From Oscillospiraceae bacterium (GTDB lineage Bacteria; Bacillota; Clostridia; Oscillospirales; Ruminococcaceae): DNA of 64,000 nt. The stretch lies in assembly GCA_018110825.1 (NCBI GenBank), contig JAGBCL010000031.1, positions 62,001 through 126,000 on the forward strand. Direction: 5' to 3'. The notes below the pieces were generated by a model. It made no database searches. It was given only the letters and a program-made list of their open reading frames with translations, and was not told the origin of the DNA. The stretch's first letter is position 1, and each line of letters starts with the position of its first letter. The position numbers were made by a program, and so were the translations under genes. Positions 1 to 64,000 of the stretch are shown one piece after another.

Positions 1-195
1 GTGAATAGCAGTATTTTCCACCTTTCCGTAAATAACCGCACCAAGCAGTGTACCGGCAGCGACGGTCATAATGATAAGCTTGGGTGCTGAGCCGGCATTT
101 TCTGATTTCTGCCTGCTGACACGGATTTTGGGTGCTTTTTCGGGTGCAGCGTCCTCATATTTTTCGAGGTCGTAAGCAAGATTGTTTTTGCTCAT
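1..195 (-). CDS. FtsL-like division protein, N-terminal part
   Basis: This is the first 65 codons of a minus-strand gene that runs off the left edge. The protein has a charged N-terminal tail of about 39 residues (MSKNNLAYDLEKYEDAAPEK...) followed by a hydrophobic segment (KLIIMTVAAGTLLGAVIYG), i.e. a type II single-pass topology. It starts 41 bases after rsmH on the same strand, which is where ftsL sits in the mraZ-rsmH-ftsL-pbp order of Firmicutes. FtsL proteins are poorly conserved, so the name rests mainly on position and topology. The coiled-coil part would lie outside the window. Confidence 0.6.
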   Translation of the reverse strand, partial: MSKNNLAYDLEKYEDAAPEKAPKIRVSRQKSENAGSAPKLIIMTVAAGTLLGAVIYGKVENTAIH

Positions 196-236
196 TATTC
201 CGTCCCTGTTCCTTTCTTTTTATTGTTCCTTTTGTT

Positions 237-1169
237 TTACAATTTCTCTATAATACGAAGCTTTGCACTTCTGCTTCTGATGTTTGCTTCAAGTTCTTCA
301 GGGGTAGCCTCAATAGGTTTTCTGTTAACAAGCTTTCCCCTCGGAGTCTTTCCGCATACGCACTGCGGAAAATCGGGCGGACAAATACAGCCCTTGCAGA
401 AGGAAGCAAATCGCTGTTTAACAATTCTGTCCTCCAAAGAATGGAAAGTTATCACGCATAGCCTTCCGCCGGGTTTAAGCAGTTCAAAAGCGTCATCAAG
501 GCCCTTGCTCAGGTGTTCAAACTCGCAGTTTACCGCAATTCTGAAAGCCTGAAAGGTTTTCTTGCATGGATTTTTGTCGCGTCTGAACTTTGCGGGAACA
601 GCTGTTGTAATAATATCCGCAAGTTCGCTTGTGGTTTCAATCGGTTTTATCTCACGGCGTCTGATGATTTCGTCAGCAATTCTTCTGCTGAACTTTTCCT
701 CGCCGTACTCAAACATGATTTTGCTCAATTCCTCGTGGGGAAGGGTATTTACCAAATCTGCTGCCGTTGCACCCTCTTGTGACATACGCATATCAAGTGG
801 AGCGTCACCGTGGTAGGAAAAACCACGTTCAAGCGTGTCGAGCTGATGTGACGAAACGCCTAAATCAAGGAGCACGCCGTCAACTTTTTCGATTCCCTCA
901 GAATGGGCAAGTGCCTCAATCTCGGAGTAGTTGCCATGAAGAACCTTTGCGTTGTAAGGTGCAAGACGAGCCGTAGCTGCCTTTATAGCATCAGGGTCAC
1001 GGTCGATTCCGATAAGCCTGCCGCCGTCTGTAAGGCACTTGGCGATTTCACAGGAATGTCCCGCACCGCCGCAAGTTCCATCGATATAAATTCCATCAGG
1101 CTTGATATCAAGCCCCTCGATACATTCCGCAAGAAGCACGGAAATGTGGGAAAAATTGACATTTTCCAT
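237..1169 (-). CDS. rsmH: 16S rRNA (cytosine1402-N4)-methyltransferase RsmH
   Basis: RsmH (MraW) methylates N4 of C1402 in the decoding centre of 16S rRNA using SAM. The 310 residues match the usual family length. The SAM site is visible as DGTCGGAGHS near residues 30-39 followed by IDRDPDA; the family hallmarks LDLGVSSHQLD, RGFSY, PLDMRM, NPCKKTFQAFRI and ITFHSLEDRIVK are all present, and the conserved C-terminal NRKPIEATPEE is intact. It lies 21 bases downstream of mraZ and upstream of the ftsL-like gene, the classical first genes of the division/cell-wall cluster. An AAGGATAG ribosome site precedes the ATG. Confidence 0.97.
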   Translation of the reverse strand: MENVNFSHISVLLAECIEGLDIKPDGIYIDGTCGGAGHSCEIAKCLTDGGRLIGIDRDPDAIKAATARLAPYNAKVLHGNYSEIEALAHSEGIEKVDGVLLDLGVSSHQLDTLERGFSYHGDAPLDMRMSQEGATAADLVNTLPHEELSKIMFEYGEEKFSRRIADEIIRRREIKPIETTSELADIITTAVPAKFRRDKNPCKKTFQAFRIAVNCEFEHLSKGLDDAFELLKPGGRLCVITFHSLEDRIVKQRFASFCKGCICPPDFPQCVCGKTPRGKLVNRKPIEATPEELEANIRSRSAKLRIIEKL

Positions 1170-1190
1170 AATCTATCCTTATCAAGTAAA

Positions 1191-1616
1191 TCAGAACGCC
1201 AGGTCTTCCAGCGCTTCCGAAAGCATTTCGTTTGTAATTTCGCTGCTGAAAGCCTTGAAGCGGGCGGTATCCCATATTTCAGCGCGATTTGTAACTCCAA
1301 GAACGGTGATATCGTGGTCAAGTCCAGCATGCTCACGAAGATTCTGCGGAATGAGAATACGTCCCTGCTTGTCTGGTTCAACAACACAGGCATTGACAAT
1401 AAACAGCTTTGCAGCCTTGGCCTTTGCACCTGTGAGAGTCTGAAGCTTCTCAGTAAATACTTCCCAATCCTCATTGGAATATACATATAAACAGCCGTCA
1501 AGACCGATAGTAACGATAAAGCTGACGCCGAGACGGTCACGAAGCTTGGTAGGGAAAGCCATTCTTCCCTTAGCATCCATAGTATGCTCATAAGTGCCCA
1601 TTAAACAGTTTGCCAC
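1191..1616 (-). CDS. mraZ: Transcriptional regulator MraZ
   Basis: MraZ is an AbrB-fold DNA-binding protein that forms rings and represses its own division-cluster promoter. The 141 residues contain the two tandem half-domains, with the signature D-x-x-G-R at residues 14-18 (DAKGRMAFP) and again at 82-86 (DKQGRILIP). A GTG start is chosen because AAAGGAG lies ten bases upstream; the ATG five codons later, which would give the usual MG-x-YEH N-terminus, has no ribosome site of its own. First gene of the cluster, transcribed from the promoter at 1842-1870 with a leader of about 220 bases. Confidence 0.95.
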   Translation of the reverse strand: MANCLMGTYEHTMDAKGRMAFPTKLRDRLGVSFIVTIGLDGCLYVYSNEDWEVFTEKLQTLTGAKAKAAKLFIVNACVVEPDKQGRILIPQNLREHAGLDHDITVLGVTNRAEIWDTARFKAFSSEITNEMLSEALEDLAF

Positions 1617-1629
1617 AGCTTTATCACTC

Positions 1630-1794
1630 CTTTCAACAGTCTTTTCAACTGATTTAACATAGTTTTCAACATCTGGGTTTATGAATTAAACCGCCTAAAT
1701 GCGTAGTTTCACAGATTTTCGACACAACAAATCACTTTTTCAACAGGTTTTAAGCAGCAAGTTTTCAACACTGTGTGGAAAACTATGTGGAAAA
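1630..1794. repeat. Cluster of DnaA-box-like nonamers in the mraZ leader
   Basis: On the plus strand TTTTCAACA occurs at 1663, 1737 and 1762, close variants at 1630, 1642 and 1716, and the inverted form TGTGGAAAA at 1774 and 1786. TTTTCCACA differs by one base from the consensus DnaA box TTATCCACA. Bases 1775-1794 are identical, in inverted orientation, to 29209-29228. Binding by DnaA is inference; the boxes lie inside the transcribed mraZ leader. Confidence 0.5.
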
Positions 1795-1835
1795 TCACCA
1801 CTTTTCACCCCAAACCAGGGATATTTCACCACTTT
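1795..1835 (-). promoter_or_regulatory. Probable MraZ operator repeats
   Basis: Two identical AAAGTGGTGA elements on the minus strand (1826-1835 and 1795-1804) are 31 bases apart, about three helical turns, with an extra GGTGA ten bases before the second. AAAGTGG matches the MraZ-box core known from Mollicutes. They sit at and just downstream of the expected transcription start, suited to autorepression. Confidence 0.5.
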
Positions 1836-1841
1836 AATGAT

Positions 1842-1870
1842 ATTATACACCAACTGTAACCAAATTGCAA
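1842..1870 (-). promoter_or_regulatory. mraZ promoter
   Basis: Minus-strand -35 TTGCAA (1865-1870), 17-base spacer, -10 TATAAT (1842-1847). The expected start near 1835 coincides with the first MraZ-type repeat. Confidence 0.7.
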
Positions 1871-2026
1871 CCGTTGAGCAAATTTGCACCGAAAATAAAG
1901 AAAGAAAATTTTTGACATTTTTTATGCAATTTGACAACACAATGAATACTTTGTGGAATTTATTTTTCCTAATCAACGGTTAGTAATAATCAGAACAGTT
2001 TTGCAGAATAATTATTTGTTGCAAAC

Positions 2027-2057
2027 AAAAAAACGGCACGGAATAAATCCGTGCCGT
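2027..2057 (-). terminator. gdhA terminator
   Basis: Ten-base-pair stem (2033-2042 with 2048-2057, ACGGCACGGA) with a five-base loop, followed on the minus strand by a run of T. It lies 22 bases after the gdhA stop. Confidence 0.9.
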
Positions 2058-2079
2058 AAATAATTATGTATGGTGAGAA

Positions 2080-3435
2080 TTAGTATGCAACGCCCTGCCA
2101 CTTCATAGCGTCAGCAATCTTTACGAAACCAGCGATGTTAGCACCCATGATGAGGTTGCCCTTGTCACCGTACTTTTCAGCTGTATCGTATGCAGCGTTG
2201 AAGATGTTCTTCATGATGCCCTTGAGCTTTTCGTCAACTTCTTCAGCTGTCCATGAGTATCTCATGGAGTTCTGGCACATTTCGAGAGCAGAAACTGCTA
2301 CACCGCCAGCGTTAACAGCCTTGGAAGGACCAACAACTACACCGTTCTGTACGAGGTATTCAACAGCCTCAGCAGTTGTAGGCATGTTGGAAACTTCGAT
2401 GTAGAACTTTGTGCCGTTAGCAACAATCTTCTTAGCGTCTTCAATGCCAACTTCGTTCTGTGTTGCACAAGGCATAACAACGTCAACCTTAACACCCCAT
2501 GGCTTTTCGCCAGCGAAGAACTTAGCACCGAACTTGTCAGCGTAATCCTGAACCTTATCTCTGCCGGAAGCACGCATTTCGAGCATGTAAGCAGCCTTTT
2601 CAGCTGTGATGCCGTTTTCATCGTAAACATATCCGTCAGGACCGGAAATTGTAAGAACCTTACCACCGAGTTCGTTGATCTTGAGAACTGCACCCCAAGC
2701 TACATTACCAAAGCCGGAAACAGCGAATGTCTTACCCTTGATATCTTCGCCCCACTTGTTGAGTGTTTCGTTACAGAAGTAAACAGCACCGTAACCTGTA
2801 GCTTCAGGACGGATAAGGCTACCGCCGTAGGAAATGCTCTTACCTGTGAGAACGCCGTTTTCGAAGTTGTTGCAGATTCTCTTGTACTGACCGTAGAGGT
2901 AGCCGATTTCTCTTGCACCAACACCGATGTCACCAGCAGGAACGTCAACGCTTGCGCCGATGTGACGGTAGAGCTCAGTCATGAAGCTCTGGCAGAAACG
3001 CATGATTTCTCCATCAGAACGGCCTCTTGGGTCGAAGTCGGAACCACCCTTACCGCCGCCGATTGGAAGGCCTGTAAGGCTGTTCTTGAAGCACTGTTCA
3101 AAACCGAGGAACTTGATGATGCTTGCGTTTACGGATGGGTGGAAACGGAGACCGCCCTTGTAAGGACCGATTGCAGAGTTGAACTGGCATCTGTAGCCGC
3201 GGTTAACCTGAATGTTGCCGTTGTCGTCAATCCAGGAAACTCTGAAGGAGATGAAACGTTCAGGCTCAACGATTCTGTCGATGATGCCGTTTGTTTCGAA
3301 AGACTTATCCTGTTCAACAACAGGTTCGAAAGATTCGAGAACTTCCTTTACAGCCTGAAGGAATTCTGGTTCGCCTGGGTTACGCTTTTCAACCTGAGCG
3401 TAAACGCCGGCAAGGTACTCATTTTTAAATGCCAT
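2080..3435 (-). CDS. gdhA: NADP-type glutamate dehydrogenase
   Basis: Catalyses reductive amination of 2-oxoglutarate with ammonia to glutamate, the main ammonia-assimilation route of many rumen and gut Clostridia. At 451 residues it has the size of the hexameric NADP-dependent family I enzymes (about 450). The catalytic lysine lies in LPIGGGKGGSDFDP, and the dinucleotide fold is seen as VSGFGNVAWGA. PAGDIGVGAREIGYLYGQYKR and PEATGYGAVYF are family hallmarks. AGGGAGG precedes the ATG. It is monocistronic, with its own promoter (3515-3543), a leader hairpin and a terminator. The NADP preference is inferred from family membership. Confidence 0.96.
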   Translation of the reverse strand: MAFKNEYLAGVYAQVEKRNPGEPEFLQAVKEVLESFEPVVEQDKSFETNGIIDRIVEPERFISFRVSWIDDNGNIQVNRGYRCQFNSAIGPYKGGLRFHPSVNASIIKFLGFEQCFKNSLTGLPIGGGKGGSDFDPRGRSDGEIMRFCQSFMTELYRHIGASVDVPAGDIGVGAREIGYLYGQYKRICNNFENGVLTGKSISYGGSLIRPEATGYGAVYFCNETLNKWGEDIKGKTFAVSGFGNVAWGAVLKINELGGKVLTISGPDGYVYDENGITAEKAAYMLEMRASGRDKVQDYADKFGAKFFAGEKPWGVKVDVVMPCATQNEVGIEDAKKIVANGTKFYIEVSNMPTTAEAVEYLVQNGVVVGPSKAVNAGGVAVSALEMCQNSMRYSWTAEEVDEKLKGIMKNIFNAAYDTAEKYGDKGNLIMGANIAGFVKIADAMKWQGVAY

Positions 3436-3468
3436 GGTAAAAATCCTCCCTATAAATTACATTTTAAG

Positions 3469-3494
3469 GTAGTATATGGATAAAGATATACTAC
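3469..3494 (-). promoter_or_regulatory. Hairpin in the gdhA leader
   Basis: GTAGTATAT and ATATACTAC form a perfect nine-base-pair stem with an eight-base loop, between the gdhA promoter and its ribosome site. There is no T-run, so it is more likely an operator or mRNA structure than a terminator. Confidence 0.5.
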
Positions 3495-3514
3495 TACCCA
3501 ACTTTACAATAAAC

Positions 3515-3543
3515 AGTATACTACATACAAATAAATTTTGCAA
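3515..3543 (-). promoter_or_regulatory. gdhA promoter
   Basis: Minus strand: -35 TTGCAA (3538-3543), 17-base spacer, -10 TATACT (3515-3520). Confidence 0.65.
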
Positions 3544-3639
3544 GAGTTTTTCAGAAAAAAATCCAAATTTTTTGAAAAAAAGTAATTTTAGCCAAAAAGC
3601 AGGGGCAAAATGCAACTTTGAAAGTTAAATATTTCAAAA

Positions 3640-4353
3640 TTAATATTTCAGAATACCCACGCAAATCTTGTAATCGGGCATAAGCTGACCCACTACGGCG
3701 TAGAAATTCCTGCTGTGGTCGGGGAAAATAAAATGGGCATACTCGTGAATGAAAACGTAAGCCGCACACATTTCGGGGTAAAGTGCAAGACGGCTGTTCA
3801 TCACGATTTTCCCCTTGGTGTAGTGACAGCTTCCCCAACGTGAGGTCATTTTCCGTATCTGCAGTTCCGCCATCGGAACGTCATATCCCTTGGCACGGAA
3901 CATCTCACAGGTACGCTTATTAAGGGACTCAAACAACTGGCGTGTTTTCTCCGCATAGAATTTTTCCAGCAGCTTGCCGACACGTTCTGAACTTTTTGCC
4001 TGAACGACAATATCCTTATTATGTAAAAACATGGCTTCTTTTGGTAAAATCTCTATACTTAAAGTATAATATTCTCCAAAATAACTAAAAGTATCACCGT
4101 TTTCATAAATTTCATCAGCTGTCGGCAATTGCGGTTCCATACTTTTTGTTTCGTAGCGGTCAAGTGCGTCAAGAATAAAATCCGACTTTTCACGGATGAA
4201 ATCCTCAATATGTGCAATCGTAACACGGCTGTTTGCGCTGACATAAACGAACCCGTCAGGCTTGATACGCAGGTTTAAATTCTTCACACGCTTCCGTGTT
4301 AAAATCCATTTTATCTCCCTGCCGTTGCAGGTAATCGTGCGGAAATCAGTCAT
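3640..4353 (-). CDS. YgjP-like (DUF45) metallopeptidase
   Basis: About 237 residues of the YgjP/WLM-type zincin family (predicted zinc peptidases, substrate unknown). The zinc motif is HEYAHFIFPDHS near the C-terminus: two histidines and a glutamate in H-E-x-x-H, with a third histidine nearby. The family hallmarks TSRWGSCHYTKGKIVMNSRLALYP and an N-terminal K-R-x-K-N-L-x-L-R-I stretch are present. The start is placed at the ATG overlapping the stop codon of the upstream transporter gene (ATGACTGA) with GATGAGG before it; two in-frame ATGs lie 4 and 5 codons upstream. The overlap implies translational coupling with the CDF transporter. Confidence 0.85.
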   Translation of the reverse strand: MTDFRTITCNGREIKWILTRKRVKNLNLRIKPDGFVYVSANSRVTIAHIEDFIREKSDFILDALDRYETKSMEPQLPTADEIYENGDTFSYFGEYYTLSIEILPKEAMFLHNKDIVVQAKSSERVGKLLEKFYAEKTRQLFESLNKRTCEMFRAKGYDVPMAELQIRKMTSRWGSCHYTKGKIVMNSRLALYPEMCAAYVFIHEYAHFIFPDHSRNFYAVVGQLMPDYKICVGILKY

Positions 4354-5518
4354 GGAAAGCCTCATCAACAGTTATCACAGGGAAGAAGCGTTCGTCTTCA
4401 CGGCGGATACGTTCCTTCACAAGTTCGGCAATTTTATTTATCTCCGCAGGTTTGTGGGTACTACTGATAACCATATCAAAAATGAGATTTATTCTGTTCT
4501 CTCCGTCAGTTATTCTGAAATCGTGAATGGTTGCAGTCTGGTCTGTTGCAACAACGCACTTATACACCATTTCCTTCAGCTCGTTAACGTACTCATTGTC
4601 AACGGCAATGGGGTCGGTGTGGATAACTGTCTGAATACCAAGTTCGTGGAAAATTTTTCGTTCGATTTCGTCAACAACCTCGTGCACCTGAACAGGGTCA
4701 GCCTTGTCGGGAACTTCCGCGTGCACCGAAGCAAAGACACGTCCGGGGCCGTAGTCGTGTACGATAAGGTCGTGAGTGCCGACGATTGTCTTGTCGGAAA
4801 GCACCATGGTTGTGATTGCGTCAATTGTTTCACGGGACGGAGGAGTGCCGAGAAGCAGGTCAATAGTGTCCTTGGCAAGATTGAAACCGCTGTACATAAT
4901 GAGAATTGACACGATTACACCGATAAAACCGTCAATCTGGAATGGCAGGAAATAGCCGATAATTGTTGCAACGATTACCGCACTTGTGGAAATAACATCG
5001 TTGATGCTGTCCTGTGCAGTAGCTTTCATAACGGAGGAATTGATTTTCTTTGCAATGTGATTGTAGCAGAAGAACATCCACAGTTTCACCAGCACGGACG
5101 CCGCAAGAATAATCGTCATCGGCACGCTGAAATTCATTTCCTCAGGATTGCGGATTTTGTCAATGCCGCCCTTGAAAAGTTCGAAGCCCACAAGCATAAT
5201 AATAAAGGAAACAATAAGCGAGGAAACGTACTCAAATCTGCCATGGCCGAATGGATGTTCACGGTCGGGGAGACGGTTTGCCATTTTTGCACCGATTATC
5301 GCAACGATGCAGCTTCCCATATCGGAAAGATTGTTGAAAGCGTCGGAGGTGATAGCAATACTGTTCATAATCGTGCCGATAATAAGCTTCAGCACAAAAA
5401 GGAAGATGTTGCACACCGCACCAATTACACCGCCCAGAATGGAATAATTCTGACGCACGGTTTTATCGCCTGTGTTTTCACTGTCCTTTACAAAGGTTTT
5501 TACCAGAAGTTTAATCAT
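4346..5518 (-). CDS. Cation diffusion facilitator family metal exporter
   Basis: Proton-coupled exporter of divalent metal from the cytoplasm, 390 residues, with six membrane spans followed by a C-terminal cytoplasmic ferredoxin-like domain (HEVPDKADPVQVHEVVDEIE) and a further C-terminal extension. The family signature GHGRFEY follows helix 2. The transport-site residues read N-x-x-x-D in helix 2 (FNNLSD) and D-x-x-x-D in helix 5 (DSINDV) instead of the histidine-containing zinc pattern, which resembles manganese-type members such as MntE; manganese as substrate is inference. The start chosen (MIKLLVKTF) has only a weak ribosome site; an upstream in-frame start at 5578 would add 20 residues with no better signal. 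Confidence 0.88.
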   Translation of the reverse strand: MIKLLVKTFVKDSENTGDKTVRQNYSILGGVIGAVCNIFLFVLKLIIGTIMNSIAITSDAFNNLSDMGSCIVAIIGAKMANRLPDREHPFGHGRFEYVSSLIVSFIIMLVGFELFKGGIDKIRNPEEMNFSVPMTIILAASVLVKLWMFFCYNHIAKKINSSVMKATAQDSINDVISTSAVIVATIIGYFLPFQIDGFIGVIVSILIMYSGFNLAKDTIDLLLGTPPSRETIDAITTMVLSDKTIVGTHDLIVHDYGPGRVFASVHAEVPDKADPVQVHEVVDEIERKIFHELGIQTVIHTDPIAVDNEYVNELKEMVYKCVVATDQTATIHDFRITDGENRINLIFDMVISSTHKPAEINKIAELVKERIRREDERFFPVITVDEAFHD

Positions 5519-5614
5519 AGAGTCACATCCGTTTCGATAGTAAATATGGGCGGCATACAAATGGTGTTTGCCGCCCACAGTTGAATATAAAAATATATGC
5601 TTTAAAACAAATGC

Positions 5615-7000
5615 TTATTCAGCGTTTTTCTCGACTTCTTCAAGTGCCTTTGCAGCCTTGATCATGATTGCACATTCAAGACGCTTCTTCTGCATTTCGC
5701 AGGCAAGCTTGTAGGAGTTGAGAATATTTCCCGCATAAATGAAGTTGTTAGCGTTACAGCCGCCGCTGCAATAGAACTTCGCCCAGCACTTCTTACACTC
5801 TTCCTTGGTGTAGATGTGTGCCTTTGCAAAATCGTTCTTCATTTCCATATTGAAGCTGCCGTCGTTGAGGTTGCCCATCTTGTATTCATCGTAGCCGACG
5901 AACTGGTGACAAGGGTAAATATCACCCTCTGGAGTAATTGCAACGTATTCGTTACCGCTGCCGCAGCCTCTCAGACGCTTGATTGCGCAAGGACCCTGGT
6001 CGAGGTCAAGCATAAAGTGGAAGAAGTTGAAGTGCTTGCCCTGCTTGTCGTGTTCAAGAATGATGTTTGCAAGCTTCTCGTATTCGGAGAAAATAGCTGG
6101 CAGGTCACGTTCTGTAAGTGCGTATCCCATAGTCGGTTCAGCAACAACAGGTTCAACGGAAATCTGGTCAAAGCCTTCGTTGTAGAGGTGAACAACGTCC
6201 TCAGCAAAGTCAAGGTTGTACTTTGTAAATGTGCCTCTTACATAATAGTTTTCGTAGTTTCTCTTTTCTGCAAGCTGCTTGTACTTGTCCATAATTCTAT
6301 CGTAACAGCCTGTTCCGTCAACACGCTTTCTGACACGGTCGTTTACGCATTTTCTTCCGTCAACGGACATAACAACGTTGGACATTTCCTTGTTGATGAA
6401 GTCCATTTTTTCCTCGTCAAGAAGCATACCGTTTGTAGTGATAGTGAAACGGAACCGCTTGCCGTACTCAGCTTCCTTGCTTCTGCCGTACTCAACAAGC
6501 TGCTTTACAACATCCCAGTTCATAAGCGGCTCGCCGCCGAAGAAGTCAAGCTCGAGATTTTCGCGGTCGCCTGAATTTTCAAGCAGGAAGTCCATAGCCT
6601 TCTTACCTGTTTCAAAGTCCATATGCATACGCTTGCCAAGACCGTAATCGCCAGTTGAAGCGAAGCAGTATTCACATCTGAGGTTGCAATCCTGCTCAAC
6701 AAGCAGACACATAGCCTTTACAGGTGCCGCAACGGAATACTTTGCAAAACGTTCGTAATCGTCCTCAGAGAAGAGGATACCGTCATTATAAAGCTCAACG
6801 ACTTCCTTGTAGCAGGAGTTGATATCTTCAGGTGCGTAGAAGCGGGAAAGCTTTTCCACAACCTTTTCGGGACATTCGTCAGCAAACGGTGGTTCAACGT
6901 TATCGAGAATATCGTATGTAAGCTCGTCCACAAGGTGAACGCCGCCGCTGTGTACGTCAAGAACAATATTGAGTCCGTTGAGTTTATACTTGTGTATCAT
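5615..7000 (-). CDS. scfB: SCIFF peptide maturase, radical SAM/SPASM enzyme
   Basis: Radical SAM enzyme that installs thioether crosslinks in the six-cysteine SCIFF peptide encoded just upstream. The 461 residues show an N-terminal peptide-binding region, the radical SAM cysteines CNLRCEYC (residues 105-112), the SAM-binding GGEPL, and a C-terminal SPASM domain with auxiliary iron-sulfur cysteines (CAIKRLRGCGSG, YPCHQF, CKKCWAKFYCSGGC). Length and cysteine pattern fit the SCIFF maturase family. An ATG with AAAGGA nine bases upstream is preferred to the TTG three codons earlier, which abuts that site. It follows scfA by 131 bases with a hairpin between. The product's function in the cell is unknown for the family. 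Confidence 0.94.
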   Translation of the reverse strand: MIHKYKLNGLNIVLDVHSGGVHLVDELTYDILDNVEPPFADECPEKVVEKLSRFYAPEDINSCYKEVVELYNDGILFSEDDYERFAKYSVAAPVKAMCLLVEQDCNLRCEYCFASTGDYGLGKRMHMDFETGKKAMDFLLENSGDRENLELDFFGGEPLMNWDVVKQLVEYGRSKEAEYGKRFRFTITTNGMLLDEEKMDFINKEMSNVVMSVDGRKCVNDRVRKRVDGTGCYDRIMDKYKQLAEKRNYENYYVRGTFTKYNLDFAEDVVHLYNEGFDQISVEPVVAEPTMGYALTERDLPAIFSEYEKLANIILEHDKQGKHFNFFHFMLDLDQGPCAIKRLRGCGSGNEYVAITPEGDIYPCHQFVGYDEYKMGNLNDGSFNMEMKNDFAKAHIYTKEECKKCWAKFYCSGGCNANNFIYAGNILNSYKLACEMQKKRLECAIMIKAAKALEEVEKNAE

Positions 7001-7086
7001 AATCTTCAATCCTTTTCAATGTGTAAGTATAGAAAAAATCCCCAACAATAGAAAATGTCGGGAAATACATCTTTCAATAAAGCAAA

Positions 7087-7108
7087 TAAGGGACATTACT
7101 GTCCCTTA
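7087..7108 (-). promoter_or_regulatory. Hairpin between scfA and scfB
   Basis: AAGGGACA pairs with TGTCCCTT around a four-base loop, just after the scfA stop. There is no real T-run on the minus strand, so it may stabilise the short scfA message or attenuate read-through, favouring excess precursor over enzyme. Confidence 0.55.
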
Positions 7109-7131
7109 ATACTTCATTCCTCAGTACGCAA

Positions 7132-7269
7132 TTACTTTTCGCACTTCTGGTTAGCAACTGTGCAGGAAGTCTTGCAAGCAGACTGACAGGAAGCCTGGCA
7201 CTTGCCACAGCCGCCCTTAGCAGCAGTTTTCTTCAGGTTAGCCTTGTTGATTGTAAGAATGTGCTTCAT
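7132..7269 (-). CDS. scfA: SCIFF ribosomal peptide precursor (six cysteines in 45 residues)
   Basis: This 45-residue peptide begins MKHILTINKANLKKTAAKG and carries cysteines at positions 21, 24, 28, 32, 36 and 43, exactly the six-cysteines-in-forty-five pattern that gave the SCIFF family its name. It is the substrate of the radical SAM maturase encoded downstream, which forms a thioether crosslink between a cysteine sulfur and a residue backbone. A good ribosome site (GGAGGG) lies eight bases upstream and a strong promoter at 7302-7330. SCIFF is nearly universal in Clostridia and has no established function. High confidence from exact size, cysteine spacing and neighbour. Confidence 0.96.
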   Translation of the reverse strand: MKHILTINKANLKKTAAKGGCGKCQASCQSACKTSCTVANQKCEK

Positions 7270-7301
7270 AAGAAACCCTCCGATAAAAATAGATTACAAG
7301 T

Positions 7302-7330
7302 ATTATACCATACATTTTGTCATATTGCAA
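7302..7330 (-). promoter_or_regulatory. scfA promoter
   Basis: Minus strand: -35 TTGCAA (7325-7330), 17-base spacer, -10 TATAAT (7302-7307). It separates scfAB from the preceding membrane-protein gene. Confidence 0.7.
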
Positions 7331-7338
7331 TAGTCAAT

Positions 7339-7740
7339 TTAACGAAATCTGCGGGGAGAATTTACACCAATTATACCACCCAGTGAAGAACATATCAATA
7401 TTATTAATATTTTGGTAAAAAAGCCGCCTACAGAGAAGCTTCTGACGAAAATTATTCCTCCCAGAAATGTTACCGCAAAAATTATTGCTCCGCACATCAG
7501 ACCTGTTTTCAGACCGTCCTTCTGACGCTTTTTTGCCGCAGTAAAACTTGCACCGAAGCAGCCTGCACACAGAGCAACACTTGACATAACAGTGAATGTT
7601 CCGTCACTGAGGTCGATAACCGTAGCAATTGCAGAAAAAAACAGCGATGTGGCAAAAACCGCACCTATACAGGCGAAAATCGAGTACACGACAGATGTTA
7701 TATGTTCCTTGCGAAGCCGTTGTGCAGGTGTTTTACGCAT
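7339..7740 (-). CDS. TIGR04086-type small membrane protein
   Basis: A 133-residue protein with four hydrophobic segments (residues about 18-40, 50-65, 78-98 and 108-124) separated by short basic loops. It matches in size, topology and position the TIGR04086 membrane proteins found between yajC and the SCIFF genes in Clostridia; no function is known. Its ribosome site (GGGGG, seven bases before ATG) is the 3' arm of a long hairpin at 7745-7791, so translation may depend on opening that structure. Link to SCIFF export or handling is inference from gene order. Confidence 0.75.
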   Translation of the reverse strand: MRKTPAQRLRKEHITSVVYSIFACIGAVFATSLFFSAIATVIDLSDGTFTVMSSVALCAGCFGASFTAAKKRQKDGLKTGLMCGAIIFAVTFLGGIIFVRSFSVGGFFTKILIILICSSLGGIIGVNSPRRFR

Positions 7741-7791
7741 AAAAATTCCCCCGTTCCGAATATTGATTAATTATATTCGGAATGGGGGAAT
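7741..7791 (-). terminator. Terminator-like hairpin containing a start-site SD
   Basis: On the minus strand an 18-base-pair stem with one mismatch (7745-7763 with 7773-7791) is followed by TTTTT and then directly by the ATG at 7740. It can terminate yajC transcription, and its 3' arm GGGGGAA is the only ribosome site of the next gene. Confidence 0.75.
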
Positions 7792-7802
7792 AATATTCTT
7801 TA

Positions 7803-8180
7803 TTACTTCTTGCTGATTTCTTCCTCAGGCGCATCGTGAATTGTAGCGTTTTCGGAAATAGCCCAGAGCTTAACACGAATCTTGGAGCGGTCGCCGCCTG
7901 TTTCAATAACAACAGTATCTTCAGTCTTGCGAACAACGATACCTGTGATACCGCCGATTGTTGTAACCTCGTCGCCAATCTGGAGATTGTCACGGAGCTG
8001 CTTAGCTTCCTTCTCCTTCTTCTTCTGAGGACGAAGTATCATAAAATAGAAAATGAGCACGAAAGGAACTATTGTAATAATAAGTGAAAAGAGAAGGCTT
8101 GGAGCAGCGGCCTCAGGGGGCATTGCCTCACCTGTTCCTGCGGATGCAGCAAGCATAACGTTTAAAAGAGCTGTGTTCAT
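7803..8180 (-). CDS. yajC: Preprotein translocase accessory subunit YajC
   Basis: YajC associates with SecDF and the SecYEG channel. The 125 residues show a membrane span (about 28-47, LLFSLIITIVPFVLIFYFMILRPQ) followed by the family signature RPQKKKEKEAKQLRDNLQIGDEVTTIGGITGIV. In this genome secD and secF are about 50 kb away (57735-60096) instead of adjacent. AGGAGG precedes the ATG at normal spacing. Confidence 0.93.
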   Translation of the reverse strand: MNTALLNVMLAASAGTGEAMPPEAAAPSLLFSLIITIVPFVLIFYFMILRPQKKKEKEAKQLRDNLQIGDEVTTIGGITGIVVRKTEDTVVIETGGDRSKIRVKLWAISENATIHDAPEEEISKK

Positions 8181-8216
8181 TGAAAAAATCCTCCTGTAAA
8201 ATAAAACAATACTATT

Positions 8217-8244
8217 ATTATACCATTATTTCCCCAACTTGCAA
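8217..8244 (-). promoter_or_regulatory. yajC promoter
   Basis: Minus strand: -35 TTGCAA (8239-8244), 16-base spacer, -10 TATAAT (8217-8222). Confidence 0.6.
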
Positions 8245-8274
8245 GGGTTTTCACAAAATTTTTATAAATACAGC

Positions 8275-8787
8275 TTATTCCTTGTTTTCCTCCAGGTAAA
8301 TGCCGTGGAGATAATCATTCAGCAAATTCCAGCCGATGCTGTCGTAACGTAAAATCTGCTGTGCGTATTTGAGCGGAAACCACTCTGCCTTGTCAACCTC
8401 AACGGACAATGCAAATTCATCCTTTTTTACCTTGCAAATGTAGCCAAGCATAAGGTTGTCTTTTTTCTCGTAGTAGTAGCTTCCGATGTATCTGTAAGAA
8501 ACAACGTCCAGTCCGATTTCCTCCTTGACCTCACGGACAACGGTTGACTCGGGAGTTTCACCCTGCTTGATATAGCCTGCAACGTTGATGTAGTTGTTGG
8601 AAACGTAGTCCTGCTGAATGAGGGCGATTTCCTTGTTGTCCTCGGTAACGCAAAGGCAGATTACGCAAGCGTAGGAAAAGGGGAAGAAGGGTCTTTTGCA
8701 GCTGCCGCAGTAGGGTATAGCACCCTCATCGCCGCAGACCTTTGGGAAAAGCTTTTCGCCGCACTGTGGGCAGTAGGAAAAGTTCAT
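8275..8787 (-). CDS. Nudix hydrolase with N-terminal zinc ribbon
   Basis: A 170-residue hydrolase of nucleoside diphosphates linked to another moiety. The N-terminus has a treble-clef type zinc ribbon (CPQCGEKLF...YCGSCKRPFFP) as in NADH pyrophosphatase NudC, and the Nudix box follows with the full pattern G-x5-E-x7-R-E-V-x-E-E-x-G-L (ending VREVKEEIGL). It is shorter than NudC (about 260), so the substrate is uncertain. AGGAGG-like site six bases upstream of ATG. It follows aroQ by 12 bases on the same strand and is probably co-transcribed. Confidence 0.88.
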   Translation of the reverse strand: MNFSYCPQCGEKLFPKVCGDEGAIPYCGSCKRPFFPFSYACVICLCVTEDNKEIALIQQDYVSNNYINVAGYIKQGETPESTVVREVKEEIGLDVVSYRYIGSYYYEKKDNLMLGYICKVKKDEFALSVEVDKAEWFPLKYAQQILRYDSIGWNLLNDYLHGIYLEENKE

Positions 8788-8799
8788 AGGAGTCCTCCG

Positions 8800-9240
8800 T
8801 CAGTTTTGTGTTTTGTAAGCAAGTGCCTGAAGCGCAAGGAGATATCCGTCCTTGCCGAAGCCGAAAAGGCTTCCCGAGCAAACGGGAGCAATAACGGAAT
8901 TGTGGCGGAATTCCTCACGGGCACAGATGTTGGAGATGTGCACCTCAATTACGGGAATTTTAATTGCCGAAATAGCGTCACGGATTGCATAGCTGTAATG
9001 GGTGTACGCACCAGCGTTGAGAATTACGCCGCACTTGTCAAGACGTGCCGCGTGAAGCTTGTCAATGATTTCGCCCTCGTGGTTGGACTGGAAGCACTCG
9101 CAGTCATCAAAGCCAAGCTCAGAAGCCGTAGCCCTGATTTCAGCACATATGCTTTCGTATGTATCGGAGCCGTATGTTCCCGGCTCACGCTCGCCTAAAA
9201 GGTTGAGGTTAGGGCCGTTTATTATCAGTACGTTTTTCAT
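8800..9240 (-). CDS. aroQ: 3-dehydroquinate dehydratase, type II
   Basis: Third step of the shikimate pathway, dehydrating 3-dehydroquinate. The 146 residues are the usual length of the dodecameric type II enzyme, with GPNLNLLGEREPGTYG (lid with catalytic Arg and Tyr), QSNHEGEIID, NAGAYTHYSYAIRDA and EVHISNICAREEFRH (catalytic His). AAAGGA lies upstream of the ATG. No other aromatic pathway gene is in the window; the following gene encodes a Nudix hydrolase. Confidence 0.96.
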   Translation of the reverse strand: MKNVLIINGPNLNLLGEREPGTYGSDTYESICAEIRATASELGFDDCECFQSNHEGEIIDKLHAARLDKCGVILNAGAYTHYSYAIRDAISAIKIPVIEVHISNICAREEFRHNSVIAPVCSGSLFGFGKDGYLLALQALAYKTQN

Positions 9241-9279
9241 TTTGGGTACGTCCTTTCGGATTGAATTTATATGTATATT

Positions 9280-10344
9280 TTAATTCCAAAGGTCAAATCT
9301 GTCAAATCTCCAGCCGTCATCGGTTTTTACCATTCGGTAGTTAAGGGTTTCAAACCATATAAAATAGGGATTATCCTCGTGTGCGTGGGTGACAATGTTC
9401 TGAAACAGCACTTCGTTCTCATCTGAATAAACAGGAAGGAAGCAGTGATCGCAATAACTTATGTCACTTTCTCGCCCTCCGTCGATATTACGGAGGTTTC
9501 CATTTTCATCAATGTATTCTGCCGAAAGTTCATTTGCGTATTCTTCGGTGAAAACCTCATAAAGCATTGTAATGGAATTATCGGTAGTATGAGTATCGGT
9601 ATATTTAGGAAGCATCCATTTATTAGTCCAAAAACGGTTCGTCATAACACCGTCGGCTTTTGCAAAAATCTCCTGCTGTTCTTCAGTAAGAAATGTTGGT
9701 GCGTATTCACAGTTGTTGATAAAGAATTTTCTGCCGTACCCTTCAAGTCCGACATTTGCAACAGCGTTGTAAATTCCCGACTCACAGGCTGAATAATCAA
9801 AATCCTCTGCCCTGAGTATGTAGTCGGTTTTGTGCATTGGCTGTACGGTTAAATTTATATCAAGGAAAAGTGAGCCGTCAGTGAAGCTGACGAGTGTATC
9901 TTCGGCATCGTTGACAATGTTTATGCTGTCAATTGTGACAGGCTCGTTTGTATAGTTAGAGAAAACAAAAATAAGCTCCTTTGCATACTGCCATTCACCG
10001 TCATAGTGAAAATCACGCAAAACCTCAGTGTCACGGCATTCCCAATCATCAACCCTGCTTTCTTCGTCACGTTGACAAATGCTTGGCTGAACAAAAAATA
10101 CAAGTCCGTCTTCTGGGTTGCGCCAGCTGTCCTCGGCTGATTCTGTTGTTTCCTCTGCAGTTTCTTCCTCAGTAATTTCCGTTGTTGTAATAGCCTCGGA
10201 AACAACATTTGCAGTTGTTTCAGCAGATGTGGTTACTGTCATAGTTGTTTCACTAACGCTTGTCTGCTGAACATCATTGTTTGCAGAGCAAGACGTAAGG
10301 CAGAGCATAGAAAGCACGATTGCAATAAATTTTCTGTTAAACAT
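9280..10344 (-). CDS. Lipoprotein of unknown function with Thr/Glu-rich linker
   Basis: A 354-residue secreted lipoprotein: signal peptide with lipobox LTSC (Cys19), then a low-complexity linker rich in T, E and A to about residue 70, then a globular part without cysteine motifs or recognisable catalytic signature. The core contains alternating beta-like segments (AKELIFVFSNYTNEPVTIDSINI) suggesting an immunoglobulin-like fold, and its C-terminus (YFIWFETLNYRMVKTDDGWRFDRFDLWN) looks like a small accessory domain. GGGGAG precedes ATG by eight bases. I do not recognise the family. Three other lipoproteins here have the same linker style. Confidence 0.8.
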   Translation of the reverse strand: MFNRKFIAIVLSMLCLTSCSANNDVQQTSVSETTMTVTTSAETTANVVSEAITTTEITEEETAEETTESAEDSWRNPEDGLVFFVQPSICQRDEESRVDDWECRDTEVLRDFHYDGEWQYAKELIFVFSNYTNEPVTIDSINIVNDAEDTLVSFTDGSLFLDINLTVQPMHKTDYILRAEDFDYSACESGIYNAVANVGLEGYGRKFFINNCEYAPTFLTEEQQEIFAKADGVMTNRFWTNKWMLPKYTDTHTTDNSITMLYEVFTEEYANELSAEYIDENGNLRNIDGGRESDISYCDHCFLPVYSDENEVLFQNIVTHAHEDNPYFIWFETLNYRMVKTDDGWRFDRFDLWN

Positions 10345-10432
10345 AAAGACATCTCCCCAGTGTAGTATACCTAAATTATACCAAGTGATTGCACCAAAGG
10401 CAATTACAGCGGGGTGTCAATATGGTTACAAT

Positions 10433-11287
10433 TTATTTCAGGCTCTCATAATACCTCTTCATCGCCTGTGCGTCCTCGGTCTGAGTACCAGCACTCTCGC
10501 AAACGAAAATAGGGGAGAGGTTTCTCTCGTAAACAAGCTCCATAAGCGGCTCAAACTGAGGACCGTAAATCGTGTCCTCAAAGGTAAGATGCTTCTTTTC
10601 GCCGCCCTTTGTGGTATACTCGATTTTGGAGAAGTGGGAGTGGAAAATCTTCGCACGGTCAGCACCAAGCTCATTTTCAATGGTATCAAGGATTGCTGCG
10701 TACTCAGCCTTACCCTTGATTTCGCCGAAGGTGCGTGCGTTAAGGTGTCCGAAATCTATGCAGGGGATAAAAGTATCGTCAACCTTACAGATTTCCATTA
10801 CTTCACGCAAATCGCCAAGCTGATTGATTTTGCCCATTGTTTCGGGACAGCAGTGAATGTGTCCCAGTCCCTCGGAAACAAGCGCTTCACGTGCTTTCTT
10901 CATCGTAGCCTTTGCAAGCTCCAGCGCTTCCTCACGGGTCATTTTTGAGCAGGAGCCACTGTGAATAACAATTCGGTTGCCGCCCATAGCGTTAACCGCC
11001 GCCGCTGACTGCAAAATATAGTTGATGGAGTTGTCACGCTTCTCCTCCTCAATGCTTGAAAGGGAGATGAAATATGGCGCATGAACGGAAACTGTTATGT
11101 TCTTTTCAGCAAGTGCATTGCCGATTTCACGTGCCGCCTGTTCGCCGACACGAACGCCCTGTCCGCACTGATATTCAAAGTGGTCAAGTCCGAATTTTTC
11201 AAGGTACTCACCAAGCTGAACGGACTTTTTGTAGCCCATTTCCTTGAAGCTTTCGGCTGTGCCTGCGGGTCCGAATTTTGCGCTCAT
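10433..11287 (-). CDS. nfo: Endonuclease IV (AP endonuclease family 2)
   Basis: Base-excision repair enzyme that nicks 5' to abasic sites and repairs damaged 3' ends, a trinuclear zinc TIM barrel. Its 284 residues carry the expected zinc ligands: SVHAPYF, VIHSG, CCPETMGK (Glu), CIDFGHLNAR, and HSHFSKIEYT. The stop/start overlap with the upstream gene (11284-11287, ATGA) indicates one transcript with the unknown gene and possibly yqeG. Length matches the family (about 280). Annotation is secure at the family level. Confidence 0.9.
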   Translation of the reverse strand: MSAKFGPAGTAESFKEMGYKKSVQLGEYLEKFGLDHFEYQCGQGVRVGEQAAREIGNALAEKNITVSVHAPYFISLSSIEEEKRDNSINYILQSAAAVNAMGGNRIVIHSGSCSKMTREEALELAKATMKKAREALVSEGLGHIHCCPETMGKINQLGDLREVMEICKVDDTFIPCIDFGHLNARTFGEIKGKAEYAAILDTIENELGADRAKIFHSHFSKIEYTTKGGEKKHLTFEDTIYGPQFEPLMELVYERNLSPIFVCESAGTQTEDAQAMKRYYESLK

Positions 11288-11826
11288 TCTATCTCCTCCG
11301 ATTTACTTATTTCAACGAATTTTCTCTCGCTTGGGTCAAACTCCCAGTGCTTGTCGGGAAACCAGCGGTTCATATGGTCGGTGTGTTCCCGAATAAGCTG
11401 TGCGGAGTATTCCTGCCCGAGAATTTCGCGGATTTTGTTTATTTCAAATTCAAAATGAAACTTGCGTGAGTCATACTTTGCGTGATACTTCAATTTCCAC
11501 TCAATAGTAAGCTTTGCACGGTTTTGCAGTTCCGTCTGCGTGCCAAAACCGAAAAGAATTTCTTTCAGCAGGTAAAACCGCATATCGTTCTTGTTTCCGA
11601 GAAAACGGATGTCATTGCAGCCTCTCTCAATGTAAACGTCATAGTAACCCAATTCCTTGCAGTAGCCCCTGTTGTTTTCAAAATCGTATGGCTTCACCCG
11701 TGGGTCGATGTATTGTTTCGGAACACCTGCCCTTGTGCAGTCCTCGTAAATCTGCTTCACAAGGCTGTTCCACTCGGCAAGCTCCTCAGCGGTCATATTG
11801 TAGTTGGCAAGCTGATTTTTATTCAT
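11284..11826 (-). CDS. Conserved-looking protein of unknown function
   Basis: A 180-residue soluble protein, charged and aromatic-rich, without signal peptide or membrane span. Notable stretches are YYDVYIERGCNDIRFLGNKNDMRFYLLKEILF and a C-terminal REHTDHMNRWFPDKHWEFD. I do not recognise the family. The start chosen is an ATG with AAGGG eight bases upstream; a GTG three codons earlier lies within that spacing and lacks its own ribosome site. It starts 11 bases after yqeG and overlaps nfo by four bases, so these three are likely an operon. Confidence 0.7.
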   Translation of the reverse strand: MNKNQLANYNMTAEELAEWNSLVKQIYEDCTRAGVPKQYIDPRVKPYDFENNRGYCKELGYYDVYIERGCNDIRFLGNKNDMRFYLLKEILFGFGTQTELQNRAKLTIEWKLKYHAKYDSRKFHFEFEINKIREILGQEYSAQLIREHTDHMNRWFPDKHWEFDPSERKFVEISKSEEIE

Positions 11827-11837
11827 AGTGTGCACCC

Positions 11838-12332
11838 TTAAAACTTGTCATACTTCTTAGGCAAAAGCGGCTTCTCAATTGCACGCTTCACCGTGAAGAA
11901 GGTACTATGCTCAAACTCAATGGGGTAAACAAAAATCGAACGTATACCTGCCATATTTGCACCTAAAATATCGGTGAAAATCTGGTCGCCGACTGCACAG
12001 ACTTGCTTCTTGCTTATGCCAAGCTCAGCAATAGCACGCTTGAAGCCTTTCGGAAGAGGTTTTGCACCATTCGGAACAAAGTGCAGACCCAGCATTTCCG
12101 CAAAAGGCGTAACACGCTCGGCGGTGTTGTTGCTGACGATAAGAAGCTTTATTCCTGCCCTTTGCATATCGGCAATCCAGTCCAGCACACCTTCGGCAGG
12201 TGCGGGGTTGTCGTGGGTGGTAAGGGTATTGTCAAGGTCAAGGACAAGTGCCTTTATGTCACGCTGTTTAAGTGCCTCGGGAGTAATCTCCAGCACGGAT
12301 TTCAGTGCGTAGGTTGGTTTGAAAATTGCCAT
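11838..12332 (-). CDS. yqeG: YqeG-family HAD phosphatase
   Basis: A 164-residue HAD superfamily IIIA phosphatase. The nucleophile motif is DLDNTL (residues about 32-37), motif II is VSNN, motif III a lysine in PNGAKPLPKG, and motif IV GDQIFTDILGA. Size and motif spacing match YqeG, whose mitochondrial relative dephosphorylates phosphatidylglycerophosphate; the bacterial role is not settled. In Bacillus it neighbours yqeH and aroE, but here it leads a small cluster ending with nfo. Confidence 0.9.
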   Translation of the reverse strand: MAIFKPTYALKSVLEITPEALKQRDIKALVLDLDNTLTTHDNPAPAEGVLDWIADMQRAGIKLLIVSNNTAERVTPFAEMLGLHFVPNGAKPLPKGFKRAIAELGISKKQVCAVGDQIFTDILGANMAGIRSIFVYPIEFEHSTFFTVKRAIEKPLLPKKYDKF

Positions 12333-12349
12333 AACAATCCCCCTTAAAT

Positions 12350-12420
12350 GTAGAATTTGGAATGTGAAATGAGAAATTAAAATGTTACAAACATCATTCC
12401 ACTTTTCACATTTCTGATTT
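12350..12420. repeat. Imperfect inverted repeat between yqeG and typA
   Basis: The left half (GAATTTGGAATGTGAAATGAG...) and the complement of the right half share AATTTG.AAT..GAAAT words. A similar sequence follows the RluA-type gene at 25706-25742. It could be a decayed small mobile repeat; there is no clear terminator T-run. Confidence 0.35.
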
Positions 12421-12424
12421 CAAA

Positions 12425-14245
12425 TTACTTTAATTTTGCTCTCTGCTTAGCACGAAGCTGATTGTCAAGAATACGCTTTCTGATACGGATTGACTTTGGC
12501 GTAACCTCGAGAAGCTCGTCATCTGTGATGAATTCAAGGCTGTCCTCAAGGGAAAGCTTTCTCGGCGGAACAAGACGGAGTGCGTCGTCGGAGCCGCTTG
12601 CACGGGTATTTGTAAGGTGCTTCTTCTTACATACGTTTACAACCAAATCCTCTGTTTTAGGTGATGCACCCACAACCATACCCTCGTAAACAGGAGTACC
12701 TGCACCGATAAAGAGAGAGCCTCTTTCCTGAGCGTTGTAAAGTCCGTAGGTTACAGCTTCACCTGTTTCAAAGCAAACGAGGGAGCCTGTATTGCGGCGT
12801 GGGATATCGCCCTTGTAAGGCTGATAGCTGTCGAATACGGAGCTGATTACGCCTTCGCCCTTTGTATCAGTGAGGAACTCGGACTTGTAACCGAAAAGTC
12901 CTCTTGAAGGGATAAGGAATTCAATCTTCATACGGCTTCCCACAGGGTTCATGGACTGGAGTTCAGCCTTTCTTGTGCCAAGCTTTTCCATTACGGAGCC
13001 AACGCAATCCTCGGGTACATCGATAACAAGACGTTCGATTGGCTCGTGTGCTTCGCCGTCAACTTCTTTATAAAGCACACGTGGAGTTGAAACGGAAAGC
13101 TCGTAGCCCTCACGGCGCATATTTTCAATAAGGATAGAAAGGTGCATTTCGCCACGGCCTGCAACGCGGAAGCTGTCTGTGTTTTCAGTTTCGCTTACAC
13201 GGAGGGAAACATCACGGAGGATTTCCTTGAAAAGTCTGTCACGGAGCTGACGGGAAGTAACGAACTTACCCTCACGTCCTGCAAACGGGCTGTCATTTAC
13301 GGAGAAAGTCATTTCAACTGTTGGTTCGGAAATCTTTACAAAAGGTACAGGCTCATAGCAGGCTGTATCGCAGAGAGTGTCACCGATTGTGATGTTTTCG
13401 ATACCTGAAATCCAAACGATATCGCCGACTTTTGCTTCGTCAACAGGAGTTCTGTTAAGGCCTTCAATCTGATAAAGGGTAACGACCTTGCTGTTGAAGG
13501 ACTTGTGGTTTTCGTAGTAATCGCCAACTGTAACCTGCTGGTTGACCTTGATTGTACCACGCTCGATACGTCCAATGCCGATACGACCTACATAGTCATT
13601 GTAGTCGATAGAGGAAATAAGCATCTGGAGTGGTTCTTCAGGCTCACCCTGTGGTGCAGGAATGTGGCTGAGAATTGTTTCAAAGAGGGGAACGAGGTCA
13701 GTACCTGCTTCGTACTGGCTGAGAGAAGCTGTACCTGCACGGCCTGAACAGAAAAGGATTGGGCTTTCAATCTGCTCGTCGCTTGCATCAAGGTCGAGGA
13801 GAAGTTCAAGAACTTCGTCACCGATTTCGTCAAGACGTGCATCAGGACGGTCAATCTTGTTTACAACAACGATAATTCTGTGACCCATTTCAAGTGCCTT
13901 CTGGAGCACGAAACGTGTCTGAGGCATACAGCCTTCTGCTGCGTCAACAAGAAGTACAACGCCGTCAACCATTTTCAGTACACGTTCAACCTCGCCGCCG
14001 AAGTCGGCATGGCCCGGGGTGTCGATGATGTTGATTTTTACACCATTATACATTACAGAAGTGTTTTTTGCAAGGATTGTAATACCACGTTCACGCTCAA
14101 TGTCGCCTGAGTCCATGACTCTGTCGGCAACTTCCTGATTTTCGCGGAATACGCCACCCTGCTTGAGCATCTCGTCAACGAGGGTTGTCTTACCGTGGTC
14201 AACGTGAGCGATAATTGCAACGTTTCTTAAATCTTCTCTTAACAT
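12425..14245 (-). CDS. typA: Ribosome-associated GTPase TypA/BipA
   Basis: Translational GTPase of the EF-G family that acts on 50S assembly and stress adaptation. The 606 residues match the family. GTPase motifs: AHVDHGKTT (G1), DTPGHADFG (G3) and NKIDRPDA (G4); domain II follows near residue 200, then EF-G-like domains III and V and the TypA-specific C-terminal domain ([33 protein letters not shown]...). AAGGAAGGG lies upstream of the ATG. Downstream neighbour yqeG is on the same strand after a 92-base gap with an imperfect inverted repeat. Confidence 0.97.
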
Positions 14246-14336
14246 AAAAATTTTCCCTTCCTTATTGGATATACATTATATATTGTTTTAACATTGGTGA
14301 AAAAAAATATTTATTATGTCGAAATCTCTATAACGT

Positions 14337-14364
14337 AAAAAAGCCTTGCAGGGTATGCAAGGGC
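14337..14364 (-). terminator. Terminator downstream of the tRNA cluster
   Basis: Minus strand: CCTTGCA pairs with TGCAAGG around a five-base loop, then TTTTTT. Second of two tandem terminators after tRNA-Tyr. Confidence 0.8.
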
Positions 14365-14406
14365 AATTTGTCAGGTTGAGTATATATCTATTTTTAGATT
14401 AAATAA

Positions 14407-14430
14407 GCCCCTGTAAGAAATTACAGGGGC
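14407..14430 (-). terminator. First terminator after tRNA-Tyr
   Basis: Perfect ten-base-pair stem GCCCCTGTAA/TTACAGGGGC with a GAAA loop on the plus strand, six bases beyond the encoded CCA of tRNA-Tyr. The T-run is weak, which may explain the second terminator. Confidence 0.65.
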
Positions 14431-14435
14431 GTTTC

Positions 14436-14519
14436 TGGTGGAAGAGGGTGGATTCGAACCACCGAAGCCGAAGCAACAGATTTACAGTCTGCCCCCTTTG
14501 GCCACTCGGGAACTCTTCC
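14436..14519 (-). tRNA. tRNA-Tyr (GTA)
   Basis: Class II tRNA, 84 bases with the CCA tail encoded. Acceptor stem GGAAGAG/CTCTTCC, anticodon loop ACTGTAAAT with anticodon GTA, long variable arm, and T-loop GGCTTCGAACC. Last of the Pro-Thr-Tyr cluster. Confidence 0.96.
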
Positions 14520-14548
14520 ATATTAGGTTTTGCAGTTAAGCAAAAAAA

Positions 14549-14624
14549 TGGAGCTGGTGGACGGACTCGAACCCCCGACCTGCTGATTACAAATCAGCTG
14601 CTCTACCAACTGAGCTACACCAGC
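14549..14624 (-). tRNA. tRNA-Thr (TGT)
   Basis: 76 bases with encoded CCA. Acceptor GCTGGTG/CACCAGC with discriminator T, anticodon TGT in GATTTGTAATC, T-loop GGTTCGAGTCC. Second in the cluster. Confidence 0.96.
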
Positions 14625-14748
14625 TTAACTGTTTTCGTCGCTCTTATTCAGCGACTTAATTATTATATCACATTGTTTTGAACTTGTCAACCCCATTTTT
14701 GAGGTTTTACATTTTGTTCACAATTTCACATTTTTCAAAAAGTGAAAT

Positions 14749-14825
14749 TGGTCGGGGCGACAGGACTTGAACCTGCGGCATCTTGGTCCCAAACCAAGCA
14801 CTCTACCAAACTGAGTTACGCCCCG
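14749..14825 (-). tRNA. tRNA-Pro (TGG)
   Basis: 77 bases with encoded CCA. Acceptor CGGGGCG/CGCCCCG, anticodon TGG in GGTTTGGGACC, T-loop GGTTCAAGTCC. First in the cluster, 32 bases after the -10 box. Confidence 0.96.
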
Positions 14826-14856
14826 ATTTATTATGCTCTCGTTCGACAGCTTTATC

Positions 14857-14885
14857 ATTATACTACATAAAAAAACATTTGTCAA
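14857..14885 (-). promoter_or_regulatory. tRNA cluster promoter
   Basis: Minus strand: consensus -35 TTGACA (14880-14885), 17-base spacer, -10 TATAAT (14857-14862), as expected for a strongly expressed stable RNA. Confidence 0.85.
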
Positions 14886-14954
14886 GTACTTTTTTAAAAA
14901 AAGTTGCAAGAAAATTTTTTCTAATAATTAGTTAGTAAAAAAACACAAAAACAG

Positions 14955-14983
14955 TTGAAATTCGTGAAGGCAAATGGTATAAT
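14955..14983 (+). promoter_or_regulatory. atp operon promoter
   Basis: Plus strand: -35 TTGAAA (14955-14960), 17-base spacer, -10 TATAAT (14978-14983), upstream of the atpI-like gene. Confidence 0.8.
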
Positions 14984-15031
14984 ATTTAGTATTATAGTTG
15001 TAAATTGTGCGGAAAGGATTGGTTTGACTCG

Positions 15032-15424
15032 ATGGCAAGGCGGATGTTCAGTGAAATGATTAGCAGGGAACTGAAATTTCTTCTGCCGAGAGCACTTATT
15101 CTTGATGTGGTGATTTACATTATTTCGCTGCCCGTGTATGGCTTGTGCAAGGAAGTTCCGCTGGGGCTTCTTGCGGGAACAGCGGTTATGCTCGTTAATT
15201 TCATTATTCTTGGTCTTTCTTCGGAAAGAGCAGTCGAACGTCCTTTGAAAAGTGCAAAGGCCTATATGTTCGGCTCGTACATGCTGAGACTGGCGATAAT
15301 GGGTGTGCTGTTCTATGCAGGAATAAAGTGTGACTCGCTTAATCTTATAGCGTGTGCACTTCCTCAGCTGTTTCCAAAGATTGCATATACTTTTCACGCA
15401 GCATTAAATAAGAAGGGAGGATAA
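15032..15424 (+). CDS. AtpI-like ATP synthase assembly membrane protein
   Basis: A 130-residue hydrophobic protein with four predicted membrane spans, first gene of the ATP synthase operon and ending seven bases before atpB. Size, topology and position fit AtpI, the poorly conserved accessory protein that aids c-ring assembly and may handle metal ions. The ATG at 15032 is preferred, with GGAAAGGA 13 bases upstream; a TTG at 15005 would add nine residues. Sequence conservation of AtpI is low, so the name rests on context. Confidence 0.7.
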   Translation: MARRMFSEMISRELKFLLPRALILDVVIYIISLPVYGLCKEVPLGLLAGTAVMLVNFIILGLSSERAVERPLKSAKAYMFGSYMLRLAIMGVLFYAGIKCDSLNLIACALPQLFPKIAYTFHAALNKKGG

Positions 15425-15430
15425 GCCGTT

Positions 15431-16156
15431 ATGGATATTAACGTTCGGGGTCCGTCCTATTTAGAACTTGGCGGTATCAAGTTGTCTGCCTCAATTGTAA
15501 TAGGCTGGATAATCATTGTTGCGGCGTTCTTTTTCTGCCGTTGGCTGACTAAGGATCTGAAAAAGGTTCCTGATACAAAGCGTCAGGCGATTGCGGAAAT
15601 GCTTGTCAACACTATGAATAATATGGTTGATGAAAATATGGGCACAGGAATGAGAGTTTATGCTCCGTATATGGCGACAATCTTTGTGTTTGCGCTTATC
15701 GGTGCACTGGTTTCATTGCTGGGTATCAGAAGTATGACTGTCGATATCAATGTAACTGCGACCTGGGCGATTATGAGTTTTGTGTTGATTACCTATAATA
15801 AAATCAATGCAAACGGCTTCAAGGGCTACCTTAAAGGACTTGCATCACCTGCAATCCTTACACCGTTCAACATCCTGAGCGAAATTGCTACTCCTGTAGC
15901 TATGGCGCTTCGTATGTTTGGTAATATGGCAGGCGGTATGATTATTACCACAATGCTTTATGCGGCTCTGGGTGCAGCAAGCAGTGCAATTTACGGCCTT
16001 ATCGGTTTTAGTGCTGATACCTATTATTTCAGCATTTTCCAAGTAGGTATTCCTGCAGTGCTGTCAATTTATTTTGACTTGTTCTCGGGCGTAATTCAGT
16101 CCTATGTTTTCATTATGCTTACCATGGCATATATAAAGAACGGACGTGAAGGTTAA
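15431..16156 (+). CDS. atpB: F-type ATP synthase subunit a
   Basis: Ion-channel stator subunit of FO, 241 residues with five to six spans. The essential arginine is in MALRMFGNMAGG (residue about 160), facing the c ring; the C-terminal helix contains the conserved QSYVFIMLTMAYI. It begins seven bases after the atpI-like gene and is followed by atpE after a 44-base AT-rich spacer. With the sodium-type c subunit it should form a sodium pathway, an inference that the a-subunit sequence alone does not prove. Confidence 0.95.
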   Translation: MDINVRGPSYLELGGIKLSASIVIGWIIIVAAFFFCRWLTKDLKKVPDTKRQAIAEMLVNTMNNMVDENMGTGMRVYAPYMATIFVFALIGALVSLLGIRSMTVDINVTATWAIMSFVLITYNKINANGFKGYLKGLASPAILTPFNILSEIATPVAMALRMFGNMAGGMIITTMLYAALGAASSAIYGLIGFSADTYYFSIFQVGIPAVLSIYFDLFSGVIQSYVFIMLTMAYIKNGREG

Positions 16157-16166
16157 AAACCTATTA

Positions 16167-16177
16167 TACTATTATAA
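16167..16177 (+). promoter_or_regulatory. TACTATTATAA element before atpE
   Basis: An 11-base word found again before atpA (17662) and atpD (20280), each time 24-35 bases upstream of the start codon and within an AT-rich dyad. It may enhance translation or mark mRNA processing; function is inference. Confidence 0.4.
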
Positions 16178-16194
16178 TATAATTTTGGAGGTAA

Positions 16195-16500
<306 letters not shown>

Positions 16501-16545
16501 TCCGAAGGTTCATAAATCTGCAGGAACAGGAGGCAATTCTATAAA

Positions 16546-17043
16546 ATGGGCTTTTTTGATTTTTTTGGTATTGACTTAACTACCATTATCGGCGTTTTGC
16601 TGAATACGCTCATTCTGTTTCTCATATTCAAGAAATTTCTTTTCGACAAGGTAAACGCTGTTCTCGATGAGCGCAACAATTCCGTTGCAAAGACTTACGA
16701 GGAGGCTGACAAGACTCTCGAAAACGCTAAGCAGCTTGAAGCTGAATACACAGAAAAGCTTGCTGCGGCTAAGGAAGAGTCCGCTGAAATTGTAAAGAAT
16801 GCTACTAAGAAGGCACAGAGCCGTTCCGACGAGATTATTGCGGATGCTAAGGAAGAAGCACGCAGCATCGTTGACAAGGCAAATGCCGACATTGAGAAAG
16901 AGAAAAAACGCGCCGTTAATCAGATTAAGGACGAAATCTCCGATATTGCTCTGTCCATTGCTTCCCAGGTCGTTTCCAAGGAAATCGACGGAAAGACACA
17001 TGAACAGCTTATTGAGAGCTTTATTGATGAAATCGGTGAATAA
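16546..17043 (+). CDS. atpF: F-type ATP synthase subunit b
   Basis: Peripheral stalk subunit of 165 residues: one N-terminal span (residues about 10-28, LTTIIGVLLNTLILFLIFKKFLF) and a long charged helix, rich in A, K and E, that forms the right-handed coiled coil and contacts subunit delta. The C-terminal segment (DEISDIALSIASQVVSKEIDGKTHEQLIESFIDEIGE) is typical. Ribosome site AGGAGG upstream. Located between atpE and atpH in the canonical order. Confidence 0.95.
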   Translation: MGFFDFFGIDLTTIIGVLLNTLILFLIFKKFLFDKVNAVLDERNNSVAKTYEEADKTLENAKQLEAEYTEKLAAAKEESAEIVKNATKKAQSRSDEIIADAKEEARSIVDKANADIEKEKKRAVNQIKDEISDIALSIASQVVSKEIDGKTHEQLIESFIDEIGE

Positions 17044-17098
17044 TTGCGGAGGGTAAATTTCCGTATTCAACCCGCTGCATTGAAAGGAACTTGCAAAA

Positions 17099-17641
17099 AT
17101 GACGGGTACAATTGAAAAAATATACTCGGAGGCAGTTTTTGAGCTTGCGTGTGAGCAGGATTGTGCGGACGAAGTAAAGGCTGAGCTTGATACTCTGGCG
17201 GCTGTTTTTAACGACAACCCCGGGTTTGCGAAGCTTCTTACAGTTCCGACGGTGACAATCGGTGAAAAACTGGGAATTATCGAAAAGACCTTCAAGGGCA
17301 AGCTTTCCCAGATAACCTACAATCTACTCTGCGTTGTCACCGAAAAGGGACGTGCCGAAGCCGTTCCCGCCATTGCGGAGGATTACAAGAACCGCTGGTA
17401 CGAGATGAAGAATATTGCTGAGGTAAAGGTTACTACAAGCATTCCTCTCAGCGAAAATCTTAGAACAAAACTTAAAGCTAAGCTTGAAGCCGTGTACAAG
17501 AAAACGGTTATTCTTACCGAATGTGTTGACCCGACAATTATGGGCGGTATCGTGCTCAACTACGGCAACACAATGCTTGACGGCTCGGTAAAGGCCAAGC
17601 TTGATGCTATTCAGAAGCAGATTAAGGGCGTTATTGCTTAA
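17099..17641 (+). CDS. atpH: F-type ATP synthase subunit delta
   Basis: Connects the b stalk to the top of the alpha-beta hexamer. The 180 residues have the N-terminal six-helix bundle and the C-terminal signature VDPTIMGGIVLNYGNTMLDGSVKAKLD. It starts 55 bases after atpF with GAAAGGAAC upstream. Followed by a 65-base spacer that includes an AT-rich dyad before atpA. Confidence 0.94.
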   Translation: MTGTIEKIYSEAVFELACEQDCADEVKAELDTLAAVFNDNPGFAKLLTVPTVTIGEKLGIIEKTFKGKLSQITYNLLCVVTEKGRAEAVPAIAEDYKNRWYEMKNIAEVKVTTSIPLSENLRTKLKAKLEAVYKKTVILTECVDPTIMGGIVLNYGNTMLDGSVKAKLDAIQKQIKGVIA

Positions 17642-17661
17642 TCTGCAAATTACGGGAATGA

Positions 17662-19221
<1,560 letters not shown>

Positions 19222-19253
19222 TTGTCGGCGAATTTTAGAAAGGAGGGTGTCCG

Positions 19254-20123
19254 TTGGCTTCAGGAAATATGAAGGACATTAAGCGCCGTATCAAGAGCGT
19301 TGAGTCAACCATGCAGATTACAAAGGCTATGGAGCTGGTTGCCTCATCAAAGCTGAGAAAGGCGAAGGAAAAGGCGGATAACGCCCGTCCCTACTTCAAT
19401 GCCCTGTATGATACAATGTGTGAAATCCAGTCTGAAAACCCCGGCTTCTTTTCACGCTATACAAAGAAGCGCGACGCAAAGACTGTTCTGCTTGTGGTAA
19501 TCGCAGGCGACAGAGGTCTTGCAGGCGGCTTCAACTCCAACGTTCTGAAGCTTGCACAGGCTCGTGTTGACGAACTCAAGGCGGAGGATATGACCGTGAA
19601 AATTCTTGCTATCGGCAAGAAGGCGGTTGAGTACTTCGTAAAGCGCGGTCACGACCTTGTGGGCAGCTTCCCCAACGTTGCTGAAACTATGAAAATTCAT
19701 CACGCAGCGGATATTTCCAATAAGATTGTTTACCCGTTCTTCAACGGCGAGTTCGACAGAGTTGAGCTGTTCCGCACGGAATATGTTTCTCCTCTTGTTC
19801 AGCAGGCTGAAAGAGTTGCAATTCTCCCGTTGGAGGTTGCTCCTGCCGAGAACAAGGGCGCAAGACAGCTTCCTGTCTATGAGCCTTCTCCGTCAGCTGT
19901 TTTCGACGCAATCGTGCCGAAATACATCTCGGGTATAATCTTCTGCGCTGTTGTTGACAGCTTCGCTTCCGAGCAGGCTGCAAGACGTACAGCTATGGAA
20001 TCCGCTACGGACAACGCCGAGGAAATGATTTCCGGTCTGTCGCTCATCTACAACCGAGCAAGACAGGCTGCAATTACACAGGAAATCACGGAAATCGTCG
20101 GTGGTGCTTCAGGCGCAAAATAA
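19254..20123 (+). CDS. atpG: F-type ATP synthase subunit gamma
   Basis: Central shaft of F1, 289 residues. The N-terminal MKDIKRRIKSVESTMQITKAMELVASSKLRKA and the C-terminal RTAMESATDNAEEMISGLSLIYNRARQAAITQEITEIVGGA helices that form the rotating coiled coil are intact. A TTG start is used, with AAAGGAGG seven bases before it; an internal ATG six codons on lacks spacing. A perfect hairpin begins directly at the stop codon (20121). Confidence 0.96.
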   Translation: MASGNMKDIKRRIKSVESTMQITKAMELVASSKLRKAKEKADNARPYFNALYDTMCEIQSENPGFFSRYTKKRDAKTVLLVVIAGDRGLAGGFNSNVLKLAQARVDELKAEDMTVKILAIGKKAVEYFVKRGHDLVGSFPNVAETMKIHHAADISNKIVYPFFNGEFDRVELFRTEYVSPLVQQAERVAILPLEVAPAENKGARQLPVYEPSPSAVFDAIVPKYISGIIFCAVVDSFASEQAARRTAMESATDNAEEMISGLSLIYNRARQAAITQEITEIVGGASGAK

Positions 20124-20323
20124 TCGGGAAAATAAATTTTCCCGATTACTCCAAGTTTTGCTTTCAAGCTTGTCAGCTTGAATTTCCTTGCGGAAACCGC
20201 AAAACTTTTACAGAATGCAAAATTTCATTTTGTTTTTATTTCAGGTTATGCAAAATTCCGTTACAAAATTTAAGCCGTATACTATTATAATAGTATACGG
20301 TGCGGAAAGGATTGATTAAGTAA
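20121..20323 (+). promoter_or_regulatory. Palindrome-rich spacer between atpG and atpD
   Basis: Perfect 12-base-pair hairpin at 20121-20148 starting in the atpG stop codon; outer stem AAGTTTTGC/GCAAAACTT (20153-20161 with 20199-20207) enclosing TTCAAGC/GCTTGAA (20163-20182) and GCGG/CCGC (20190-20200); a perfect 26-base palindrome at 20275-20300. There is no T-run after the first hairpin. The structures could protect or process the operon mRNA and set the atpD level. Confidence 0.6.
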
Positions 20324-21727
<1,404 letters not shown>

Positions 21728-21744
21728 GAAAAGGAGGCTGCACA

Positions 21745-22152
21745 ATGGCTTCATTTTCACTTAAAGTAACAACCCCCGAAAAGATTTTCTTTGACGGGGA
21801 AACTACGCAGATTATCGTTCGCACGACTGAGGGCGACATCGGTATTCTTGCTAACCATACAAGTCTTGTAGCCGATTTACCGTCAGGTCCGCTGAAAATC
21901 CGTCAGGAGGACGGCAGCTGGAAGGTTGCCGCTGTTTCTACGGGTCTGCTTAAAGTCGGCGGGAACAAGGTTGTTATCCTTGCAAACGCTGTTGAGTGGG
22001 CTGACGAAATCGACCTTGAATGGGCAAAGCGTTCCGAGGAGGATGCAAGACAGCGTCTTACTCAGAAAGCAAGTCAGCATGAGCTTGACCTTGCAGAGTT
22101 GAAATTACAGCGTGCACTGAACAGAATAAGTGTCGGTTCTAAGAAATTCTAA
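21745..22152 (+). CDS. atpC: F-type ATP synthase subunit epsilon
   Basis: Rotor and inhibitory subunit, 135 residues: N-terminal beta sandwich (TPEKIFFDGETTQIIVRTTEGDIGILANHTSLVADL) and C-terminal helical hairpin (RSEEDARQRLTQKASQHELDLAELKLQRALNRI). AGGAGG lies eight bases before ATG. Last gene of the operon; the next promoter (22180-22209) begins about 30 bases after its stop. Confidence 0.96.
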   Translation: MASFSLKVTTPEKIFFDGETTQIIVRTTEGDIGILANHTSLVADLPSGPLKIRQEDGSWKVAAVSTGLLKVGGNKVVILANAVEWADEIDLEWAKRSEEDARQRLTQKASQHELDLAELKLQRALNRISVGSKKF

Positions 22153-22179
22153 AAAAATTCGGGAAATTTGAAAAAAGAC

Positions 22180-22209
22180 TTGACAAAAGCCTTTGCAATG
22201 AGGTATAAT
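22180..22209 (+). promoter_or_regulatory. rpmG-secE-nusG-rplK-rplA promoter
   Basis: Consensus -35 TTGACA (22180-22185), 18-base spacer, -10 TATAAT (22204-22209). Confidence 0.85.
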
Positions 22210-22216
22210 GGTATTA

Positions 22217-22375
22217 CCTCTTGCAGAGGCTTATTTTTTTGTGCCCATTTTTAAGAGGCACGGTTAAATTGAAGTCTCTCGACAAGGTTCATGCGAGTCA
22301 GCTTGGGCCGTGCCACAGAGGGAGGCACAGGGGAAATACGTCCCCTGCGAAATCGAAACGCTAATAGGAGGTGCC
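22217..22375 (+). promoter_or_regulatory. Structured leader of rpmG with competing pairings
   Basis: Right after the expected start is a short hairpin CCTCT/AGAGG with a T-run (22217-22238), like an attenuator. Then GTGCC words at 22241, 22310 and 22371 can pair in turn with GGCAC words at 22257 and 22324; CAGGGGA/TCCCCTG makes a separate hairpin at 22328-22347. The last GTGCC is fused to the ribosome site (AGGAGGTGCC), so its pairing would hide the rpmG start. No known ribosomal-protein leader was recognised. Confidence 0.5.
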
Positions 22376-22378
22376 GAT

Positions 22379-22528
22379 ATGAGAGTAAAGGTAACAATGG
22401 CTTGTACAGAGTGCAAACAGCGCAATTACAACACCAAGAAGAACAAGAAGAACGACCCGGACAGACTTGAAATGAACAAGTACTGTAAGTTCTGCAAGAA
22501 GCATACTCTTCACAAGGAAACTAAGTAA
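22379..22528 (+). CDS. rpmG: 50S ribosomal protein L33, zinc-binding form
   Basis: A 49-residue protein, [17 protein letters not shown] at the start, with two CxxC pairs (CTEC and CKFC) that make the zinc-binding C+ form of L33. AGGAGG lies eight bases before ATG. Heads the secE-nusG-rplK-rplA group, the usual Firmicute order. Other genomes often hold a second, cysteine-free L33 made under zinc limitation; none is in this window. Confidence 0.95.
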
Positions 22529-22544
22529 GTGAGGTGTGAAAGAC

Positions 22545-22832
22545 GTGGCTGATGCAAAGAAAAACTCCAAGAAGTCTATCGTTGCTCAGGCTGAGGCTAA
22601 GGCAAACAAAATGGCAAACGACCGTGAAAAGGCTAAGAAGTCCGGAAAGAAAACAGGTCTTGCCAAGTACTTCAAGGATCTTAAGAGTGAAATCAAGAAA
22701 GTCACATGGCCTTCATTCAAGAAGGTTCGTAACAATACATTTGTCGTGCTCGTAGGTATGTGCGCAAGTGCAATTGTTATATTCGGAATCGACAGCGCAC
22801 TTACAGCTCTTATGAAGCTGGTAAACGGCTGA
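22545..22832 (+). CDS. secE: Preprotein translocase subunit SecE
   Basis: Single-span core subunit of the SecYEG channel, 95 residues. A lysine-rich N-terminal extension (residues 1-40) precedes the conserved amphipathic helix YFKDLKSEIKKVTWPSFKKV and the membrane span VVLVGMCASAIVIFGIDSAL. GTG start with GAGGTG eight bases upstream; an earlier GTG at 22536 overlaps that site. Confidence 0.93.
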   Translation: MADAKKNSKKSIVAQAEAKANKMANDREKAKKSGKKTGLAKYFKDLKSEIKKVTWPSFKKVRNNTFVVLVGMCASAIVIFGIDSALTALMKLVNG

Positions 22833-22899
22833 TGCGGTCTGAACTGATAACAAGGAAAGAAGTTCCGCAGTTTCTGCGGGGAAAGGAATGGTCATAATT

Positions 22900-23442
22900 A
22901 TGTCAGAATCGGCAAAATGGTATGTCATTCACACTTATTCCGGTTATGAGAATAAGGTTGCACAGACAATTATGAAGGTTGTCGAAAACCGTAAGCTCCA
23001 CGACCTTATTCATGAGGTTCAGGTTCCAACCGAAATGGTTATGGAAATGAATGATAAGAATAAGATGCGTGAGGTAGAAAGAAAAGTTTTCCCAGGTTAT
23101 GTACTGGTGAAGATGATTCTTACCGACGATTCCTGGTATGTTGTAAGAAATACCAGAGGCTGTACGGGATTTGTAGGTCCCGGATCAAAGCCTGTTCCGC
23201 TTACAGATAAGGAAGCTGCTGCACTTGGCATTAATGCAGAGGCAAAGCCTGCTTCTGTTGAAATCAAGTTCAAGGCGGGCGATAAGGTCAAGATTGCAGC
23301 CGGTCCTATGGAGGGAATGGTTGGTGAAGTCGAAAGTATCGATACTGAAAGCATGACTGTAAATGTGAAGGTATCCATGTTCGGCAGAGATACTACAGCA
23401 GCACTGGATATTTCCATGGTTGCAGTTTCAGATGAATATTAA
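22900..23442 (+). CDS. nusG: Transcription elongation/termination factor NusG
   Basis: NusG binds the RNA polymerase clamp and, in Firmicutes, promotes pausing. Its 180 residues show the NGN domain ([40 protein letters not shown]) and the C-terminal KOW domain ([25 protein letters not shown]). The start chosen has GGAATGG at eight bases; an ATG at 22888 directly abuts AAAGGA. Confidence 0.96.
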
Positions 23443-23483
23443 TTAAAAATAAAAGTTACGAAAATTTCGGAGGTGCAATTAGC

Positions 23484-23909
23484 ATGGCACAGAAAGTAGT
23501 TGGCTTAATCAAGCTTCAGATTGCAGCAGGTAAGGCTACTCCTGCTCCACCGGTTGGTCCTGCTCTTGGTCAGCACGGTGTAAATATTATGGCTTTTACA
23601 AAGGAATTCAATGAAAGAACAAAGAACGATATCGGTCTTATCATTCCTGTAGTAATCACAGTTTACGCAGACCGTTCTTTCTCCTTCATCACAAAGACTC
23701 CACCGGCAGCAGTTCTTATCAAGAAGGCTATCGGTCTTGAGAGCGGTTCCGGTGTTCCTAACAAGACAAAGGTTGGTAAGATCACTAAGGAACAGATTAA
23801 GAAGATTGCTGAAACAAAGATGCCTGACCTGAACGCAGCAAACGTTGAATCTGCTATGAGCATGATCGCTGGTACTTGCCGTTCTATGGGCGTTGAAGTT
23901 GTTGACTAA
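23484..23909 (+). CDS. rplK: 50S ribosomal protein L11
   Basis: 141 residues, the standard length. N-terminal domain [37 protein letters not shown] and C-terminal 23S-binding domain with [18 protein letters not shown] and [11 protein letters not shown]. Part of the GTPase-associated centre. It is followed by an unusually long 138-base structured gap before rplA. Confidence 0.97.
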
Positions 23910-24047
23910 TTAACACTGTTGCGGCGGACATTTTGTCTCCGTTGTACCGAACGGGATTATGTTGTTCGGTATTGCCCTATGGTGGGAGGAACTATCCGCT
24001 AAAATCCCGATATGGGAATGTTACCACTTAAGGAGGAAAATAAGAAA
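23910..24047 (+). promoter_or_regulatory. Structured gap between rplK and rplA
   Basis: Visible stem-loops: CGGACA with TGT(CT)CCG at about 23926-23946; ACCGAAC/GTTCGGT around an 11-base loop at about 23946-23970; TCCC/GGGA near 24005-24018; GCGGA/TCCGC may close the first two. rplA is normally close to rplK, so this looks like an RNA control element; since L1 represses its own operon in E. coli, L1 is a candidate ligand (inference). Confidence 0.45.
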
Positions 24048-24743
24048 ATGAAACACGGTAAGAAATATAACGAAAGCGCTAAAGCTATTGATAAAACAAA
24101 GCTTTATGAAACAGAAGAAGCTCTTGCACTCGCTTGTCAGAATGCAAAGGCAAAGTTCGATGAGACCATCGAAGTTCACGTTCGTCTTGGTGTTGACTCC
24201 CGTCACGCAGACCAGCAGGTTCGTGGTGCAGTAGTTCTCCCTAACGGTACAGGTAAGAACGTTAAGGTTCTCGTATTCTGTAAGGAAGATAAGGAAGAAG
24301 CTGCAAAGGCTGCAGGTGCAGATTACGTTGGCGGCGCTGATCTCGTTGATAAGATCGTTAAGGAAAACTGGCTCGATTTCGACGTTTGCGTAGCTTCCCC
24401 TGATATGATGGGCGTAGTTGGTAAGGCTGCAAGAGTTCTCGGTCCTCGTGGACTTATGCCTAACCCTAAGGCTGGCACAGTTTCCCCTGACGTTGCTAAG
24501 GCTGTAACAGAAGCTAAGGCTGGTAAGATCGAATACCGTCTCGATAAGACAAACATCATTCACTGTCCTATCGGTAAGGCTTCCTTCGGTCAGGAAAAGC
24601 TTTCCGAAAACCTTAACACACTTCTCGAAGCTATCGTTAAGGCTAAGCCAGCAGCTGCTAAGGGTACTTACATCAAGTCCTGTGTAGTAGCTTCCACAAT
24701 GGGCGTTGGTATTCCTGTTTCCACATCAAAGTACGGCGTTTGA
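24048..24743 (+). CDS. rplA: 50S ribosomal protein L1
   Basis: 231 residues, standard for L1, which forms the mobile E-site stalk. Signatures: [21 protein letters not shown] and the stalk-binding [23 protein letters not shown]. Start placed at the ATG following AAGGAGG; an in-frame ATG at 24012 has no ribosome site. A strong terminator follows 18 bases after the stop, so rplJ is not in this transcript. Confidence 0.97.
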
Positions 24744-24761
24744 TTGTAATTAACAAATTTT

Positions 24762-24794
24762 GGAGTCCAAGGGTTTCTTTGGACTCCTTTTTTG
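24762..24794 (+). terminator. rplA terminator
   Basis: GGAGTCCAA (24762-24770) pairs with TTGGACTCC (24779-24787), then TTTTTT. It ends the ribosomal protein operon; the next gene begins 14 bases later. Confidence 0.92.
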
Positions 24795-24807
24795 TAGGAG
24801 TATATCT

Positions 24808-25704
24808 ATGAAGAATAAATCTGAGCGTAAGCCTAAGGAAACGATTTTTACGGTTGAACAGCCCAACGAGTTGCTGAAATTCCTTTACGAAATGCAGCCA
24901 AACCGACCAAAGGGTAAGGTTAAATCCGAGCTGGAGCACAAGCTTGTTTCCGTTGACGGAAAGGTTGTTACAAAGTTCAACTATGCACTTCGAAAGGGTC
25001 AGCAGGTTACAATCGGTACCTATGTGCCTAAGTTTGAGAAGGTAAGCATTCCAAATCTCGATATTATTTTCGAGGACGACGAACTGCTGGTTATCAACAA
25101 GCCTGCGGGAATGCTTGCGATTGCAACTGAAACCGAAAAGACAATGACAGCGTATCACCTTGCTATGGAGTATGTCCGTGCAAAGAATTCCCACGGCAGA
25201 ATTTTTATCGTGCACCGTCTTGACAGAGAAACCTCGGGTGTGCTGATTTTTGCCAAAAATGAGGAAATCAAGCACGCTCTGCAGGATAACTGGGACAGCG
25301 TTGCAAAGTTCCGTGGTTATGTTGCTGTTGTTGAGGGGTGTCCCGAGCCAATAGAAGGACGTATTGAGAACAAGCTCCGTGAAACCGAAAGTCACCTGGT
25401 TTATACCGCAAAAATGGGCGACGGAAAGCTTGCAATCACCAATTACAAGGTGCGCAAAAGGGGAGAGAATTACTCCCTCGTTGACGTGGACATCGAAACG
25501 GGACGCAAGAATCAGATTCGCGTGCATATGAGTGATATGGGTTGCCCAATTGCAGGAGATAAGAAGTATGGCTCAGCAACAAATCCCGTGCACAGACTTT
25601 GCCTCCACGCAAACAAGCTGGTTATCGTTCACCCTTACACTGAAGAAGAAATGATTTTCAGCACGCCCGTGCCGAAAAAGATGATGCAGGCGGTTAATAA
25701 ATAG
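24808..25704 (+). CDS. RluA-family pseudouridine synthase
   Basis: Isomerises specific uridines of rRNA or tRNA. The 298 residues show an N-terminal S4-like region (residues about 14-80) and the catalytic RluA domain with HRLDRETSGVLIFAK, whose Asp is the nucleophile, and the C-terminal KNQIRVHMSDMGCPIAGDKKYG. Start placed after TAGGAG at seven bases. The exact rRNA target cannot be read from the sequence. It follows the rplA terminator, so it probably depends on read-through or a promoter overlapping it. Confidence 0.9.
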   Translation: MKNKSERKPKETIFTVEQPNELLKFLYEMQPNRPKGKVKSELEHKLVSVDGKVVTKFNYALRKGQQVTIGTYVPKFEKVSIPNLDIIFEDDELLVINKPAGMLAIATETEKTMTAYHLAMEYVRAKNSHGRIFIVHRLDRETSGVLIFAKNEEIKHALQDNWDSVAKFRGYVAVVEGCPEPIEGRIENKLRETESHLVYTAKMGDGKLAITNYKVRKRGENYSLVDVDIETGRKNQIRVHMSDMGCPIAGDKKYGSATNPVHRLCLHANKLVIVHPYTEEEMIFSTPVPKKMMQAVNK

Positions 25705-25705
25705 A

Positions 25706-25745
25706 GTGGAGTTTGGAGTGTGAAGAGTGGAGTGAGAAATTATTA
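25706..25745. repeat. Small repeat resembling 12350-12380
   Basis: GAGTTTGGAGTGTGAAGAGTGG then AGTGAGAAATTA echoes GAATTTGGAATGTGAAATGAGAAATTA in the yqeG-typA gap, with A-to-G differences and a short insertion. Both follow directly after a gene end. Probably a decayed short repeat. Confidence 0.3.
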
Positions 25746-25816
25746 CGTTCCGCTTACTTAATTTTTGCTTAATCAAAAAGTCAGTTCTACAATAAATCTG
25801 ACCAGGAGATGATAAA

Positions 25817-26221
25817 ATGAGCTATTCACAGGTGCGAAAAGGCAGATATTGTCTTTATAAGGGTATGCTGTATAAGCTTGAAACCTTTGATAAAAGCACG
25901 GTTACGCTTCTTGGCTCAAATCCTCAGATTGTGCCAAGGAACTGGATTGACGGTGTGTATAAAATAGAAACCCGAGCCGTTTATATGGGCGAGGACTTTC
26001 AGATAATCGGTGGCAGAAATGGCACAAATCTGCTGACACTTTGCAGCAGACATATCCGTCACGGCAACGTTGAGGATTATCGCTACCGTGACAAGCTTAT
26101 TTCAATGGGATTTGAAAAAGGTCCGATTGAAAAAGGGTATTGTGATTATGTAAAGCAGGTAGCTATTAACGACCCATATCTAAAGCTTGTTGATGAGAAA
26201 AAGGAAATTGAATTAAAATGA
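25817..26221 (+). CDS. Hypothetical protein, 134 residues
   Basis: A small soluble protein with no signal peptide, rich in Y, R and K, beginning MSYSQVRKGRYCLYKGMLYKLE. Alternating hydrophobic residues in the first half suggest an SH3-like or other small beta domain; the C-terminal half is helical and charged. I do not recognise the family. AGGAGATGATAAA precedes the ATG. It stands alone between the RluA-type gene and a convergent lipoprotein gene, with a shared terminator at 26225-26249. Confidence 0.75.
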   Translation: MSYSQVRKGRYCLYKGMLYKLETFDKSTVTLLGSNPQIVPRNWIDGVYKIETRAVYMGEDFQIIGGRNGTNLLTLCSRHIRHGNVEDYRYRDKLISMGFEKGPIEKGYCDYVKQVAINDPYLKLVDEKKEIELK

Positions 26222-26224
26222 TAA

Positions 26225-26249
26225 AAGGGTACCGAATTTCGGTACCCTT
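26225..26249. terminator. Bidirectional terminator
   Basis: AAGGGTACCGA/TCGGTACCCTT, 11 base pairs with a three-base loop, between convergent genes. Only short T-runs flank it. Confidence 0.7.
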
Positions 26250-26264
26250 AAACTTTTATATCAA

Positions 26265-27065
26265 TTATTCCATATACTGATTAATATAATCATCATAAGA
26301 AAGCTCTGTGCAGTCAGCAGGAGGAGCAAAAACTGTTTCGTCAGCTTCGTCAGCAAACTCAACTGTCATAGTCATATATGTTACCTCGCCGTACATGTTG
26401 ACTGAGTAATGTGCAAGATTTCCAAACTCGTCAAAGTAATATCTTGTAATCTCACCCATACGGTCGTACTCTTCATAGATGTATTTTGTGCCGCCGATTT
26501 CTTCAATACCTGCATCAGTAAAGCTGTCTGTTTCGTCCACGGCAAGCATATAGTTGTCAACACCCTCAGAGCCGTTAGGATTGATGCAGTAAGTTTTCTT
26601 CACTCCGTCAATCATATAGTAATTTGTGCCGTCAAAAATCTGTGTAGAGGACATCATGTCAACAACTTCAACTTTGGAAATGAACTTGTCACCGAGTGTT
26701 TCGATTTCCATATTGGAAACAACACCGCCCATTTCGTAACTTACGTTTACCTTAACGTTAGCAGACCACTGACTTGCCTTGTTTGCAAGGTCAATTGCCC
26801 ACAGTCCGTCAGCTCTGCTTGCAAGCACGTCCTCAATGTTTTCTGTGGAAGTCTCTGCCTCAGTTTCAGCTTCTGTTTCTGTAGCCTCGGCTTCTGCAGC
26901 AGAAGTAGTTTCAGTCTCAGTTGCTTCGGTAGCAGCTTCAGTTTCAGCAGCTGTAGTGGTTGCAGCAGTTGTTTCAGCTGTTTCGTTTGCATCGTTATCA
27001 GCAGCGCAAGCTGTCATGGATGCCGCAATAACAAGTGCGGATATAATTGCAATAAATTTTTTCAT
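26265..27065 (-). CDS. Lipoprotein of unknown function with Thr/Glu/Ala-rich linker
   Basis: A 266-residue lipoprotein: lipobox MTAC (Cys20), then a 50-residue linker made almost only of T, E and A, then a beta-rich domain (ANVKVNVSYEMGGVVSNMEIETLGDKFISKVEVVD...) that resembles LolA/outer-membrane-carrier-like or sensor folds in Gram-positive lipoproteins. A repeated YYMIDG/TKYIYEE pattern is consistent with a curved sheet. No catalytic motif seen. Strong own promoter (27107-27135). Confidence 0.8.
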   Translation of the reverse strand: MKKFIAIISALVIAASMTACAADNDANETAETTAATTTAAETEAATEATETETTSAAEAEATETEAETEAETSTENIEDVLASRADGLWAIDLANKASQWSANVKVNVSYEMGGVVSNMEIETLGDKFISKVEVVDMMSSTQIFDGTNYYMIDGVKKTYCINPNGSEGVDNYMLAVDETDSFTDAGIEEIGGTKYIYEEYDRMGEITRYYFDEFGNLAHYSVNMYGEVTYMTMTVEFADEADETVFAPPADCTELSYDDYINQYME

Positions 27066-27106
27066 AGATGTAAATTCCTTTCTGATATAAATATTCTGTA
27101 TTTACA

Positions 27107-27135
27107 ATTATACTCTATTGAAGTTGTAATGTCAA
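27107..27135 (-). promoter_or_regulatory. Lipoprotein gene promoter
   Basis: Minus strand: -35 TTGACA (27130-27135), 17-base spacer, -10 TATAAT (27107-27112). Confidence 0.85.
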
Positions 27136-27210
27136 CAAGTTTATGAACAGCTTGTTACAAAACATAATATTTTTTGTTTTGAGGAAAAATTTATGTTTAA
27201 AATAACAAAT

Positions 27211-27240
27211 AAAAAGGGACAGCCTTTGCTGTCCCTTTTG
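27211..27240 (-). terminator. Terminator of the DHH gene
   Basis: AAAAGGGACAGC/GCTGTCCCTTTT, 12 base pairs with a four-base loop, then an AT-rich tail on the minus strand, just after the stop codon. Confidence 0.85.
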
Positions 27241-27241
27241 G

Positions 27242-28153
27242 TTATCCATTAATAAGTTCATCAAGCATCTTTGGAAGCTCAGTATCCATATTTTCATCAG
27301 TAAACTGACAAGTACCAACAGCCTTGTGTCCGCCGCCGCCGTATTTCAGCATAAGCTTGCCAACGTCAACATTGGAAGTACGGTTGAGAATGGAGTAACC
27401 AACAGCTGCGCTGCAGCCCTTGCCGCCCTTACCGTTTACAATCCAGGCGGAGATATTCTGCTCAGGATAGAGGCTGTAAATCAGGAAGCGGTTGCCTGAA
27501 TAAATCGGGTCAACGCCACGAAGGTCGCTGATGATAACGTCCTTTTCAACACGGGTGTGTGCCTTGACCATTTCCTTGAACTTTTCAGCCTGCTCAAAGT
27601 AAATGTCAATTCTTTCCTTAACGTCAGGAAGAGCGAGAATTTCGTCTGTTGTCATTGTTCGGCAGCAGTCGATAAGCTTTTCCATCAGCTGATAGTTGGA
27701 GATAGTGAAGTTTCTCCATCTGCCGAGACCTGTTCTTGGGTCCATAAGGAAGCCAACAAGAATCCAGCCTGTTGGGTTGAGGATTTCTTCACGTGTAAGG
27801 TTACCGCTGTCAACCTTGTCAACAGCAATCATCATATCGTCGTAGTGGTCGAAGCGTTCCTTTCCGCCGTAGTAATCATAGATAATTCTTGCGCAGGAAG
27901 GTGCAATACGGCTTTCACCGTTGTACTTGCCCTCAAGCTGATTACGCTCAAATTCGCTGGAGTGGTGGTCAAACCAGAGTCCGCAGCCCTCAACGTAAGG
28001 TACATTTGCAAGGCAATCATTTTCTGTAATTTCAATAAGACCGTCCTGCAGGTCCTTTGGGTGAGCGAATTTCCAGTGGTCTATAACACCAACGTCTTTA
28101 AGCAGCGCACCGCAAGCAAGACCGTCGAAATCTGAACGTGTAACAAGTCTCAT
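27242..28153 (-). CDS. DHH-family phosphoesterase
   Basis: A 303-residue DHH phosphoesterase related to exopolyphosphatases and oligoribonucleases. Metal-binding motifs: TRSDFDGLACGALL near the N-terminus, FDHHSSEFERN (the DHH signature), and the C-terminal DHHA1-like GGGGHKAVGTCQF. Start placed at the ATG with AGGAG eight bases upstream; an in-frame ATG six codons earlier overlaps that site. Substrate is not predictable here: pApA, short RNA or another phosphodiester are all possible. Monocistronic, divergent from the HD-domain gene. Confidence 0.87.
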   Translation of the reverse strand: MRLVTRSDFDGLACGALLKDVGVIDHWKFAHPKDLQDGLIEITENDCLANVPYVEGCGLWFDHHSSEFERNQLEGKYNGESRIAPSCARIIYDYYGGKERFDHYDDMMIAVDKVDSGNLTREEILNPTGWILVGFLMDPRTGLGRWRNFTISNYQLMEKLIDCCRTMTTDEILALPDVKERIDIYFEQAEKFKEMVKAHTRVEKDVIISDLRGVDPIYSGNRFLIYSLYPEQNISAWIVNGKGGKGCSAAVGYSILNRTSNVDVGKLMLKYGGGGHKAVGTCQFTDENMDTELPKMLDELING

Positions 28154-28204
28154 ACAAACATCTCCTGACATAGAAAAATTGAAAAATCAAAATCATATAT
28201 CAAT

Positions 28205-28233
28205 ATTATACAACATTTCTTAAAGAATTTCAA
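28205..28233 (-). promoter_or_regulatory. DHH gene promoter
   Basis: Minus strand: -35 TTGAAA (28228-28233), 17-base spacer, -10 TATAAT (28205-28210). Confidence 0.75.
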
Positions 28234-28385
28234 TAGATTTACAGCATATTTTTGCACAATTTTAGTGCATTTTTTATAAGCAAGTTAACAAAATGAAGCA
28301 TGCAATTCAGCAAATTGTTGTTTGTTTCCATGTGTAATATTTCCGGATATGGCAGAAAAATTCTTTATTAATCTTTATAAAGTAG

Positions 28386-28414
28386 TTGCAAAATCGTGCA
28401 TAATGTTGTATAAT
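28386..28414 (+). promoter_or_regulatory. HD-domain gene promoter
   Basis: -35 TTGCAA (28386-28391), 17-base spacer, -10 TATAAT (28409-28414). Confidence 0.7.
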
Positions 28415-28446
28415 TACAATAATGTGTCTGGAAGGAGGCTGATGAT

Positions 28447-28989
28447 ATGCTGAAAGCAATCGGTTCAAAAGTTGATTTAAGCGATAGTGAATTAGAATAT
28501 AACCATCTCGTTGCTGATCTGCTTAAAAATGAAACCGTGCTTAAAATGAAGGAATTTCCGCATCATGGTGATACAACCTGTTTTCAGCATTGTCTGAATG
28601 TTTCCTACTACAATTATAAGCTTTGCAGATTTTTTTCACTGAATGAACGTGCCGGTGCAAGAGCAGGACTGCTCCACGATTTGTTCCTTTATGACTGGCA
28701 CACATATAAGCCGAAAAAAGGAGAGCGTCTCCATGGTTTCACTCATGCAAGTGCAGCGCTGAAGAATGTAAAAGAGAATTTTTATGTTTCCGATCTGGAA
28801 GCGGATATTATTGAAAAGCATATGTTTCCGCTGAATATTACAGCTTTGCCAAAGTATCGTGAAACCCTTGTCATTGTTATTGTGGACAAGTATTGCGGTC
28901 TGCTTGAAACAGTGATACCGAGAATGCAGAAGGTAGGCAGAGGTATAAAGAAAATAGGTATGAAAATAAAGCGATTACCGCAGGAATAA
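28447..28989 (+). CDS. HD-domain phosphohydrolase
   Basis: A 180-residue HD-superfamily protein. Metal ligands appear as His48 (QHCLNV), His77-Asp78 (LLHDLF), His96 and His100, His125 (EKHMFP) and Asp147 (VDKYC). Likely a nucleotide or phosphodiester hydrolase; substrate unknown. GGAGG precedes ATG. Transcribed alone from its own promoter and ended by the hairpin at 28994-29020. The basic C-terminus (VGRGIKKIGMKIKRLPQE) could bind RNA or membrane, which is speculation. Confidence 0.85.
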   Translation: MLKAIGSKVDLSDSELEYNHLVADLLKNETVLKMKEFPHHGDTTCFQHCLNVSYYNYKLCRFFSLNERAGARAGLLHDLFLYDWHTYKPKKGERLHGFTHASAALKNVKENFYVSDLEADIIEKHMFPLNITALPKYRETLVIVIVDKYCGLLETVIPRMQKVGRGIKKIGMKIKRLPQE

Positions 28990-28993
28990 TAAC

Positions 28994-29027
28994 AAGCCGC
29001 TTCCGATAAGGAGGCGGCTTTATGTTG
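28994..29027 (+). terminator. Terminator after the HD-domain gene
   Basis: AAGCCGC (28994-29000) pairs with GCGGCTT (29014-29020), extended by TTCC/GGAG; a short TTTATGTT tail. Confidence 0.65.
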
Positions 29028-29366
29028 TTAATAATAATTTATCATCAGCTTCATAGCCTGAACAAAAAGTGAATATTTTATCAGAATTTATGTATAATAC
29101 TTTTTGTAAAACGGTTTTCAACACCCTGAAGTTACTTTATACGAACGAAAAACTGGGTTTTTTCACTTTTTCCACCGAGTTTTCAACACTTTTTGGGGAA
29201 TGTTTAAGTTTTCCACATAGTTTTCCACCGTTTTAATTTACTGGTTGTATATTTTTTCTAAAAAAAGCCGATAATAAGCGTAAAACAGGCTTTGAACAGG
29301 ATGTTGAAAAGCGGTGGAAAATGTGGCTTTAAGCTTTCAAGGCAGCAAAATGAGAGGAATTGAATA
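29028..29366. other. Gene-free stretch with box cluster
   Basis: No gene seen. 29028-29110 is AT-rich without structure; 29115-29321 holds the DnaA-box-like cluster; the next gene starts at 29367 without an obvious promoter or strong ribosome site (only AGAGGAATTGAATA). Confidence 0.6.
29115..29321. repeat. Second cluster of DnaA-box-like nonamers
   Basis: TTTTCAACA at 29115 and 29180, TTTTCCACC at 29168 and 29221, TTTTCCACA at 29209, and inverted forms at 29302 and 29313. Bases 29209-29228 (TTTTCCACATAGTTTTCCAC) are identical to the complement of 1775-1794 in the mraZ leader. A DnaA-titrating or replication-linked site is one reading; unproven. Confidence 0.5.
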
Positions 29367-29624
29367 ATGATAAAAGGTGTAAACAGAAGAATTGTGGAAA
29401 TTACAAGCACTGAACACGAATATTTTGAAAAGGCAGTGTTATACGTGAAAACTGACAAATGCGGACTACCTATGGAAAAAATCACTGAGGAGGCAAGAGA
29501 ATATCTCGGAAGAATAGTCCCGACCAAAAACAGAGTGCAGCTTTCACTTGTGTCGAAGCTTCTCATTGCATCAGGAGGAGTGCTTCTGATTATTCTTGCG
29601 GTGTGTCTTATTATGTTGCTGTGA
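29367..29624 (+). CDS. Small membrane-anchored protein, unknown
   Basis: An 85-residue protein with a basic/acidic soluble part (MIKGVNRRIVEITSTEHEYFEKAVLYVK) and a C-terminal hydrophobic anchor (LLIASGGVLLIILAVCLIMLL), i.e. tail-anchored with the N-terminus inside. The soluble part includes GLPMEKITEEAREYLGRI. Family not recognised. It sits directly downstream of the box cluster, whose regulation it might share. The ribosome site is weak. Confidence 0.65.
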   Translation: MIKGVNRRIVEITSTEHEYFEKAVLYVKTDKCGLPMEKITEEAREYLGRIVPTKNRVQLSLVSKLLIASGGVLLIILAVCLIMLL

Positions 29625-29656
29625 ATAAAATAAATGCAAAAAATTCTGTAAAGCTG

Positions 29657-29685
29657 TTGTGTTTTGCGGCGTAATGTGTTATAAT
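29657..29685 (+). promoter_or_regulatory. rlmB promoter
   Basis: -35 TTGTGT (29657-29662), 17-base spacer, -10 TATAAT (29680-29685). Confidence 0.6.
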
Positions 29686-29723
29686 TTAATGTGAATAATT
29701 TTGAGCATTTAACGGAGGCTGTT

Positions 29724-30593
29724 ATGGCATATTACGATAAAAGACAGCGTAAAGGTGACAGAAATGACCGACCACGCAAAGATACAAGCTACAGCAGAAA
29801 TGAAGGTTACCGCAGAAGAGAAGCTGAGCGTGCAATGCGAATTGAAGAAGATGATGAGGGCGGCACAGGTCTGATTGTGGGAAGAAATCCCGTAATTGAG
29901 GCGCTGAAAGCAGGTCGTCCTCTTAATACAATTTTTATGAATGGCGAGGGCGGAAGTCTTGGCCTTATCGCAAGAATGGCTAAGGAGCAGGGAATTGTTG
30001 TAAAACAGGTTTCCGAAACAAAGCTTTCCGATATGGCAGAGGGTGCTTCCCATCAGGGCGTAATTGCAAGCGGTGCTTGTGCAGAATATGTTACGGTTGA
30101 GGACATTCTCGAGGTTTCAAAGAAAAAAGGCACAAAGCCATTTATTATTATCTGTGATGAAATCGAAGATCCTCACAATCTGGGTGCAATAATCCGTACG
30201 GCTGAGTCAGCAGGTGCTGACGGAATTATTATTCCGAAAAGAAGAAGTGCAGCACTGAACAGCACGGTGTATAAAACTTCTGCAGGTGCGGCAAGCTGGC
30301 TTCCTGTGGCAAGAGTTGCAAATATTCCTGCGGCACTTGACCAGCTTAAAGAAAACGGTGTGTGGATTTACGGTACGGACGCAAGCGGTGAGGATTACAC
30401 CAATTCTGATATGACAGGAAGTGTAGGATTGGTAATCGGCTCAGAAGGCTTCGGAATGGGCAGACTTGTCCGTGAGAAGTGTGACTTCCTGCTGAAATTA
30501 CCTATGTACGGCAAAATTACTTCCCTTAACGCATCCGTTGCGGCGGGAATTTTTATGTACGAAACTGTAAGACAGCGCAAGGCTGTAAAATAA
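29724..30593 (+). CDS. rlmB: 23S rRNA (guanosine-2'-O)-methyltransferase RlmB type
   Basis: SPOUT-class (TrmH family) methyltransferase that 2'-O-methylates a guanosine in the 23S peptidyl-transferase region. The 289 residues have a basic N-terminal extension (about 45 residues rich in R, K and D), a substrate-binding domain (LIVGRNPVIEALKAGRPL), then the trefoil-knot SAM domain with EDPHNLGAIIRTAESAGADG, VIGSEGFGM and LPMYGKITSLNASVAAGI. Start placed at the ATG six bases after CGGAGG; a GTG at 29691 lacks a site. RlmB versus TrmH relatives cannot be fully separated by eye. Confidence 0.88.
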   Translation: MAYYDKRQRKGDRNDRPRKDTSYSRNEGYRRREAERAMRIEEDDEGGTGLIVGRNPVIEALKAGRPLNTIFMNGEGGSLGLIARMAKEQGIVVKQVSETKLSDMAEGASHQGVIASGACAEYVTVEDILEVSKKKGTKPFIIICDEIEDPHNLGAIIRTAESAGADGIIIPKRRSAALNSTVYKTSAGAASWLPVARVANIPAALDQLKENGVWIYGTDASGEDYTNSDMTGSVGLVIGSEGFGMGRLVREKCDFLLKLPMYGKITSLNASVAAGIFMYETVRQRKAVK

Positions 30594-30694
30594 CTCAGGC
30601 AAAGTGCAACCTGCCTATAAGTGGGAGCATAGCCTTATTTGCCATGTCAATCTGTGTGATATGCTACTTATTGAAATGAAGGGAGAGCTGAATT

Positions 30695-33490
30695 TTGGCT
30701 GATGGAAAATACTCGGTAGACGATATTCTCAGCGAATATTCCGGAACAAAAACCGACGGAAGCTTTGACCTGGATATTGATGCTTTAATCAACGGATTCG
30801 ATTCAAAGGTTCAGCCTGTTGAATCAAACGAAGAACCTGTTGCTGAAACTGTGCAGAAGCCTGTTGAAACTAAATCAGAGCCTGTTGAAACAGCGGTGGA
30901 TTCTGTTGATACCAATGATATACATACAAAAACTGATACAGCACGGAATAAAACAGACAGCTTTGAGGAAAAGTATGCAAAGTTTACTTCTGCTGTAACG
31001 GCAGTTAAAGAACGCGAAATTCCTGTCTCACCTGTTCCTGCAACACAGAAGCCTGCCCGTTCTTTTTCAGAGAAAATGGAGCAGGGTGTAAAGGATGATG
31101 TTGTTCGTCAGAATGAGCAGCCTGAAGAAAGAAAACCTGCAGTTGCTTCTGTTTTCGGAAGAAAGAATAATGATGAGGTTGTTCATGCGGAAAAGCTTGA
31201 TGAACCGCCTATTCAGAGTATTTCTGCTGAAAGAAGAGTTCAGGATAATCCGTTTGAAAAATATTCGTCAATTGAGGAAGCTGAGGTTCAGCGTGAGAAG
31301 CATGACCTTGACGAAATCTTAAATGAGTATGCGGCTGAAAAGAAGAGACCTGCAAAAACTGAAAATACTCAGCATAAGAGTATAACAGAATTTTTTACAA
31401 AGCTTATTCCTAAGGCTGATGATGACGACGAACAAGGAATTTCAGGCAATACCGAATTGCTGGATGGCATGCTGAAAGCAAAAAGAGAGCGTGTTTCCCG
31501 TACACAGCATGTTGCTCCGATTGAAAGAAAATCCATTTCGGATATTGACCTTAATCTTGATGACAAAATTATTCAGGATACAGCTCAGCTGCCGGTTGAC
31601 AACGAAAACAGCGAGCAGGCAAAGATTGATGCACTTAAAGAACGCAGAAGCAAGAAAATCAAGGACTTTGTGCTTGTGGGAGATGAAGAGGACATCGCTG
31701 ATGACGATGCTGATAATGAAGGTCAGGATGTTGTTATTGACGATTTCGAAAACTTCAACGATGCTCCGTCAATTGCACACGATATCGCACAGCTTAAGGG
31801 AAGTCTTATGCTCAGACTTTTTGTGCTTATGATTTGTTTTGCGGCAAGCTTCTATATCGCAATTGCTAACGACACACAGGCAATGCCGATTATGGAGCTG
31901 TTAAACAAGCGTTCTCAGACAAATACATTCCTTTTTGTAAATGCAATTCTCGGTTTGCTGGCCGCTTTTTCAAGCTATACGGTTATTTCCTGCGGGTTGT
32001 CAAAACTGCTTTCATTCAAGGCGGATTGTGACAGCTTGTGTGCAGTTTCAATTGTTGCATCAATAACTTCAACAATGATTATGTTTGCCAACGGAAACCT
32101 TATCAAGGGAAGTTTTGTGCACGTATATATTCCGGTTGCTATTGCATCATTGCTGTTCAATACAATCGGTAAGCTTTGTATCGTAAGGCGAACTCAGCGC
32201 AGCTTCAAATTCATTTCGGGAAGTTCGGACAAATATGCTGTTTTCCATGTGGAAGATGAGGAAACCGCACAGAATTTCACAAGGGGGGCCCTCAATGACT
32301 TCCCTAATCTTGCTTCAATGAGAAAAACAGAGTTTGTTTCAGAGTTCCTTAAAACTTCATATGCAAGCGACAGTACCGACCGTTTCTGCCGTATGTTTAC
32401 TCCTGCCGTTCTCGCAGCAGCTGCTGTGATAGGCATTATTGCAGGTATTCTTGGTAATACAGACCATGGTTCTTCTTCGGTTTATGTGGGAATTTCCGTG
32501 TTTGTGGGAGTTGTTGCAATATGTACAGGTTTTTCCATGATGCTTATTGTAAATCTGCCGATGCTCCGTGCTTCGAAAAAAAATGCGGAAGTACAGGGCG
32601 TTGTGCTTGGATATGAAAGCATCGATGAATTTGCTGAAACAAACAGTATTCTTGTGGATGCAAGTAAGCTTTTCCCTCAGGGAAGCGTAAAGCTGGCGGC
32701 AATCAAGGTATTTTCAGATACACGAATTGACGAGGCTATTGTTGAAGCGGCAAGCCTTGCAAGTCAGGCAGGAAGTATTCTTCAGAATATGTTTTATGAC
32801 ATTATTGCAGGTAAAACAGAACTGCTAAATCCTGTTGAAAGCTATATTTATGAGGATTCAATGGGACTCTGCGGCTGGATAAACAATAAGCGCGTGCTTT
32901 TGGGTAATCGTGAGCTGATGGTAAATCACAGTATTGAGGGTATGCCTCCGCTCAGTAAGGAAAAAGAATATACCGAAAATGGCAGATGTGCAGTGTATCT
33001 TTCTATTTCAGGTGAACTTTCGGCAATGTTCCTGGTGGAAATAAACCCTACCATGGAAGTGCGTCAATCTCTCCATGAGCTTCAGAGAAATGGTATTTAC
33101 CTGATGATACGTTCTGTGGATTCGCTGGTTACAATAAACAGGCTTTCGGAATTGTTTGAAATATCTCCTGAATATCTGAAGCTGATACCATTCCGTGTTC
33201 ACGAGCAGTTTGCAGAGACTACTGCTTATCAGATGAAGCAGAAAGCAACGCTTGCATGCTCGGGACGTTTTGCGGCGCTTTCATCATTGATTCTCAGCTG
33301 CAAATATATGAAAACAACTATCGGTGTAGGTATTGCACTGCAGGCAGTTTCAATGCTGCTGGGTGTACTTATCTCACTGGTAATGGTTGTTACGGGCAGT
33401 GTACAGGAACTTTCTGTATCAATGCTTATGATGTATAATTTCATTTTCACAGCAGTTCTGATGGTGTTTCAGCTTATCAGGAAAAATTAA
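30695..33490 (+). CDS. P-type ATPase-like pseudoenzyme with long acidic N-terminus
   Basis: A 931-residue membrane protein. Residues 1-360 are polar, acidic and probably disordered, with two copies of a D-x-I-L-x-E-Y motif (residues 8-15 VDDILSEY and 205-212 LDEILNEY). Residues 370-630 carry paired membrane spans; 630-870 follow a heavy-metal P-type ATPase order, but every catalytic motif is changed: the phosphorylation site DKTGT reads DASKL (655-659), TGD reads RSVD near 806-809, and GDGxND reads CSGR (855-858). LLGNRELM (735-742) still matches the nucleotide domain. Two C-terminal spans follow. No pump activity is expected. Start follows GGGAG at normal spacing. Confidence 0.75.
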   Translation: MADGKYSVDDILSEYSGTKTDGSFDLDIDALINGFDSKVQPVESNEEPVAETVQKPVETKSEPVETAVDSVDTNDIHTKTDTARNKTDSFEEKYAKFTSAVTAVKEREIPVSPVPATQKPARSFSEKMEQGVKDDVVRQNEQPEERKPAVASVFGRKNNDEVVHAEKLDEPPIQSISAERRVQDNPFEKYSSIEEAEVQREKHDLDEILNEYAAEKKRPAKTENTQHKSITEFFTKLIPKADDDDEQGISGNTELLDGMLKAKRERVSRTQHVAPIERKSISDIDLNLDDKIIQDTAQLPVDNENSEQAKIDALKERRSKKIKDFVLVGDEEDIADDDADNEGQDVVIDDFENFNDAPSIAHDIAQLKGSLMLRLFVLMICFAASFYIAIANDTQAMPIMELLNKRSQTNTFLFVNAILGLLAAFSSYTVISCGLSKLLSFKADCDSLCAVSIVASITSTMIMFANGNLIKGSFVHVYIPVAIASLLFNTIGKLCIVRRTQRSFKFISGSSDKYAVFHVEDEETAQNFTRGALNDFPNLASMRKTEFVSEFLKTSYASDSTDRFCRMFTPAVLAAAAVIGIIAGILGNTDHGSSSVYVGISVFVGVVAICTGFSMMLIVNLPMLRASKKNAEVQGVVLGYESIDEFAETNSILVDASKLFPQGSVKLAAIKVFSDTRIDEAIVEAASLASQAGSILQNMFYDIIAGKTELLNPVESYIYEDSMGLCGWINNKRVLLGNRELMVNHSIEGMPPLSKEKEYTENGRCAVYLSISGELSAMFLVEINPTMEVRQSLHELQRNGIYLMIRSVDSLVTINRLSELFEISPEYLKLIPFRVHEQFAETTAYQMKQKATLACSGRFAALSSLILSCKYMKTTIGVGIALQAVSMLLGVLISLVMVVTGSVQELSVSMLMMYNFIFTAVLMVFQLIRKN

Positions 33491-33495
33491 AAGTA

Positions 33496-33540
33496 ACATG
33501 TCCGAAAACTAAGTAACGCTTGTTTTCGGACATGTTTTTA
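33496..33540 (+). terminator. Terminator of the 931-residue protein gene
   Basis: ACATGTCCGAAAAC (33496-33509) pairs with GTTTTCGGACATGT (33522-33535), then TTTTT. Confidence 0.92.
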
Positions 33541-33593
33541 TTTCTTATAGTATATTTATAGTATAATATTACTATTGGTAATATTATTGGGCG

Positions 33594-33630
33594 TAAAAAA
33601 CCGCTTCCGATATTTCACGAAAGCGGTTTT
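33594..33630 (-). terminator. Terminator of the vanY-type gene
   Basis: AAACCGCTT (33598-33606) pairs with AAGCGGTTT (33621-33629), followed on the minus strand by TTTTTT. Confidence 0.88.
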
Positions 33631-33631
33631 G

Positions 33632-34588
33632 TCATACTATTATCGAAACTTTCTGTTCAGGCTGGGTAGGCATGGTTTCCTTTGGTTCAGTGTTTTCAGG
33701 TACTGTTGTAACCTCAGGCTCTTCCTTTTCTTCAGGTTCCTCCCATGGACCAAGCATTTCCGTAGCCTTTCCGTTTGCATCAAGCCAGCCCTGCTCCTCG
33801 TAGTACTCCTCAAGGCAAAGCCCACTCTGCTTGATTTCGTTTGCATAATAAAGTCCTACAAAACGGTAGTGCCACGGCTCATAGATAATGCCTGTAATCT
33901 CCTGCTTGCCTTTAGGATAACGAAGAATGAAACCGTATTCATGAGCGTGTGCATCAAGCCATTTGAATGCTTCGGTGTTTTCAAAACCGTCATCGTCCAT
34001 GCTGGTGTATTCCTCAGACATAATATCAAGCGCAAGACCTGCATTGTGCTCACTTTCACCTGGGAGTGCAACCTCCGCAAGGGTATCAGCGTAAGCCTCG
34101 TCATAGGTCATGCCGCGGTTGTCAATTCTGTCCTGCACACTGTTGTCGAAATTCTGCTGCTGATACTCAATTGTACGGTAAGCAGAAACTACAAGCAGGT
34201 CAATGCCGTCTTTCTTTGCAGCGTTAAGCATATCCTCGAAGTAAGGTGCTGCACGTGAGTCAATAAAATATTCTCTCCAGCTTTCAAAAACCATCTTTGT
34301 TTCAATTCTGCTGTCGTAGTCCATCGGCAGAGGATTGCTCTTATTAACAAGGAACATCGCCCATTTGTTGTCGATATTCTCGTCCTCCTTTTCTTCTTCG
34401 GATTCATCAAGAACGATGATTTCGGTTGTATTTTCGGTAACAGCTTCCTCCTTGTTGTCTCCCTTGAACACGAAGGTTGTAAGCACGAATGCAAGGGCAA
34501 GAAGCAAAGCTGATATAATCAATAGATATTTTATTCCACGCAAAATTATTACTCTCCTTTGGTTTTTGTATCTTTTTATTTTACGCAT
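33632..34588 (-). CDS. VanY-type D-alanyl-D-alanine carboxypeptidase, membrane-anchored
   Basis: Peptidase family M15B, trims the terminal D-Ala from peptidoglycan stem peptides. 318 residues: a basic N-terminus and a single span (residues about 18-40), an acidic linker, then the catalytic domain with VVSAYRTIEYQQ, the zinc motif SEHNAGLALDI and EPWHYRFVG. An additional C-terminal tail (about 50 residues, rich in E, P and T) ends in EQKVSIIV. GGGAG lies seven bases before ATG. A second VanY-type protein (62462-63478) is a lipoprotein. Confidence 0.92.
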   Translation of the reverse strand: MRKIKRYKNQRRVIILRGIKYLLIISALLLALAFVLTTFVFKGDNKEEAVTENTTEIIVLDESEEEKEDENIDNKWAMFLVNKSNPLPMDYDSRIETKMVFESWREYFIDSRAAPYFEDMLNAAKKDGIDLLVVSAYRTIEYQQQNFDNSVQDRIDNRGMTYDEAYADTLAEVALPGESEHNAGLALDIMSEEYTSMDDDGFENTEAFKWLDAHAHEYGFILRYPKGKQEITGIIYEPWHYRFVGLYYANEIKQSGLCLEEYYEEQGWLDANGKATEMLGPWEEPEEKEEPEVTTVPENTEPKETMPTQPEQKVSIIV

Positions 34589-34617
34589 AGCAATTCTCCC
34601 GAAAAAAATATACTATC

Positions 34618-34646
34618 ATTATACCACCATAACTGTCATTTTTCAA
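34618..34646 (-). promoter_or_regulatory. vanY-type gene promoter
   Basis: Minus strand: -35 TTGAAA (34641-34646), 17-base spacer, -10 TATAAT (34618-34623). Its -35 is ten bases from that of the divergent nrdR promoter. Confidence 0.75.
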
Positions 34647-34655
34647 CCTTAATTC

Positions 34656-34685
34656 TTGACAAAATAATACAAACCGTGATATACT
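34656..34685 (+). promoter_or_regulatory. nrdR promoter
   Basis: -35 TTGACA (34656-34661), 18-base spacer, -10 TATACT (34680-34685). Confidence 0.75.
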
Positions 34686-34715
34686 TTAATTATTAAATTT
34701 GAAAGGGAAATTTCA

Positions 34716-35162
34716 ATGCGCTGTCCGTTTTGCAATTTTGAAGATACCAAAGTCGTGGACTCCCGTTCCATTGACGGAAAAAAGCGCCGCAGACGTGAAT
34801 GTACAAACTGCGGAAAAAGATTTACTACATACGAAGCGGTTGAAATGCCGGTGCTTCTTGTTGTAAAGCGTGACAACTCTGTTGAGCTTTTTGACAGGAA
34901 CAAGCTTATCAAAGGTCTGTCCTCCGCTGTAAAGAAGCGTCCTGTTTCAATTGAGGACGTGAACAGGATTGTTGACTCTGTTGAAAGCTGTTACGCAAAC
35001 AATATGCAGAACCAGATTACCTCGGCGGAAATCGGCGATATCGTGCTGAAAAGTCTGAAGGAAATGGACCAGGTTGCATATGTGCGTTTTGCATCGGTTT
35101 ATAAGGATTTCAGCGACGTGGAAAGCTTTATAAATATCATCTCTGAGCTTAAAGGGGAATAA
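34716..35162 (+). CDS. nrdR: Transcriptional repressor NrdR
   Basis: Zinc-ribbon/ATP-cone repressor of ribonucleotide reductase genes. 148 residues: zinc ribbon with CPFC and CTNC (residues 3-34, MRCPFCNFEDTKVVDSR...RRRECTNCGKRF), then the ATP cone (VVKRDNSVELFDRNKLIKGLSSAVKKR) that senses ATP/dATP. Standard length. AAAGGGAAATTTCA precedes ATG. No nrd gene is in the window, so its targets are elsewhere. Confidence 0.97.
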   Translation: MRCPFCNFEDTKVVDSRSIDGKKRRRRECTNCGKRFTTYEAVEMPVLLVVKRDNSVELFDRNKLIKGLSSAVKKRPVSIEDVNRIVDSVESCYANNMQNQITSAEIGDIVLKSLKEMDQVAYVRFASVYKDFSDVESFINIISELKGE

Positions 35163-35168
35163 ATTTTT

Positions 35169-35205
35169 AAGGGTATCAAGTCTGACTTGATACCCTTATT
35201 TTTTA
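35169..35205 (+). terminator. nrdR terminator
   Basis: AAGGGTATCAAGT (35169-35181) pairs with ACTTGATACCCTT (35185-35197) with a three-base loop, then ATTTTTTAT. Confidence 0.93.
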
Positions 35206-35514
35206 TTTATTAACACGTTCACATAAATCCTCTTTTCCGCAATGAGGACATTTCATAACTTTTTTGTGGGTAATTCCAACTCCTGCATAAAGCCACGCTG
35301 TATACCATTTAAGACGGAATGTTTTTCTGCAATTCGGACATTCATACTTTATATGTATAATTGCACAATGCACAATTATAAATACCAAAATAACAGGGAT
35401 AGCAATTACCCACCAGTGTACATCATAACTGCTACTACCCCAATGCACCTCGCAAGCTGTTAAGGAAAGTGACATAACCAATAGAAAAACAATTGATAAA
35501 ATACGCTTTTTCAT
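35203..35514 (-). CDS. Lipoprotein-like membrane protein with zinc ribbon
   Basis: About 103 residues: a signal sequence with lipobox LTAC (Cys21), a second hydrophobic span (residues about 35-55, WWVIAIPVILVFIIVHCAIIHI), and a cytoplasmic-looking tail with CPNC and CPHC pairs forming a rubredoxin-like zinc ribbon. The combination of a lipobox and a following span plus ribbon is odd; the first segment may simply be a membrane span. Start at the ATG ten bases after AGGA; ATG and GTG codons just upstream are alternatives. Unknown function. Confidence 0.65.
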   Translation of the reverse strand: MKKRILSIVFLLVMSLSLTACEVHWGSSSYDVHWWVIAIPVILVFIIVHCAIIHIKYECPNCRKTFRLKWYTAWLYAGVGITHKKVMKCPHCGKEDLCERVNK

Positions 35515-35614
35515 ATTCATCACGTCCTACAATTAATTTAATTAACCAAAGCAACTGCGACGTTTTGCGAATCAAATTTCCATATATCAGTCAATTCAAC
35601 AAGCAAACTACAAC

Positions 35615-35820
35615 GTTTTCACGAAGTGAAAACTTGTAAACGAAATCTCCGATTTCGTTTTGGTGCGGGTGACAGGACATCTTGAACCGCCCCACGCCAT
35701 AGATTATGTTGTAATTACATTACCGAAGCGTGGGGCTTGGAAAAGCCTTTGGCTTTTCGGTTCTGCATCATATAATCTGAACAAATTAAAATGAATATCC
35801 AAATGGATATTCATTTTAAT
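35615..35820. repeat. Chain of palindromes flanking a partial tRNA-Leu copy
   Basis: Successive perfect stems: 35615-35622/35626-35633 (loop gaa), 35638-35647/35651-35660 (loop tcc), GCCCCACGC/GCGTGGGGC at 35689-35697/35728-35736, AAAAGCC/GGCTTTT at 35741-35757 (loop ttt), and a 16-base-pair stem 35785-35800/35805-35820. The second and last end exactly where the two TGGTGCGGGT copies begin. Confidence 0.6.
35661..35690 (-). pseudogene. Decayed 3' fragment of tRNA-Leu
   Basis: The first 18 bases, TGGTGCGGGTGACAGGAC, are identical to the 3' end of the intact tRNA-Leu at 35821-35838; the match continues after a three-base insertion (TTGAACC). The rest of the tRNA is absent. It could be a remnant attachment site or a decayed tandem tRNA copy. 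Confidence 0.6.
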
Positions 35821-35903
35821 TGGTGCGGGTGACAGGACTTGAACCTGCACGCAAAAGCAATAGATCCTAAGTCTATCGTGTCTGCCAATTCCACCACACC
35901 CGC
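35821..35903 (-). tRNA. tRNA-Leu (TAG)
   Basis: 83-base class II tRNA with encoded CCA. Acceptor GCGGGTG/CACCCGC, anticodon TAG in GACTTAGGATC, long variable arm, T-loop GGTTCAAGTCC. A 16-base-pair hairpin follows the CCA directly. Confidence 0.96.
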
Positions 35904-35917
35904 ATATAACATTTAGC

Positions 35918-35946
35918 ATTATACATCTTTTCGGCTTTTTTGTCAA
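35918..35946 (-). promoter_or_regulatory. tRNA-Leu promoter
   Basis: Minus strand: -35 TTGACA (35941-35946), 17-base spacer, -10 TATAAT (35918-35923). Confidence 0.85.
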
Positions 35947-35972
35947 GCTTAATTCGATTTTTTAAAAAACTA

Positions 35973-36001
35973 TTGACAAAGCGTTACAGAAATTGTATAC
36001 T
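35973..36001 (+). promoter_or_regulatory. AIM24 gene promoter
   Basis: -35 TTGACA (35973-35978), 17-base spacer, -10 TATACT (35996-36001). Confidence 0.8.
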
Positions 36002-36038
36002 TAAAGTACACTATAACTTTGAAAAAGGGGTATGAATT

Positions 36039-36713
36039 ATGCAGTATGAAATCAAGGGAACTCCGTTTCCCGTAATTATCTGTAAGCTTGAGCCAAATGA
36101 AACAGTTTGCTGTCAGAAGGGTGCTATGTCCTGGATGTCTCCTAATATGCAGATGTCCACAAACGCAGGCGGCGGTATCGGTAAGATGTTCAGCCGTGCT
36201 GTAACGGGTGAATCCATTTTTCAGAACAAGTACACTGCTGTAGGCGGCAACGGCGAAATTGCTTTTGCTTCAACTGTTCCTGGTAATGTTCTTGCTATTG
36301 ATGTTTCCGAGAGAAATATTGTTGCACAGAAATCTGCTTATCTTGCTTCCAGTCCAAGTGTTGAAATGAGCGTTTTCTTCCAGAAGAAAATCGGTGCAGG
36401 CTTCTTCGGCGGCGAAGGCTTCATTATGCAGAAGTTTGCAGGCAAGGGCGTTGTTTTCCTTGAAATCGACGGAAGCTGTATTGAATATGACCTTGCTGCA
36501 GGCGAGTCTATTCTTGTTGATACAGGTTATCTTGCAGCAATGGATGCTACTTGCTCTATTGATATTGAATCTGTAAAGGGCGTAGGAAACGCACTTTTCG
36601 GTGGTGAAGGCTTCTTCAACACAAGAGTTTCAGGTCCTGGTCATGTGTGGCTCCAGACAATGCCTGTAAATTCTCTTGCAGGTGCTGTTCGTCCGTATAT
36701 TCCTACAAACTGA
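36039..36713 (+). CDS. AIM24 family protein
   Basis: A 224-residue beta-helical protein of the AIM24/TIGR00266 family, abundant in Firmicutes and of unknown function; the yeast relative is mitochondrial. Hallmarks: EPNETVCCQKGAMSWMSPNMQM near residue 20-40, glycine-rich turns (GGGIGKMFSRAVTGES, GAGFFGGEGFIMQKFAGKG) and a C-terminal GGEGFFNTRVSGPGHVWLQT. No signal peptide or span. Monocistronic, with a strong promoter and terminator. AAAGGGG lies upstream of the ATG. Confidence 0.88.
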   Translation: MQYEIKGTPFPVIICKLEPNETVCCQKGAMSWMSPNMQMSTNAGGGIGKMFSRAVTGESIFQNKYTAVGGNGEIAFASTVPGNVLAIDVSERNIVAQKSAYLASSPSVEMSVFFQKKIGAGFFGGEGFIMQKFAGKGVVFLEIDGSCIEYDLAAGESILVDTGYLAAMDATCSIDIESVKGVGNALFGGEGFFNTRVSGPGHVWLQTMPVNSLAGAVRPYIPTN

Positions 36714-36731
36714 TTTGCACATAGAAAAAGC

Positions 36732-36766
36732 AAAGCTTTCGTGCCTAAGGGTACGAAAGCTTTTTT
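36732..36766. terminator. Terminator after the AIM24 gene
   Basis: AAAGCTTTCGT (36732-36742) pairs with ACGAAAGCTTT (36753-36763), then T-run on the plus strand; the minus strand also reads into TTTGCTTTTT, so it can act both ways. Confidence 0.88.
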
Positions 36767-37049
36767 ATGTATAACTGCAAGGGAGGTGTGCCTTACAGAC
36801 TGTTATTGGGTGCCGCCCACTTTTCTGTGCGGTATTCCGCAGGTGCGTGGACAGCTGATATAGTCAAAGCATACTCCGTTATTTTTTGTGCAGAGCAGCC
36901 ATAGTACTCTCCCGAAGCTAATGCCTCGGGGGTTTAATTAAAGGAGAGGTTATATGAAAATTGAGTTGTAATCTTGTTTTTGACTATGGCTTTATTATAC
37001 ATGGCTATTGTGTTGGAATTATGAAAAAATGAAAAAAGGCAGATAAAAG
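36767..37049. ncRNA. Structured intergenic region, possible small RNA
   Basis: No ordinary gene. Visible pairings include GGGAG (36783) with CTCCC (36916), an apical arm CTGT...CCAC...CTGTGCGG/CCGCAG...GTGG...ACAG (about 36800-36874), and CCCGAAGC/GCCTCGGG (36919-36939, better paired on the minus strand through a G-U). A long closed arm with a central open region is reminiscent of 6S RNA, but I cannot confirm any known family and the strand is uncertain. AAAGGAGAGG at 36942 leads a five-codon frame at 36955. Confidence 0.35.
36955..37021 (+). pseudogene. Tiny reading frame, possibly a frameshifted membrane peptide
   Basis: A strong ribosome site precedes ATG and the five-codon frame MKIEL ending in TAA. 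Directly after, in the +2 frame, lies a hydrophobic stretch (VILFLTMALLYMAIVLEL) ending in TGA. One inserted or deleted base would join them into a 23-residue single-span peptide of the kind seen in type I toxins. It may be a real leader peptide instead. Confidence 0.3.
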
Positions 37050-37080
37050 AAAAATCTCAAATTTGTAACAAATGTTACAA
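37050..37080 (-). terminator. Probable terminator after the GH9 gene
   Basis: TTGTAACA/TGTTACAA with a two-base loop, then AT-rich sequence with TTTTT on the minus strand, a few bases after the stop. Confidence 0.55.
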
Positions 37081-37085
37081 TCTGC

Positions 37086-38687
37086 TTAATTCAATAAAAA
37101 TGCTATAGTGAATACTGCAGGGGAATTCCAGTAAATTGTGATTTCGTTCAATGAATAGAATTCCTCGCGGTCAACATATGACTTCATCGGAGGTGTACCT
37201 GCAGGGATATAATCTCTTGCGGTTGGTTCAACGGGATTCTGATTCGGTCCGCCGATTACCATGCCTGGGATACATTCTTCGATGCCGTCAGTTGCTGTTG
37301 GACGGAGATGAGGATAGTTACAGCGGTAATAGCCGTTACCCGTAACATAGCTTATTCCAAGAGCATTCACACCCATAAGCACGTCAAGTTGTTTCTGTGC
37401 GTACTCGGTATAATCTTTTTTGCCGAAGGTTGTGGCAATTGCAAAGACCATACCGTGCTTCATAAGATTCATATTACTTCCCCAGCCGAAGTGGTTGAGG
37501 TTCATTGCCGCATTGTAGCCGTTCTTGTCAGCAAGATACGCAAGCCACTCAGCTTCGGAGGTATAAGCATTTCTGAAGATTTCCAGCAAGTCCTTTTCAC
37601 AGCTTTCACGTCCACAGGTAAGATATGCAAGTGTACCCAATCCGCCAACTGAAGCGTAACCAAGCTGTGTAAGCTGAATTTCCAGCTCAAGCAGTTGCTT
37701 CATTTTATCGTGATAAGTCTCATTTCCCGTTGCCGCAAAAAGTTCTGCATAAGCCCAGAAACGGTTGTCCTCATCACGCCATTCACCGTAAGCACCCGTT
37801 GTACATTCTTTCGGGTTGTCAAAAAGGAATTCAGGATTTGCGTCAAGCCACTCTGCTGACTTTTCAGCCGCCGCAAGAAGCTTGTCTGCAAATTTGCTGT
37901 CGTATTTTTTGTACACACGATAAGCAAGTGCAAAAACTGCCGCCGTGTCGGCTGTTGCCATAGATGAAACCGGGAGAACGTAAAGCTGTCCATTATCGTC
38001 CTCAGGCATTACAAAAGCCGCATGTCCCTTTGTGGTAAGCTTGTGGTAAACTCCACCGTCAGCTCTCTGCATTTTCATAATCCATTCCAGTTCATATCGG
38101 CACTCGGAAAGCATATCGGGAGTACCGTTTCCGCTTTCGGGGATGTTGAGGTTCTGCTTATCAAAAGATTTCGGATACAGCACATAACCATACAGAATAT
38201 GTGCAAGTGCAACCGCACCTGCTGTAACATATCTGCCGTAGTCACCTGCATCGTGCCAGCCGCCGCTTGCTTCAAGCTCAACGGGATTGTCTTTCCAGAG
38301 GACAGCATTTGTGTGGTGACATTTATCGTGCTTATACACGCCCGCGTGCTTTTCGTCAAGTCCACAGCCACAACGCAGGAAATAATATGCTTTTGAAACA
38401 TCATCAAAAAGCTTATCGTAAGGCTTTCCATTGACTTCAAAGGCCTCGGAAGTTTCTCCGCTGTCAGTTCGGAGGGTAAACTTACCCTCGGAAGCAAACT
38501 CGGAAAAATCCGCTGTGAACACGTCGTCACCAGAATATTCATCGTTGCCGAAATGCTTCACGCTGCCCGAAAAAACAGTTGCACCGCTTTCATCAATAAT
38601 ATCAAATTTTTTAGCAGGGTTAACCAGCACGGCACGCTTTGTGCCGTCTGTGATATACCCCGACTGATTGATGTAAATTGTCGCCAT
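37086..38687 (-). CDS. Cytosolic GH9 family glycoside hydrolase
   Basis: 533 residues: an N-terminal immunoglobulin-like CelD_N domain (residues 1-85, YINQSGYITDGTKRAVLV) and a GH9 (alpha/alpha)6 barrel. The catalytic base is in GGWHDAGDYGRY (Asp146/Asp149) and the acid in YSLNE (Glu515). There is no signal peptide, dockerin or carbohydrate module, so it should act on imported oligosaccharides: a cellodextrinase or exo-beta-glucosaminidase-like activity. AAGGCGG precedes ATG. It is third in a minus-strand cluster with iron-dependent ADH and SDR, starting 12 bases after the SDR stop. Confidence 0.9.
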   Translation of the reverse strand: MATIYINQSGYITDGTKRAVLVNPAKKFDIIDESGATVFSGSVKHFGNDEYSGDDVFTADFSEFASEGKFTLRTDSGETSEAFEVNGKPYDKLFDDVSKAYYFLRCGCGLDEKHAGVYKHDKCHHTNAVLWKDNPVELEASGGWHDAGDYGRYVTAGAVALAHILYGYVLYPKSFDKQNLNIPESGNGTPDMLSECRYELEWIMKMQRADGGVYHKLTTKGHAAFVMPEDDNGQLYVLPVSSMATADTAAVFALAYRVYKKYDSKFADKLLAAAEKSAEWLDANPEFLFDNPKECTTGAYGEWRDEDNRFWAYAELFAATGNETYHDKMKQLLELEIQLTQLGYASVGGLGTLAYLTCGRESCEKDLLEIFRNAYTSEAEWLAYLADKNGYNAAMNLNHFGWGSNMNLMKHGMVFAIATTFGKKDYTEYAQKQLDVLMGVNALGISYVTGNGYYRCNYPHLRPTATDGIEECIPGMVIGGPNQNPVEPTARDYIPAGTPPMKSYVDREEFYSLNEITIYWNSPAVFTIAFLLN

Positions 38688-38699
38688 AACTACACCGCC

Positions 38700-39452
38700 T
38701 TATTTTCCGTATGGGCTGTCAAACTCCGCTTCTGCCTTCTTTACAGCGTCCTCCAGGGTCATACCTGTGAAGAAAGGCGCATTGAGATATCTGCCTGATT
38801 TCTTGTCGTCAATGAATGCACCCACAACAATGCCAGGGATTGCACTTTCAGGAGCGTTTGGTGCGTGTGGTCCGCCCAGGTCAGTTCTGCACCAGCCCGG
38901 GTCGGTGAGGTTGATGCAAACGTCTGTACCCTCAACAGTTGAGCCGAGGTCGATTGTGATTTTATCAAGTGCAGCCTTACTTGCGGAGTAGCCTGCCTGC
39001 TGTGGTTCAAGGCGGATACCGCTTGTTGTGTTGAGGATTCTGCCGAAGCCGTTTGCAATCATCTTAGGCATAAAGTGGTAACAGATCATTGCCGGAGCAA
39101 TTGTATTGATTTTAAAGCTTTCTGTGTAGTCGGAAACAGGTGTCTTGAAATACTCATTTCTGTAAGCAATCTGCAAACCTGCGTTGTTCAGCACGATATC
39201 AACGGTCATACCGAGAGCGTCGATTTCAGCCAGCATCTTTTCAACAGCGTCGAGGTCAGAAAGCTCAGACGCAACAGCGTAAGCTTCAACACCGAGAGCC
39301 TTTACTTCAGCAAGCACCTTGTCGCAGTTTTCGATTTTTCTGCTGTGGAGGATAAGGTTACAGCCCTGTTCAGCCATAAACTTTGCTGTGAGGTAGCCGA
39401 TACCTCTGCTTGCGCCTGTGATAAGCGCCCATCTGCTTTTTACATTCACCAT
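38700..39452 (-). CDS. Short-chain dehydrogenase/reductase
   Basis: 250-residue NAD(P)-dependent oxidoreductase with Rossmann motif ITGASRGIGYLT, NNAG (LNNAGLQIA), catalytic Ser-Tyr-Lys (TTSG, YSASKAA) and the cofactor-site DPGWCRTDLGG. Substrate unknown. It lies 22 bases after the iron ADH gene and 12 before the GH9 gene, so a role in the same sugar or aldehyde metabolism is likely but not shown. Confidence 0.9.
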   Translation of the reverse strand: MVNVKSRWALITGASRGIGYLTAKFMAEQGCNLILHSRKIENCDKVLAEVKALGVEAYAVASELSDLDAVEKMLAEIDALGMTVDIVLNNAGLQIAYRNEYFKTPVSDYTESFKINTIAPAMICYHFMPKMIANGFGRILNTTSGIRLEPQQAGYSASKAALDKITIDLGSTVEGTDVCINLTDPGWCRTDLGGPHAPNAPESAIPGIVVGAFIDDKKSGRYLNAPFFTGMTLEDAVKKAEAEFDSPYGK

Positions 39453-39474
39453 AACATCTCTTCTCCTTCAGTTA

Positions 39475-40656
39475 TTATAATGTTGCGTGTGCCGCAATTT
39501 TAAGAATTTCAGTAATATCAGCTGCAGAAAGACGTACAAAGCCCCAGGTCTGTCCGTCGCCTACGCCGTGCTTTTCAACGAGTGTAGGAATGTCCTCTTC
39601 CTTTGCACCAAGCTCGGTAAAATTGATTGGCATACCGATTTCGTGGAGGAACTTTCTGAATGCCTTTATACCCTGCTTTGCAGTTTCCTCAGGCTTTTCA
39701 AAGTTCATTTCGCAACCCCAGATTCTTGTTGCCATCTGAGCAAAACGCATAACATCGTGGTGCATAACAAATTCCATCCACGCAGGCATTACAACCGCAA
39801 GACCTGCACCGTGAGCAACGTCGTAAAGACCCGACAGCTCGTGCTCGATGCCGTGGCTGTTCCAGTCCTGACTTCTGCCTACGCCGATAATATCGTTGTG
39901 AGCAACAGTTCCTGCCCACATAATGTTTGCTCTTGCCTCATAATTATTCGGGTCAGCTATAACTCTCGGAGTTTCCTTAATCATTGTAAGGAGCACCGCT
40001 TCGCAAAGTCTGTCGGTGATTTCGACTTCCTTTGTGTTTGTGAAGTAACGCTCGAAAACGTGCGCCATAATATCAGTTGCACCGCATCCTGTCTGATATG
40101 CAGGAAGTGTGCATGTCAGCTCAGGGTTGAGTACGGAAAATTTCGGACGAAGCATATCGGAAGCCGCATCACGTTTTAACATTCCCTCTTCCTTTGTAAC
40201 AACTGTTGCACCTGAGCCTTCGCTTCCTGCCGCAGCAATTGTAAGCACTGTGCCAATAGGGAGAACCTTCTTGATTTCAGCCTTTCTTGAATAGAAGTCC
40301 CAGAAATCGCCGTCGTATGGAACACCCATTGCGATACCTTTTGCACTATCGATACATGAGCCGCCACCAACGGAAAGGATGAAGTCAACATTTTCCTTGC
40401 GGCAAAGCTCGATTCCCTCGTAAATTTTTGTATCACGTGGGTTAGGCTGTACACCGCCAAGCTCGCAGTATGCGATGCCCTCTGCATCAAGAGACTTCTT
40501 CACACGGTCAAGAAGTCCCGACTTTACAGCTGAGCCTCCACCGTAGTGAATGAGCACCTTGCTTCCGCCGTACTTCTTGACGTATTTGCCGCATTCGTTT
40601 TCAGTGCCTTTACCGAAAACAAACTCGGTAGGGCTGTAGAATGTAAAATTATCCAT
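39475..40656 (-). CDS. Iron-containing alcohol dehydrogenase, BDH/YqhD type
   Basis: 393 residues of the group III dehydrogenases. Nucleotide site GGGSCIDSAKGIAMG; metal ligands in the region DIMAHVFERY, HGIEHELSGLYDVAHGAGLA (Asp/His pattern). Similar to NADPH-dependent butanol dehydrogenases, which reduce aldehydes at the end of fermentation. Ribosome site AGGAGG upstream of the ATG. First gene of the ADH-SDR-GH9 cluster. Confidence 0.92.
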   Translation of the reverse strand: MDNFTFYSPTEFVFGKGTENECGKYVKKYGGSKVLIHYGGGSAVKSGLLDRVKKSLDAEGIAYCELGGVQPNPRDTKIYEGIELCRKENVDFILSVGGGSCIDSAKGIAMGVPYDGDFWDFYSRKAEIKKVLPIGTVLTIAAAGSEGSGATVVTKEEGMLKRDAASDMLRPKFSVLNPELTCTLPAYQTGCGATDIMAHVFERYFTNTKEVEITDRLCEAVLLTMIKETPRVIADPNNYEARANIMWAGTVAHNDIIGVGRSQDWNSHGIEHELSGLYDVAHGAGLAVVMPAWMEFVMHHDVMRFAQMATRIWGCEMNFEKPEETAKQGIKAFRKFLHEIGMPINFTELGAKEEDIPTLVEKHGVGDGQTWGFVRLSAADITEILKIAAHATL

Positions 40657-40690
40657 AACAATTTTGCCTCCTTTTGGTAAATTTAAGTTA

Positions 40691-40736
40691 TAAAAACAGC
40701 ACCGTTCCTGACATTATTATGTTGGGACGGTGCTGA
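40691..40736 (-). terminator. Terminator after the Na/Pi-PhoU gene
   Basis: CAGCACCGT (40697-40705) pairs with ACGGTGCTG (40727-40735), followed on the minus strand by TTTTTATA. It separates this gene from the ADH cluster. Confidence 0.85.
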
Positions 40737-40744
40737 AAGAGCCA

Positions 40745-42553
40745 TTACTGAAGGCTGTACTTTGCCATATATTCCTTTGTAAGATTGTTGAAAGCCTCGT
40801 CACCGCCTGCGTGCTGAGTCTGAATATACTCATGACGATTGAGGACGGTAGGCTTTTTCTGTGTACCGAGGACGTAAACCGCAACGTTGGAACAGTGGTC
40901 GGAGATACGTTCGAGGTTGATGAGTGTATCAAGGAAGTTGATGCCTGTTTCAACAACGCACTTGCCTTCCTTAAGACGCTCGATATGACGAGCCTTGAGG
41001 GTTTCATTGAGGTAGTCAACGGTTTCTTCAAGCGGCTCAATTTTGATAGCGAGCGCAGTATCGTTGTTCTTTACAGTTTCAACTGCCATTCTGATAATTT
41101 CCTGAACGGCGTCAGAAATTATGCCCAATTCCTTGAGGGCACTATCGGAAAATTCAATGTTCATATCGTGGAGCTTGTCAGCAATTTCGATAAGGTTCAT
41201 TGCGTAGTCACCGATACGCTCAAATTCGGATGTAAGGTGGAGAAGCTCTGTTACACGACGGTTTTCATAATCGGTAAGCTCACACTCGGTAATCTTTACA
41301 AGGTACGCATTGAGACGGTCCTCCATAATGTCCAGTGCTTCTTCATTATCTTTAAGATGTGCAGACTCGGTATCGCTGTATTCGTCCTTATTGAACAGTT
41401 TTCTCATACCGATGAAGTTCTGATGCGCCATACGTCCCATATCAATTACAGAATTGCTTGCCTGCTGGATAGCAAGTGCAGGGGACTTGAGAAGACGGTC
41501 GTCGAGAGTGTTGAACACGATTTCCTTTTCTTCGCTGTCAATGCCTTCCTTGATTTCCTTATCACGGATTGTTGCGCAAGCAAGCTTTTCAATAAGCCCT
41601 GCAAACGGGAGAAGGACGAGTGTTACAACAACATTGAACAATGTATGGAAGTTGGCGATACCACCCATATCGATAGGGTCGTCCCAGAATGAGAAACCGA
41701 TAAGTGCTTTTACGGAGTAGAAGAACACAAGGAACAGAACAGTACCGATTACGTTGAAGTAAAGGTGAACCATTGCGGCACGCTTTGCGTTCTTTGATGT
41801 ACCAACTGCAGAGATGATTGAAGTTACGCAGGTACCGATATTCTGACCCATAATAATCGGGAATGCAGATGAGAATTTGAGGATACCAGTTGCGGAAATA
41901 GCCTGGAGGATACCGACAGAAGCTGAGGAGCTCTGGAGAAGAGCTGTTACAACCGCACCTGCAATGATACCGAGGATTGGGTTGGAGAGAGTTGCGAAAA
42001 GTGTTCTGAACGCTTCAAGCTCGGAAAGCGGCTTTACAGCAGAAGTCATTGAGAGCATACCTGTAAAGAGGATACCAAGACCAACCAGGGATTCACCTAC
42101 ATTCTTCTTTGTATCGTTCTTGCAGAGCATATAAATAAGCAGACCTGCAATGGCAATCATCGGAGCAAGATATGTTGGAGTAAGAAGGCTCATTACAAGT
42201 CCCACGTTCTCGTTGTTTTCGAGGTCACCAAGACGAAGAATCTGGCCTGTGATTGTTGTACCTATATTGGCACCCATAATTACACCGATAGCAGAACGTA
42301 GTTTGAGGATACCCGCGTTAACCATACCAACAACGATAACAGTTGTTGCACCTGAACTCTGGATTGCCGCTGTAACAAAGGCACCCAGCATTACGCTTTT
42401 GAATATATTGCTTGTGAGTCCGGAAAGAACCTTTTCCATCTTTCCGCTTGAAATCTTTTCGAGGCCGCGGCTGAGCATTACCATACCGTAGATGAACAGT
42501 GCTACACCGCCGAATGCTTTGATTGCAATAAGAATAATTTCGGAAGCTGTCAT
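40745..42553 (-). CDS. Na/Pi cotransporter family protein with PhoU domain
   Basis: 602 residues. Residues 1-310 form two repeats of the Na/Pi cotransporter fold (GGVALFIYGMVMLSRGLEKISSGKME, then paired QSSGATTVIVVGMVNAG and QSSSASVGILQAISATG glutamine-serine motifs). Residues about 350-595 form a PhoU-like helical bundle (MEDRLNAYLVKI..., DYAMNLIEIADKLHDMNIEFSD, RISDHCSNVAVYVLG). Such fusions import phosphate or, in some bacteria, control its export; direction cannot be told here. AAAAGGAG precedes ATG. Confidence 0.9.
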   Translation of the reverse strand: MTASEIILIAIKAFGGVALFIYGMVMLSRGLEKISSGKMEKVLSGLTSNIFKSVMLGAFVTAAIQSSGATTVIVVGMVNAGILKLRSAIGVIMGANIGTTITGQILRLGDLENNENVGLVMSLLTPTYLAPMIAIAGLLIYMLCKNDTKKNVGESLVGLGILFTGMLSMTSAVKPLSELEAFRTLFATLSNPILGIIAGAVVTALLQSSSASVGILQAISATGILKFSSAFPIIMGQNIGTCVTSIISAVGTSKNAKRAAMVHLYFNVIGTVLFLVFFYSVKALIGFSFWDDPIDMGGIANFHTLFNVVVTLVLLPFAGLIEKLACATIRDKEIKEGIDSEEKEIVFNTLDDRLLKSPALAIQQASNSVIDMGRMAHQNFIGMRKLFNKDEYSDTESAHLKDNEEALDIMEDRLNAYLVKITECELTDYENRRVTELLHLTSEFERIGDYAMNLIEIADKLHDMNIEFSDSALKELGIISDAVQEIIRMAVETVKNNDTALAIKIEPLEETVDYLNETLKARHIERLKEGKCVVETGINFLDTLINLERISDHCSNVAVYVLGTQKKPTVLNRHEYIQTQHAGGDEAFNNLTKEYMAKYSLQ

Positions 42554-42794
42554 ATTTTCAATCTCCTTTTATAAAGCCTTGACGGAAACCTTCCGCCTGA
42601 TATGTTTTCCATTTTTCACATACACATTCATTATAACAACAAGCAAAAAACAATAAAAGTACAATTTATGACAAGAATATTTTTCTCACTTTTACACAAA
42701 TCCAGCAAAGGTACAGCAAAGAATTTTTGACATCTGTTACAAAAATGGGCGAAAATAAATTTTATCCAGTGCTTAAAATTGTTCGCCATATATC

Positions 42795-42824
42795 TTGATT
42801 ATTACAGCATAAATATGGTATAAT
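42795..42824 (+). promoter_or_regulatory. recJ operon promoter
   Basis: -35 TTGATT (42795-42800), 18-base spacer, -10 TATAAT (42819-42824). Confidence 0.65.
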
Positions 42825-42858
42825 AAAGGATAATATTTATTTTTGATACTGAAAGGAA

Positions 42859-42911
42859 CCGCCATATTTCTTCGGATGTACGGAACGTTTGCACATTACG
42901 TAAGGCGGTAG
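42859..42911 (+). promoter_or_regulatory. Closed leader loop before recJ
   Basis: AACCGCC and GGCGGT can pair around about 40 bases; the 3' arm runs into the recJ ribosome site (GTAGGA). This might modulate recJ translation. Confidence 0.35.
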
Positions 42912-42919
42912 GATTTTTT

Positions 42920-44950
42920 ATGAAAAAATGGAGCATTGGCAAGCCTGATTTTCAGGCTGTTGATATACTTTCGAAGCAAGGCGGACTCTCTGTAATTTGT
43001 GCAGGTGTACTTGCTTCAAGAAACATTGATACAATGGAAAAGGCGGCTGCTTTTTTTAATCAAAACAGTGATGAGGAAATCTTGTCTGACCCGTTTCTTA
43101 TCCGTGATATGCAGGAGGCGGCAGATGCACTTCTTGCGGCAATTGACGAGGGCAAACGTATCTGTGTTTACGGCGACTATGACTGCGACGGAATTACTGC
43201 AACGGCTGTTCTTTACTCATATATTGAATGTATGGGCGGCAATGTGGAATACTACATAAATCAGCGAAGTGAGGGATACGGTCTTTGTGCTGATGCGGTA
43301 AGACGTCTTGCAGAAAATGGAGTTGAAATGATTGTTACCGTGGACAACGGTATTTCTGCAATTGAAGAAGCAAAACTTGTTGCTGAACTTGGCATGGAGC
43401 TTATCATCACTGACCATCACCAGCCCGGAGAGGAGCTTCCTGAAGCAATTGCTGTTGTTGACCCGCACCGCAGTGATGATTTGTCACCGTTCAAAGACTT
43501 GTGCGGCTGCGGAGTTGCACTGAAGCTTATTGCGGCAATGGATGGCGGCGATTACAGTTCGGCAATGGAGCAATTCTCCGACCTTGCGGCAATTGCTACA
43601 ATCGCAGATATTGTCCCGCTTAAAGGTGAAAACCGTGAAATTGTCCGACAGGGATTGCATTACCTTGAAAATACGGAAAATGTAGGTCTGCAGGCTCTAA
43701 TGAATGTGTCCGGTGTTAAAGTTCCGGTTTCTTCAACAAATGCCGCTTTTTCAATTGCACCGAGAATAAACGCTTCAGGGCGTTTCGGTTCCGCAAGCGA
43801 AGCTGTTGACTTGCTTCTCTGTGAGGACCCTGAGGAAGCTGAAACAATGGCAAACCGCCTTAATCAGCTTAACAGTGAACGCCGCAAAACCGAAGCTGAC
43901 ATTATGGAAGAAATCAAGGAAGCTATCCTTGCAAAGCCTGAAATGCTCTGCAAGCGTGTGCTGTTCCTTTATGGAGAGGGCTGGCATCACGGCGTTATCG
44001 GAATTGTTGCCGCAAAGCTTGTTGAACGCTTCGGCAAGCCTGTTTTTATTCTTTCGGATGACGGCGATTACGCAAGAGGTTCGGCACGTTCCATTGAGGG
44101 TTTCTCAATTCATAAGGCACTTACTGCTTGCGCTGATGTGCTGACAAAATTCGGCGGACACAGCGGTGCAGGCGGATTTTCACTGATGAAATCCGATATT
44201 GATAATTTTGACAATGCTTTGCAGAAATATGCGGCTGAAAACTTTTCTGCAATGCCCGTGCTTACGCTTCATGCCGATAAGCTTATCACGCCGCAGGAGC
44301 TTTCCGTTGAAAGTGTTTCATCACTTTCGATACTTGAACCCTGCGGTGAGGGCAACCCGCAGCCTCTTTTTGCAATGCTCTCGGTAAGGCTTCTTGATGT
44401 TGCGGCATTATCAGGCGGTGCACATACAAAACTGAAGCTTACATACGGAAACAGCGGTGTTTACGGGCTTATGTTCGGAACAAAAACCGCAGAGTTTCCT
44501 TATAAAGCAGGGGATATGCTGGATATTCTTGCATACCCTGAAATAAATACTTTCGCAGGGAATACTTCTGTAAATATCAGAATTGCCGACCTGCGTAAAA
44601 GCGGTATTCAGCAGCAGAAATTTTTTGCTGCCAAAGACGCTTATGAAAAATACAAACGTGGAGAGGGTGCGGAAAAGGCACTTATCCCAAGAATTGTTCC
44701 TGACAGAAATGACCTCGCTGTAATCTACAGGGCAGTAACAGAAAAGAACGTTTTCTTTGACGCTGTTTACAGCACGGTGCAATCCGATGCTATCAATTAC
44801 TGCAAGTTCCGTCTTGCACTTGATATTTTTGAGGAACTGGGATTGTTTGCTGTTGACCGCTACTGTGAAACGGTAAGCCGTATTCCGACCGACAAAAAGG
44901 TTGACCTTGACAGCTCTGTACTCCTCAGTGAGTTGAAAAATCTGCTTTAA
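42920..44950 (+). CDS. recJ: Single-stranded-DNA exonuclease RecJ
   Basis: 5'-to-3' exonuclease of recombination and mismatch repair, 676 residues. DHH-family metal motifs: YGDYDCDGITA (Asp86, Asp88, Asp90), VDNGISA, ITDHHQP and a GCGVALKL stretch; DHHA1 domain with KFGGHSGAGGFS; then an OB-like domain and a longer C-terminal domain. Length lies between E. coli (577) and Bacillus (786) forms. Leads a plus-strand operon, 23 bases before rel. In Bacillus apt lies between recJ and relA; it is absent here. Confidence 0.95.
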   Translation: MKKWSIGKPDFQAVDILSKQGGLSVICAGVLASRNIDTMEKAAAFFNQNSDEEILSDPFLIRDMQEAADALLAAIDEGKRICVYGDYDCDGITATAVLYSYIECMGGNVEYYINQRSEGYGLCADAVRRLAENGVEMIVTVDNGISAIEEAKLVAELGMELIITDHHQPGEELPEAIAVVDPHRSDDLSPFKDLCGCGVALKLIAAMDGGDYSSAMEQFSDLAAIATIADIVPLKGENREIVRQGLHYLENTENVGLQALMNVSGVKVPVSSTNAAFSIAPRINASGRFGSASEAVDLLLCEDPEEAETMANRLNQLNSERRKTEADIMEEIKEAILAKPEMLCKRVLFLYGEGWHHGVIGIVAAKLVERFGKPVFILSDDGDYARGSARSIEGFSIHKALTACADVLTKFGGHSGAGGFSLMKSDIDNFDNALQKYAAENFSAMPVLTLHADKLITPQELSVESVSSLSILEPCGEGNPQPLFAMLSVRLLDVAALSGGAHTKLKLTYGNSGVYGLMFGTKTAEFPYKAGDMLDILAYPEINTFAGNTSVNIRIADLRKSGIQQQKFFAAKDAYEKYKRGEGAEKALIPRIVPDRNDLAVIYRAVTEKNVFFDAVYSTVQSDAINYCKFRLALDIFEELGLFAVDRYCETVSRIPTDKKVDLDSSVLLSELKNLL

Positions 44951-44973
44951 TCCTATAAAAAGGGGAAATTGTT

Positions 44974-47169
44974 ATGCGACTGAAAGCTGAAACTGTATGC
45001 ACAATTGACGCACTTATCCAGAAAATTCTGGACGATGACAAGCAGTATGACCTGAGTAAAATTATTTCCGCATATGAATTTGCCGCAAAGGCACACGCAA
45101 ATCAGGTGCGTTCATCGGGCGAGCCTTATATCACTCACCCGTTGGCTGTGTCCTTTATCCTGCTTGAGCTCGGTATGGACACGGATACAATCTGTGCGGC
45201 GATGCTTCACGATGTTGTGGAAGATACTGATACCACTCTCGAAGAGGTAAAGAAACTTTTCGGGCAGGACGTTGCTATGCTTGTTGACGGTGTAACAAAG
45301 CTGGGTAAGATTCCGCTGTTCACAAAGGAAGAGCAGCAGGCAGAAAATGTGCGTAAAATTCTTCTTGCAATGTCGCAGGATATACGTGTTATCCTTATCA
45401 AGCTCTGCGACCGTCTGCACAATATGCGTACCCTGCATTTCAGACCTGCTCACAAGCAGAGAGCAACTGCACTTGAAACAATGAATATCTATGCTCCGAT
45501 TGCGCACAGACTTGGTGTACGTACAATCAAGGAGGAAATCGAGGATATCTCATTCCGCTATCTTGACCCCTATGCGTATAATGAAATCGAGCAGCTGCTG
45601 AAAATAAAGAATGACGAACGTGAAAGCTTCATTGATTCAATCAAAAGGCAGATTACAGAACGCTTTGCAGAGGCAAACTTTACCCGTCCCCCACAGGTTG
45701 ACGGACGTGTAAAATCCATTTACGGCATTTATAAGAAAGCCTTTATGCAGGGCAAAAGCATGGACGAAATCTATGACAAGTACGCAGTAAGAATTATCGT
45801 TGACAGCGTAATAGAGTGCTATAATTCGCTGGGTATCATCCACGATATGTTCCGTCCTATCCCTAACCGCTTCAAGGACTACATCGCTACACCAAAATCA
45901 AATATGTACCAGTCACTGCATACAACCGTTATCGGCAGAGAGGGTATTCCTTTCGAGGTGCAAATCAGAACATGGGATATGCACCACACCGCTGAATACG
46001 GTATCGCTGCACACTGGAAATACAAAGAGGGCATCAAGGGCAAAGATAAGCTTGAAAGCCGCCTTGCGTGGATAAGACAGATTATTGAAGCACAGCAGGA
46101 AACAGACGACGTTGAGGAAATTGTCCGAACAATCAAGAGTGACCTTGCACCTGAGGAAACATTTGCATTCACACCAAAGGGAGACATCATCAGCCTCCCT
46201 AACGGCGCAAACATCATTGACTTTGCCTACGCTATCCATACACAGGTCGGCAACAAGATGAAGGGTGCAAAGGTTGACGGTAAGCTTGTTTCCCTTGACT
46301 ATCAGCTTTCAACAGGTGAAATCGTTGAGATTATCACATCAAAAGACCCCGACCACGGTCCTAACCGTGCGTGGCTTGATATATGCAAGACCAACGAAGC
46401 TAAATCCAAAATCCGTTCCTGGTTCAAGAAGGAACGCCGTGACGAGAATATTATCAAGGGCAGGGAAGAGCTTGAAAAGGAATTCAAGCGCAACTATATC
46501 CGTGTTCCCGATGAGGAACTGGAGAAATTCCTTGCTGACGATATGAAGCGTCACCACTGCAACACCCTTGACGACTTCTATGCAGCAATCGGCTACGGCG
46601 GTGTAATCCTCTCACGTATGATGCAGCGTATGAAGGACAAATATGCCAAGCTGTACGCTCATCACGAACAGGAAGTCAAGGCATTTACTCCTAAGAAAAG
46701 CTCTACGGGTATTGTTGTTGACGGCGAGGAAAACGTACTGGTCAAATATTCTCAGTGCTGCAACCCGCTCCCCGGCGACGATATTATCGGCTTTATCACA
46801 AGAGGCCATGGTGTTTCCGTGCACAAGAAAGACTGTGAAAACTACCTCAACGCAATCAAGTCGGGCAACGAGCCTGAACGCTGGATTGAAGTTACCTGGG
46901 CAGAAAATTCCATCAACAACAGCACGCCTATCTACAAGGTTACGCTGGACATTGTTGCAAGCGAGAATATTCTCATTCTTGCGGAAATTTCCAAAACCCT
47001 TGCAGAGCTTCATGTCCCTGTTTCCGAGCTTTCCGTAAGAGAGCTGAAAAATGGAAACAGCAGTATTGTTGTTACAATCAACACCGCTGGCGTTTCACAG
47101 CTCAACAACATTATTACAAGAATAAAGAAGCTGCCGAGTGTTATCCACGTCGACAGAACAGGAAAATAA
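44974..47169 (+). CDS. relA: Bifunctional (p)ppGpp synthetase/hydrolase Rel
   Basis: 731 residues, the stringent-response enzyme. Hydrolase HD domain is intact (His55 in ITHP, LHDVVED with His79-Asp80 and Glu83-Asp84). Synthetase domain: RFKDYIATPKSNMYQSLHTT, EVQIRT, HTAEYGIAAHWKYKEG; R-x-K-D loop is that of bifunctional enzymes. TGS (EETFAFTPKGDIISLP), zinc-finger (QCCNPLPGDDIIGFITRGHGVSVH) and ACT domains follow. Short spacing to the MBL gene (4 bases). Confidence 0.97.
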   Translation: MRLKAETVCTIDALIQKILDDDKQYDLSKIISAYEFAAKAHANQVRSSGEPYITHPLAVSFILLELGMDTDTICAAMLHDVVEDTDTTLEEVKKLFGQDVAMLVDGVTKLGKIPLFTKEEQQAENVRKILLAMSQDIRVILIKLCDRLHNMRTLHFRPAHKQRATALETMNIYAPIAHRLGVRTIKEEIEDISFRYLDPYAYNEIEQLLKIKNDERESFIDSIKRQITERFAEANFTRPPQVDGRVKSIYGIYKKAFMQGKSMDEIYDKYAVRIIVDSVIECYNSLGIIHDMFRPIPNRFKDYIATPKSNMYQSLHTTVIGREGIPFEVQIRTWDMHHTAEYGIAAHWKYKEGIKGKDKLESRLAWIRQIIEAQQETDDVEEIVRTIKSDLAPEETFAFTPKGDIISLPNGANIIDFAYAIHTQVGNKMKGAKVDGKLVSLDYQLSTGEIVEIITSKDPDHGPNRAWLDICKTNEAKSKIRSWFKKERRDENIIKGREELEKEFKRNYIRVPDEELEKFLADDMKRHHCNTLDDFYAAIGYGGVILSRMMQRMKDKYAKLYAHHEQEVKAFTPKKSSTGIVVDGEENVLVKYSQCCNPLPGDDIIGFITRGHGVSVHKKDCENYLNAIKSGNEPERWIEVTWAENSINNSTPIYKVTLDIVASENILILAEISKTLAELHVPVSELSVRELKNGNSSIVVTINTAGVSQLNNIITRIKKLPSVIHVDRTGK

Positions 47170-47173
47170 AATT

Positions 47174-47824
47174 ATGAAGATTATTAAACTAAAGCCGCAG
47201 GGAATGTTTGCGGTAAACAGCTATCTCGTTGTTTCGGAAAAGAACAACGCTGTACTTATTGATGCGCCTGAGGGTGCGGAAGGCATACTTGCTGAAATTG
47301 AAAAGCAGGGTGTGAAGCTGAACAAAATCCTGCTTACACACGGTCACTGCGACCACATTGAGTCGGTTGCGGAAATTGCTGAAAAGACAGGTGCAGAGGT
47401 GTTTATCCACACCAATGACGCACCAAAGCTCACAGACTCTTATCTCAATCTTTCCGAGTATTTTTCTATGTATATGGACGAGGTTACCCATTACAACCAC
47501 GGCATCTGCGTTGACGACGGGGACACCATTATCGAAGACGAACTGCTGTTCACAGTGTTCCACACTCCCGGTCATTCAAGCGGAAGCGTCTGCTACATTC
47601 TTGACGACGTGATTTTCAGCGGTGACACACTTTTCCGTGACTCAATCGGAAGAACGGATATGCCTGACGGCGACCCTATCAAGCTTTTTGCATCGCTCAA
47701 GACTCTTGAGCAGTTCGAGGGAAGATTTGACGATTACCGTCTGCTTGCGGGTCACGGCCCTGAAAGCACCCTTAATCGTGAAAAGCTGCACAACCCATAT
47801 CTCCGTGGAAATATGTTTGAATAA
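47174..47824 (+). CDS. MBL-fold hydrolase, glyoxalase II-like
   Basis: 216-residue metallo-beta-lactamase-fold protein with the binuclear metal motif THGHCDHIE, HTPGHSSGSVC, FSGDTLFRDSIGRTD and GHGPESTLNREK. Similar to YcbL/YqgX type glyoxalase II homologues. Start placed just after the rel stop with AGGAAAA upstream; an in-frame ATG inside rel has no site. Substrate unknown; 27 bases upstream of hemZ. Confidence 0.9.
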   Translation: MKIIKLKPQGMFAVNSYLVVSEKNNAVLIDAPEGAEGILAEIEKQGVKLNKILLTHGHCDHIESVAEIAEKTGAEVFIHTNDAPKLTDSYLNLSEYFSMYMDEVTHYNHGICVDDGDTIIEDELLFTVFHTPGHSSGSVCYILDDVIFSGDTLFRDSIGRTDMPDGDPIKLFASLKTLEQFEGRFDDYRLLAGHGPESTLNREKLHNPYLRGNMFE

Positions 47825-47851
47825 AATGCTATTTTAAAAGGAAATTTTCAG

Positions 47852-49315
47852 ATGACTATATGTTTTATCGGCAACAGCTTCAAGTACGAAATTGAAGCTG
47901 TTATGAAGCTTTTTCTTCCCCTTGTAACATTTGATTTTCTCTTTGAGGAAACAGTTGACGAGGGCGACGTGTGCATTGTAAACCGTACCGAAAATGAAAA
48001 CGGCCGCACACTTTCCGTAAAGGTCAGACTTGACGGTAAGGAAGAAAGAGAAGTTGTCACCGCAGAGGGCGGATTCTCCGACAAAGAGGACGAAGCTGAA
48101 CTTTGCAGAATGTTATACCGAATTATGCAAAGGCTTACGGGAATTACTCCTGCCTGGGGATGTCTTACGGGAATCCGTCCCGTCAAAAAGGTGAACAAGC
48201 TTCTTGATGAGGGCCTTGGCAAGGACGAGATTTTTAACGTCCTGAAAAAGCAGTATTACGTTTCTGACGAAAAGCTGGAACTAGCCTACAAGACCGCTTG
48301 CGCGCAGGTTGAACCACTTAAAGCACTGGACAAGCGTTCTTATTCGCTTTATATTTCGGTACCATTCTGTCCGTCACGTTGCAGCTATTGCTCTTTCGTA
48401 AGCCACTCAATCGAAACTCCAAACGCAAAGAAGCTTCTTCCGCAATATGTTGGAAAGCTTTGCGAGGAAATTGAACTGACGGCGAAAATTGCCCGTGAAC
48501 TTGATTTGCGACTTGATACAATCTACATCGGAGGCGGCACTCCCACATCATTTTCCGCTGAACAGCTTGAAGCTGTTATGGGTGCGGTGCAAAAAAACTT
48601 TGACATTTCAAAAATACGTGAATATACTGTAGAAGCAGGACGTTCCGATACAATTACCGCAAAAAAGCTTGAGGTAATCCGTGATTTTGGTGCAACGAGA
48701 ATTTCCGTCAACCCTCAGACAATGAACGACGACGTGCTGAAGGCAATCGGCAGACGGCACAGCGCCGAGGACGTTGTTGAGGCGTACAGAATGGCGAGAA
48801 AGCTTGGTTTCACCAACATCAATATGGATACAATCGCAGGTTTGCCTACGGATACTCCCGAGGGCTTTAAGCATACTATCGAAACACTTTGCGACCTTGA
48901 CCCCGAAAGTATTACCATTCACACCCTGACGGTTAAGCGTTCTTCAAACCTGTTTATGCAGGAGGAAAGAAGCGTTGACAGCCGTATCGGCGAAATGGTA
49001 AGCTACGGACAGAAAAAACTGCTTGAAACAGGGTATCTCCCCTACTACCTTTATCGGCAGAAGAATACAGTTGACAACCTTGAAAACGTTGGCTTTGCGA
49101 AGGAAGGCTACGAGTGCCTTTACAACATCTACATAATGGAAGAAGTGCAGACTATTCTTGCTGTGGGTGCGGCAGGCTCGACAAAGCTTGTGAACAACGC
49201 AACAGGCAAAATCGAAAGGCTGTTCAACTACAAATTCCCTTATGAGTACATTTCAAGATATGACAAAATGATTTTAAAGAAGGACTGCATTTCTGAGTTC
49301 TTCAATAATATTTAG
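47852..49315 (+). CDS. hemZ: HemZ-type coproporphyrinogen III oxidase-like radical SAM protein
   Basis: 487-residue radical SAM protein of the HemN/HemW superfamily. Iron-sulfur motif C-x3-C-x2-C in VPFCPSRCSYCSF, IYIGGGTPTSF for SAM binding, and VEAGRSDTITAKKL. The approximately 165-residue N-terminal extension is typical of HemZ. Anaerobic oxidative decarboxylation of coproporphyrinogen is the family annotation, but Clostridia lacking the rest of the heme pathway also carry it, so its true substrate is open. AAGGAAATTTTCAG precedes ATG. Confidence 0.9.
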   Translation: MTICFIGNSFKYEIEAVMKLFLPLVTFDFLFEETVDEGDVCIVNRTENENGRTLSVKVRLDGKEEREVVTAEGGFSDKEDEAELCRMLYRIMQRLTGITPAWGCLTGIRPVKKVNKLLDEGLGKDEIFNVLKKQYYVSDEKLELAYKTACAQVEPLKALDKRSYSLYISVPFCPSRCSYCSFVSHSIETPNAKKLLPQYVGKLCEEIELTAKIARELDLRLDTIYIGGGTPTSFSAEQLEAVMGAVQKNFDISKIREYTVEAGRSDTITAKKLEVIRDFGATRISVNPQTMNDDVLKAIGRRHSAEDVVEAYRMARKLGFTNINMDTIAGLPTDTPEGFKHTIETLCDLDPESITIHTLTVKRSSNLFMQEERSVDSRIGEMVSYGQKKLLETGYLPYYLYRQKNTVDNLENVGFAKEGYECLYNIYIMEEVQTILAVGAAGSTKLVNNATGKIERLFNYKFPYEYISRYDKMILKKDCISEFFNNI

Positions 49316-49328
49316 GAGGATTTTTATT

Positions 49329-49679
49329 ATGGAATTCAATTTTGACAGCATCGTTGCAGGTGCAAAGGACCTTTTCGACAAAGCTTCCACAAAAGCAGGC
49401 GAGGCAATTGACTATTCAAAGGTACAGATTGACAGAAGTCAGCTTCGTGTAAAGCTCAAGGAAAAGTATACTGAGCTTGGCAAGGCTTACTACGCTGAAA
49501 AAATGACAGGCACAGACCGTTCTTATGCCATGGATAAGCTTGTTGATGAAATTACTGAAATAAAGTTCAAGCTTGAAGAATCAGAGCCTAAGAAGGTCAA
49601 GAAATGTCCTCAGTGCGGTGCTGAATGTGCAAAGGATATCGCTTTCTGCGGCAAGTGCGGAGCAAAGCTTGACGTATGA
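49329..49679 (+). CDS. Small protein with C-terminal double-CxxC zinc ribbon
   Basis: 116 residues: a helical N-terminal region (DSIVAGAKDLFDKASTKAGEAID...) of the kind found in phage-shock or coiled-coil proteins, and a zinc ribbon KCPQCGAECAKDIAFCGKCGAKLDV. AGGAGG upstream. Overlaps the next methyltransferase gene by four bases (ATGA). Function unknown; probably an adaptor. Confidence 0.8.
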   Translation: MEFNFDSIVAGAKDLFDKASTKAGEAIDYSKVQIDRSQLRVKLKEKYTELGKAYYAEKMTGTDRSYAMDKLVDEITEIKFKLEESEPKKVKKCPQCGAECAKDIAFCGKCGAKLDV

Positions 49680-51040
49680 TAAAGAAGAATGATTTCCGCA
49701 CGCTTGAAATAACTGGAATGACCGCCGAGGGAAACGGCGTCGGAAGAACCGAGGACGGTATGGCGGTATTCGTACCGCTTACCGCTGTCGGTGACGTTAT
49801 TTCCTGCAAGATTGTCAAGGTTGCGAAAAGCTACTGCTACGGCATTATCGACAAGCTTATCACTCCATCTTCCGACCGTACAGAGAGCAATTGTCCCGTA
49901 TCGGCAAAGTGCGGTGGCTGTACGTTCCGTCACATTTCCTATGAGGCGGAGCTTTCGGTAAAGGACAAGCTTGTCCGTGACGCTTTTGAGCGTTTGGGCG
50001 GCTTCAGGGATATTCCCTTTGAGGAAATCTGCGGCGGCGAAACCGAGTTTTACCGCAACAAGGCACAGTACCCCGTTGCGGAGCAGGACGGCAAGGCTGT
50101 CTGCGGCTTCTACTCAAAGAGAAGCCACCGTGTTGTTCCGTATTGCGGCTGTACGCTTCAGCCAGAAATATTCGGCAAGCTTGCACAATTTTGCCTTGAC
50201 TATGTGAATGAGAAGAAAATTCCTGCTTATAATGAGGAAACGGGAAACGGCGTGCTCCGTCACATCTATATCAGACGTGGCTTTCACAGCGGAGAGATTA
50301 TGCTCTGCTTTGTTGTAAAGAACGATAAATACAAGGCTCAGTTTGCCGAACTTGGCGCACTTGCGGCGGAAAAATTTGACGGCATAAAGAGCGTTGTTAT
50401 GAACATAAATCCGAAAAACACCAACGTAATTATGGGCGACAGAAATATTACTCTCTGGGGCAATGACGAGATTTGTGACGTGCTCTGCGGCAAGAAGATT
50501 ACCCTTTCGCCGATGTCCTTCTATCAGGTGAACACGGCTCAGGCTGAGAAGCTTTACCGCTGCGGTATGGACTACGCTGAGCTTACAGGCGGTGAAACTG
50601 TACTGGACTTGTACTGCGGTGCGGGTACGATTGGCTTGTCTTTTTCGGACAAAGCTGGCAAAATCATCGGCTGTGAGATTATCCCCGAGGCTGTTGAAAA
50701 TGCGAAGCATAACGCCGAAGCGAACGGTGTTACAAATGCTGAATTCTACTGTGGTGACGCGGGAAAGCTTGCTGAAAAGCTTGCAAATGAGAACATCAGA
50801 CCTGACGTTGTGGTTATTGACCCGCCAAGAAAGGGCTGTGACGAGCTTACTCTTGACAGCATTGTGCGTATGGCTCCGAAACGTATTGTAATGATTTCCT
50901 GCAACCCCGCTACTGCGGCAAGAGATGCGAAGTATCTTGCGGAAAAGGGTTATGCTCCGAGAAAGGTACGTGCCTTTGATTTGTTCCCGAGGACAAGTCA
51001 TGTGGAGTGTGTGTGTAAATTTGAAAAGGAGCACCTATGA
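49676..51040 (+). CDS. 23S rRNA (uracil-5-)-methyltransferase, RlmD/RlmCD type
   Basis: 454 residues that methylate C5 of uridines in 23S rRNA. N-terminal TRAM domain (LEITGMTAEGNGVGRTEDGMAVFVP), the iron-sulfur cysteines CPVSAKCGGCTFRH, SAM motif LDLYCGAGTIGLSF, and catalytic cysteine in ISCNPATAARD, with DPPRKGCD before it. RumA (U1939) or dual U747/U1939 specificity as in Bacillus RlmCD cannot be told. Translationally coupled at both ends by four-base overlaps. Confidence 0.93.
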   Translation: MIKKNDFRTLEITGMTAEGNGVGRTEDGMAVFVPLTAVGDVISCKIVKVAKSYCYGIIDKLITPSSDRTESNCPVSAKCGGCTFRHISYEAELSVKDKLVRDAFERLGGFRDIPFEEICGGETEFYRNKAQYPVAEQDGKAVCGFYSKRSHRVVPYCGCTLQPEIFGKLAQFCLDYVNEKKIPAYNEETGNGVLRHIYIRRGFHSGEIMLCFVVKNDKYKAQFAELGALAAEKFDGIKSVVMNINPKNTNVIMGDRNITLWGNDEICDVLCGKKITLSPMSFYQVNTAQAEKLYRCGMDYAELTGGETVLDLYCGAGTIGLSFSDKAGKIIGCEIIPEAVENAKHNAEANGVTNAEFYCGDAGKLAEKLANENIRPDVVVIDPPRKGCDELTLDSIVRMAPKRIVMISCNPATAARDAKYLAEKGYAPRKVRAFDLFPRTSHVECVCKFEKEHL

Positions 51041-51576
51041 TAATTCTCGTTGATATGGACGACACAATCGAAAACCTGACGGAAGCGTGGATAAACTACG
51101 CAAACAAGCGGTTTCACACGGCTGTCAATGCGGCTGATATTACGACGTGGGACCCGTCAGAAGCTTTCCCCTCCGTTTCCCACGAGGAAATGTACGCGCT
51201 CTTACTTGAGGACGAGCTGTACGAAACGGTTGAGCCCTTTGAGGGAGCGGTGCACTACTTACAGAAGCTGATTTCTGATGGACACGAGGTTTTCATTGTT
51301 ACAAACTCCCCCTATCAGGTGATGAAAGCGAAGATGGAAAAGGTGCTGTTCAGACACTTCCCTTTCATTGACTGGAAGCACGTTATCATCACGGGCAACA
51401 AGACACTTATCAAGGGCGATGTGCTGATTGATGACGGCGTACATAACCTGCAGGGTGGCGATTACGCAAAGCTGCTTTTCACCGCACCACACAACCGAAG
51501 TTTTGACGCTGAGGGAAATGGTATGATAAGGGTGAATTGCTGGGAAGAAGTCTACAAAGCTGTAATGGAAATCTGA
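51037..51576 (+). CDS. 5'(3')-deoxyribonucleotidase-like HAD phosphatase
   Basis: 179 residues of the NT5C HAD family. Nucleophile motif VDMDDTIENL at residues 4-13, VTNSPY (motif II), a lysine in GNKTLIKGD, and LIDDGVHNL (motif IV). Hydrolyses deoxynucleoside monophosphates in relatives. The four-base overlap with the methylase gene suggests co-translation. Ends 38 bases before the next membrane protein gene. Confidence 0.87.
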   Translation: MIILVDMDDTIENLTEAWINYANKRFHTAVNAADITTWDPSEAFPSVSHEEMYALLLEDELYETVEPFEGAVHYLQKLISDGHEVFIVTNSPYQVMKAKMEKVLFRHFPFIDWKHVIITGNKTLIKGDVLIDDGVHNLQGGDYAKLLFTAPHNRSFDAEGNGMIRVNCWEEVYKAVMEI

Positions 51577-51614
51577 TTACATTTATTTGGGCACAAACAG
51601 GATGGAGGATTACA

Positions 51615-52136
51615 ATGAATAAAAGCTTGCTCAGGAAAATTCTTTTGGTAATTGTATCTGCACTTGATTGGTTCTTTTCTGTGGGATATATGAGGGAAAT
51701 GTATCTCACTTTGTCAAAGGAAAATCTGATTGAATATGCCGACGAGGCAATTGTTGACGGTGCTGATATTTCGCCGTTTGTAAATCTCAGTGTTGCAGCA
51801 ACAAACGGTTTCGTTTCATTCATTATGCTTATCGGATATGTGTTTATTACAACCATATTCATTGCATTTTTTGCATTAATACTCCGTGCAGCAACAATCA
51901 GAAAAAAAGATGTTGTTGAGCATTCGGAAATTAAATTCACAAAGTGGTTCATCATAATTTCCTCAGCAGCGGCTTTTATCGTCTCTATCCTTGTTTCGAA
52001 CGTAAGATTTATCGTATATGCGGCAGCACTTTGCTGGCAGCAGCCAGTGTTTATGCTGATGATTTACTATTTACCATTGCGAAATCGCTTTAAAAATGGA
52101 CGTGAAGAAGTTTCTCCCGATAACAGCAACAACTAA
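51615..52136 (+). CDS. Membrane protein of unknown function
   Basis: 173 residues with four hydrophobic segments (about 5-24, 60-85, 115-135, 138-155) and an extracytoplasmic loop between the first two (YMREMYLTLSKENLIEYADEAIVDGADI). C-terminus charged. Not recognised. GGAGG lies seven bases upstream of ATG. Between the nucleotidase and TPR lipoprotein genes. Confidence 0.75.
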   Translation: MNKSLLRKILLVIVSALDWFFSVGYMREMYLTLSKENLIEYADEAIVDGADISPFVNLSVAATNGFVSFIMLIGYVFITTIFIAFFALILRAATIRKKDVVEHSEIKFTKWFIIISSAAAFIVSILVSNVRFIVYAAALCWQQPVFMLMIYYLPLRNRFKNGREEVSPDNSNN

Positions 52137-52154
52137 AAGAAAGGACTGTATTCT

Positions 52155-52799
52155 ATGAAACTGCGAAAGCTTGCGGCTGTGCTTGCGATTGCATCGGCAC
52201 TTGTTTTTACCGCTTGTGAGGGAACTCCTACCGGGGACAAGTCTGCCCGAAACGGCGACAGCTTATACAAGGAACAGAAATACACTGAGGCGCTTGAAAG
52301 CTATTTTGAGGCTCAGGAAAAGGGGCTTAATGCATACCGAGAGGAAAAGCTTTATGCAGGAATAGCAAACTGCTACTGCAAGCTTGGCGAATACAAAAGT
52401 TGCATAGAATACTACAATAAGATTCTTGAAATTGAACCTGTAAACTTTGAAGCGTGGGTAAATCTTGGTGTTTCATACAGAAAAACGGGTGACCGTGACA
52501 AAGCTATGGAAAGCTACAAAAAAGCATTGGAATACGACCCTGAGAGCAATGCATCCGTTCCGCTTTACACAAGTCTTGGCTCGATTTACATTGAACTTGA
52601 CAAGCCAATGTCAGCGATAAAATATCTTGAAAAGGCACGGGAATTCTGTCCCGAAAAGGCTGATGTCCACGCATATCTTGCAATTGCCTACAAGATGGCA
52701 TTTGAGCCTGCAAAATCGGCAGAGGCACTTGAAAAGGCAAAGGCTTTGGGATACCCGAAGATTGACGCAATTCAGGAACAATTGAATAAACTGAACTAA
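52155..52799 (+). CDS. TPR-repeat lipoprotein
   Basis: 214 residues: signal peptide with lipobox FTAC (Cys21), then at least four tetratricopeptide repeats (SLYKEQKYTEALESYFEAQEKG, KLGEYKSCIEYYNKILEIEP, VSYRKTGDRDKAMESYKKALEYDP, IYIELDKPMSAIKYLEKAREFCP). An outer-surface scaffold for protein contact. AAAGGAC precedes the ATG. Last gene before the bidirectional terminator. Confidence 0.88.
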   Translation: MKLRKLAAVLAIASALVFTACEGTPTGDKSARNGDSLYKEQKYTEALESYFEAQEKGLNAYREEKLYAGIANCYCKLGEYKSCIEYYNKILEIEPVNFEAWVNLGVSYRKTGDRDKAMESYKKALEYDPESNASVPLYTSLGSIYIELDKPMSAIKYLEKAREFCPEKADVHAYLAIAYKMAFEPAKSAEALEKAKALGYPKIDAIQEQLNKLN

Positions 52800-52845
52800 A
52801 AAAAACAAGCCTTGCGGAAATATTTCCGCAAGGCTTAATTTTTAC
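52800..52845. terminator. Bidirectional terminator
   Basis: AAGCCTTGCGGAAA (52807-52820) pairs with TTTCCGCAAGGCTT (52823-52836), A-run before and T-run after. Serves the plus-strand operon and the convergent surface-protein gene. Confidence 0.93.
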
Positions 52846-55241
52846 TGTTTGTTTTTCTTTCGTGCGATAATGATAGCCGAAACTGGAAGAACCAGACCTA
52901 CAAAGCTGATTACTGCAGCATACGGATTTGCACCATCATCAATGAGAACCTCAACCTCTTCCACAGTTGTTCCTGACTCTGATGAAACATCTTCAGGAGG
53001 GAAAACCGGAGTCACAACCGGTCTTGGTGTTGGATTTGGTGTTGGGTTTGGCGCAGGATTTGGTGTTGGATTCGGTGTTGGATTCGGTGTCGGGTTGGGC
53101 ACTGGAGTTATTGTTGCGTTCTTTGTGTACTCAGCAGTAGCCACATCACTGTCTGTCATACCTATCTTGATTGCGAATGCCTTGACTGTCTTGCTGTCTG
53201 TGAGTGTAATTGTGCCTGTGTACTTTGTGCCTGCAGCTGTTGGTGTTGTTCCGTCTGTTGTGTAGTAAATATCAGCATCTGCTGTAGCACAGGTAATTGT
53301 TACTTCAAGCGTATCATCAAAGCTTGTGCCACTTGCAGGAGTAATAACAGGTGTTTCGACCTGCGCAACCTGATTGGTTGTCCACTTAGCATAAATTGTT
53401 ACGTCGCTTGTAATCTTATCGTTTGTAAAATTCCACGCAGTTGACAATGCGGAATCCTTGTACCAACCTCCAAAGTTTACGTTCGGGTCGGTAGGTTCAG
53501 TTGGTTCCTTGACAGCAAAGCCGTCTGCAACCTTCTTTTCAAAGTCCTCACCGCCGTAGTCGTTTGTTTCAAAGGTTACGGTGTGTACAGGGGCAACTAT
53601 TACATACTGTGCTATATCATAACCTGCGTCATCAGCATCAGCAATCTCAATCAGCTGTCCGTCTTCATCAACATAGTATCTGTCTGTGCCGAGAAAATCT
53701 GTTGTTTTGCCATCTGCGGTCTGATTTTCTATGCCTTGTGCAAAGCTTCCTCCGTTGAGAGTGACATATTTTGTTGCAGTGTTTTCCTGTCCGATTAAAA
53801 GACCACATGAACATTCACAGTTATTGATTATAATGCGGGAGCCATATGCACAATTTATATTTTTGAATGTACCGCCGTCAATCTGAGTATAGTTAGCATA
53901 AACCTCACCATTGAATGTGCCGCCCTTGATAATGTTAGTATAACCACCGCTTGAGCTGAAATGGCACGCACCGTTAAAAGTACCTGCATATACCGTAAGC
54001 TCATTGGCTGCATCGTTTGATGTGGTAATTGCATTTGCTCCACCTGTAATAGTCGGGCCGTTGCCGTTTTCTTCTCCTACTATAAGACTTGCACCGTTAA
54101 CTACATAAACAGCTTGACCGCTTCCCTGTATCTGATTGTCACTGGCACTTGTAATTGTACCTGTACCGATTATTGATGCGTCACTGTTTCCGCGGAAGAT
54201 AAGTGTACCGGTACCTAAATCAAGAGTATGTCCGTCGAGATTAAGTATCAGATCATCAGTTACCTGTATATACAGCACATCTGAACAATCAACATCGGCT
54301 CTGAGAGTTATAGTTCCGCCGCCGTTGTCATTGATATCATCCACAGCTTCTGCAAAATCATCTGTGTAATCAGTTGAGCCGCCATAAGTATATTTGATTG
54401 TAGCAATTGTATGACAAGCCGTACATTCTCCATCATCAAAATTATGTGGAGCAGTTTCACCGTAAGACGCACCACAGAAGTTGCATACAGCCTGAGTCGT
54501 ACAGGTTGCAGGGTCTTTTTCAATATGATGATTTTCTACGCAGCTTACCGTAGCATTTGAGAAATCACCGCCATTGACAGTGCCTCTGTTAGTGACTCCG
54601 CCGTTAAAATCACCGCCGTTAATAGTTCCGTTATTATTGACCGAGCCATTAAAAATACCATTTGAAATAATATTATAATTAGTAACGGTGCCTCCAAAAG
54701 TACCGTTTGAAATAATTCCTTTGTTATCAACGGTGCTTGTTGAGGAAAAAATCGTAGAAACATTCGTTATAGTGGCACCCGAATTATTTTTTACAGTACC
54801 GTTAAATGTGCCTCCCGATATTGTAGCACCGTTATTATTGGTCACAGTACCATTAAAAGTACCTCCGCTGATTGTGGTATAGCTGTAAACAGCACCTTCA
54901 AAAGTACCGCCTGTTATTTTGCTTGAACCGTCATTATACACAGTACCGCTGAATGTACCACCTTCAATAGTACCATTATTATTCACTGTTGCAGTAAATG
55001 TGCCGTTTGTTACGGTAAGCTCATATCCGCTTAATATTGTTAAAGTGCTTCCATTATAGTTCCAGCCAGTACCACTGCTTGAAACAGTATAATCAAAACT
55101 TGTAACATCAAGTGTTGTCGCTATCGCACTTGCGGTAATACTCATATCAAGCTTGCTGAACGGCACACCTGTCATAAACAGAAGTGCCACCGCCATAGAC
55201 GTAATGGCGGACAGGACTTTCTTAAGAAATTTGTTTTCCAT
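52842..55241 (-). CDS. Repeat-rich cell-surface protein
   Basis: 799 residues. Signal peptide (about 1-38); GGTFNGTV-type repeats with N and G turns (93-230), likely a beta-helix; a cysteine-rich box CTTQAVCNFCGASYGETAPHNF (about 247-268); a second beta-solenoid (about 323-503); a Listeria-Bacteroides repeat (about 553-623, FGGWYKDSALSTAW..., VTIYAKW); a chitobiase-like C-terminal domain (629-708, ADIYYTTDGTTPTAAGT); a P-N-P-T repeat (713-749); and a C-terminal span plus RKKNKQ. DGANPYAAV before the span is a weak sortase-like signal. Start follows AAGGAGG. Confidence 0.85.
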   Translation of the reverse strand: MENKFLKKVLSAITSMAVALLFMTGVPFSKLDMSITASAIATTLDVTSFDYTVSSSGTGWNYNGSTLTILSGYELTVTNGTFTATVNNNGTIEGGTFSGTVYNDGSSKITGGTFEGAVYSYTTISGGTFNGTVTNNNGATISGGTFNGTVKNNSGATITNVSTIFSSTSTVDNKGIISNGTFGGTVTNYNIISNGIFNGSVNNNGTINGGDFNGGVTNRGTVNGGDFSNATVSCVENHHIEKDPATCTTQAVCNFCGASYGETAPHNFDDGECTACHTIATIKYTYGGSTDYTDDFAEAVDDINDNGGGTITLRADVDCSDVLYIQVTDDLILNLDGHTLDLGTGTLIFRGNSDASIIGTGTITSASDNQIQGSGQAVYVVNGASLIVGEENGNGPTITGGANAITTSNDAANELTVYAGTFNGACHFSSSGGYTNIIKGGTFNGEVYANYTQIDGGTFKNINCAYGSRIIINNCECSCGLLIGQENTATKYVTLNGGSFAQGIENQTADGKTTDFLGTDRYYVDEDGQLIEIADADDAGYDIAQYVIVAPVHTVTFETNDYGGEDFEKKVADGFAVKEPTEPTDPNVNFGGWYKDSALSTAWNFTNDKITSDVTIYAKWTTNQVAQVETPVITPASGTSFDDTLEVTITCATADADIYYTTDGTTPTAAGTKYTGTITLTDSKTVKAFAIKIGMTDSDVATAEYTKNATITPVPNPTPNPTPNPTPNPAPNPTPNPTPRPVVTPVFPPEDVSSESGTTVEEVEVLIDDGANPYAAVISFVGLVLPVSAIIIARKKNKQ
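53030..53105 (-). repeat. Pro-Asn-Pro-Thr coding repeat
   Basis: Short tandem repeats in the gene encoding PNPTPNPT..., likely a rod that lifts the surface protein off the wall. Prone to length change by slippage. Confidence 0.8.
54540..54990 (-). repeat. GGTFNGTV coding repeats
   Basis: Imperfect DNA and protein repeats encoding about nine units of G-G-T/D-F-N-G-x-V-x-N-x-G within the surface protein gene. Confidence 0.8.
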
Positions 55242-55310
55242 AAGTTCCTCCTTGTTGTTTTTCAATATAATATCATAGGCTTGTCCAGCCACTTAAAAGG
55301 AAATTTTTAA

Positions 55311-55345
55311 ATCCAATTATAGAAAATTATACCATATAATTGGAT
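55311..55345 (-). promoter_or_regulatory. Inverted repeat over the surface-protein promoter
   Basis: ATCCAATTATA (55311-55321) and TATAATTGGAT (55335-55345) are perfect inverted repeats that bracket the -10 box and start. A half copy, AGTTGGATAAT, is near 55408. Candidate repressor or activator operator. Confidence 0.45.
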
Positions 55346-55354
55346 AGTTTTCAA
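55326..55354 (-). promoter_or_regulatory. Surface-protein gene promoter
   Basis: Minus strand: -35 TTGAAA (55349-55354), 17-base spacer, -10 TATAAT (55326-55331). Confidence 0.75.
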
Positions 55355-55429
55355 TATTTTTTTAATTATTCGGCAACAAAAATATTTATATAAATCTTAC
55401 CTTTAAAGTTGGATAATCTGCACAAGCAA

Positions 55430-55461
55430 ACAAAAACGGGAAACGATATTAACCGTTTCCC
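55430..55461 (-). terminator. glyQS terminator
   Basis: GGGAAACG (55438-55445) pairs with CGTTTCCC (55454-55461), followed on the minus strand by GTTTTTGTTTG. Confidence 0.85.
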
Positions 55462-55472
55462 ATATGCTTTTA

Positions 55473-56846
55473 TTAATATTCAAGCTTCTTGTTGAGGTAA
55501 GCAACAAGGTCTTCAATCTTAACTCTTTCCTGTTCCATTGTATCTCTGTCACGAACTGTTACACAACCGTCCTTTTCAAGTGTATCAAAGTCATATGTGA
55601 TACAGAAAGGTGTACCGATTTCGTCCTGACGGCGGTAACGCTTACCAATCTGACCAGCTTCGTCGTAATCAACACTGAAGTGTTTGGAGAGCATTGTGTA
55701 AACTTCCATAGCCTGATCCTTGAGCTTCTTTGTAAGAGGAAGAACAGCAGCCTTGATTGGTGCAAGTGCAGGGTGGAGGTGCATTACTGTACGAACGTCG
55801 CCCTCACCGATTTCTTCTTCGTCGTAAGCTTCGCATACGATTGCGAGGAAGAGTCTTTCTACGCCGAGAGAAGGCTCGATAACGTATGGTACGTACTTCT
55901 CGTTTGTTTCAGGGTCAAAGTATTCAAGGGACTTACCGCTTGTCTTGATGTGCTGAGTAAGGTCGTAGTCTGTTCTGTCAGCAACGCCCCAGAGTTCGCC
56001 CCAGCCGAATGGGAAGAGGTACTCGAAGTCAGTTGTTGCCTTGGAGTAGAAGCAGAGTTCCTCAGGGGAGTGGTCACGGAGGCGGAGGTGTTCTTCGTCA
56101 ATGCCAAGACCGAGAAGGAAGTCACGGCAGTAGCCTCTCCAGTACTGGAACCATTCAAGGTCAGTGCCTGGCTTACAGAAGAATTCAAGCTCCATCTGCT
56201 CGAACTCACGTACACGGAAGATAAAGTTACCAGGAGTGATTTCGTTACGGAAGGACTTACCAACCTGTGCAACACCAAAAGGAACCTTCTTACGTGTTGT
56301 TCTCTGGATATTTGCAAAGTTTACGAAGATACCCTGTGCAGTTTCAGGACGGAGATAAAGCTCAGCCTTGGAGTCCTCAGTTACACCCTGGAATGTCTTG
56401 AACATAAGGTTGAACTGACGGATAGAAGTAAAGTTCTTCTTACCACAGTGTGGGCACTTGATATCGTTGTTTTCGATGAATTCGCTCATCTGCTCGTTTG
56501 TCCAGCCAGTTGGGTTTGTGCCTGTCTGTGTTTCGATAAGCTGGTCAGCACGGTGACGAGTCTTACACTCACGGCAGTCCATAAGAGGGTCAGAGAAGCC
56601 GCCGAGGTGACCTGAAGCAACCCAAGTCTGTGGGTTCATAAGGATTGCACTGTCAAGACCAACGTTGTAAGGACATTCCTGAACGAACTTCTTTAGCCAA
56701 GCGTTCTTTATGTTGTTCTTGAGGAGCACGCCGAGAGGGCCGTAGTCCCATGTGTTAGCCAAACCGCCGTAAATTTCGGAGCCTGGGTAAACATAACCTC
56801 TGCCCTTACAAAGGGCAACAATTTTGTCCATAGTTTTTTCTGCCAT
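55473..56846 (-). CDS. glyQS: Glycyl-tRNA synthetase, single-chain dimeric type
   Basis: Class II synthetase of the alpha2 type, 457 residues. Motifs: [23 protein letters not shown], a zinc-site pair of cysteines in CRECKTRHR and [38 protein letters not shown] (motif 2), and motif 3 [12 protein letters not shown]; the C-terminal anticodon-binding domain starts near [18 protein letters not shown]. Start placed eight bases after GGAGG. There is no T-box in the available upstream sequence; it follows the epimerase gene by 23 bases. Confidence 0.97.
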
Positions 56847-56869
56847 TTCAAAGACCTCCATACCTATTT

Positions 56870-57661
56870 TCAATAATCAAATTTATCTAAGTAATTCTGC
56901 ATTTCCACGCAGTTTTCCGCCAGTTCGGCAACCTTGCCGAAGCCGTTTCTGTAAAGTTCAAGGATAACGCTTCCGTCGTATCCTTGTTCTTTAAGTGCGG
57001 TAAAGAATGTTTTATTATCGTATTCCCCAAAGTCGAATTTGAGGCAATCGCCCGCTTTCCCGCAATCGGAAAAATGAACATGTTTAATATTTTTGCCGAG
57101 TGCCTTGACCATTTCCGTCGGGTCATTTCCTGCACGGTGAGCTTGTTTCAAGTCAAGTACAAAAGAAGCTTTTTCACCAAGTGAATTTTTCATTTTCACA
57201 AGAAAATCAAGGCTTCCTCCAGTACAGCGTGAAACATTTTCCTGAACAACGCATACACCGAAGCTTTCAGCTGTTTCCTGAAGCTTTATGTAGCGTTCAA
57301 AATACACAGCGTCATCACAGATGTTCTGATTTTTGTTGCCGTGCAGAACGAAATATTTTGCACCAAAGTCGTTCATATACTCAAAGAAACGCTTGTAGTA
57401 ATCAAGCATATCTGCGACTCTGCGTTCATAAGCCGTGAACAGCATCATTGGTTCAATTCCGCAGGTGAACGGATGCACCGAAACCACGTCAATGCCGTAT
57501 TCTTTCTGTATCGCAAGCATTTCCTCCTTATACGGGTCGGAAAGCTCACAATGGGAATTAACGAAAATTTCTGTGGTTTTTACACCTGTTTCAGCAAGTG
57601 AAAGAAAAGCTTTTTCCAGTACCATCGGGTACAGGCAAGCTGTTGAAACTCCCGCTTTCAC
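56870..57661 (-). CDS. Sugar phosphate isomerase/epimerase-like TIM barrel protein
   Basis: 263 residues of the xylose isomerase-like AP_endonuc_2 superfamily. Metal ligands suggested in [23 protein letters not shown] (Glu), [10 protein letters not shown] (Asp, His) and [22 protein letters not shown], and a final Glu in VILELYRNG. Substrate unknown. GTG start with GAGGAG nine bases upstream. Between secF and glyQS on the same strand. Confidence 0.82.
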
Positions 57662-57690
57662 TGAAAATCACTCCTCAAAATGCAACGACA

Positions 57691-57714
57691 GCAGAACGGA
57701 AAACTCCGTTCTGC
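57691..57714 (-). promoter_or_regulatory. Hairpin between secF and the epimerase gene
   Basis: Perfect stem GCAGAACGGA/TCCGTTCTGC, loop AAAC. No T-run follows on the minus strand, so termination is doubtful; it may mark partial attenuation or protect the secF mRNA end. Confidence 0.5.
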
Positions 57715-57734
57715 CGTATTGCTATTGAATTTTT

Positions 57735-58700
57735 TTAAGCGTGTCTGCGCTTCTTGCCATAACTTTTCTTCTTTGATTTGAATTTTTCGGAAAGCATATG
57801 CCAAAGTGGGCAGATGAAGCAAATTGAAGAATAAGAACCGCAGAGCATACCAATCATCATTGGGAAGGAGAAGGAGAAAATGGAGTTTACTCCATAAATT
57901 GCTGCCACAATTGTTACAACGAGCATTGCCATAATTGTAGTAAGTGATGTGTTGATGGAACGTGTAAGAGACTGGTTGATACTGAGGTTTACAATTTCAG
58001 CACGTGTCTTTGTCTTTCTGTAGAGAATTTCATTTTCACGTACACGGTCATAAATAACAATTGTATCGTTGATTGAGTAACCGAGAATTGTAAGGATAAC
58101 CGCCATAAAGTTAGCGTCGATAGGCATACCGCAGATTACAAATGTACCGTAAACGATGATACAGTCGTGAATAAGTGCGAGAATTCCGCAGAAACCTGCA
58201 AGCCAACCACCGATATTCTTGAATCGGATAGCAATATATACAATAAGAACGATAAAGGAAAGGAGTACCGCAACGATACATTTCAGGAAGAATTCCTTAC
58301 CTGAGGATGGTGATACGTCAGAAGATTCCAACAGTTCAAGAGTGTTTGCGGAATACTTTTCAGTAAGTGCATTTGTAAGTTCAATCTGCTTATCTGAGGA
58401 AAGACCCTCATTTGAGATAAGTGAAAGCTGAATATTTTTTCTTCCTGATGTGAAGTCCTCACCGATTGTTGAGGTTACACCAAGACCGCCGAGAGCGTCA
58501 ACAGCTGTCTTTTCAAAATCAGCCTGGTCAATTTCACCGTCATAGAGGAAAGTGAGAATTGTACCGCCCTTGAACTGAATGTCAAGGTTTACTCCGAATA
58601 CGAAGGTTGAGAGAATTGATATGGATACAAGTATCGCAGAAATGATGAAGTAAATCTTCTTGTTCTTGATAAAATCGAAATTAAACTTCACGCTTCGCAC
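57735..58700 (-). CDS. secF: Protein translocase subunit SecF
   Basis: 321 residues with six spans and a large first extracytoplasmic loop. Hallmarks: VNLDIQFKGGT at the first span, VIVIYDRVREN (here TIVIYDRVRENEI), SINQSLTRSINTSLTT, and a basic C-terminus (KFKSKKKSYGKKRRHA). Uses the ion gradient to complete secretion; given the sodium-type c ring, sodium coupling is possible as in marine SecDF, but is not read from the sequence. Start overlaps the end of secD by 20 bases. Confidence 0.95.
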   Translation of the reverse strand: MRSVKFNFDFIKNKKIYFIISAILVSISILSTFVFGVNLDIQFKGGTILTFLYDGEIDQADFEKTAVDALGGLGVTSTIGEDFTSGRKNIQLSLISNEGLSSDKQIELTNALTEKYSANTLELLESSDVSPSSGKEFFLKCIVAVLLSFIVLIVYIAIRFKNIGGWLAGFCGILALIHDCIIVYGTFVICGMPIDANFMAVILTILGYSINDTIVIYDRVRENEILYRKTKTRAEIVNLSINQSLTRSINTSLTTIMAMLVVTIVAAIYGVNSIFSFSFPMMIGMLCGSYSSICFICPLWHMLSEKFKSKKKSYGKKRRHA

Positions 58701-60096
58701 CTCCTCCGTAAAGCTTTGGATTTTTGAAAATCTTGAATTTTGAAAGTGCTGAAAGCATCATTCTTGAGCAGAATACACCAAAGAAAAGGTTGAGGGCAAC
58801 ACCTGTCAGCAATGTGAAGCCGAAGGAGTAGATTGTACCTGCTGTGGATGGACCAAACATGAAGAATGCAAAATGGAGCATCTTGGAGAAAATGCTGTCA
58901 GGTGTACCGAATGCACCCATAAGGATGATAGCAACAAGAATCATTGTCACGTTACCGTCAAGAATAGCGGAGAATGCACGCTTGAAGCCTGAGTCAATAG
59001 CACCGTAAAGTGTCTTGCCGTTGTTAAGTTCTTCCTTGATACGTTCGGAAGTAATAACGTTTGCGTCAACACCCATACCTACTGCAAGGATGATACCTGC
59101 AATACCGGGAATTGTGAGGATTGAACCTGCAACGAATTCAAAGTAACCGGAGATAAACGCAAGTGTACCTGCAACCTGACCAAAAAGGGAGATTACAGCA
59201 ACAGCACCGGGGAGACGGTATGTGATAATCATAAATACGGCAATAAATGCAAAAGCAATTACACCTGCGAGAACCATAGCTTCAAGAGCACCTGCACCAA
59301 GGCTTGGAGAGATTGTGGAGAAGCTTGAAGTCACAAGCTTGAATGGGAGTGCACCAGAGTTAATCTTGTCAGCAAGAGCCTTAGCTTCTTTGCCGTCAAA
59401 TTTACCTGTAATCTGTGCTTTGCCGTCTGTAATAGCTGTCTGTACAGTAGGGTAGGAGAAGCAGGTTTCGTCCATCCAGATAGAAATAACGCCCTGTGTT
59501 TCAGCAAGTCTTGTTGTAGCCTCGCCGAACTTCTTTGCACCCTCATCTGTAAGTTCAAGGCTTACCAGCCAGTTCATTTCACCGTTTTCGCTCTGTGTAT
59601 AAGCAGCATAAGCTTCCTTTACATCAGCACCTACGAGGATAACATTTTCAGCAGTAACGCCAACCCAGTTGCCGAGCTCATCAGTTTCGTAACCTTCACG
59701 GAAAGTAAGCTGAGCTGTTTCACCAAGTTCCTTTACAGCAGCCTCAGGGTCGAAGTTCTTTTCGCCCTCTTTCCAAGGAAAACGAACAATGATACGGTCA
59801 TTGTTGTAGTCAATATAGCTTTCGTAGTCAGTGATACCGAGAGTAATCATACGCTGAACGATAACTTCCTTTGCAGCGTCAAGCTGAGCCTCGGTAGCAT
59901 CAACGTCCTCAGGAGATGTAAACGTTACGTCAACACCGCCCTTGATGTCGATACCGAAACGGATATTGTCGATACCCTTGATGTAAACTGTTTCCATATC
60001 ACCGTAATATGTCTTGACACCGAAAAATACAGTAGCCGCAAAAGCGAGTATCAAAGCAAAAACGATAAAGAAAACAGGCTTTTTAATCTTTGCCAC
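58681..60096 (-). CDS. secD: Protein translocase subunit SecD
   Basis: 471 residues: N-terminal span, large P1 extracytoplasmic domain (to about 275), then five spans. Hallmarks: RFGIDIKGGVDVTF, RFPWKEGE, and the transmembrane DANVITSERIKEEL (here GVDANVITSERIKEE) with the essential Asp. A GTG start ten bases after AAAGGA is chosen; no ATG fits. Overlaps secF. Confidence 0.95.
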   Translation of the reverse strand: MAKIKKPVFFIVFALILAFAATVFFGVKTYYGDMETVYIKGIDNIRFGIDIKGGVDVTFTSPEDVDATEAQLDAAKEVIVQRMITLGITDYESYIDYNNDRIIVRFPWKEGEKNFDPEAAVKELGETAQLTFREGYETDELGNWVGVTAENVILVGADVKEAYAAYTQSENGEMNWLVSLELTDEGAKKFGEATTRLAETQGVISIWMDETCFSYPTVQTAITDGKAQITGKFDGKEAKALADKINSGALPFKLVTSSFSTISPSLGAGALEAMVLAGVIAFAFIAVFMIITYRLPGAVAVISLFGQVAGTLAFISGYFEFVAGSILTIPGIAGIILAVGMGVDANVITSERIKEELNNGKTLYGAIDSGFKRAFSAILDGNVTMILVAIILMGAFGTPDSIFSKMLHFAFFMFGPSTAGTIYSFGFTLLTGVALNLFFGVFCSRMMLSALSKFKIFKNPKLYGGGAKREV

Positions 60097-60145
60097 GATT
60101 AAACCATCCTTTCTCGTTGTTTTTACAAACACAAATTATCGTTTA

Positions 60146-60174
60146 ATTATAACATTTATTTCGACAACTGTCAA
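60146..60174 (-). promoter_or_regulatory. secDF promoter
   Basis: Minus strand: -35 TTGACA (60169-60174), 17-base spacer, -10 TATAAT (60146-60151), between secD and the end of the CYTH gene. Confidence 0.8.
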
Positions 60175-60183
60175 TAGTTTAAC

Positions 60184-60867
60184 TTACTTAACAAGCTTAA
60201 TTTTGTCCATTGAAGCGAAATTTCTGTTAGTGTAGTAGCCGTCATCAGTTACCTCTCGGACAATTTCCACGAAATCGGGCATTTCAACTGACGTACTTTC
60301 TTCAGGAAGCTCTGCCTCCATAATTCCGAAGCCGCTTTCAACAGTATTTTCGAACACATCAAGTTCAAATACAAGTGTACCGACAGGAATAATATGTCTG
60401 CGTTTCTTTATTACATTTAATATAGTATGTTTCTGTAATTCAGCGTACTCCGCTTCGGTAATTTCCCGTTCATTTTCGATTCGGGACATGCTGCTGCCGG
60501 TGCGTGCTTTTTCGGTGTAGATGAACTTGTCATCCCATCGGCGTATGCGTCCCTGAAAACCGTTTGCGGGTTCAAGATAAGCCTGCTCGATATAATGCGA
60601 TTCATACTTGTCAAGACCATCCGGAATTTTTACCAGCCAGCGTCTTTCAATTTCAAGAAAAATCAGCTTTCCGCCACGTTTGTTAATCATCTCATTGCTG
60701 TAAAAATCGTTCTCTGTAATTTCAGCAATAACCTCAAAACCGAAAGTTTCACCATTGCTTTCAAGAATTGCAGCATTTTTCTCATTTTTGTAAATCTTTA
60801 TGCGGTAACCCTTGCCGTCGCCAAGGTCATAAGGATATTTTATCAGAAACTTTCTTGTGTAAGCCAT
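60184..60867 (-). CDS. CYTH-domain protein with N-terminal extension
   Basis: 227 residues. The CYTH triphosphate-tunnel domain begins near residue 72 with E-I-E-R-R-W-L-V and continues with basic and acidic strands (GRIRRWDDKFIYTEKARTG, REITEAEYAEL, VIKKRRHIIP, FELDVFE, GIMEAELPEE), i.e. the tunnel residues are present. Related enzymes hydrolyse inorganic triphosphate or thiamine triphosphate. The first 70 residues (FLIKYPYDLGDGKGYRIKIYKNEKNAAILE) look like an additional beta domain or half-tunnel. GAGGAGG precedes ATG. Confidence 0.85.
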   Translation of the reverse strand: MAYTRKFLIKYPYDLGDGKGYRIKIYKNEKNAAILESNGETFGFEVIAEITENDFYSNEMINKRGGKLIFLEIERRWLVKIPDGLDKYESHYIEQAYLEPANGFQGRIRRWDDKFIYTEKARTGSSMSRIENEREITEAEYAELQKHTILNVIKKRRHIIPVGTLVFELDVFENTVESGFGIMEAELPEESTSVEMPDFVEIVREVTDDGYYTNRNFASMDKIKLVK

Positions 60868-61073
60868 TGCGGCAACCTCCTCAGACAGTAAAATGGGGTA
60901 CGTTTCAGTACCCTTTATATTTCAGCTAAATTATAGCATATAACGTTATTATTTGCAACATCAGTATAAATTAATTGTCCTTGATGAAAGCCAAAGAGTC
61001 AATTTTGTATAAAATCGCACACAAACGTTCGATAAGTTTGTGCAGAAAATCGAACAAAATTTTCAAAAAAGCC
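60868..61073. other. Intergenic region, CYTH leader and SOS gene upstream
   Basis: Contains the CYTH leader with a GGGTAC/GTACCC hairpin (60896-60913), its promoter (60930-60958), then AT-rich sequence with CACAAAC/GTTTGTG (61020-61042) ahead of the SOS promoter. Confidence 0.5.
60930..60958 (-). promoter_or_regulatory. CYTH gene promoter
   Basis: Minus strand: -35 TTGCAA (60953-60958), 17-base spacer, -10 TATAAT (60930-60935). Confidence 0.7.
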
Positions 61074-61102
61074 TTGACAAATGAGAACAGGTGTTCTATA
61101 AT
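61074..61102 (+). promoter_or_regulatory. Promoter with embedded LexA operator
   Basis: Consensus -35 TTGACA (61074-61079) and -10 TATAAT (61097-61102) with a 17-base spacer filled by AGAACAGGTGTTCT (61084-61097), which matches the Firmicute LexA/DinR operator core GAAC-N4-GTTC. LexA bound here would block RNA polymerase. Confidence 0.85.
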
Positions 61103-61108
61103 ATAAAA

Positions 61109-61134
61109 CAGAACAAACGTGCAGAACAAATGTG
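61109..61134 (+). repeat. Tandem 13-base repeat with LexA half-sites
   Basis: CAGAACAAACGTG and CAGAACAAATGTG are adjacent copies with one difference, each holding GAAC-N4-GT, a degenerate LexA half-operator. They lie at or just after the expected transcription start. Confidence 0.6.
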
Positions 61135-61177
61135 CAATAGCGCAGAGAAAAAAAGATGCGCCGAAAGGATTTTAATT

Positions 61178-61435
61178 ATGACAACTTCCAATGCAAGAAA
61201 ACTTACCACTGAAAAGAATATCACAATGACAAGCCGTGTTGTAAGAAAAAATAACCTTATGATGCAGAAGCTGATAGGTGTAATAATGCTTGTGCTTGTG
61301 GCCGTATCTTTTGTAATCGGCGGATATTTTGTTGCATCGGCTGTAATTGCACCGTTTGCATTTGTAGCGGTTTTTTCAAAGGAAAAAGTGCTTGATTTCG
61401 GTATTTTTTCAAATAATGTAAGATATTATAAATAA
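61178..61435 (+). CDS. Small SOS-controlled membrane protein
   Basis: 85 residues: a basic N-terminus (MTTSNARKLTTEKNITMTSRVVRKNN), a hydrophobic region (residues about 27-65) long enough for one or two spans (LMMQKLIGVIMLVLVAVSFVIGGYFVASAVIAPFAFVAVF), and a short polar tail. AAAGGA lies nine bases before ATG. The LexA operator in its promoter implies induction by DNA damage. LexA-controlled small membrane proteins such as Bacillus YneA and Caulobacter SidA block division; this one has no LysM domain and no visible similarity, so an analogous role is inference. Confidence 0.75.
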   Translation: MTTSNARKLTTEKNITMTSRVVRKNNLMMQKLIGVIMLVLVAVSFVIGGYFVASAVIAPFAFVAVFSKEKVLDFGIFSNNVRYYK

Positions 61436-61451
61436 TGTGTCGGATTTCTTG

Positions 61452-61480
61452 TTGCATAAAAAATATTTTTGAGTTATAAT
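61452..61480 (+). promoter_or_regulatory. Lipoprotein gene promoter
   Basis: -35 TTGCAT (61452-61457), 17-base spacer, -10 TATAAT (61475-61480). Confidence 0.65.
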
Positions 61481-61545
61481 TGAAATATGAAAAATTTCAC
61501 CCCCTTAAATTGTATTTATTATGAATACGGTATGGGAGGAATTAT

Positions 61546-62439
61546 ATGAAAAAACATTTTTTATTGACGGCAATTTCCACGGTGCTTATCCTGACTGCCT
61601 GTGGAAACAATCAAAATAGTACAGCCGAAACATCAGCAGCAACATTTGTGCAAACCTCAGAAACAACATTTAACAGCATTACCGAAATGACAGTCCCCGC
61701 ATTTGTGCCTGAATGGGAGGAAACGGAGGTTACAACTCCTGCCTATGTACCTGAGGAAGCACCGCAGACAACCGCTTATGTTGAGTCAACTTCATTGATG
61801 ACGGAAGCTGTTTTTTCGGAAACTACTATCCAGATAACTGAATTTACCACCGCAGTTCATACAGAGGAGATTACAACCTTTGAGGAAGCAGAGGATTTTT
61901 TCTTTGAAGCATATGTTTATGATGTTGAAGAAAATGCTGTCCTTGTGGGAATGAAGGGCGATACATTTATTGGACCCGACGGTACAGATGTCTATATTTT
62001 CGGCAAGTATGACGTTGAAAAGGGCGATACTGTCGAGATAGTTTTTACCGAGGAAGTCGGAATTGACGATTTTTATCCCCTCGAAATCAGGGAACAATTT
62101 ATCGTAAGTCTTGAAAAAGCTGAGTATGCACAGGACTATGATTTGCCGTATGACAGCGGGGAGTACGATATACCTGAGGTTGAACTTGCTGGAAACGAGC
62201 ATGTTGCTTACATAACAGATACTTCTGAGAACAAGAACGGCGGATATTCACTTATTGTTGAGGCCTATGACATTGCGGGATATTATTCTCCCGTATTGAT
62301 TTCACTTTACAGTGAAATTGAATTTTCCGTCGGGGATTGGGTAAAGATTGAATTTATGCCTGAAACCTGCTTTATGGAAACATCTCCTTTGCAGGTCGCA
62401 AAACAGGATGTTGTTGGAATTGAACTGATTGATTATTGA
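61546..62439 (+). CDS. Lipoprotein of unknown function
   Basis: 297 residues: lipobox LTAC (Cys19), a T/E/P-rich linker with V-P-A-F/Y-V-P repeats to about residue 115, then a beta-rich domain containing VGMKGDTFIGPDGTDVYIFGKYDVEKGDTVEIVF and VGDWVKIEF, which look like OB-fold-type strands. No catalytic motif. GGAGG upstream of ATG. Followed 22 bases later by the VanY lipoprotein, probably the same transcript. Confidence 0.8.
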   Translation: MKKHFLLTAISTVLILTACGNNQNSTAETSAATFVQTSETTFNSITEMTVPAFVPEWEETEVTTPAYVPEEAPQTTAYVESTSLMTEAVFSETTIQITEFTTAVHTEEITTFEEAEDFFFEAYVYDVEENAVLVGMKGDTFIGPDGTDVYIFGKYDVEKGDTVEIVFTEEVGIDDFYPLEIREQFIVSLEKAEYAQDYDLPYDSGEYDIPEVELAGNEHVAYITDTSENKNGGYSLIVEAYDIAGYYSPVLISLYSEIEFSVGDWVKIEFMPETCFMETSPLQVAKQDVVGIELIDY

Positions 62440-62461
62440 TTGCCGTCAGGAAAGGCAAGGA

Positions 62462-63478
62462 ATGAAAAAATATATTACTGTTCTGCTTGCATTGTTTATC
62501 TTTGCAGGCTGTGAAAAAATAATTGATGAACCTGCTTTGGCAACTCTTCCGCCAGAGTCTATCACGCAGGCGGAAGTTCTTACACAGACAGAGAATACCG
62601 TCCCTGAAATTATTACCGAGCTTACGGATGAAACAACTGAGAATTCTGAAACTGAAGCTGCAGTTGAAGTCGGCGGAGATGTTGAAAATCCCACGGAAGC
62701 AATTGACGTCGAAAGCATTTCTCTTAGTTTCTATGAAGTAACCTTGCAGGTCGGCCAAAGTAAAATGCCGCTTGTGACTATGTTTCCCGAAAATGCAAGC
62801 GACAAAAGTGAAATTTGGACAACAAGCGATGAAACAGTTGCAAGCGTTGACTGGCTTGGAAATATCAAAGCTTTATCCGAGGGTAATTGCGTGGTTACGG
62901 TTACATCGGCACAGAATACTGACGTGTCCGCAAATGTTTTGGTTACCGTAGTTGCGGGACCCCAGCTTACATATATTGACGGAATTCTGATTGCAAACAA
63001 AACTTATGCCCTTCCTTCCGATTATGCTCCGGGAGTTAACGCTGAGGCGGAAGCTGCATTCTATGAAATGCAGGCTGATGCTTCAGATTTGGGGCTTAAC
63101 TTGTATATTTCGTCCGGATATAGAAGTTATGATTATCAGGCAGGACTTTATCAGCGTTATGTTGACCGAAGCGGCAAAGCGGAGGCTGACAGATATTCTG
63201 CACGACCGGGACATTCCGAGCACCAGACGGGACTTGCTTTTGACCTGAACACAATAAGTGACGAGTTCAAGGATACCAATGAGGGAAAATGGGTTGCGGA
63301 AAACTGCCATAAGTACGGCTTCATAATTCGTTATCCTGAGGATAAGGAAAGCGTGACGGGTTACATGTATGAGCCGTGGCATATACGTTATCTTGGTGTA
63401 GATACAGCAACTGCCGTTTATGAAAGCGGTCTGTGCCTTGAGGAATACCTTGGAATTACTTCGGAATATGATGAATAA
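62462..63478 (+). CDS. VanY-type carboxypeptidase lipoprotein with BIG2 domain
   Basis: 338 residues: lipobox FAGC (Cys17), acidic linker, a bacterial immunoglobulin-like BIG2 domain (residues about 90-170, VTMFPENASDKSEIWTTSDETVASVD...LSEGNCVVTVTS), then an M15B domain with ISSGYRSYDYQ, the zinc motif SEHQTGLAFDL and YEPWHIRYLG. Trims terminal D-Ala from peptidoglycan or cleaves free pentapeptides. Start placed at the ATG after AAGGCAAGGA. Linked to the upstream lipoprotein gene. Confidence 0.92.
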   Translation: MKKYITVLLALFIFAGCEKIIDEPALATLPPESITQAEVLTQTENTVPEIITELTDETTENSETEAAVEVGGDVENPTEAIDVESISLSFYEVTLQVGQSKMPLVTMFPENASDKSEIWTTSDETVASVDWLGNIKALSEGNCVVTVTSAQNTDVSANVLVTVVAGPQLTYIDGILIANKTYALPSDYAPGVNAEAEAAFYEMQADASDLGLNLYISSGYRSYDYQAGLYQRYVDRSGKAEADRYSARPGHSEHQTGLAFDLNTISDEFKDTNEGKWVAENCHKYGFIIRYPEDKESVTGYMYEPWHIRYLGVDTATAVYESGLCLEEYLGITSEYDE

Positions 63479-63481
63479 TAA

Positions 63482-63522
63482 AAGGCTGTGAAGAAATCAG
63501 TTCTTCACAGCCTTGTTTTTGT
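63482..63522 (+). terminator. Terminator of the VanY lipoprotein gene
   Basis: AAGGCTGTGAAGAA (63482-63495) pairs with TTCTTCACAGCCTT (63501-63514), then GTTTTTG. Confidence 0.92.
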
Positions 63523-63537
63523 TTCATACAGTAAAGC

Positions 63538-63572
63538 AGAAAAAACACGGTACCGTAACGATACCGTGTTTT
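63538..63572 (-). terminator. glgA terminator
   Basis: AAAACACGGTA (63542-63552) pairs with TACCGTGTTTT (63562-63572); the minus strand continues with a T-run. Confidence 0.88.
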
Positions 63573-63577
63573 GAATT

Positions 63578-64000
63578 TTAGTTATTGCCTGCAAGCTCTC
63601 TGTACAGACCCATATAAAGCTCAGCGGAAACATCCCAGCTGTAATCATTCTTCATAGCTGCAACAACAAGCTTTTTCCATTCAGCAGAGTTGTCATAGTA
63701 TTCCTTAGCACGACGAACAGCGTCAAGCATATCGTGTGCATTGTAGGTCTTGAATGTGAAACCGTTGCCGTTTTCGCCTCCTGCATCGCGGATACTGTCA
63801 CGGAGACCGCCTGTTTCACGGACAATCGGAATTGTACCGTAACGGAGGGAAATCATCTGTGCAAGTCCGCAAGGCTCGCTCTGTGAAGGCATAAGGAACA
63901 TATCCGCAGAGGAGTAAATTCTTCTTGCAAGGTCAGGCAGGAATCCGATTGTAGCGCTTACCTTGTCAGGATAACGCCAAGCCATTTCCTTGAAGAAATC
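63578..64000 (-). CDS. glgA: Glycogen synthase, C-terminal part
   Basis: The last 140 residues of a GT5 glucosyltransferase that adds glucose from ADP-glucose to glycogen; the rest lies beyond the right edge. The C-terminal nucleotide-binding domain shows SADMFLMPSQSEPCGLAQMISLRYGTIPIVRETGGLRDSI with the catalytic Glu of E-P-C-G-L, and the helical end WDVSAELYMGLYREL. Suits an organism that stores glycogen from plant polysaccharide. Confidence 0.93.
   Translation of the reverse strand, partial: DFFKEMAWRYPDKVSATIGFLPDLARRIYSSADMFLMPSQSEPCGLAQMISLRYGTIPIVRETGGLRDSIRDAGGENGNGFTFKTYNAHDMLDAVRRAKEYYDNSAEWKKLVVAAMKNDYSWDVSAELYMGLYRELAGNN

Follow-up and report, generated by a model that had tools for sequence, protein, structure and literature searches.

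By the window we mean the whole stretch of DNA that was analysed, 64,000 nucleotides from an Oscillospiraceae bacterium. It contains, behind the methyltransferase gene rlmB and on the same strand, a gene for a membrane protein that has the layout of a heavy-metal (P1B-type) P-type ATPase and has lost the catalytic signatures of such pumps. The features of the locus are listed below (window positions; aa, residues of the window protein).

29691..30593, + strand: rlmB, 23S rRNA Gm2251 methyltransferase (TIGR00186, E 3.1e-72), 101 bases before the next gene
30695..33490, + strand: pseudo-P1B-ATPase gene, 931 aa, TTG start, single copy
30695..31801, + strand: acidic N-terminal tail, ~370 aa, no known domain
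30716..30739, + strand: N-terminal docking-type motif VDDILSEY, aa 8-15
31307..31330, + strand: another copy of the motif, LDEILNEY, aa 205-212, present in members of the genus
31808..32185, + strand: helices matching MA, MB, M1 and M2, aa 372-497 (hydropathy and profile alignment)
32186..32395, + strand: what remains of the actuator (A) domain, aa 498-567, without TGE
32396..32569, + strand: helices M3 and M4, TGF (aa 611-613) replacing CPC (hydropathy, alignments)
32657..32677, + strand: former phosphorylation site, DASKLFP for DKTGTLT, aa 655-661
32849..32920, + strand: core of the nucleotide domain, aa 719-742, the block of highest conservation (G724 and G737 invariant)
33119..33121, + strand: D809, equivalent to the Asp of TGD and retained in 75/76 members
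33332..33478, + strand: helices M5 and M6, aa 880-928 (hydropathy; M5 also by profile alignment)
33495-33536, + strand: terminator-like hairpin 3' of the gene, -23.9 kcal/mol, z -8.1

The open reading frame at 30695-33490, which a first-pass annotation of the sequence had described as a P-type ATPase of heavy-metal layout, is real, and P1B profiles match it. For the terminator claimed for it there is a hairpin like an intrinsic terminator at 33495-33536; a simple terminator scan did not list this hairpin, probably because of a bulge in its stem. Beyond it a VanY-type D-Ala-D-Ala carboxypeptidase gene (33632-34588, minus strand) adjoins NrdR (34716-35162, plus strand).

Pfam gave no match for the 931-residue window protein. 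Searched as a single sequence against NCBIfam, it gave partial matches, far below the cut-offs, to TIGR01525 (E 5.8e-12) and to the model for CopA (1.4e-13), and by sequence the best solved structure was LpCopA (PDB 3rfu; E 6.8e-16 with the single sequence and 1.4e-34 with a profile), so that the homology to P1B ATPases is significant from the single sequence alone. We then have the comparison of two profiles: A1, made of 37 rows drawn from the first 54 family members, and A3, made of 10 of 18 canonical proteins. These align over 543 columns with a probability of 100% and an E-value of 2.3e-40, from before the first helix through M5, stopping at aa 909, just short of the last helix; the alignment is interrupted by large gaps where the A domain and GDGxND lie. 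The fold, checked by profile-profile comparison only, thus groups with the P1B pumps. Hydropathy gives eight membrane segments (from nine passing windows, of which two overlap on a single helix), four ahead of the A-domain remnant, two ahead of the head and two behind it; M6 is placed by hydropathy alone, because the profile alignment ends at aa 909. The A domain is cut down to a stretch of ~70 residues. Homology to P1B-type ATPases was found in overall sequence and in topology, by the profile-profile comparison, the 3rfu match and hydropathy, and on this sequence evidence we regard it as certain that the window protein is a remote homologue of the P1B (copper-type) ATPases. The same genome also encodes a separate P1B protein with DKTGT, GDGIND, TGE and CPC, and it therefore has a normal pump too.

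The fate of the catalytic residues was followed in an alignment of 76 family members from 21 families and 18 canonical P-type proteins, 16 of them from outside the order of the window's genome and two from inside it, which were selected for DKTGT (the motif is present in all 16 loci fetched from outside the order). The first alignment, of 54 members, excludes the canonical loci L002 = L066 (the same gene) and L064, a fragment (L025), two members that are split (L038, L055) and L032-L037, whose genomes were already represented; no DKTGT was found among the family pieces left out. The addition of 22 further members brought the total to 76. All scored catalytic and metal residues are present in 18/18 canonical proteins. 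In the family, the whole DKTGT motif was found in none of the 76 members, and the same holds for its Lys and its Gly, while its Asp is kept in 43. The window protein reads DASKL at residues 655-659, with D655 as this Asp, just as the first-pass annotation had it. With no orthologue among the 76 carrying an intact DKTGT, the window gene is no single defective allele. A new family motif, [LI]FP, stands at the old phosphorylation site (Phe in 69/76, then Pro in 68/76).

The other signatures have fared similarly. The G and E of the TGE motif of the A domain fall in a gap in 76/76 members and are present in 18/18 canonical proteins. GDGxND, reported as replaced by CSGR in the window protein, is indeed missing throughout: its columns are a gap in 76/76 members and the string occurs in 0/76, and because of this gap it looks deleted and not replaced by CSGR. 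TGD had been described as lost; its Gly is gone in all 76 members and a Thr or Ser remains in 68, but the Asp is kept in 75, as D809 in the window protein. The P-domain Lys that follows TGD is retained in 1/76 and lost in 75/76. In the N domain, the His of HP (SEHPL) occurs in 0/76 members, the first Gly of GxG in 26 and the second in all 76. Of the CPC metal site in M4, the first Cys is found in 2/76, the Pro in 40/76 and the second Cys in 0/76. The helix-4 proline region had been described as retained; in the window protein Gly612 sits at the CPC proline position, though the 40 members just mentioned have the proline. With the genus down-weighted, the most conserved positions of the family are G737, G724 and D809. 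One further member, inspected later and not among the 76 (locus L239 of genome G051), likewise lacks DKTGT and GDGxND. In a tree of the 76 members and 18 canonical proteins of the class, which has several long branches and leaves the family unplaced among the P1B subtypes, the family forms one clade against the canonical proteins with a support of 100/100. Catalytic residues are thus lost clade-wide in the 76 members aligned, as in a pseudoenzyme.

We determined how widely the family occurs with searches at increasing distance. A single-protein search matched 57 of 61 near genomes, the own genome counted; of the four that did not match, three are 55% complete and the fourth (G051) was found with a profile. 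Within the window's order, which we take to be Oscillospirales in the GTDB scheme, profile A1 matched 192/197 genomes at E 1e-45 or better and at one place each, the weakest of these matches having an E-value of 1.1e-56 (G485). The other five order genomes (G348, G373, G393, G404, G427) gave matches in the range of pumps only, and the loci fetched from them encode proteins with DKTGT. In a class sample of 292 genomes, nearly the whole model is matched in the 14 that belong to the order, with scores of 333-750 bits; the family was not found in the 278 genomes outside the order, whose best score was 137 bits over model positions 216-501. Nor was it found in 247/249 genomes of a phylum sample, which overlaps the class sample by at least six non-matching genomes, and the two matches there, at 1e-42, are both of the order. 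On the genomes sampled, the family is therefore order-wide and order-restricted.

The wide conservation is accompanied by purifying selection, also as in a pseudoenzyme that selection maintains. The core has a dN/dS of 0.03-0.06 (NG86) in the 6 of 8 comparisons with usable dS, estimates that are rough because dS is high in most of them (>1.3 in 4/6). In three genome pairs dN/dS was 0.019-0.061 for rlmB (computed without its first 60 codons), 0.043-0.063 for the core and 0.127-0.201 for the tail. Judged from these substitution rates, the gene is under strong constraint, and the tail evolves faster than the core and is still constrained. The view that this is not a decayed gene, put forward from reading-frame length and codon use, agrees with the core value of ~0.05. 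Two members, those of G058 (L083) and G383 (C4), have one in-frame TGA each in frames that are otherwise open; the cause may be sequencing error, decay or recoding. At locus L070 (G024; 4882 and 7593) the full gene is preceded by a second copy of its start, whose frame contains a stretch of unknown residues; this copy is possibly an assembly artefact.

The genomic neighbourhood is conserved on the upstream side. Among 79 loci, 10 end too early to tell, and in 67 of the 69 informative ones, from 22 families, a gene of rlmB type, recognised by its match to the window's RlmB, lies upstream on the same strand; it is lacking in the remaining two (G021, G037). Measured to the open frame and not to the start codon, the distance is at most 140 bases in 66/67 loci and 1094 in G058, where the frame is split by the TGA. 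The genes downstream mostly vary. An EF-G-like gene was found downstream in 7 loci of five families (L068:15496-17568 and six others), no more than two genes away in 6 and at a distance of five genes in the seventh, and one member of this cluster was identified as EF-G by Pfam. Ahead of rlmB the window also encodes an 85-aa orphan protein (29367-29624, plus strand; MIKGVN...EAREYLG...) with one C-terminal hydrophobic stretch and no Pfam or NCBIfam match. Look-alikes occur near rlmB in 14 clustered loci, 13 of them on the same strand; the window's own copy is outside this cluster, the gene caller having chosen an overlapping frame.

The part of the protein ahead of the membrane helices is probably disordered. 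It is acidic, as had been noted, with 81 D+E against 49 K+R in residues 1-345; the acidic tail is thus present, but what was presented as a fused domain is better called an N-terminal extension. Two D-x-I-L-x-E-Y motifs had been pointed out in it, and both are found where they were placed (window 30719-30739 and 31310-31330). The motif peptide of the pseudo-ATPase is KYSVDDILSEYSG. Ahead of the membrane part, 45/76 tails contain a strict form of the motif, D[DE]I[LI].E[YFIVL], against 0.045 expected from shuffled tails, that is in 19/20 rows of the genus and in 26/56 others, some of which are cut by locus ends. The strict form was not found in 31 of 76 tails, some of them likewise cut. A few members have a very short tail; in two of them the core is preceded by 5 and 89 residues.

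We also counted the motif across genomes at the DNA level. The EY-form pattern gave 63 matches in 20 genomes of the genus, where the same pattern reversed gave 2; of the 60 inspected, 38 lie in the pseudo-ATPase gene, 13 in a sortase gene and 9 elsewhere. A related pattern, run on 34 other genomes, matched 36 times, against 9 for a backward control; of the 32 inspected, 12 are in the pseudo-ATPase gene (one a partial copy) and the rest in internal or unrelated places. Among the matches of two patterns run on the own genome, those in the pseudo-ATPase and in the sortase are at the N-terminus; there are also two lookalikes, a looser one near the start of a frame (L091, MRLDELIEEV) and another within a short frame (L105). 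The sortase in question (L089, G000:C22:8235 onward) bears the motif at its N-terminus, in the peptide KKYTLDDILKEYDD, and a long acidic region lies ahead of its first helix; the sortases adjoining it have no such tail. Among 19 tailed sortases of the genus, 13 have the strict motif and 6 have variants that range from close (YTVENILEEY) to weak (KNLADLLEEY); the genome G012 gave no match at 1e-30. A sister genus (G022) has a long-form sortase with FTVDDIIAEF. In 15 other genomes of the family, where 30 of 38 sortase loci were inspected, the motif is absent outside the sister genus, bar one loose and chance-like match (L298). From these counts, the motif belongs to much of the pseudo-ATPase family and its sharing with the sortase looks recent. 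The resemblance to docking peptides remarked on in the first-pass annotation gains support, at the level of sequence, from conservation in the family and from recurrence at the N-terminus of the tailed sortase.

The reading that we favour, and consider fairly probable, is that this order-wide core pseudo-ATPase is a non-catalytic membrane scaffold whose tail recruits a cytosolic partner. Since the catalytic parts are lost and yet nearly every sampled genome of the order keeps the protein, usually beside rlmB, its present use is probably that of a non-pumping membrane platform. The starting point would have been a P1B metal pump in an ancestor of the order; the residues that serve ATP binding, autophosphorylation and dephosphorylation, and those of the metal path, would then have been lost, and the membrane body and the fold of the nucleotide domain kept. 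The present protein, presumably devoid of ATPase activity, would act without catalysis. By analogy with P1B pumps, whose tail lies in the cytosol, the tail is predicted to be on the cytosolic side, where the motif, [FY]-[ST]-[VLI]-D-D-I-L-x-E-[YFIV], would bind the partner and keep it there at the membrane. The same partner is probably bound, in the window's genus, by the sortase that carries the motif. Several observations count against this reading: the 31 tails in which the strict motif was not found, the very short tail of a few members, the occurrence of the motif-bearing sortase in this genus and one sister genus only, and the related-pattern matches in 34 other genomes. Further, conservation peaks in the nucleotide-domain core and not in the tail, which makes a separate binding role of the core probable; the high conservation of this core, of D809 and of [LI]FP suggests that the head binds something too. 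The first-pass annotation is supported in substance; the role that it proposed, a membrane scaffold or sensor, is an inference. A bolder extension, which we regard as possible and on the whole doubtful, is that DDILxEY is a docking code by which the near-universal dead-pump hub and the tailed sortase bind one cytosolic organiser, linking in surface-protein anchoring. If true, this would tie the anchoring of surface proteins to a site or machine set up by a dead pump.

The main rival to this scaffold is a ligand-sensing variant of it, in which the degenerate P/N head would bind a nucleotide or small ligand without hydrolysis and signal to the partner through the helices or the tail. The location of the most conserved block, with the invariant G724 and G737, in the nucleotide-domain core is consistent with such a sensor, and so are D809 and [LI]FP at the old active site and the precedent of TMEM94, a degenerate P-type fold for which AMPPCP binding at micromolar affinity, and no detected ATPase activity, have been reported (PMC12134183). 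We nevertheless think it unlikely: the His of HP is lost in 76/76 members, the first Gly of GxG in 50/76 and the P-domain Lys in 75/76, and these losses make ATP binding of the usual type unlikely. The synteny raises another thought, that the protein is a partner of translation or ribosome maturation at the membrane and stays with rlmB because it works with the ribosome, for example by tethering the ribosome or a maturation factor. This we judge improbable. The upstream rlmB-type gene in 67/69 informative loci of 22 families and the EF-G-like gene downstream in 7 loci fit it, but co-transcription alone can preserve synteny, the downstream neighbours are mostly variable, and the window protein has no Pfam domain.

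Continued work as a transporter or flippase, powered by another source than an ATP cycle of its own, is very improbable for this protein. The protein has retained the helices, and 40/76 members keep the metal-site proline of M4, but the CPC cysteines are gone (the first in 74/76, the second in 76/76), TGE is missing and Pfam reveals no replacement energy domain in the window protein. Decay of the gene, or a defect of one allele, would account for missing catalytic signatures as they are seen in one sequence, and the in-frame TGA of the two members elsewhere (G058, G383) would be in keeping with it. Against this stand the core dN/dS of ~0.05, the order-wide conservation and the 0/76 count for DKTGT, and its probability is negligible: a decayed gene is ruled out by dN/dS and a single defective allele by the orthologues. 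An unrelated family is ruled out as well, by the profile-profile match to P1B. The non-catalytic scaffold is our best guess for the role of the protein.

P-type ATPases are among the best-studied membrane enzymes, and degenerate versions have been reported from eukaryotes (PMC6592433, PMC12134183). In one open-access library we found nothing on this bacterial pseudo-P-type ATPase family, on its rlmB context or on its essentiality, nor is a bacterial pseudo-pump named in the passages on point of a 2023 review of P-type ATPases (PMC10654040). As a core gene in 192/197 genomes whose copy in the window has no Pfam match and falls far below the NCBIfam cut-offs, the order-wide bacterial pseudo-P1B-ATPase family would offer a clean model for the reuse of a pump fold. 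In one cryo-EM report, human TMEM94/ERMA has P-type-like domains without TGES, and ATPase activity was not detected; it is unlike the bacterial family in being eukaryotic, with ten helices, and closest to the SPCA calcium pump (PMC12134183). Its status is disputed, another paper presenting it as an ER Mg2+ ATPase (PMC13322241). Plasmodium GC-beta carries a degenerated P4-ATPase domain, and differs in class (P4), in its junction to a guanylate cyclase and in its eukaryotic origin (PMC6592433); unlike GC-beta, the bacterial window protein has no enzyme domain by Pfam.

Compared with the CopA/ZntA P1B ATPases (TIGR01525), the family shares the helix layout, the head between M4 and M5, the second Gly of GxG and the Asp of TGD. 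It differs from them in lacking DKTGT, TGE, HP, GDGxND and CPC, in the loss of the P-domain Lys in 75/76 members and in an A domain and a P-domain end that are much shortened; the window protein differs further in its acidic tail and in having no metal-binding domain by Pfam. We know of no docking motif that DDILxEY matches. Because the motif is common to the pseudo-ATPase and the sortase, the partner should be directly findable. Short linear docking motifs occur on the tails of bacterial membrane proteins, and the motif described here is like them in being a short conserved peptide that opens a probably disordered tail and is common to unrelated membrane proteins.
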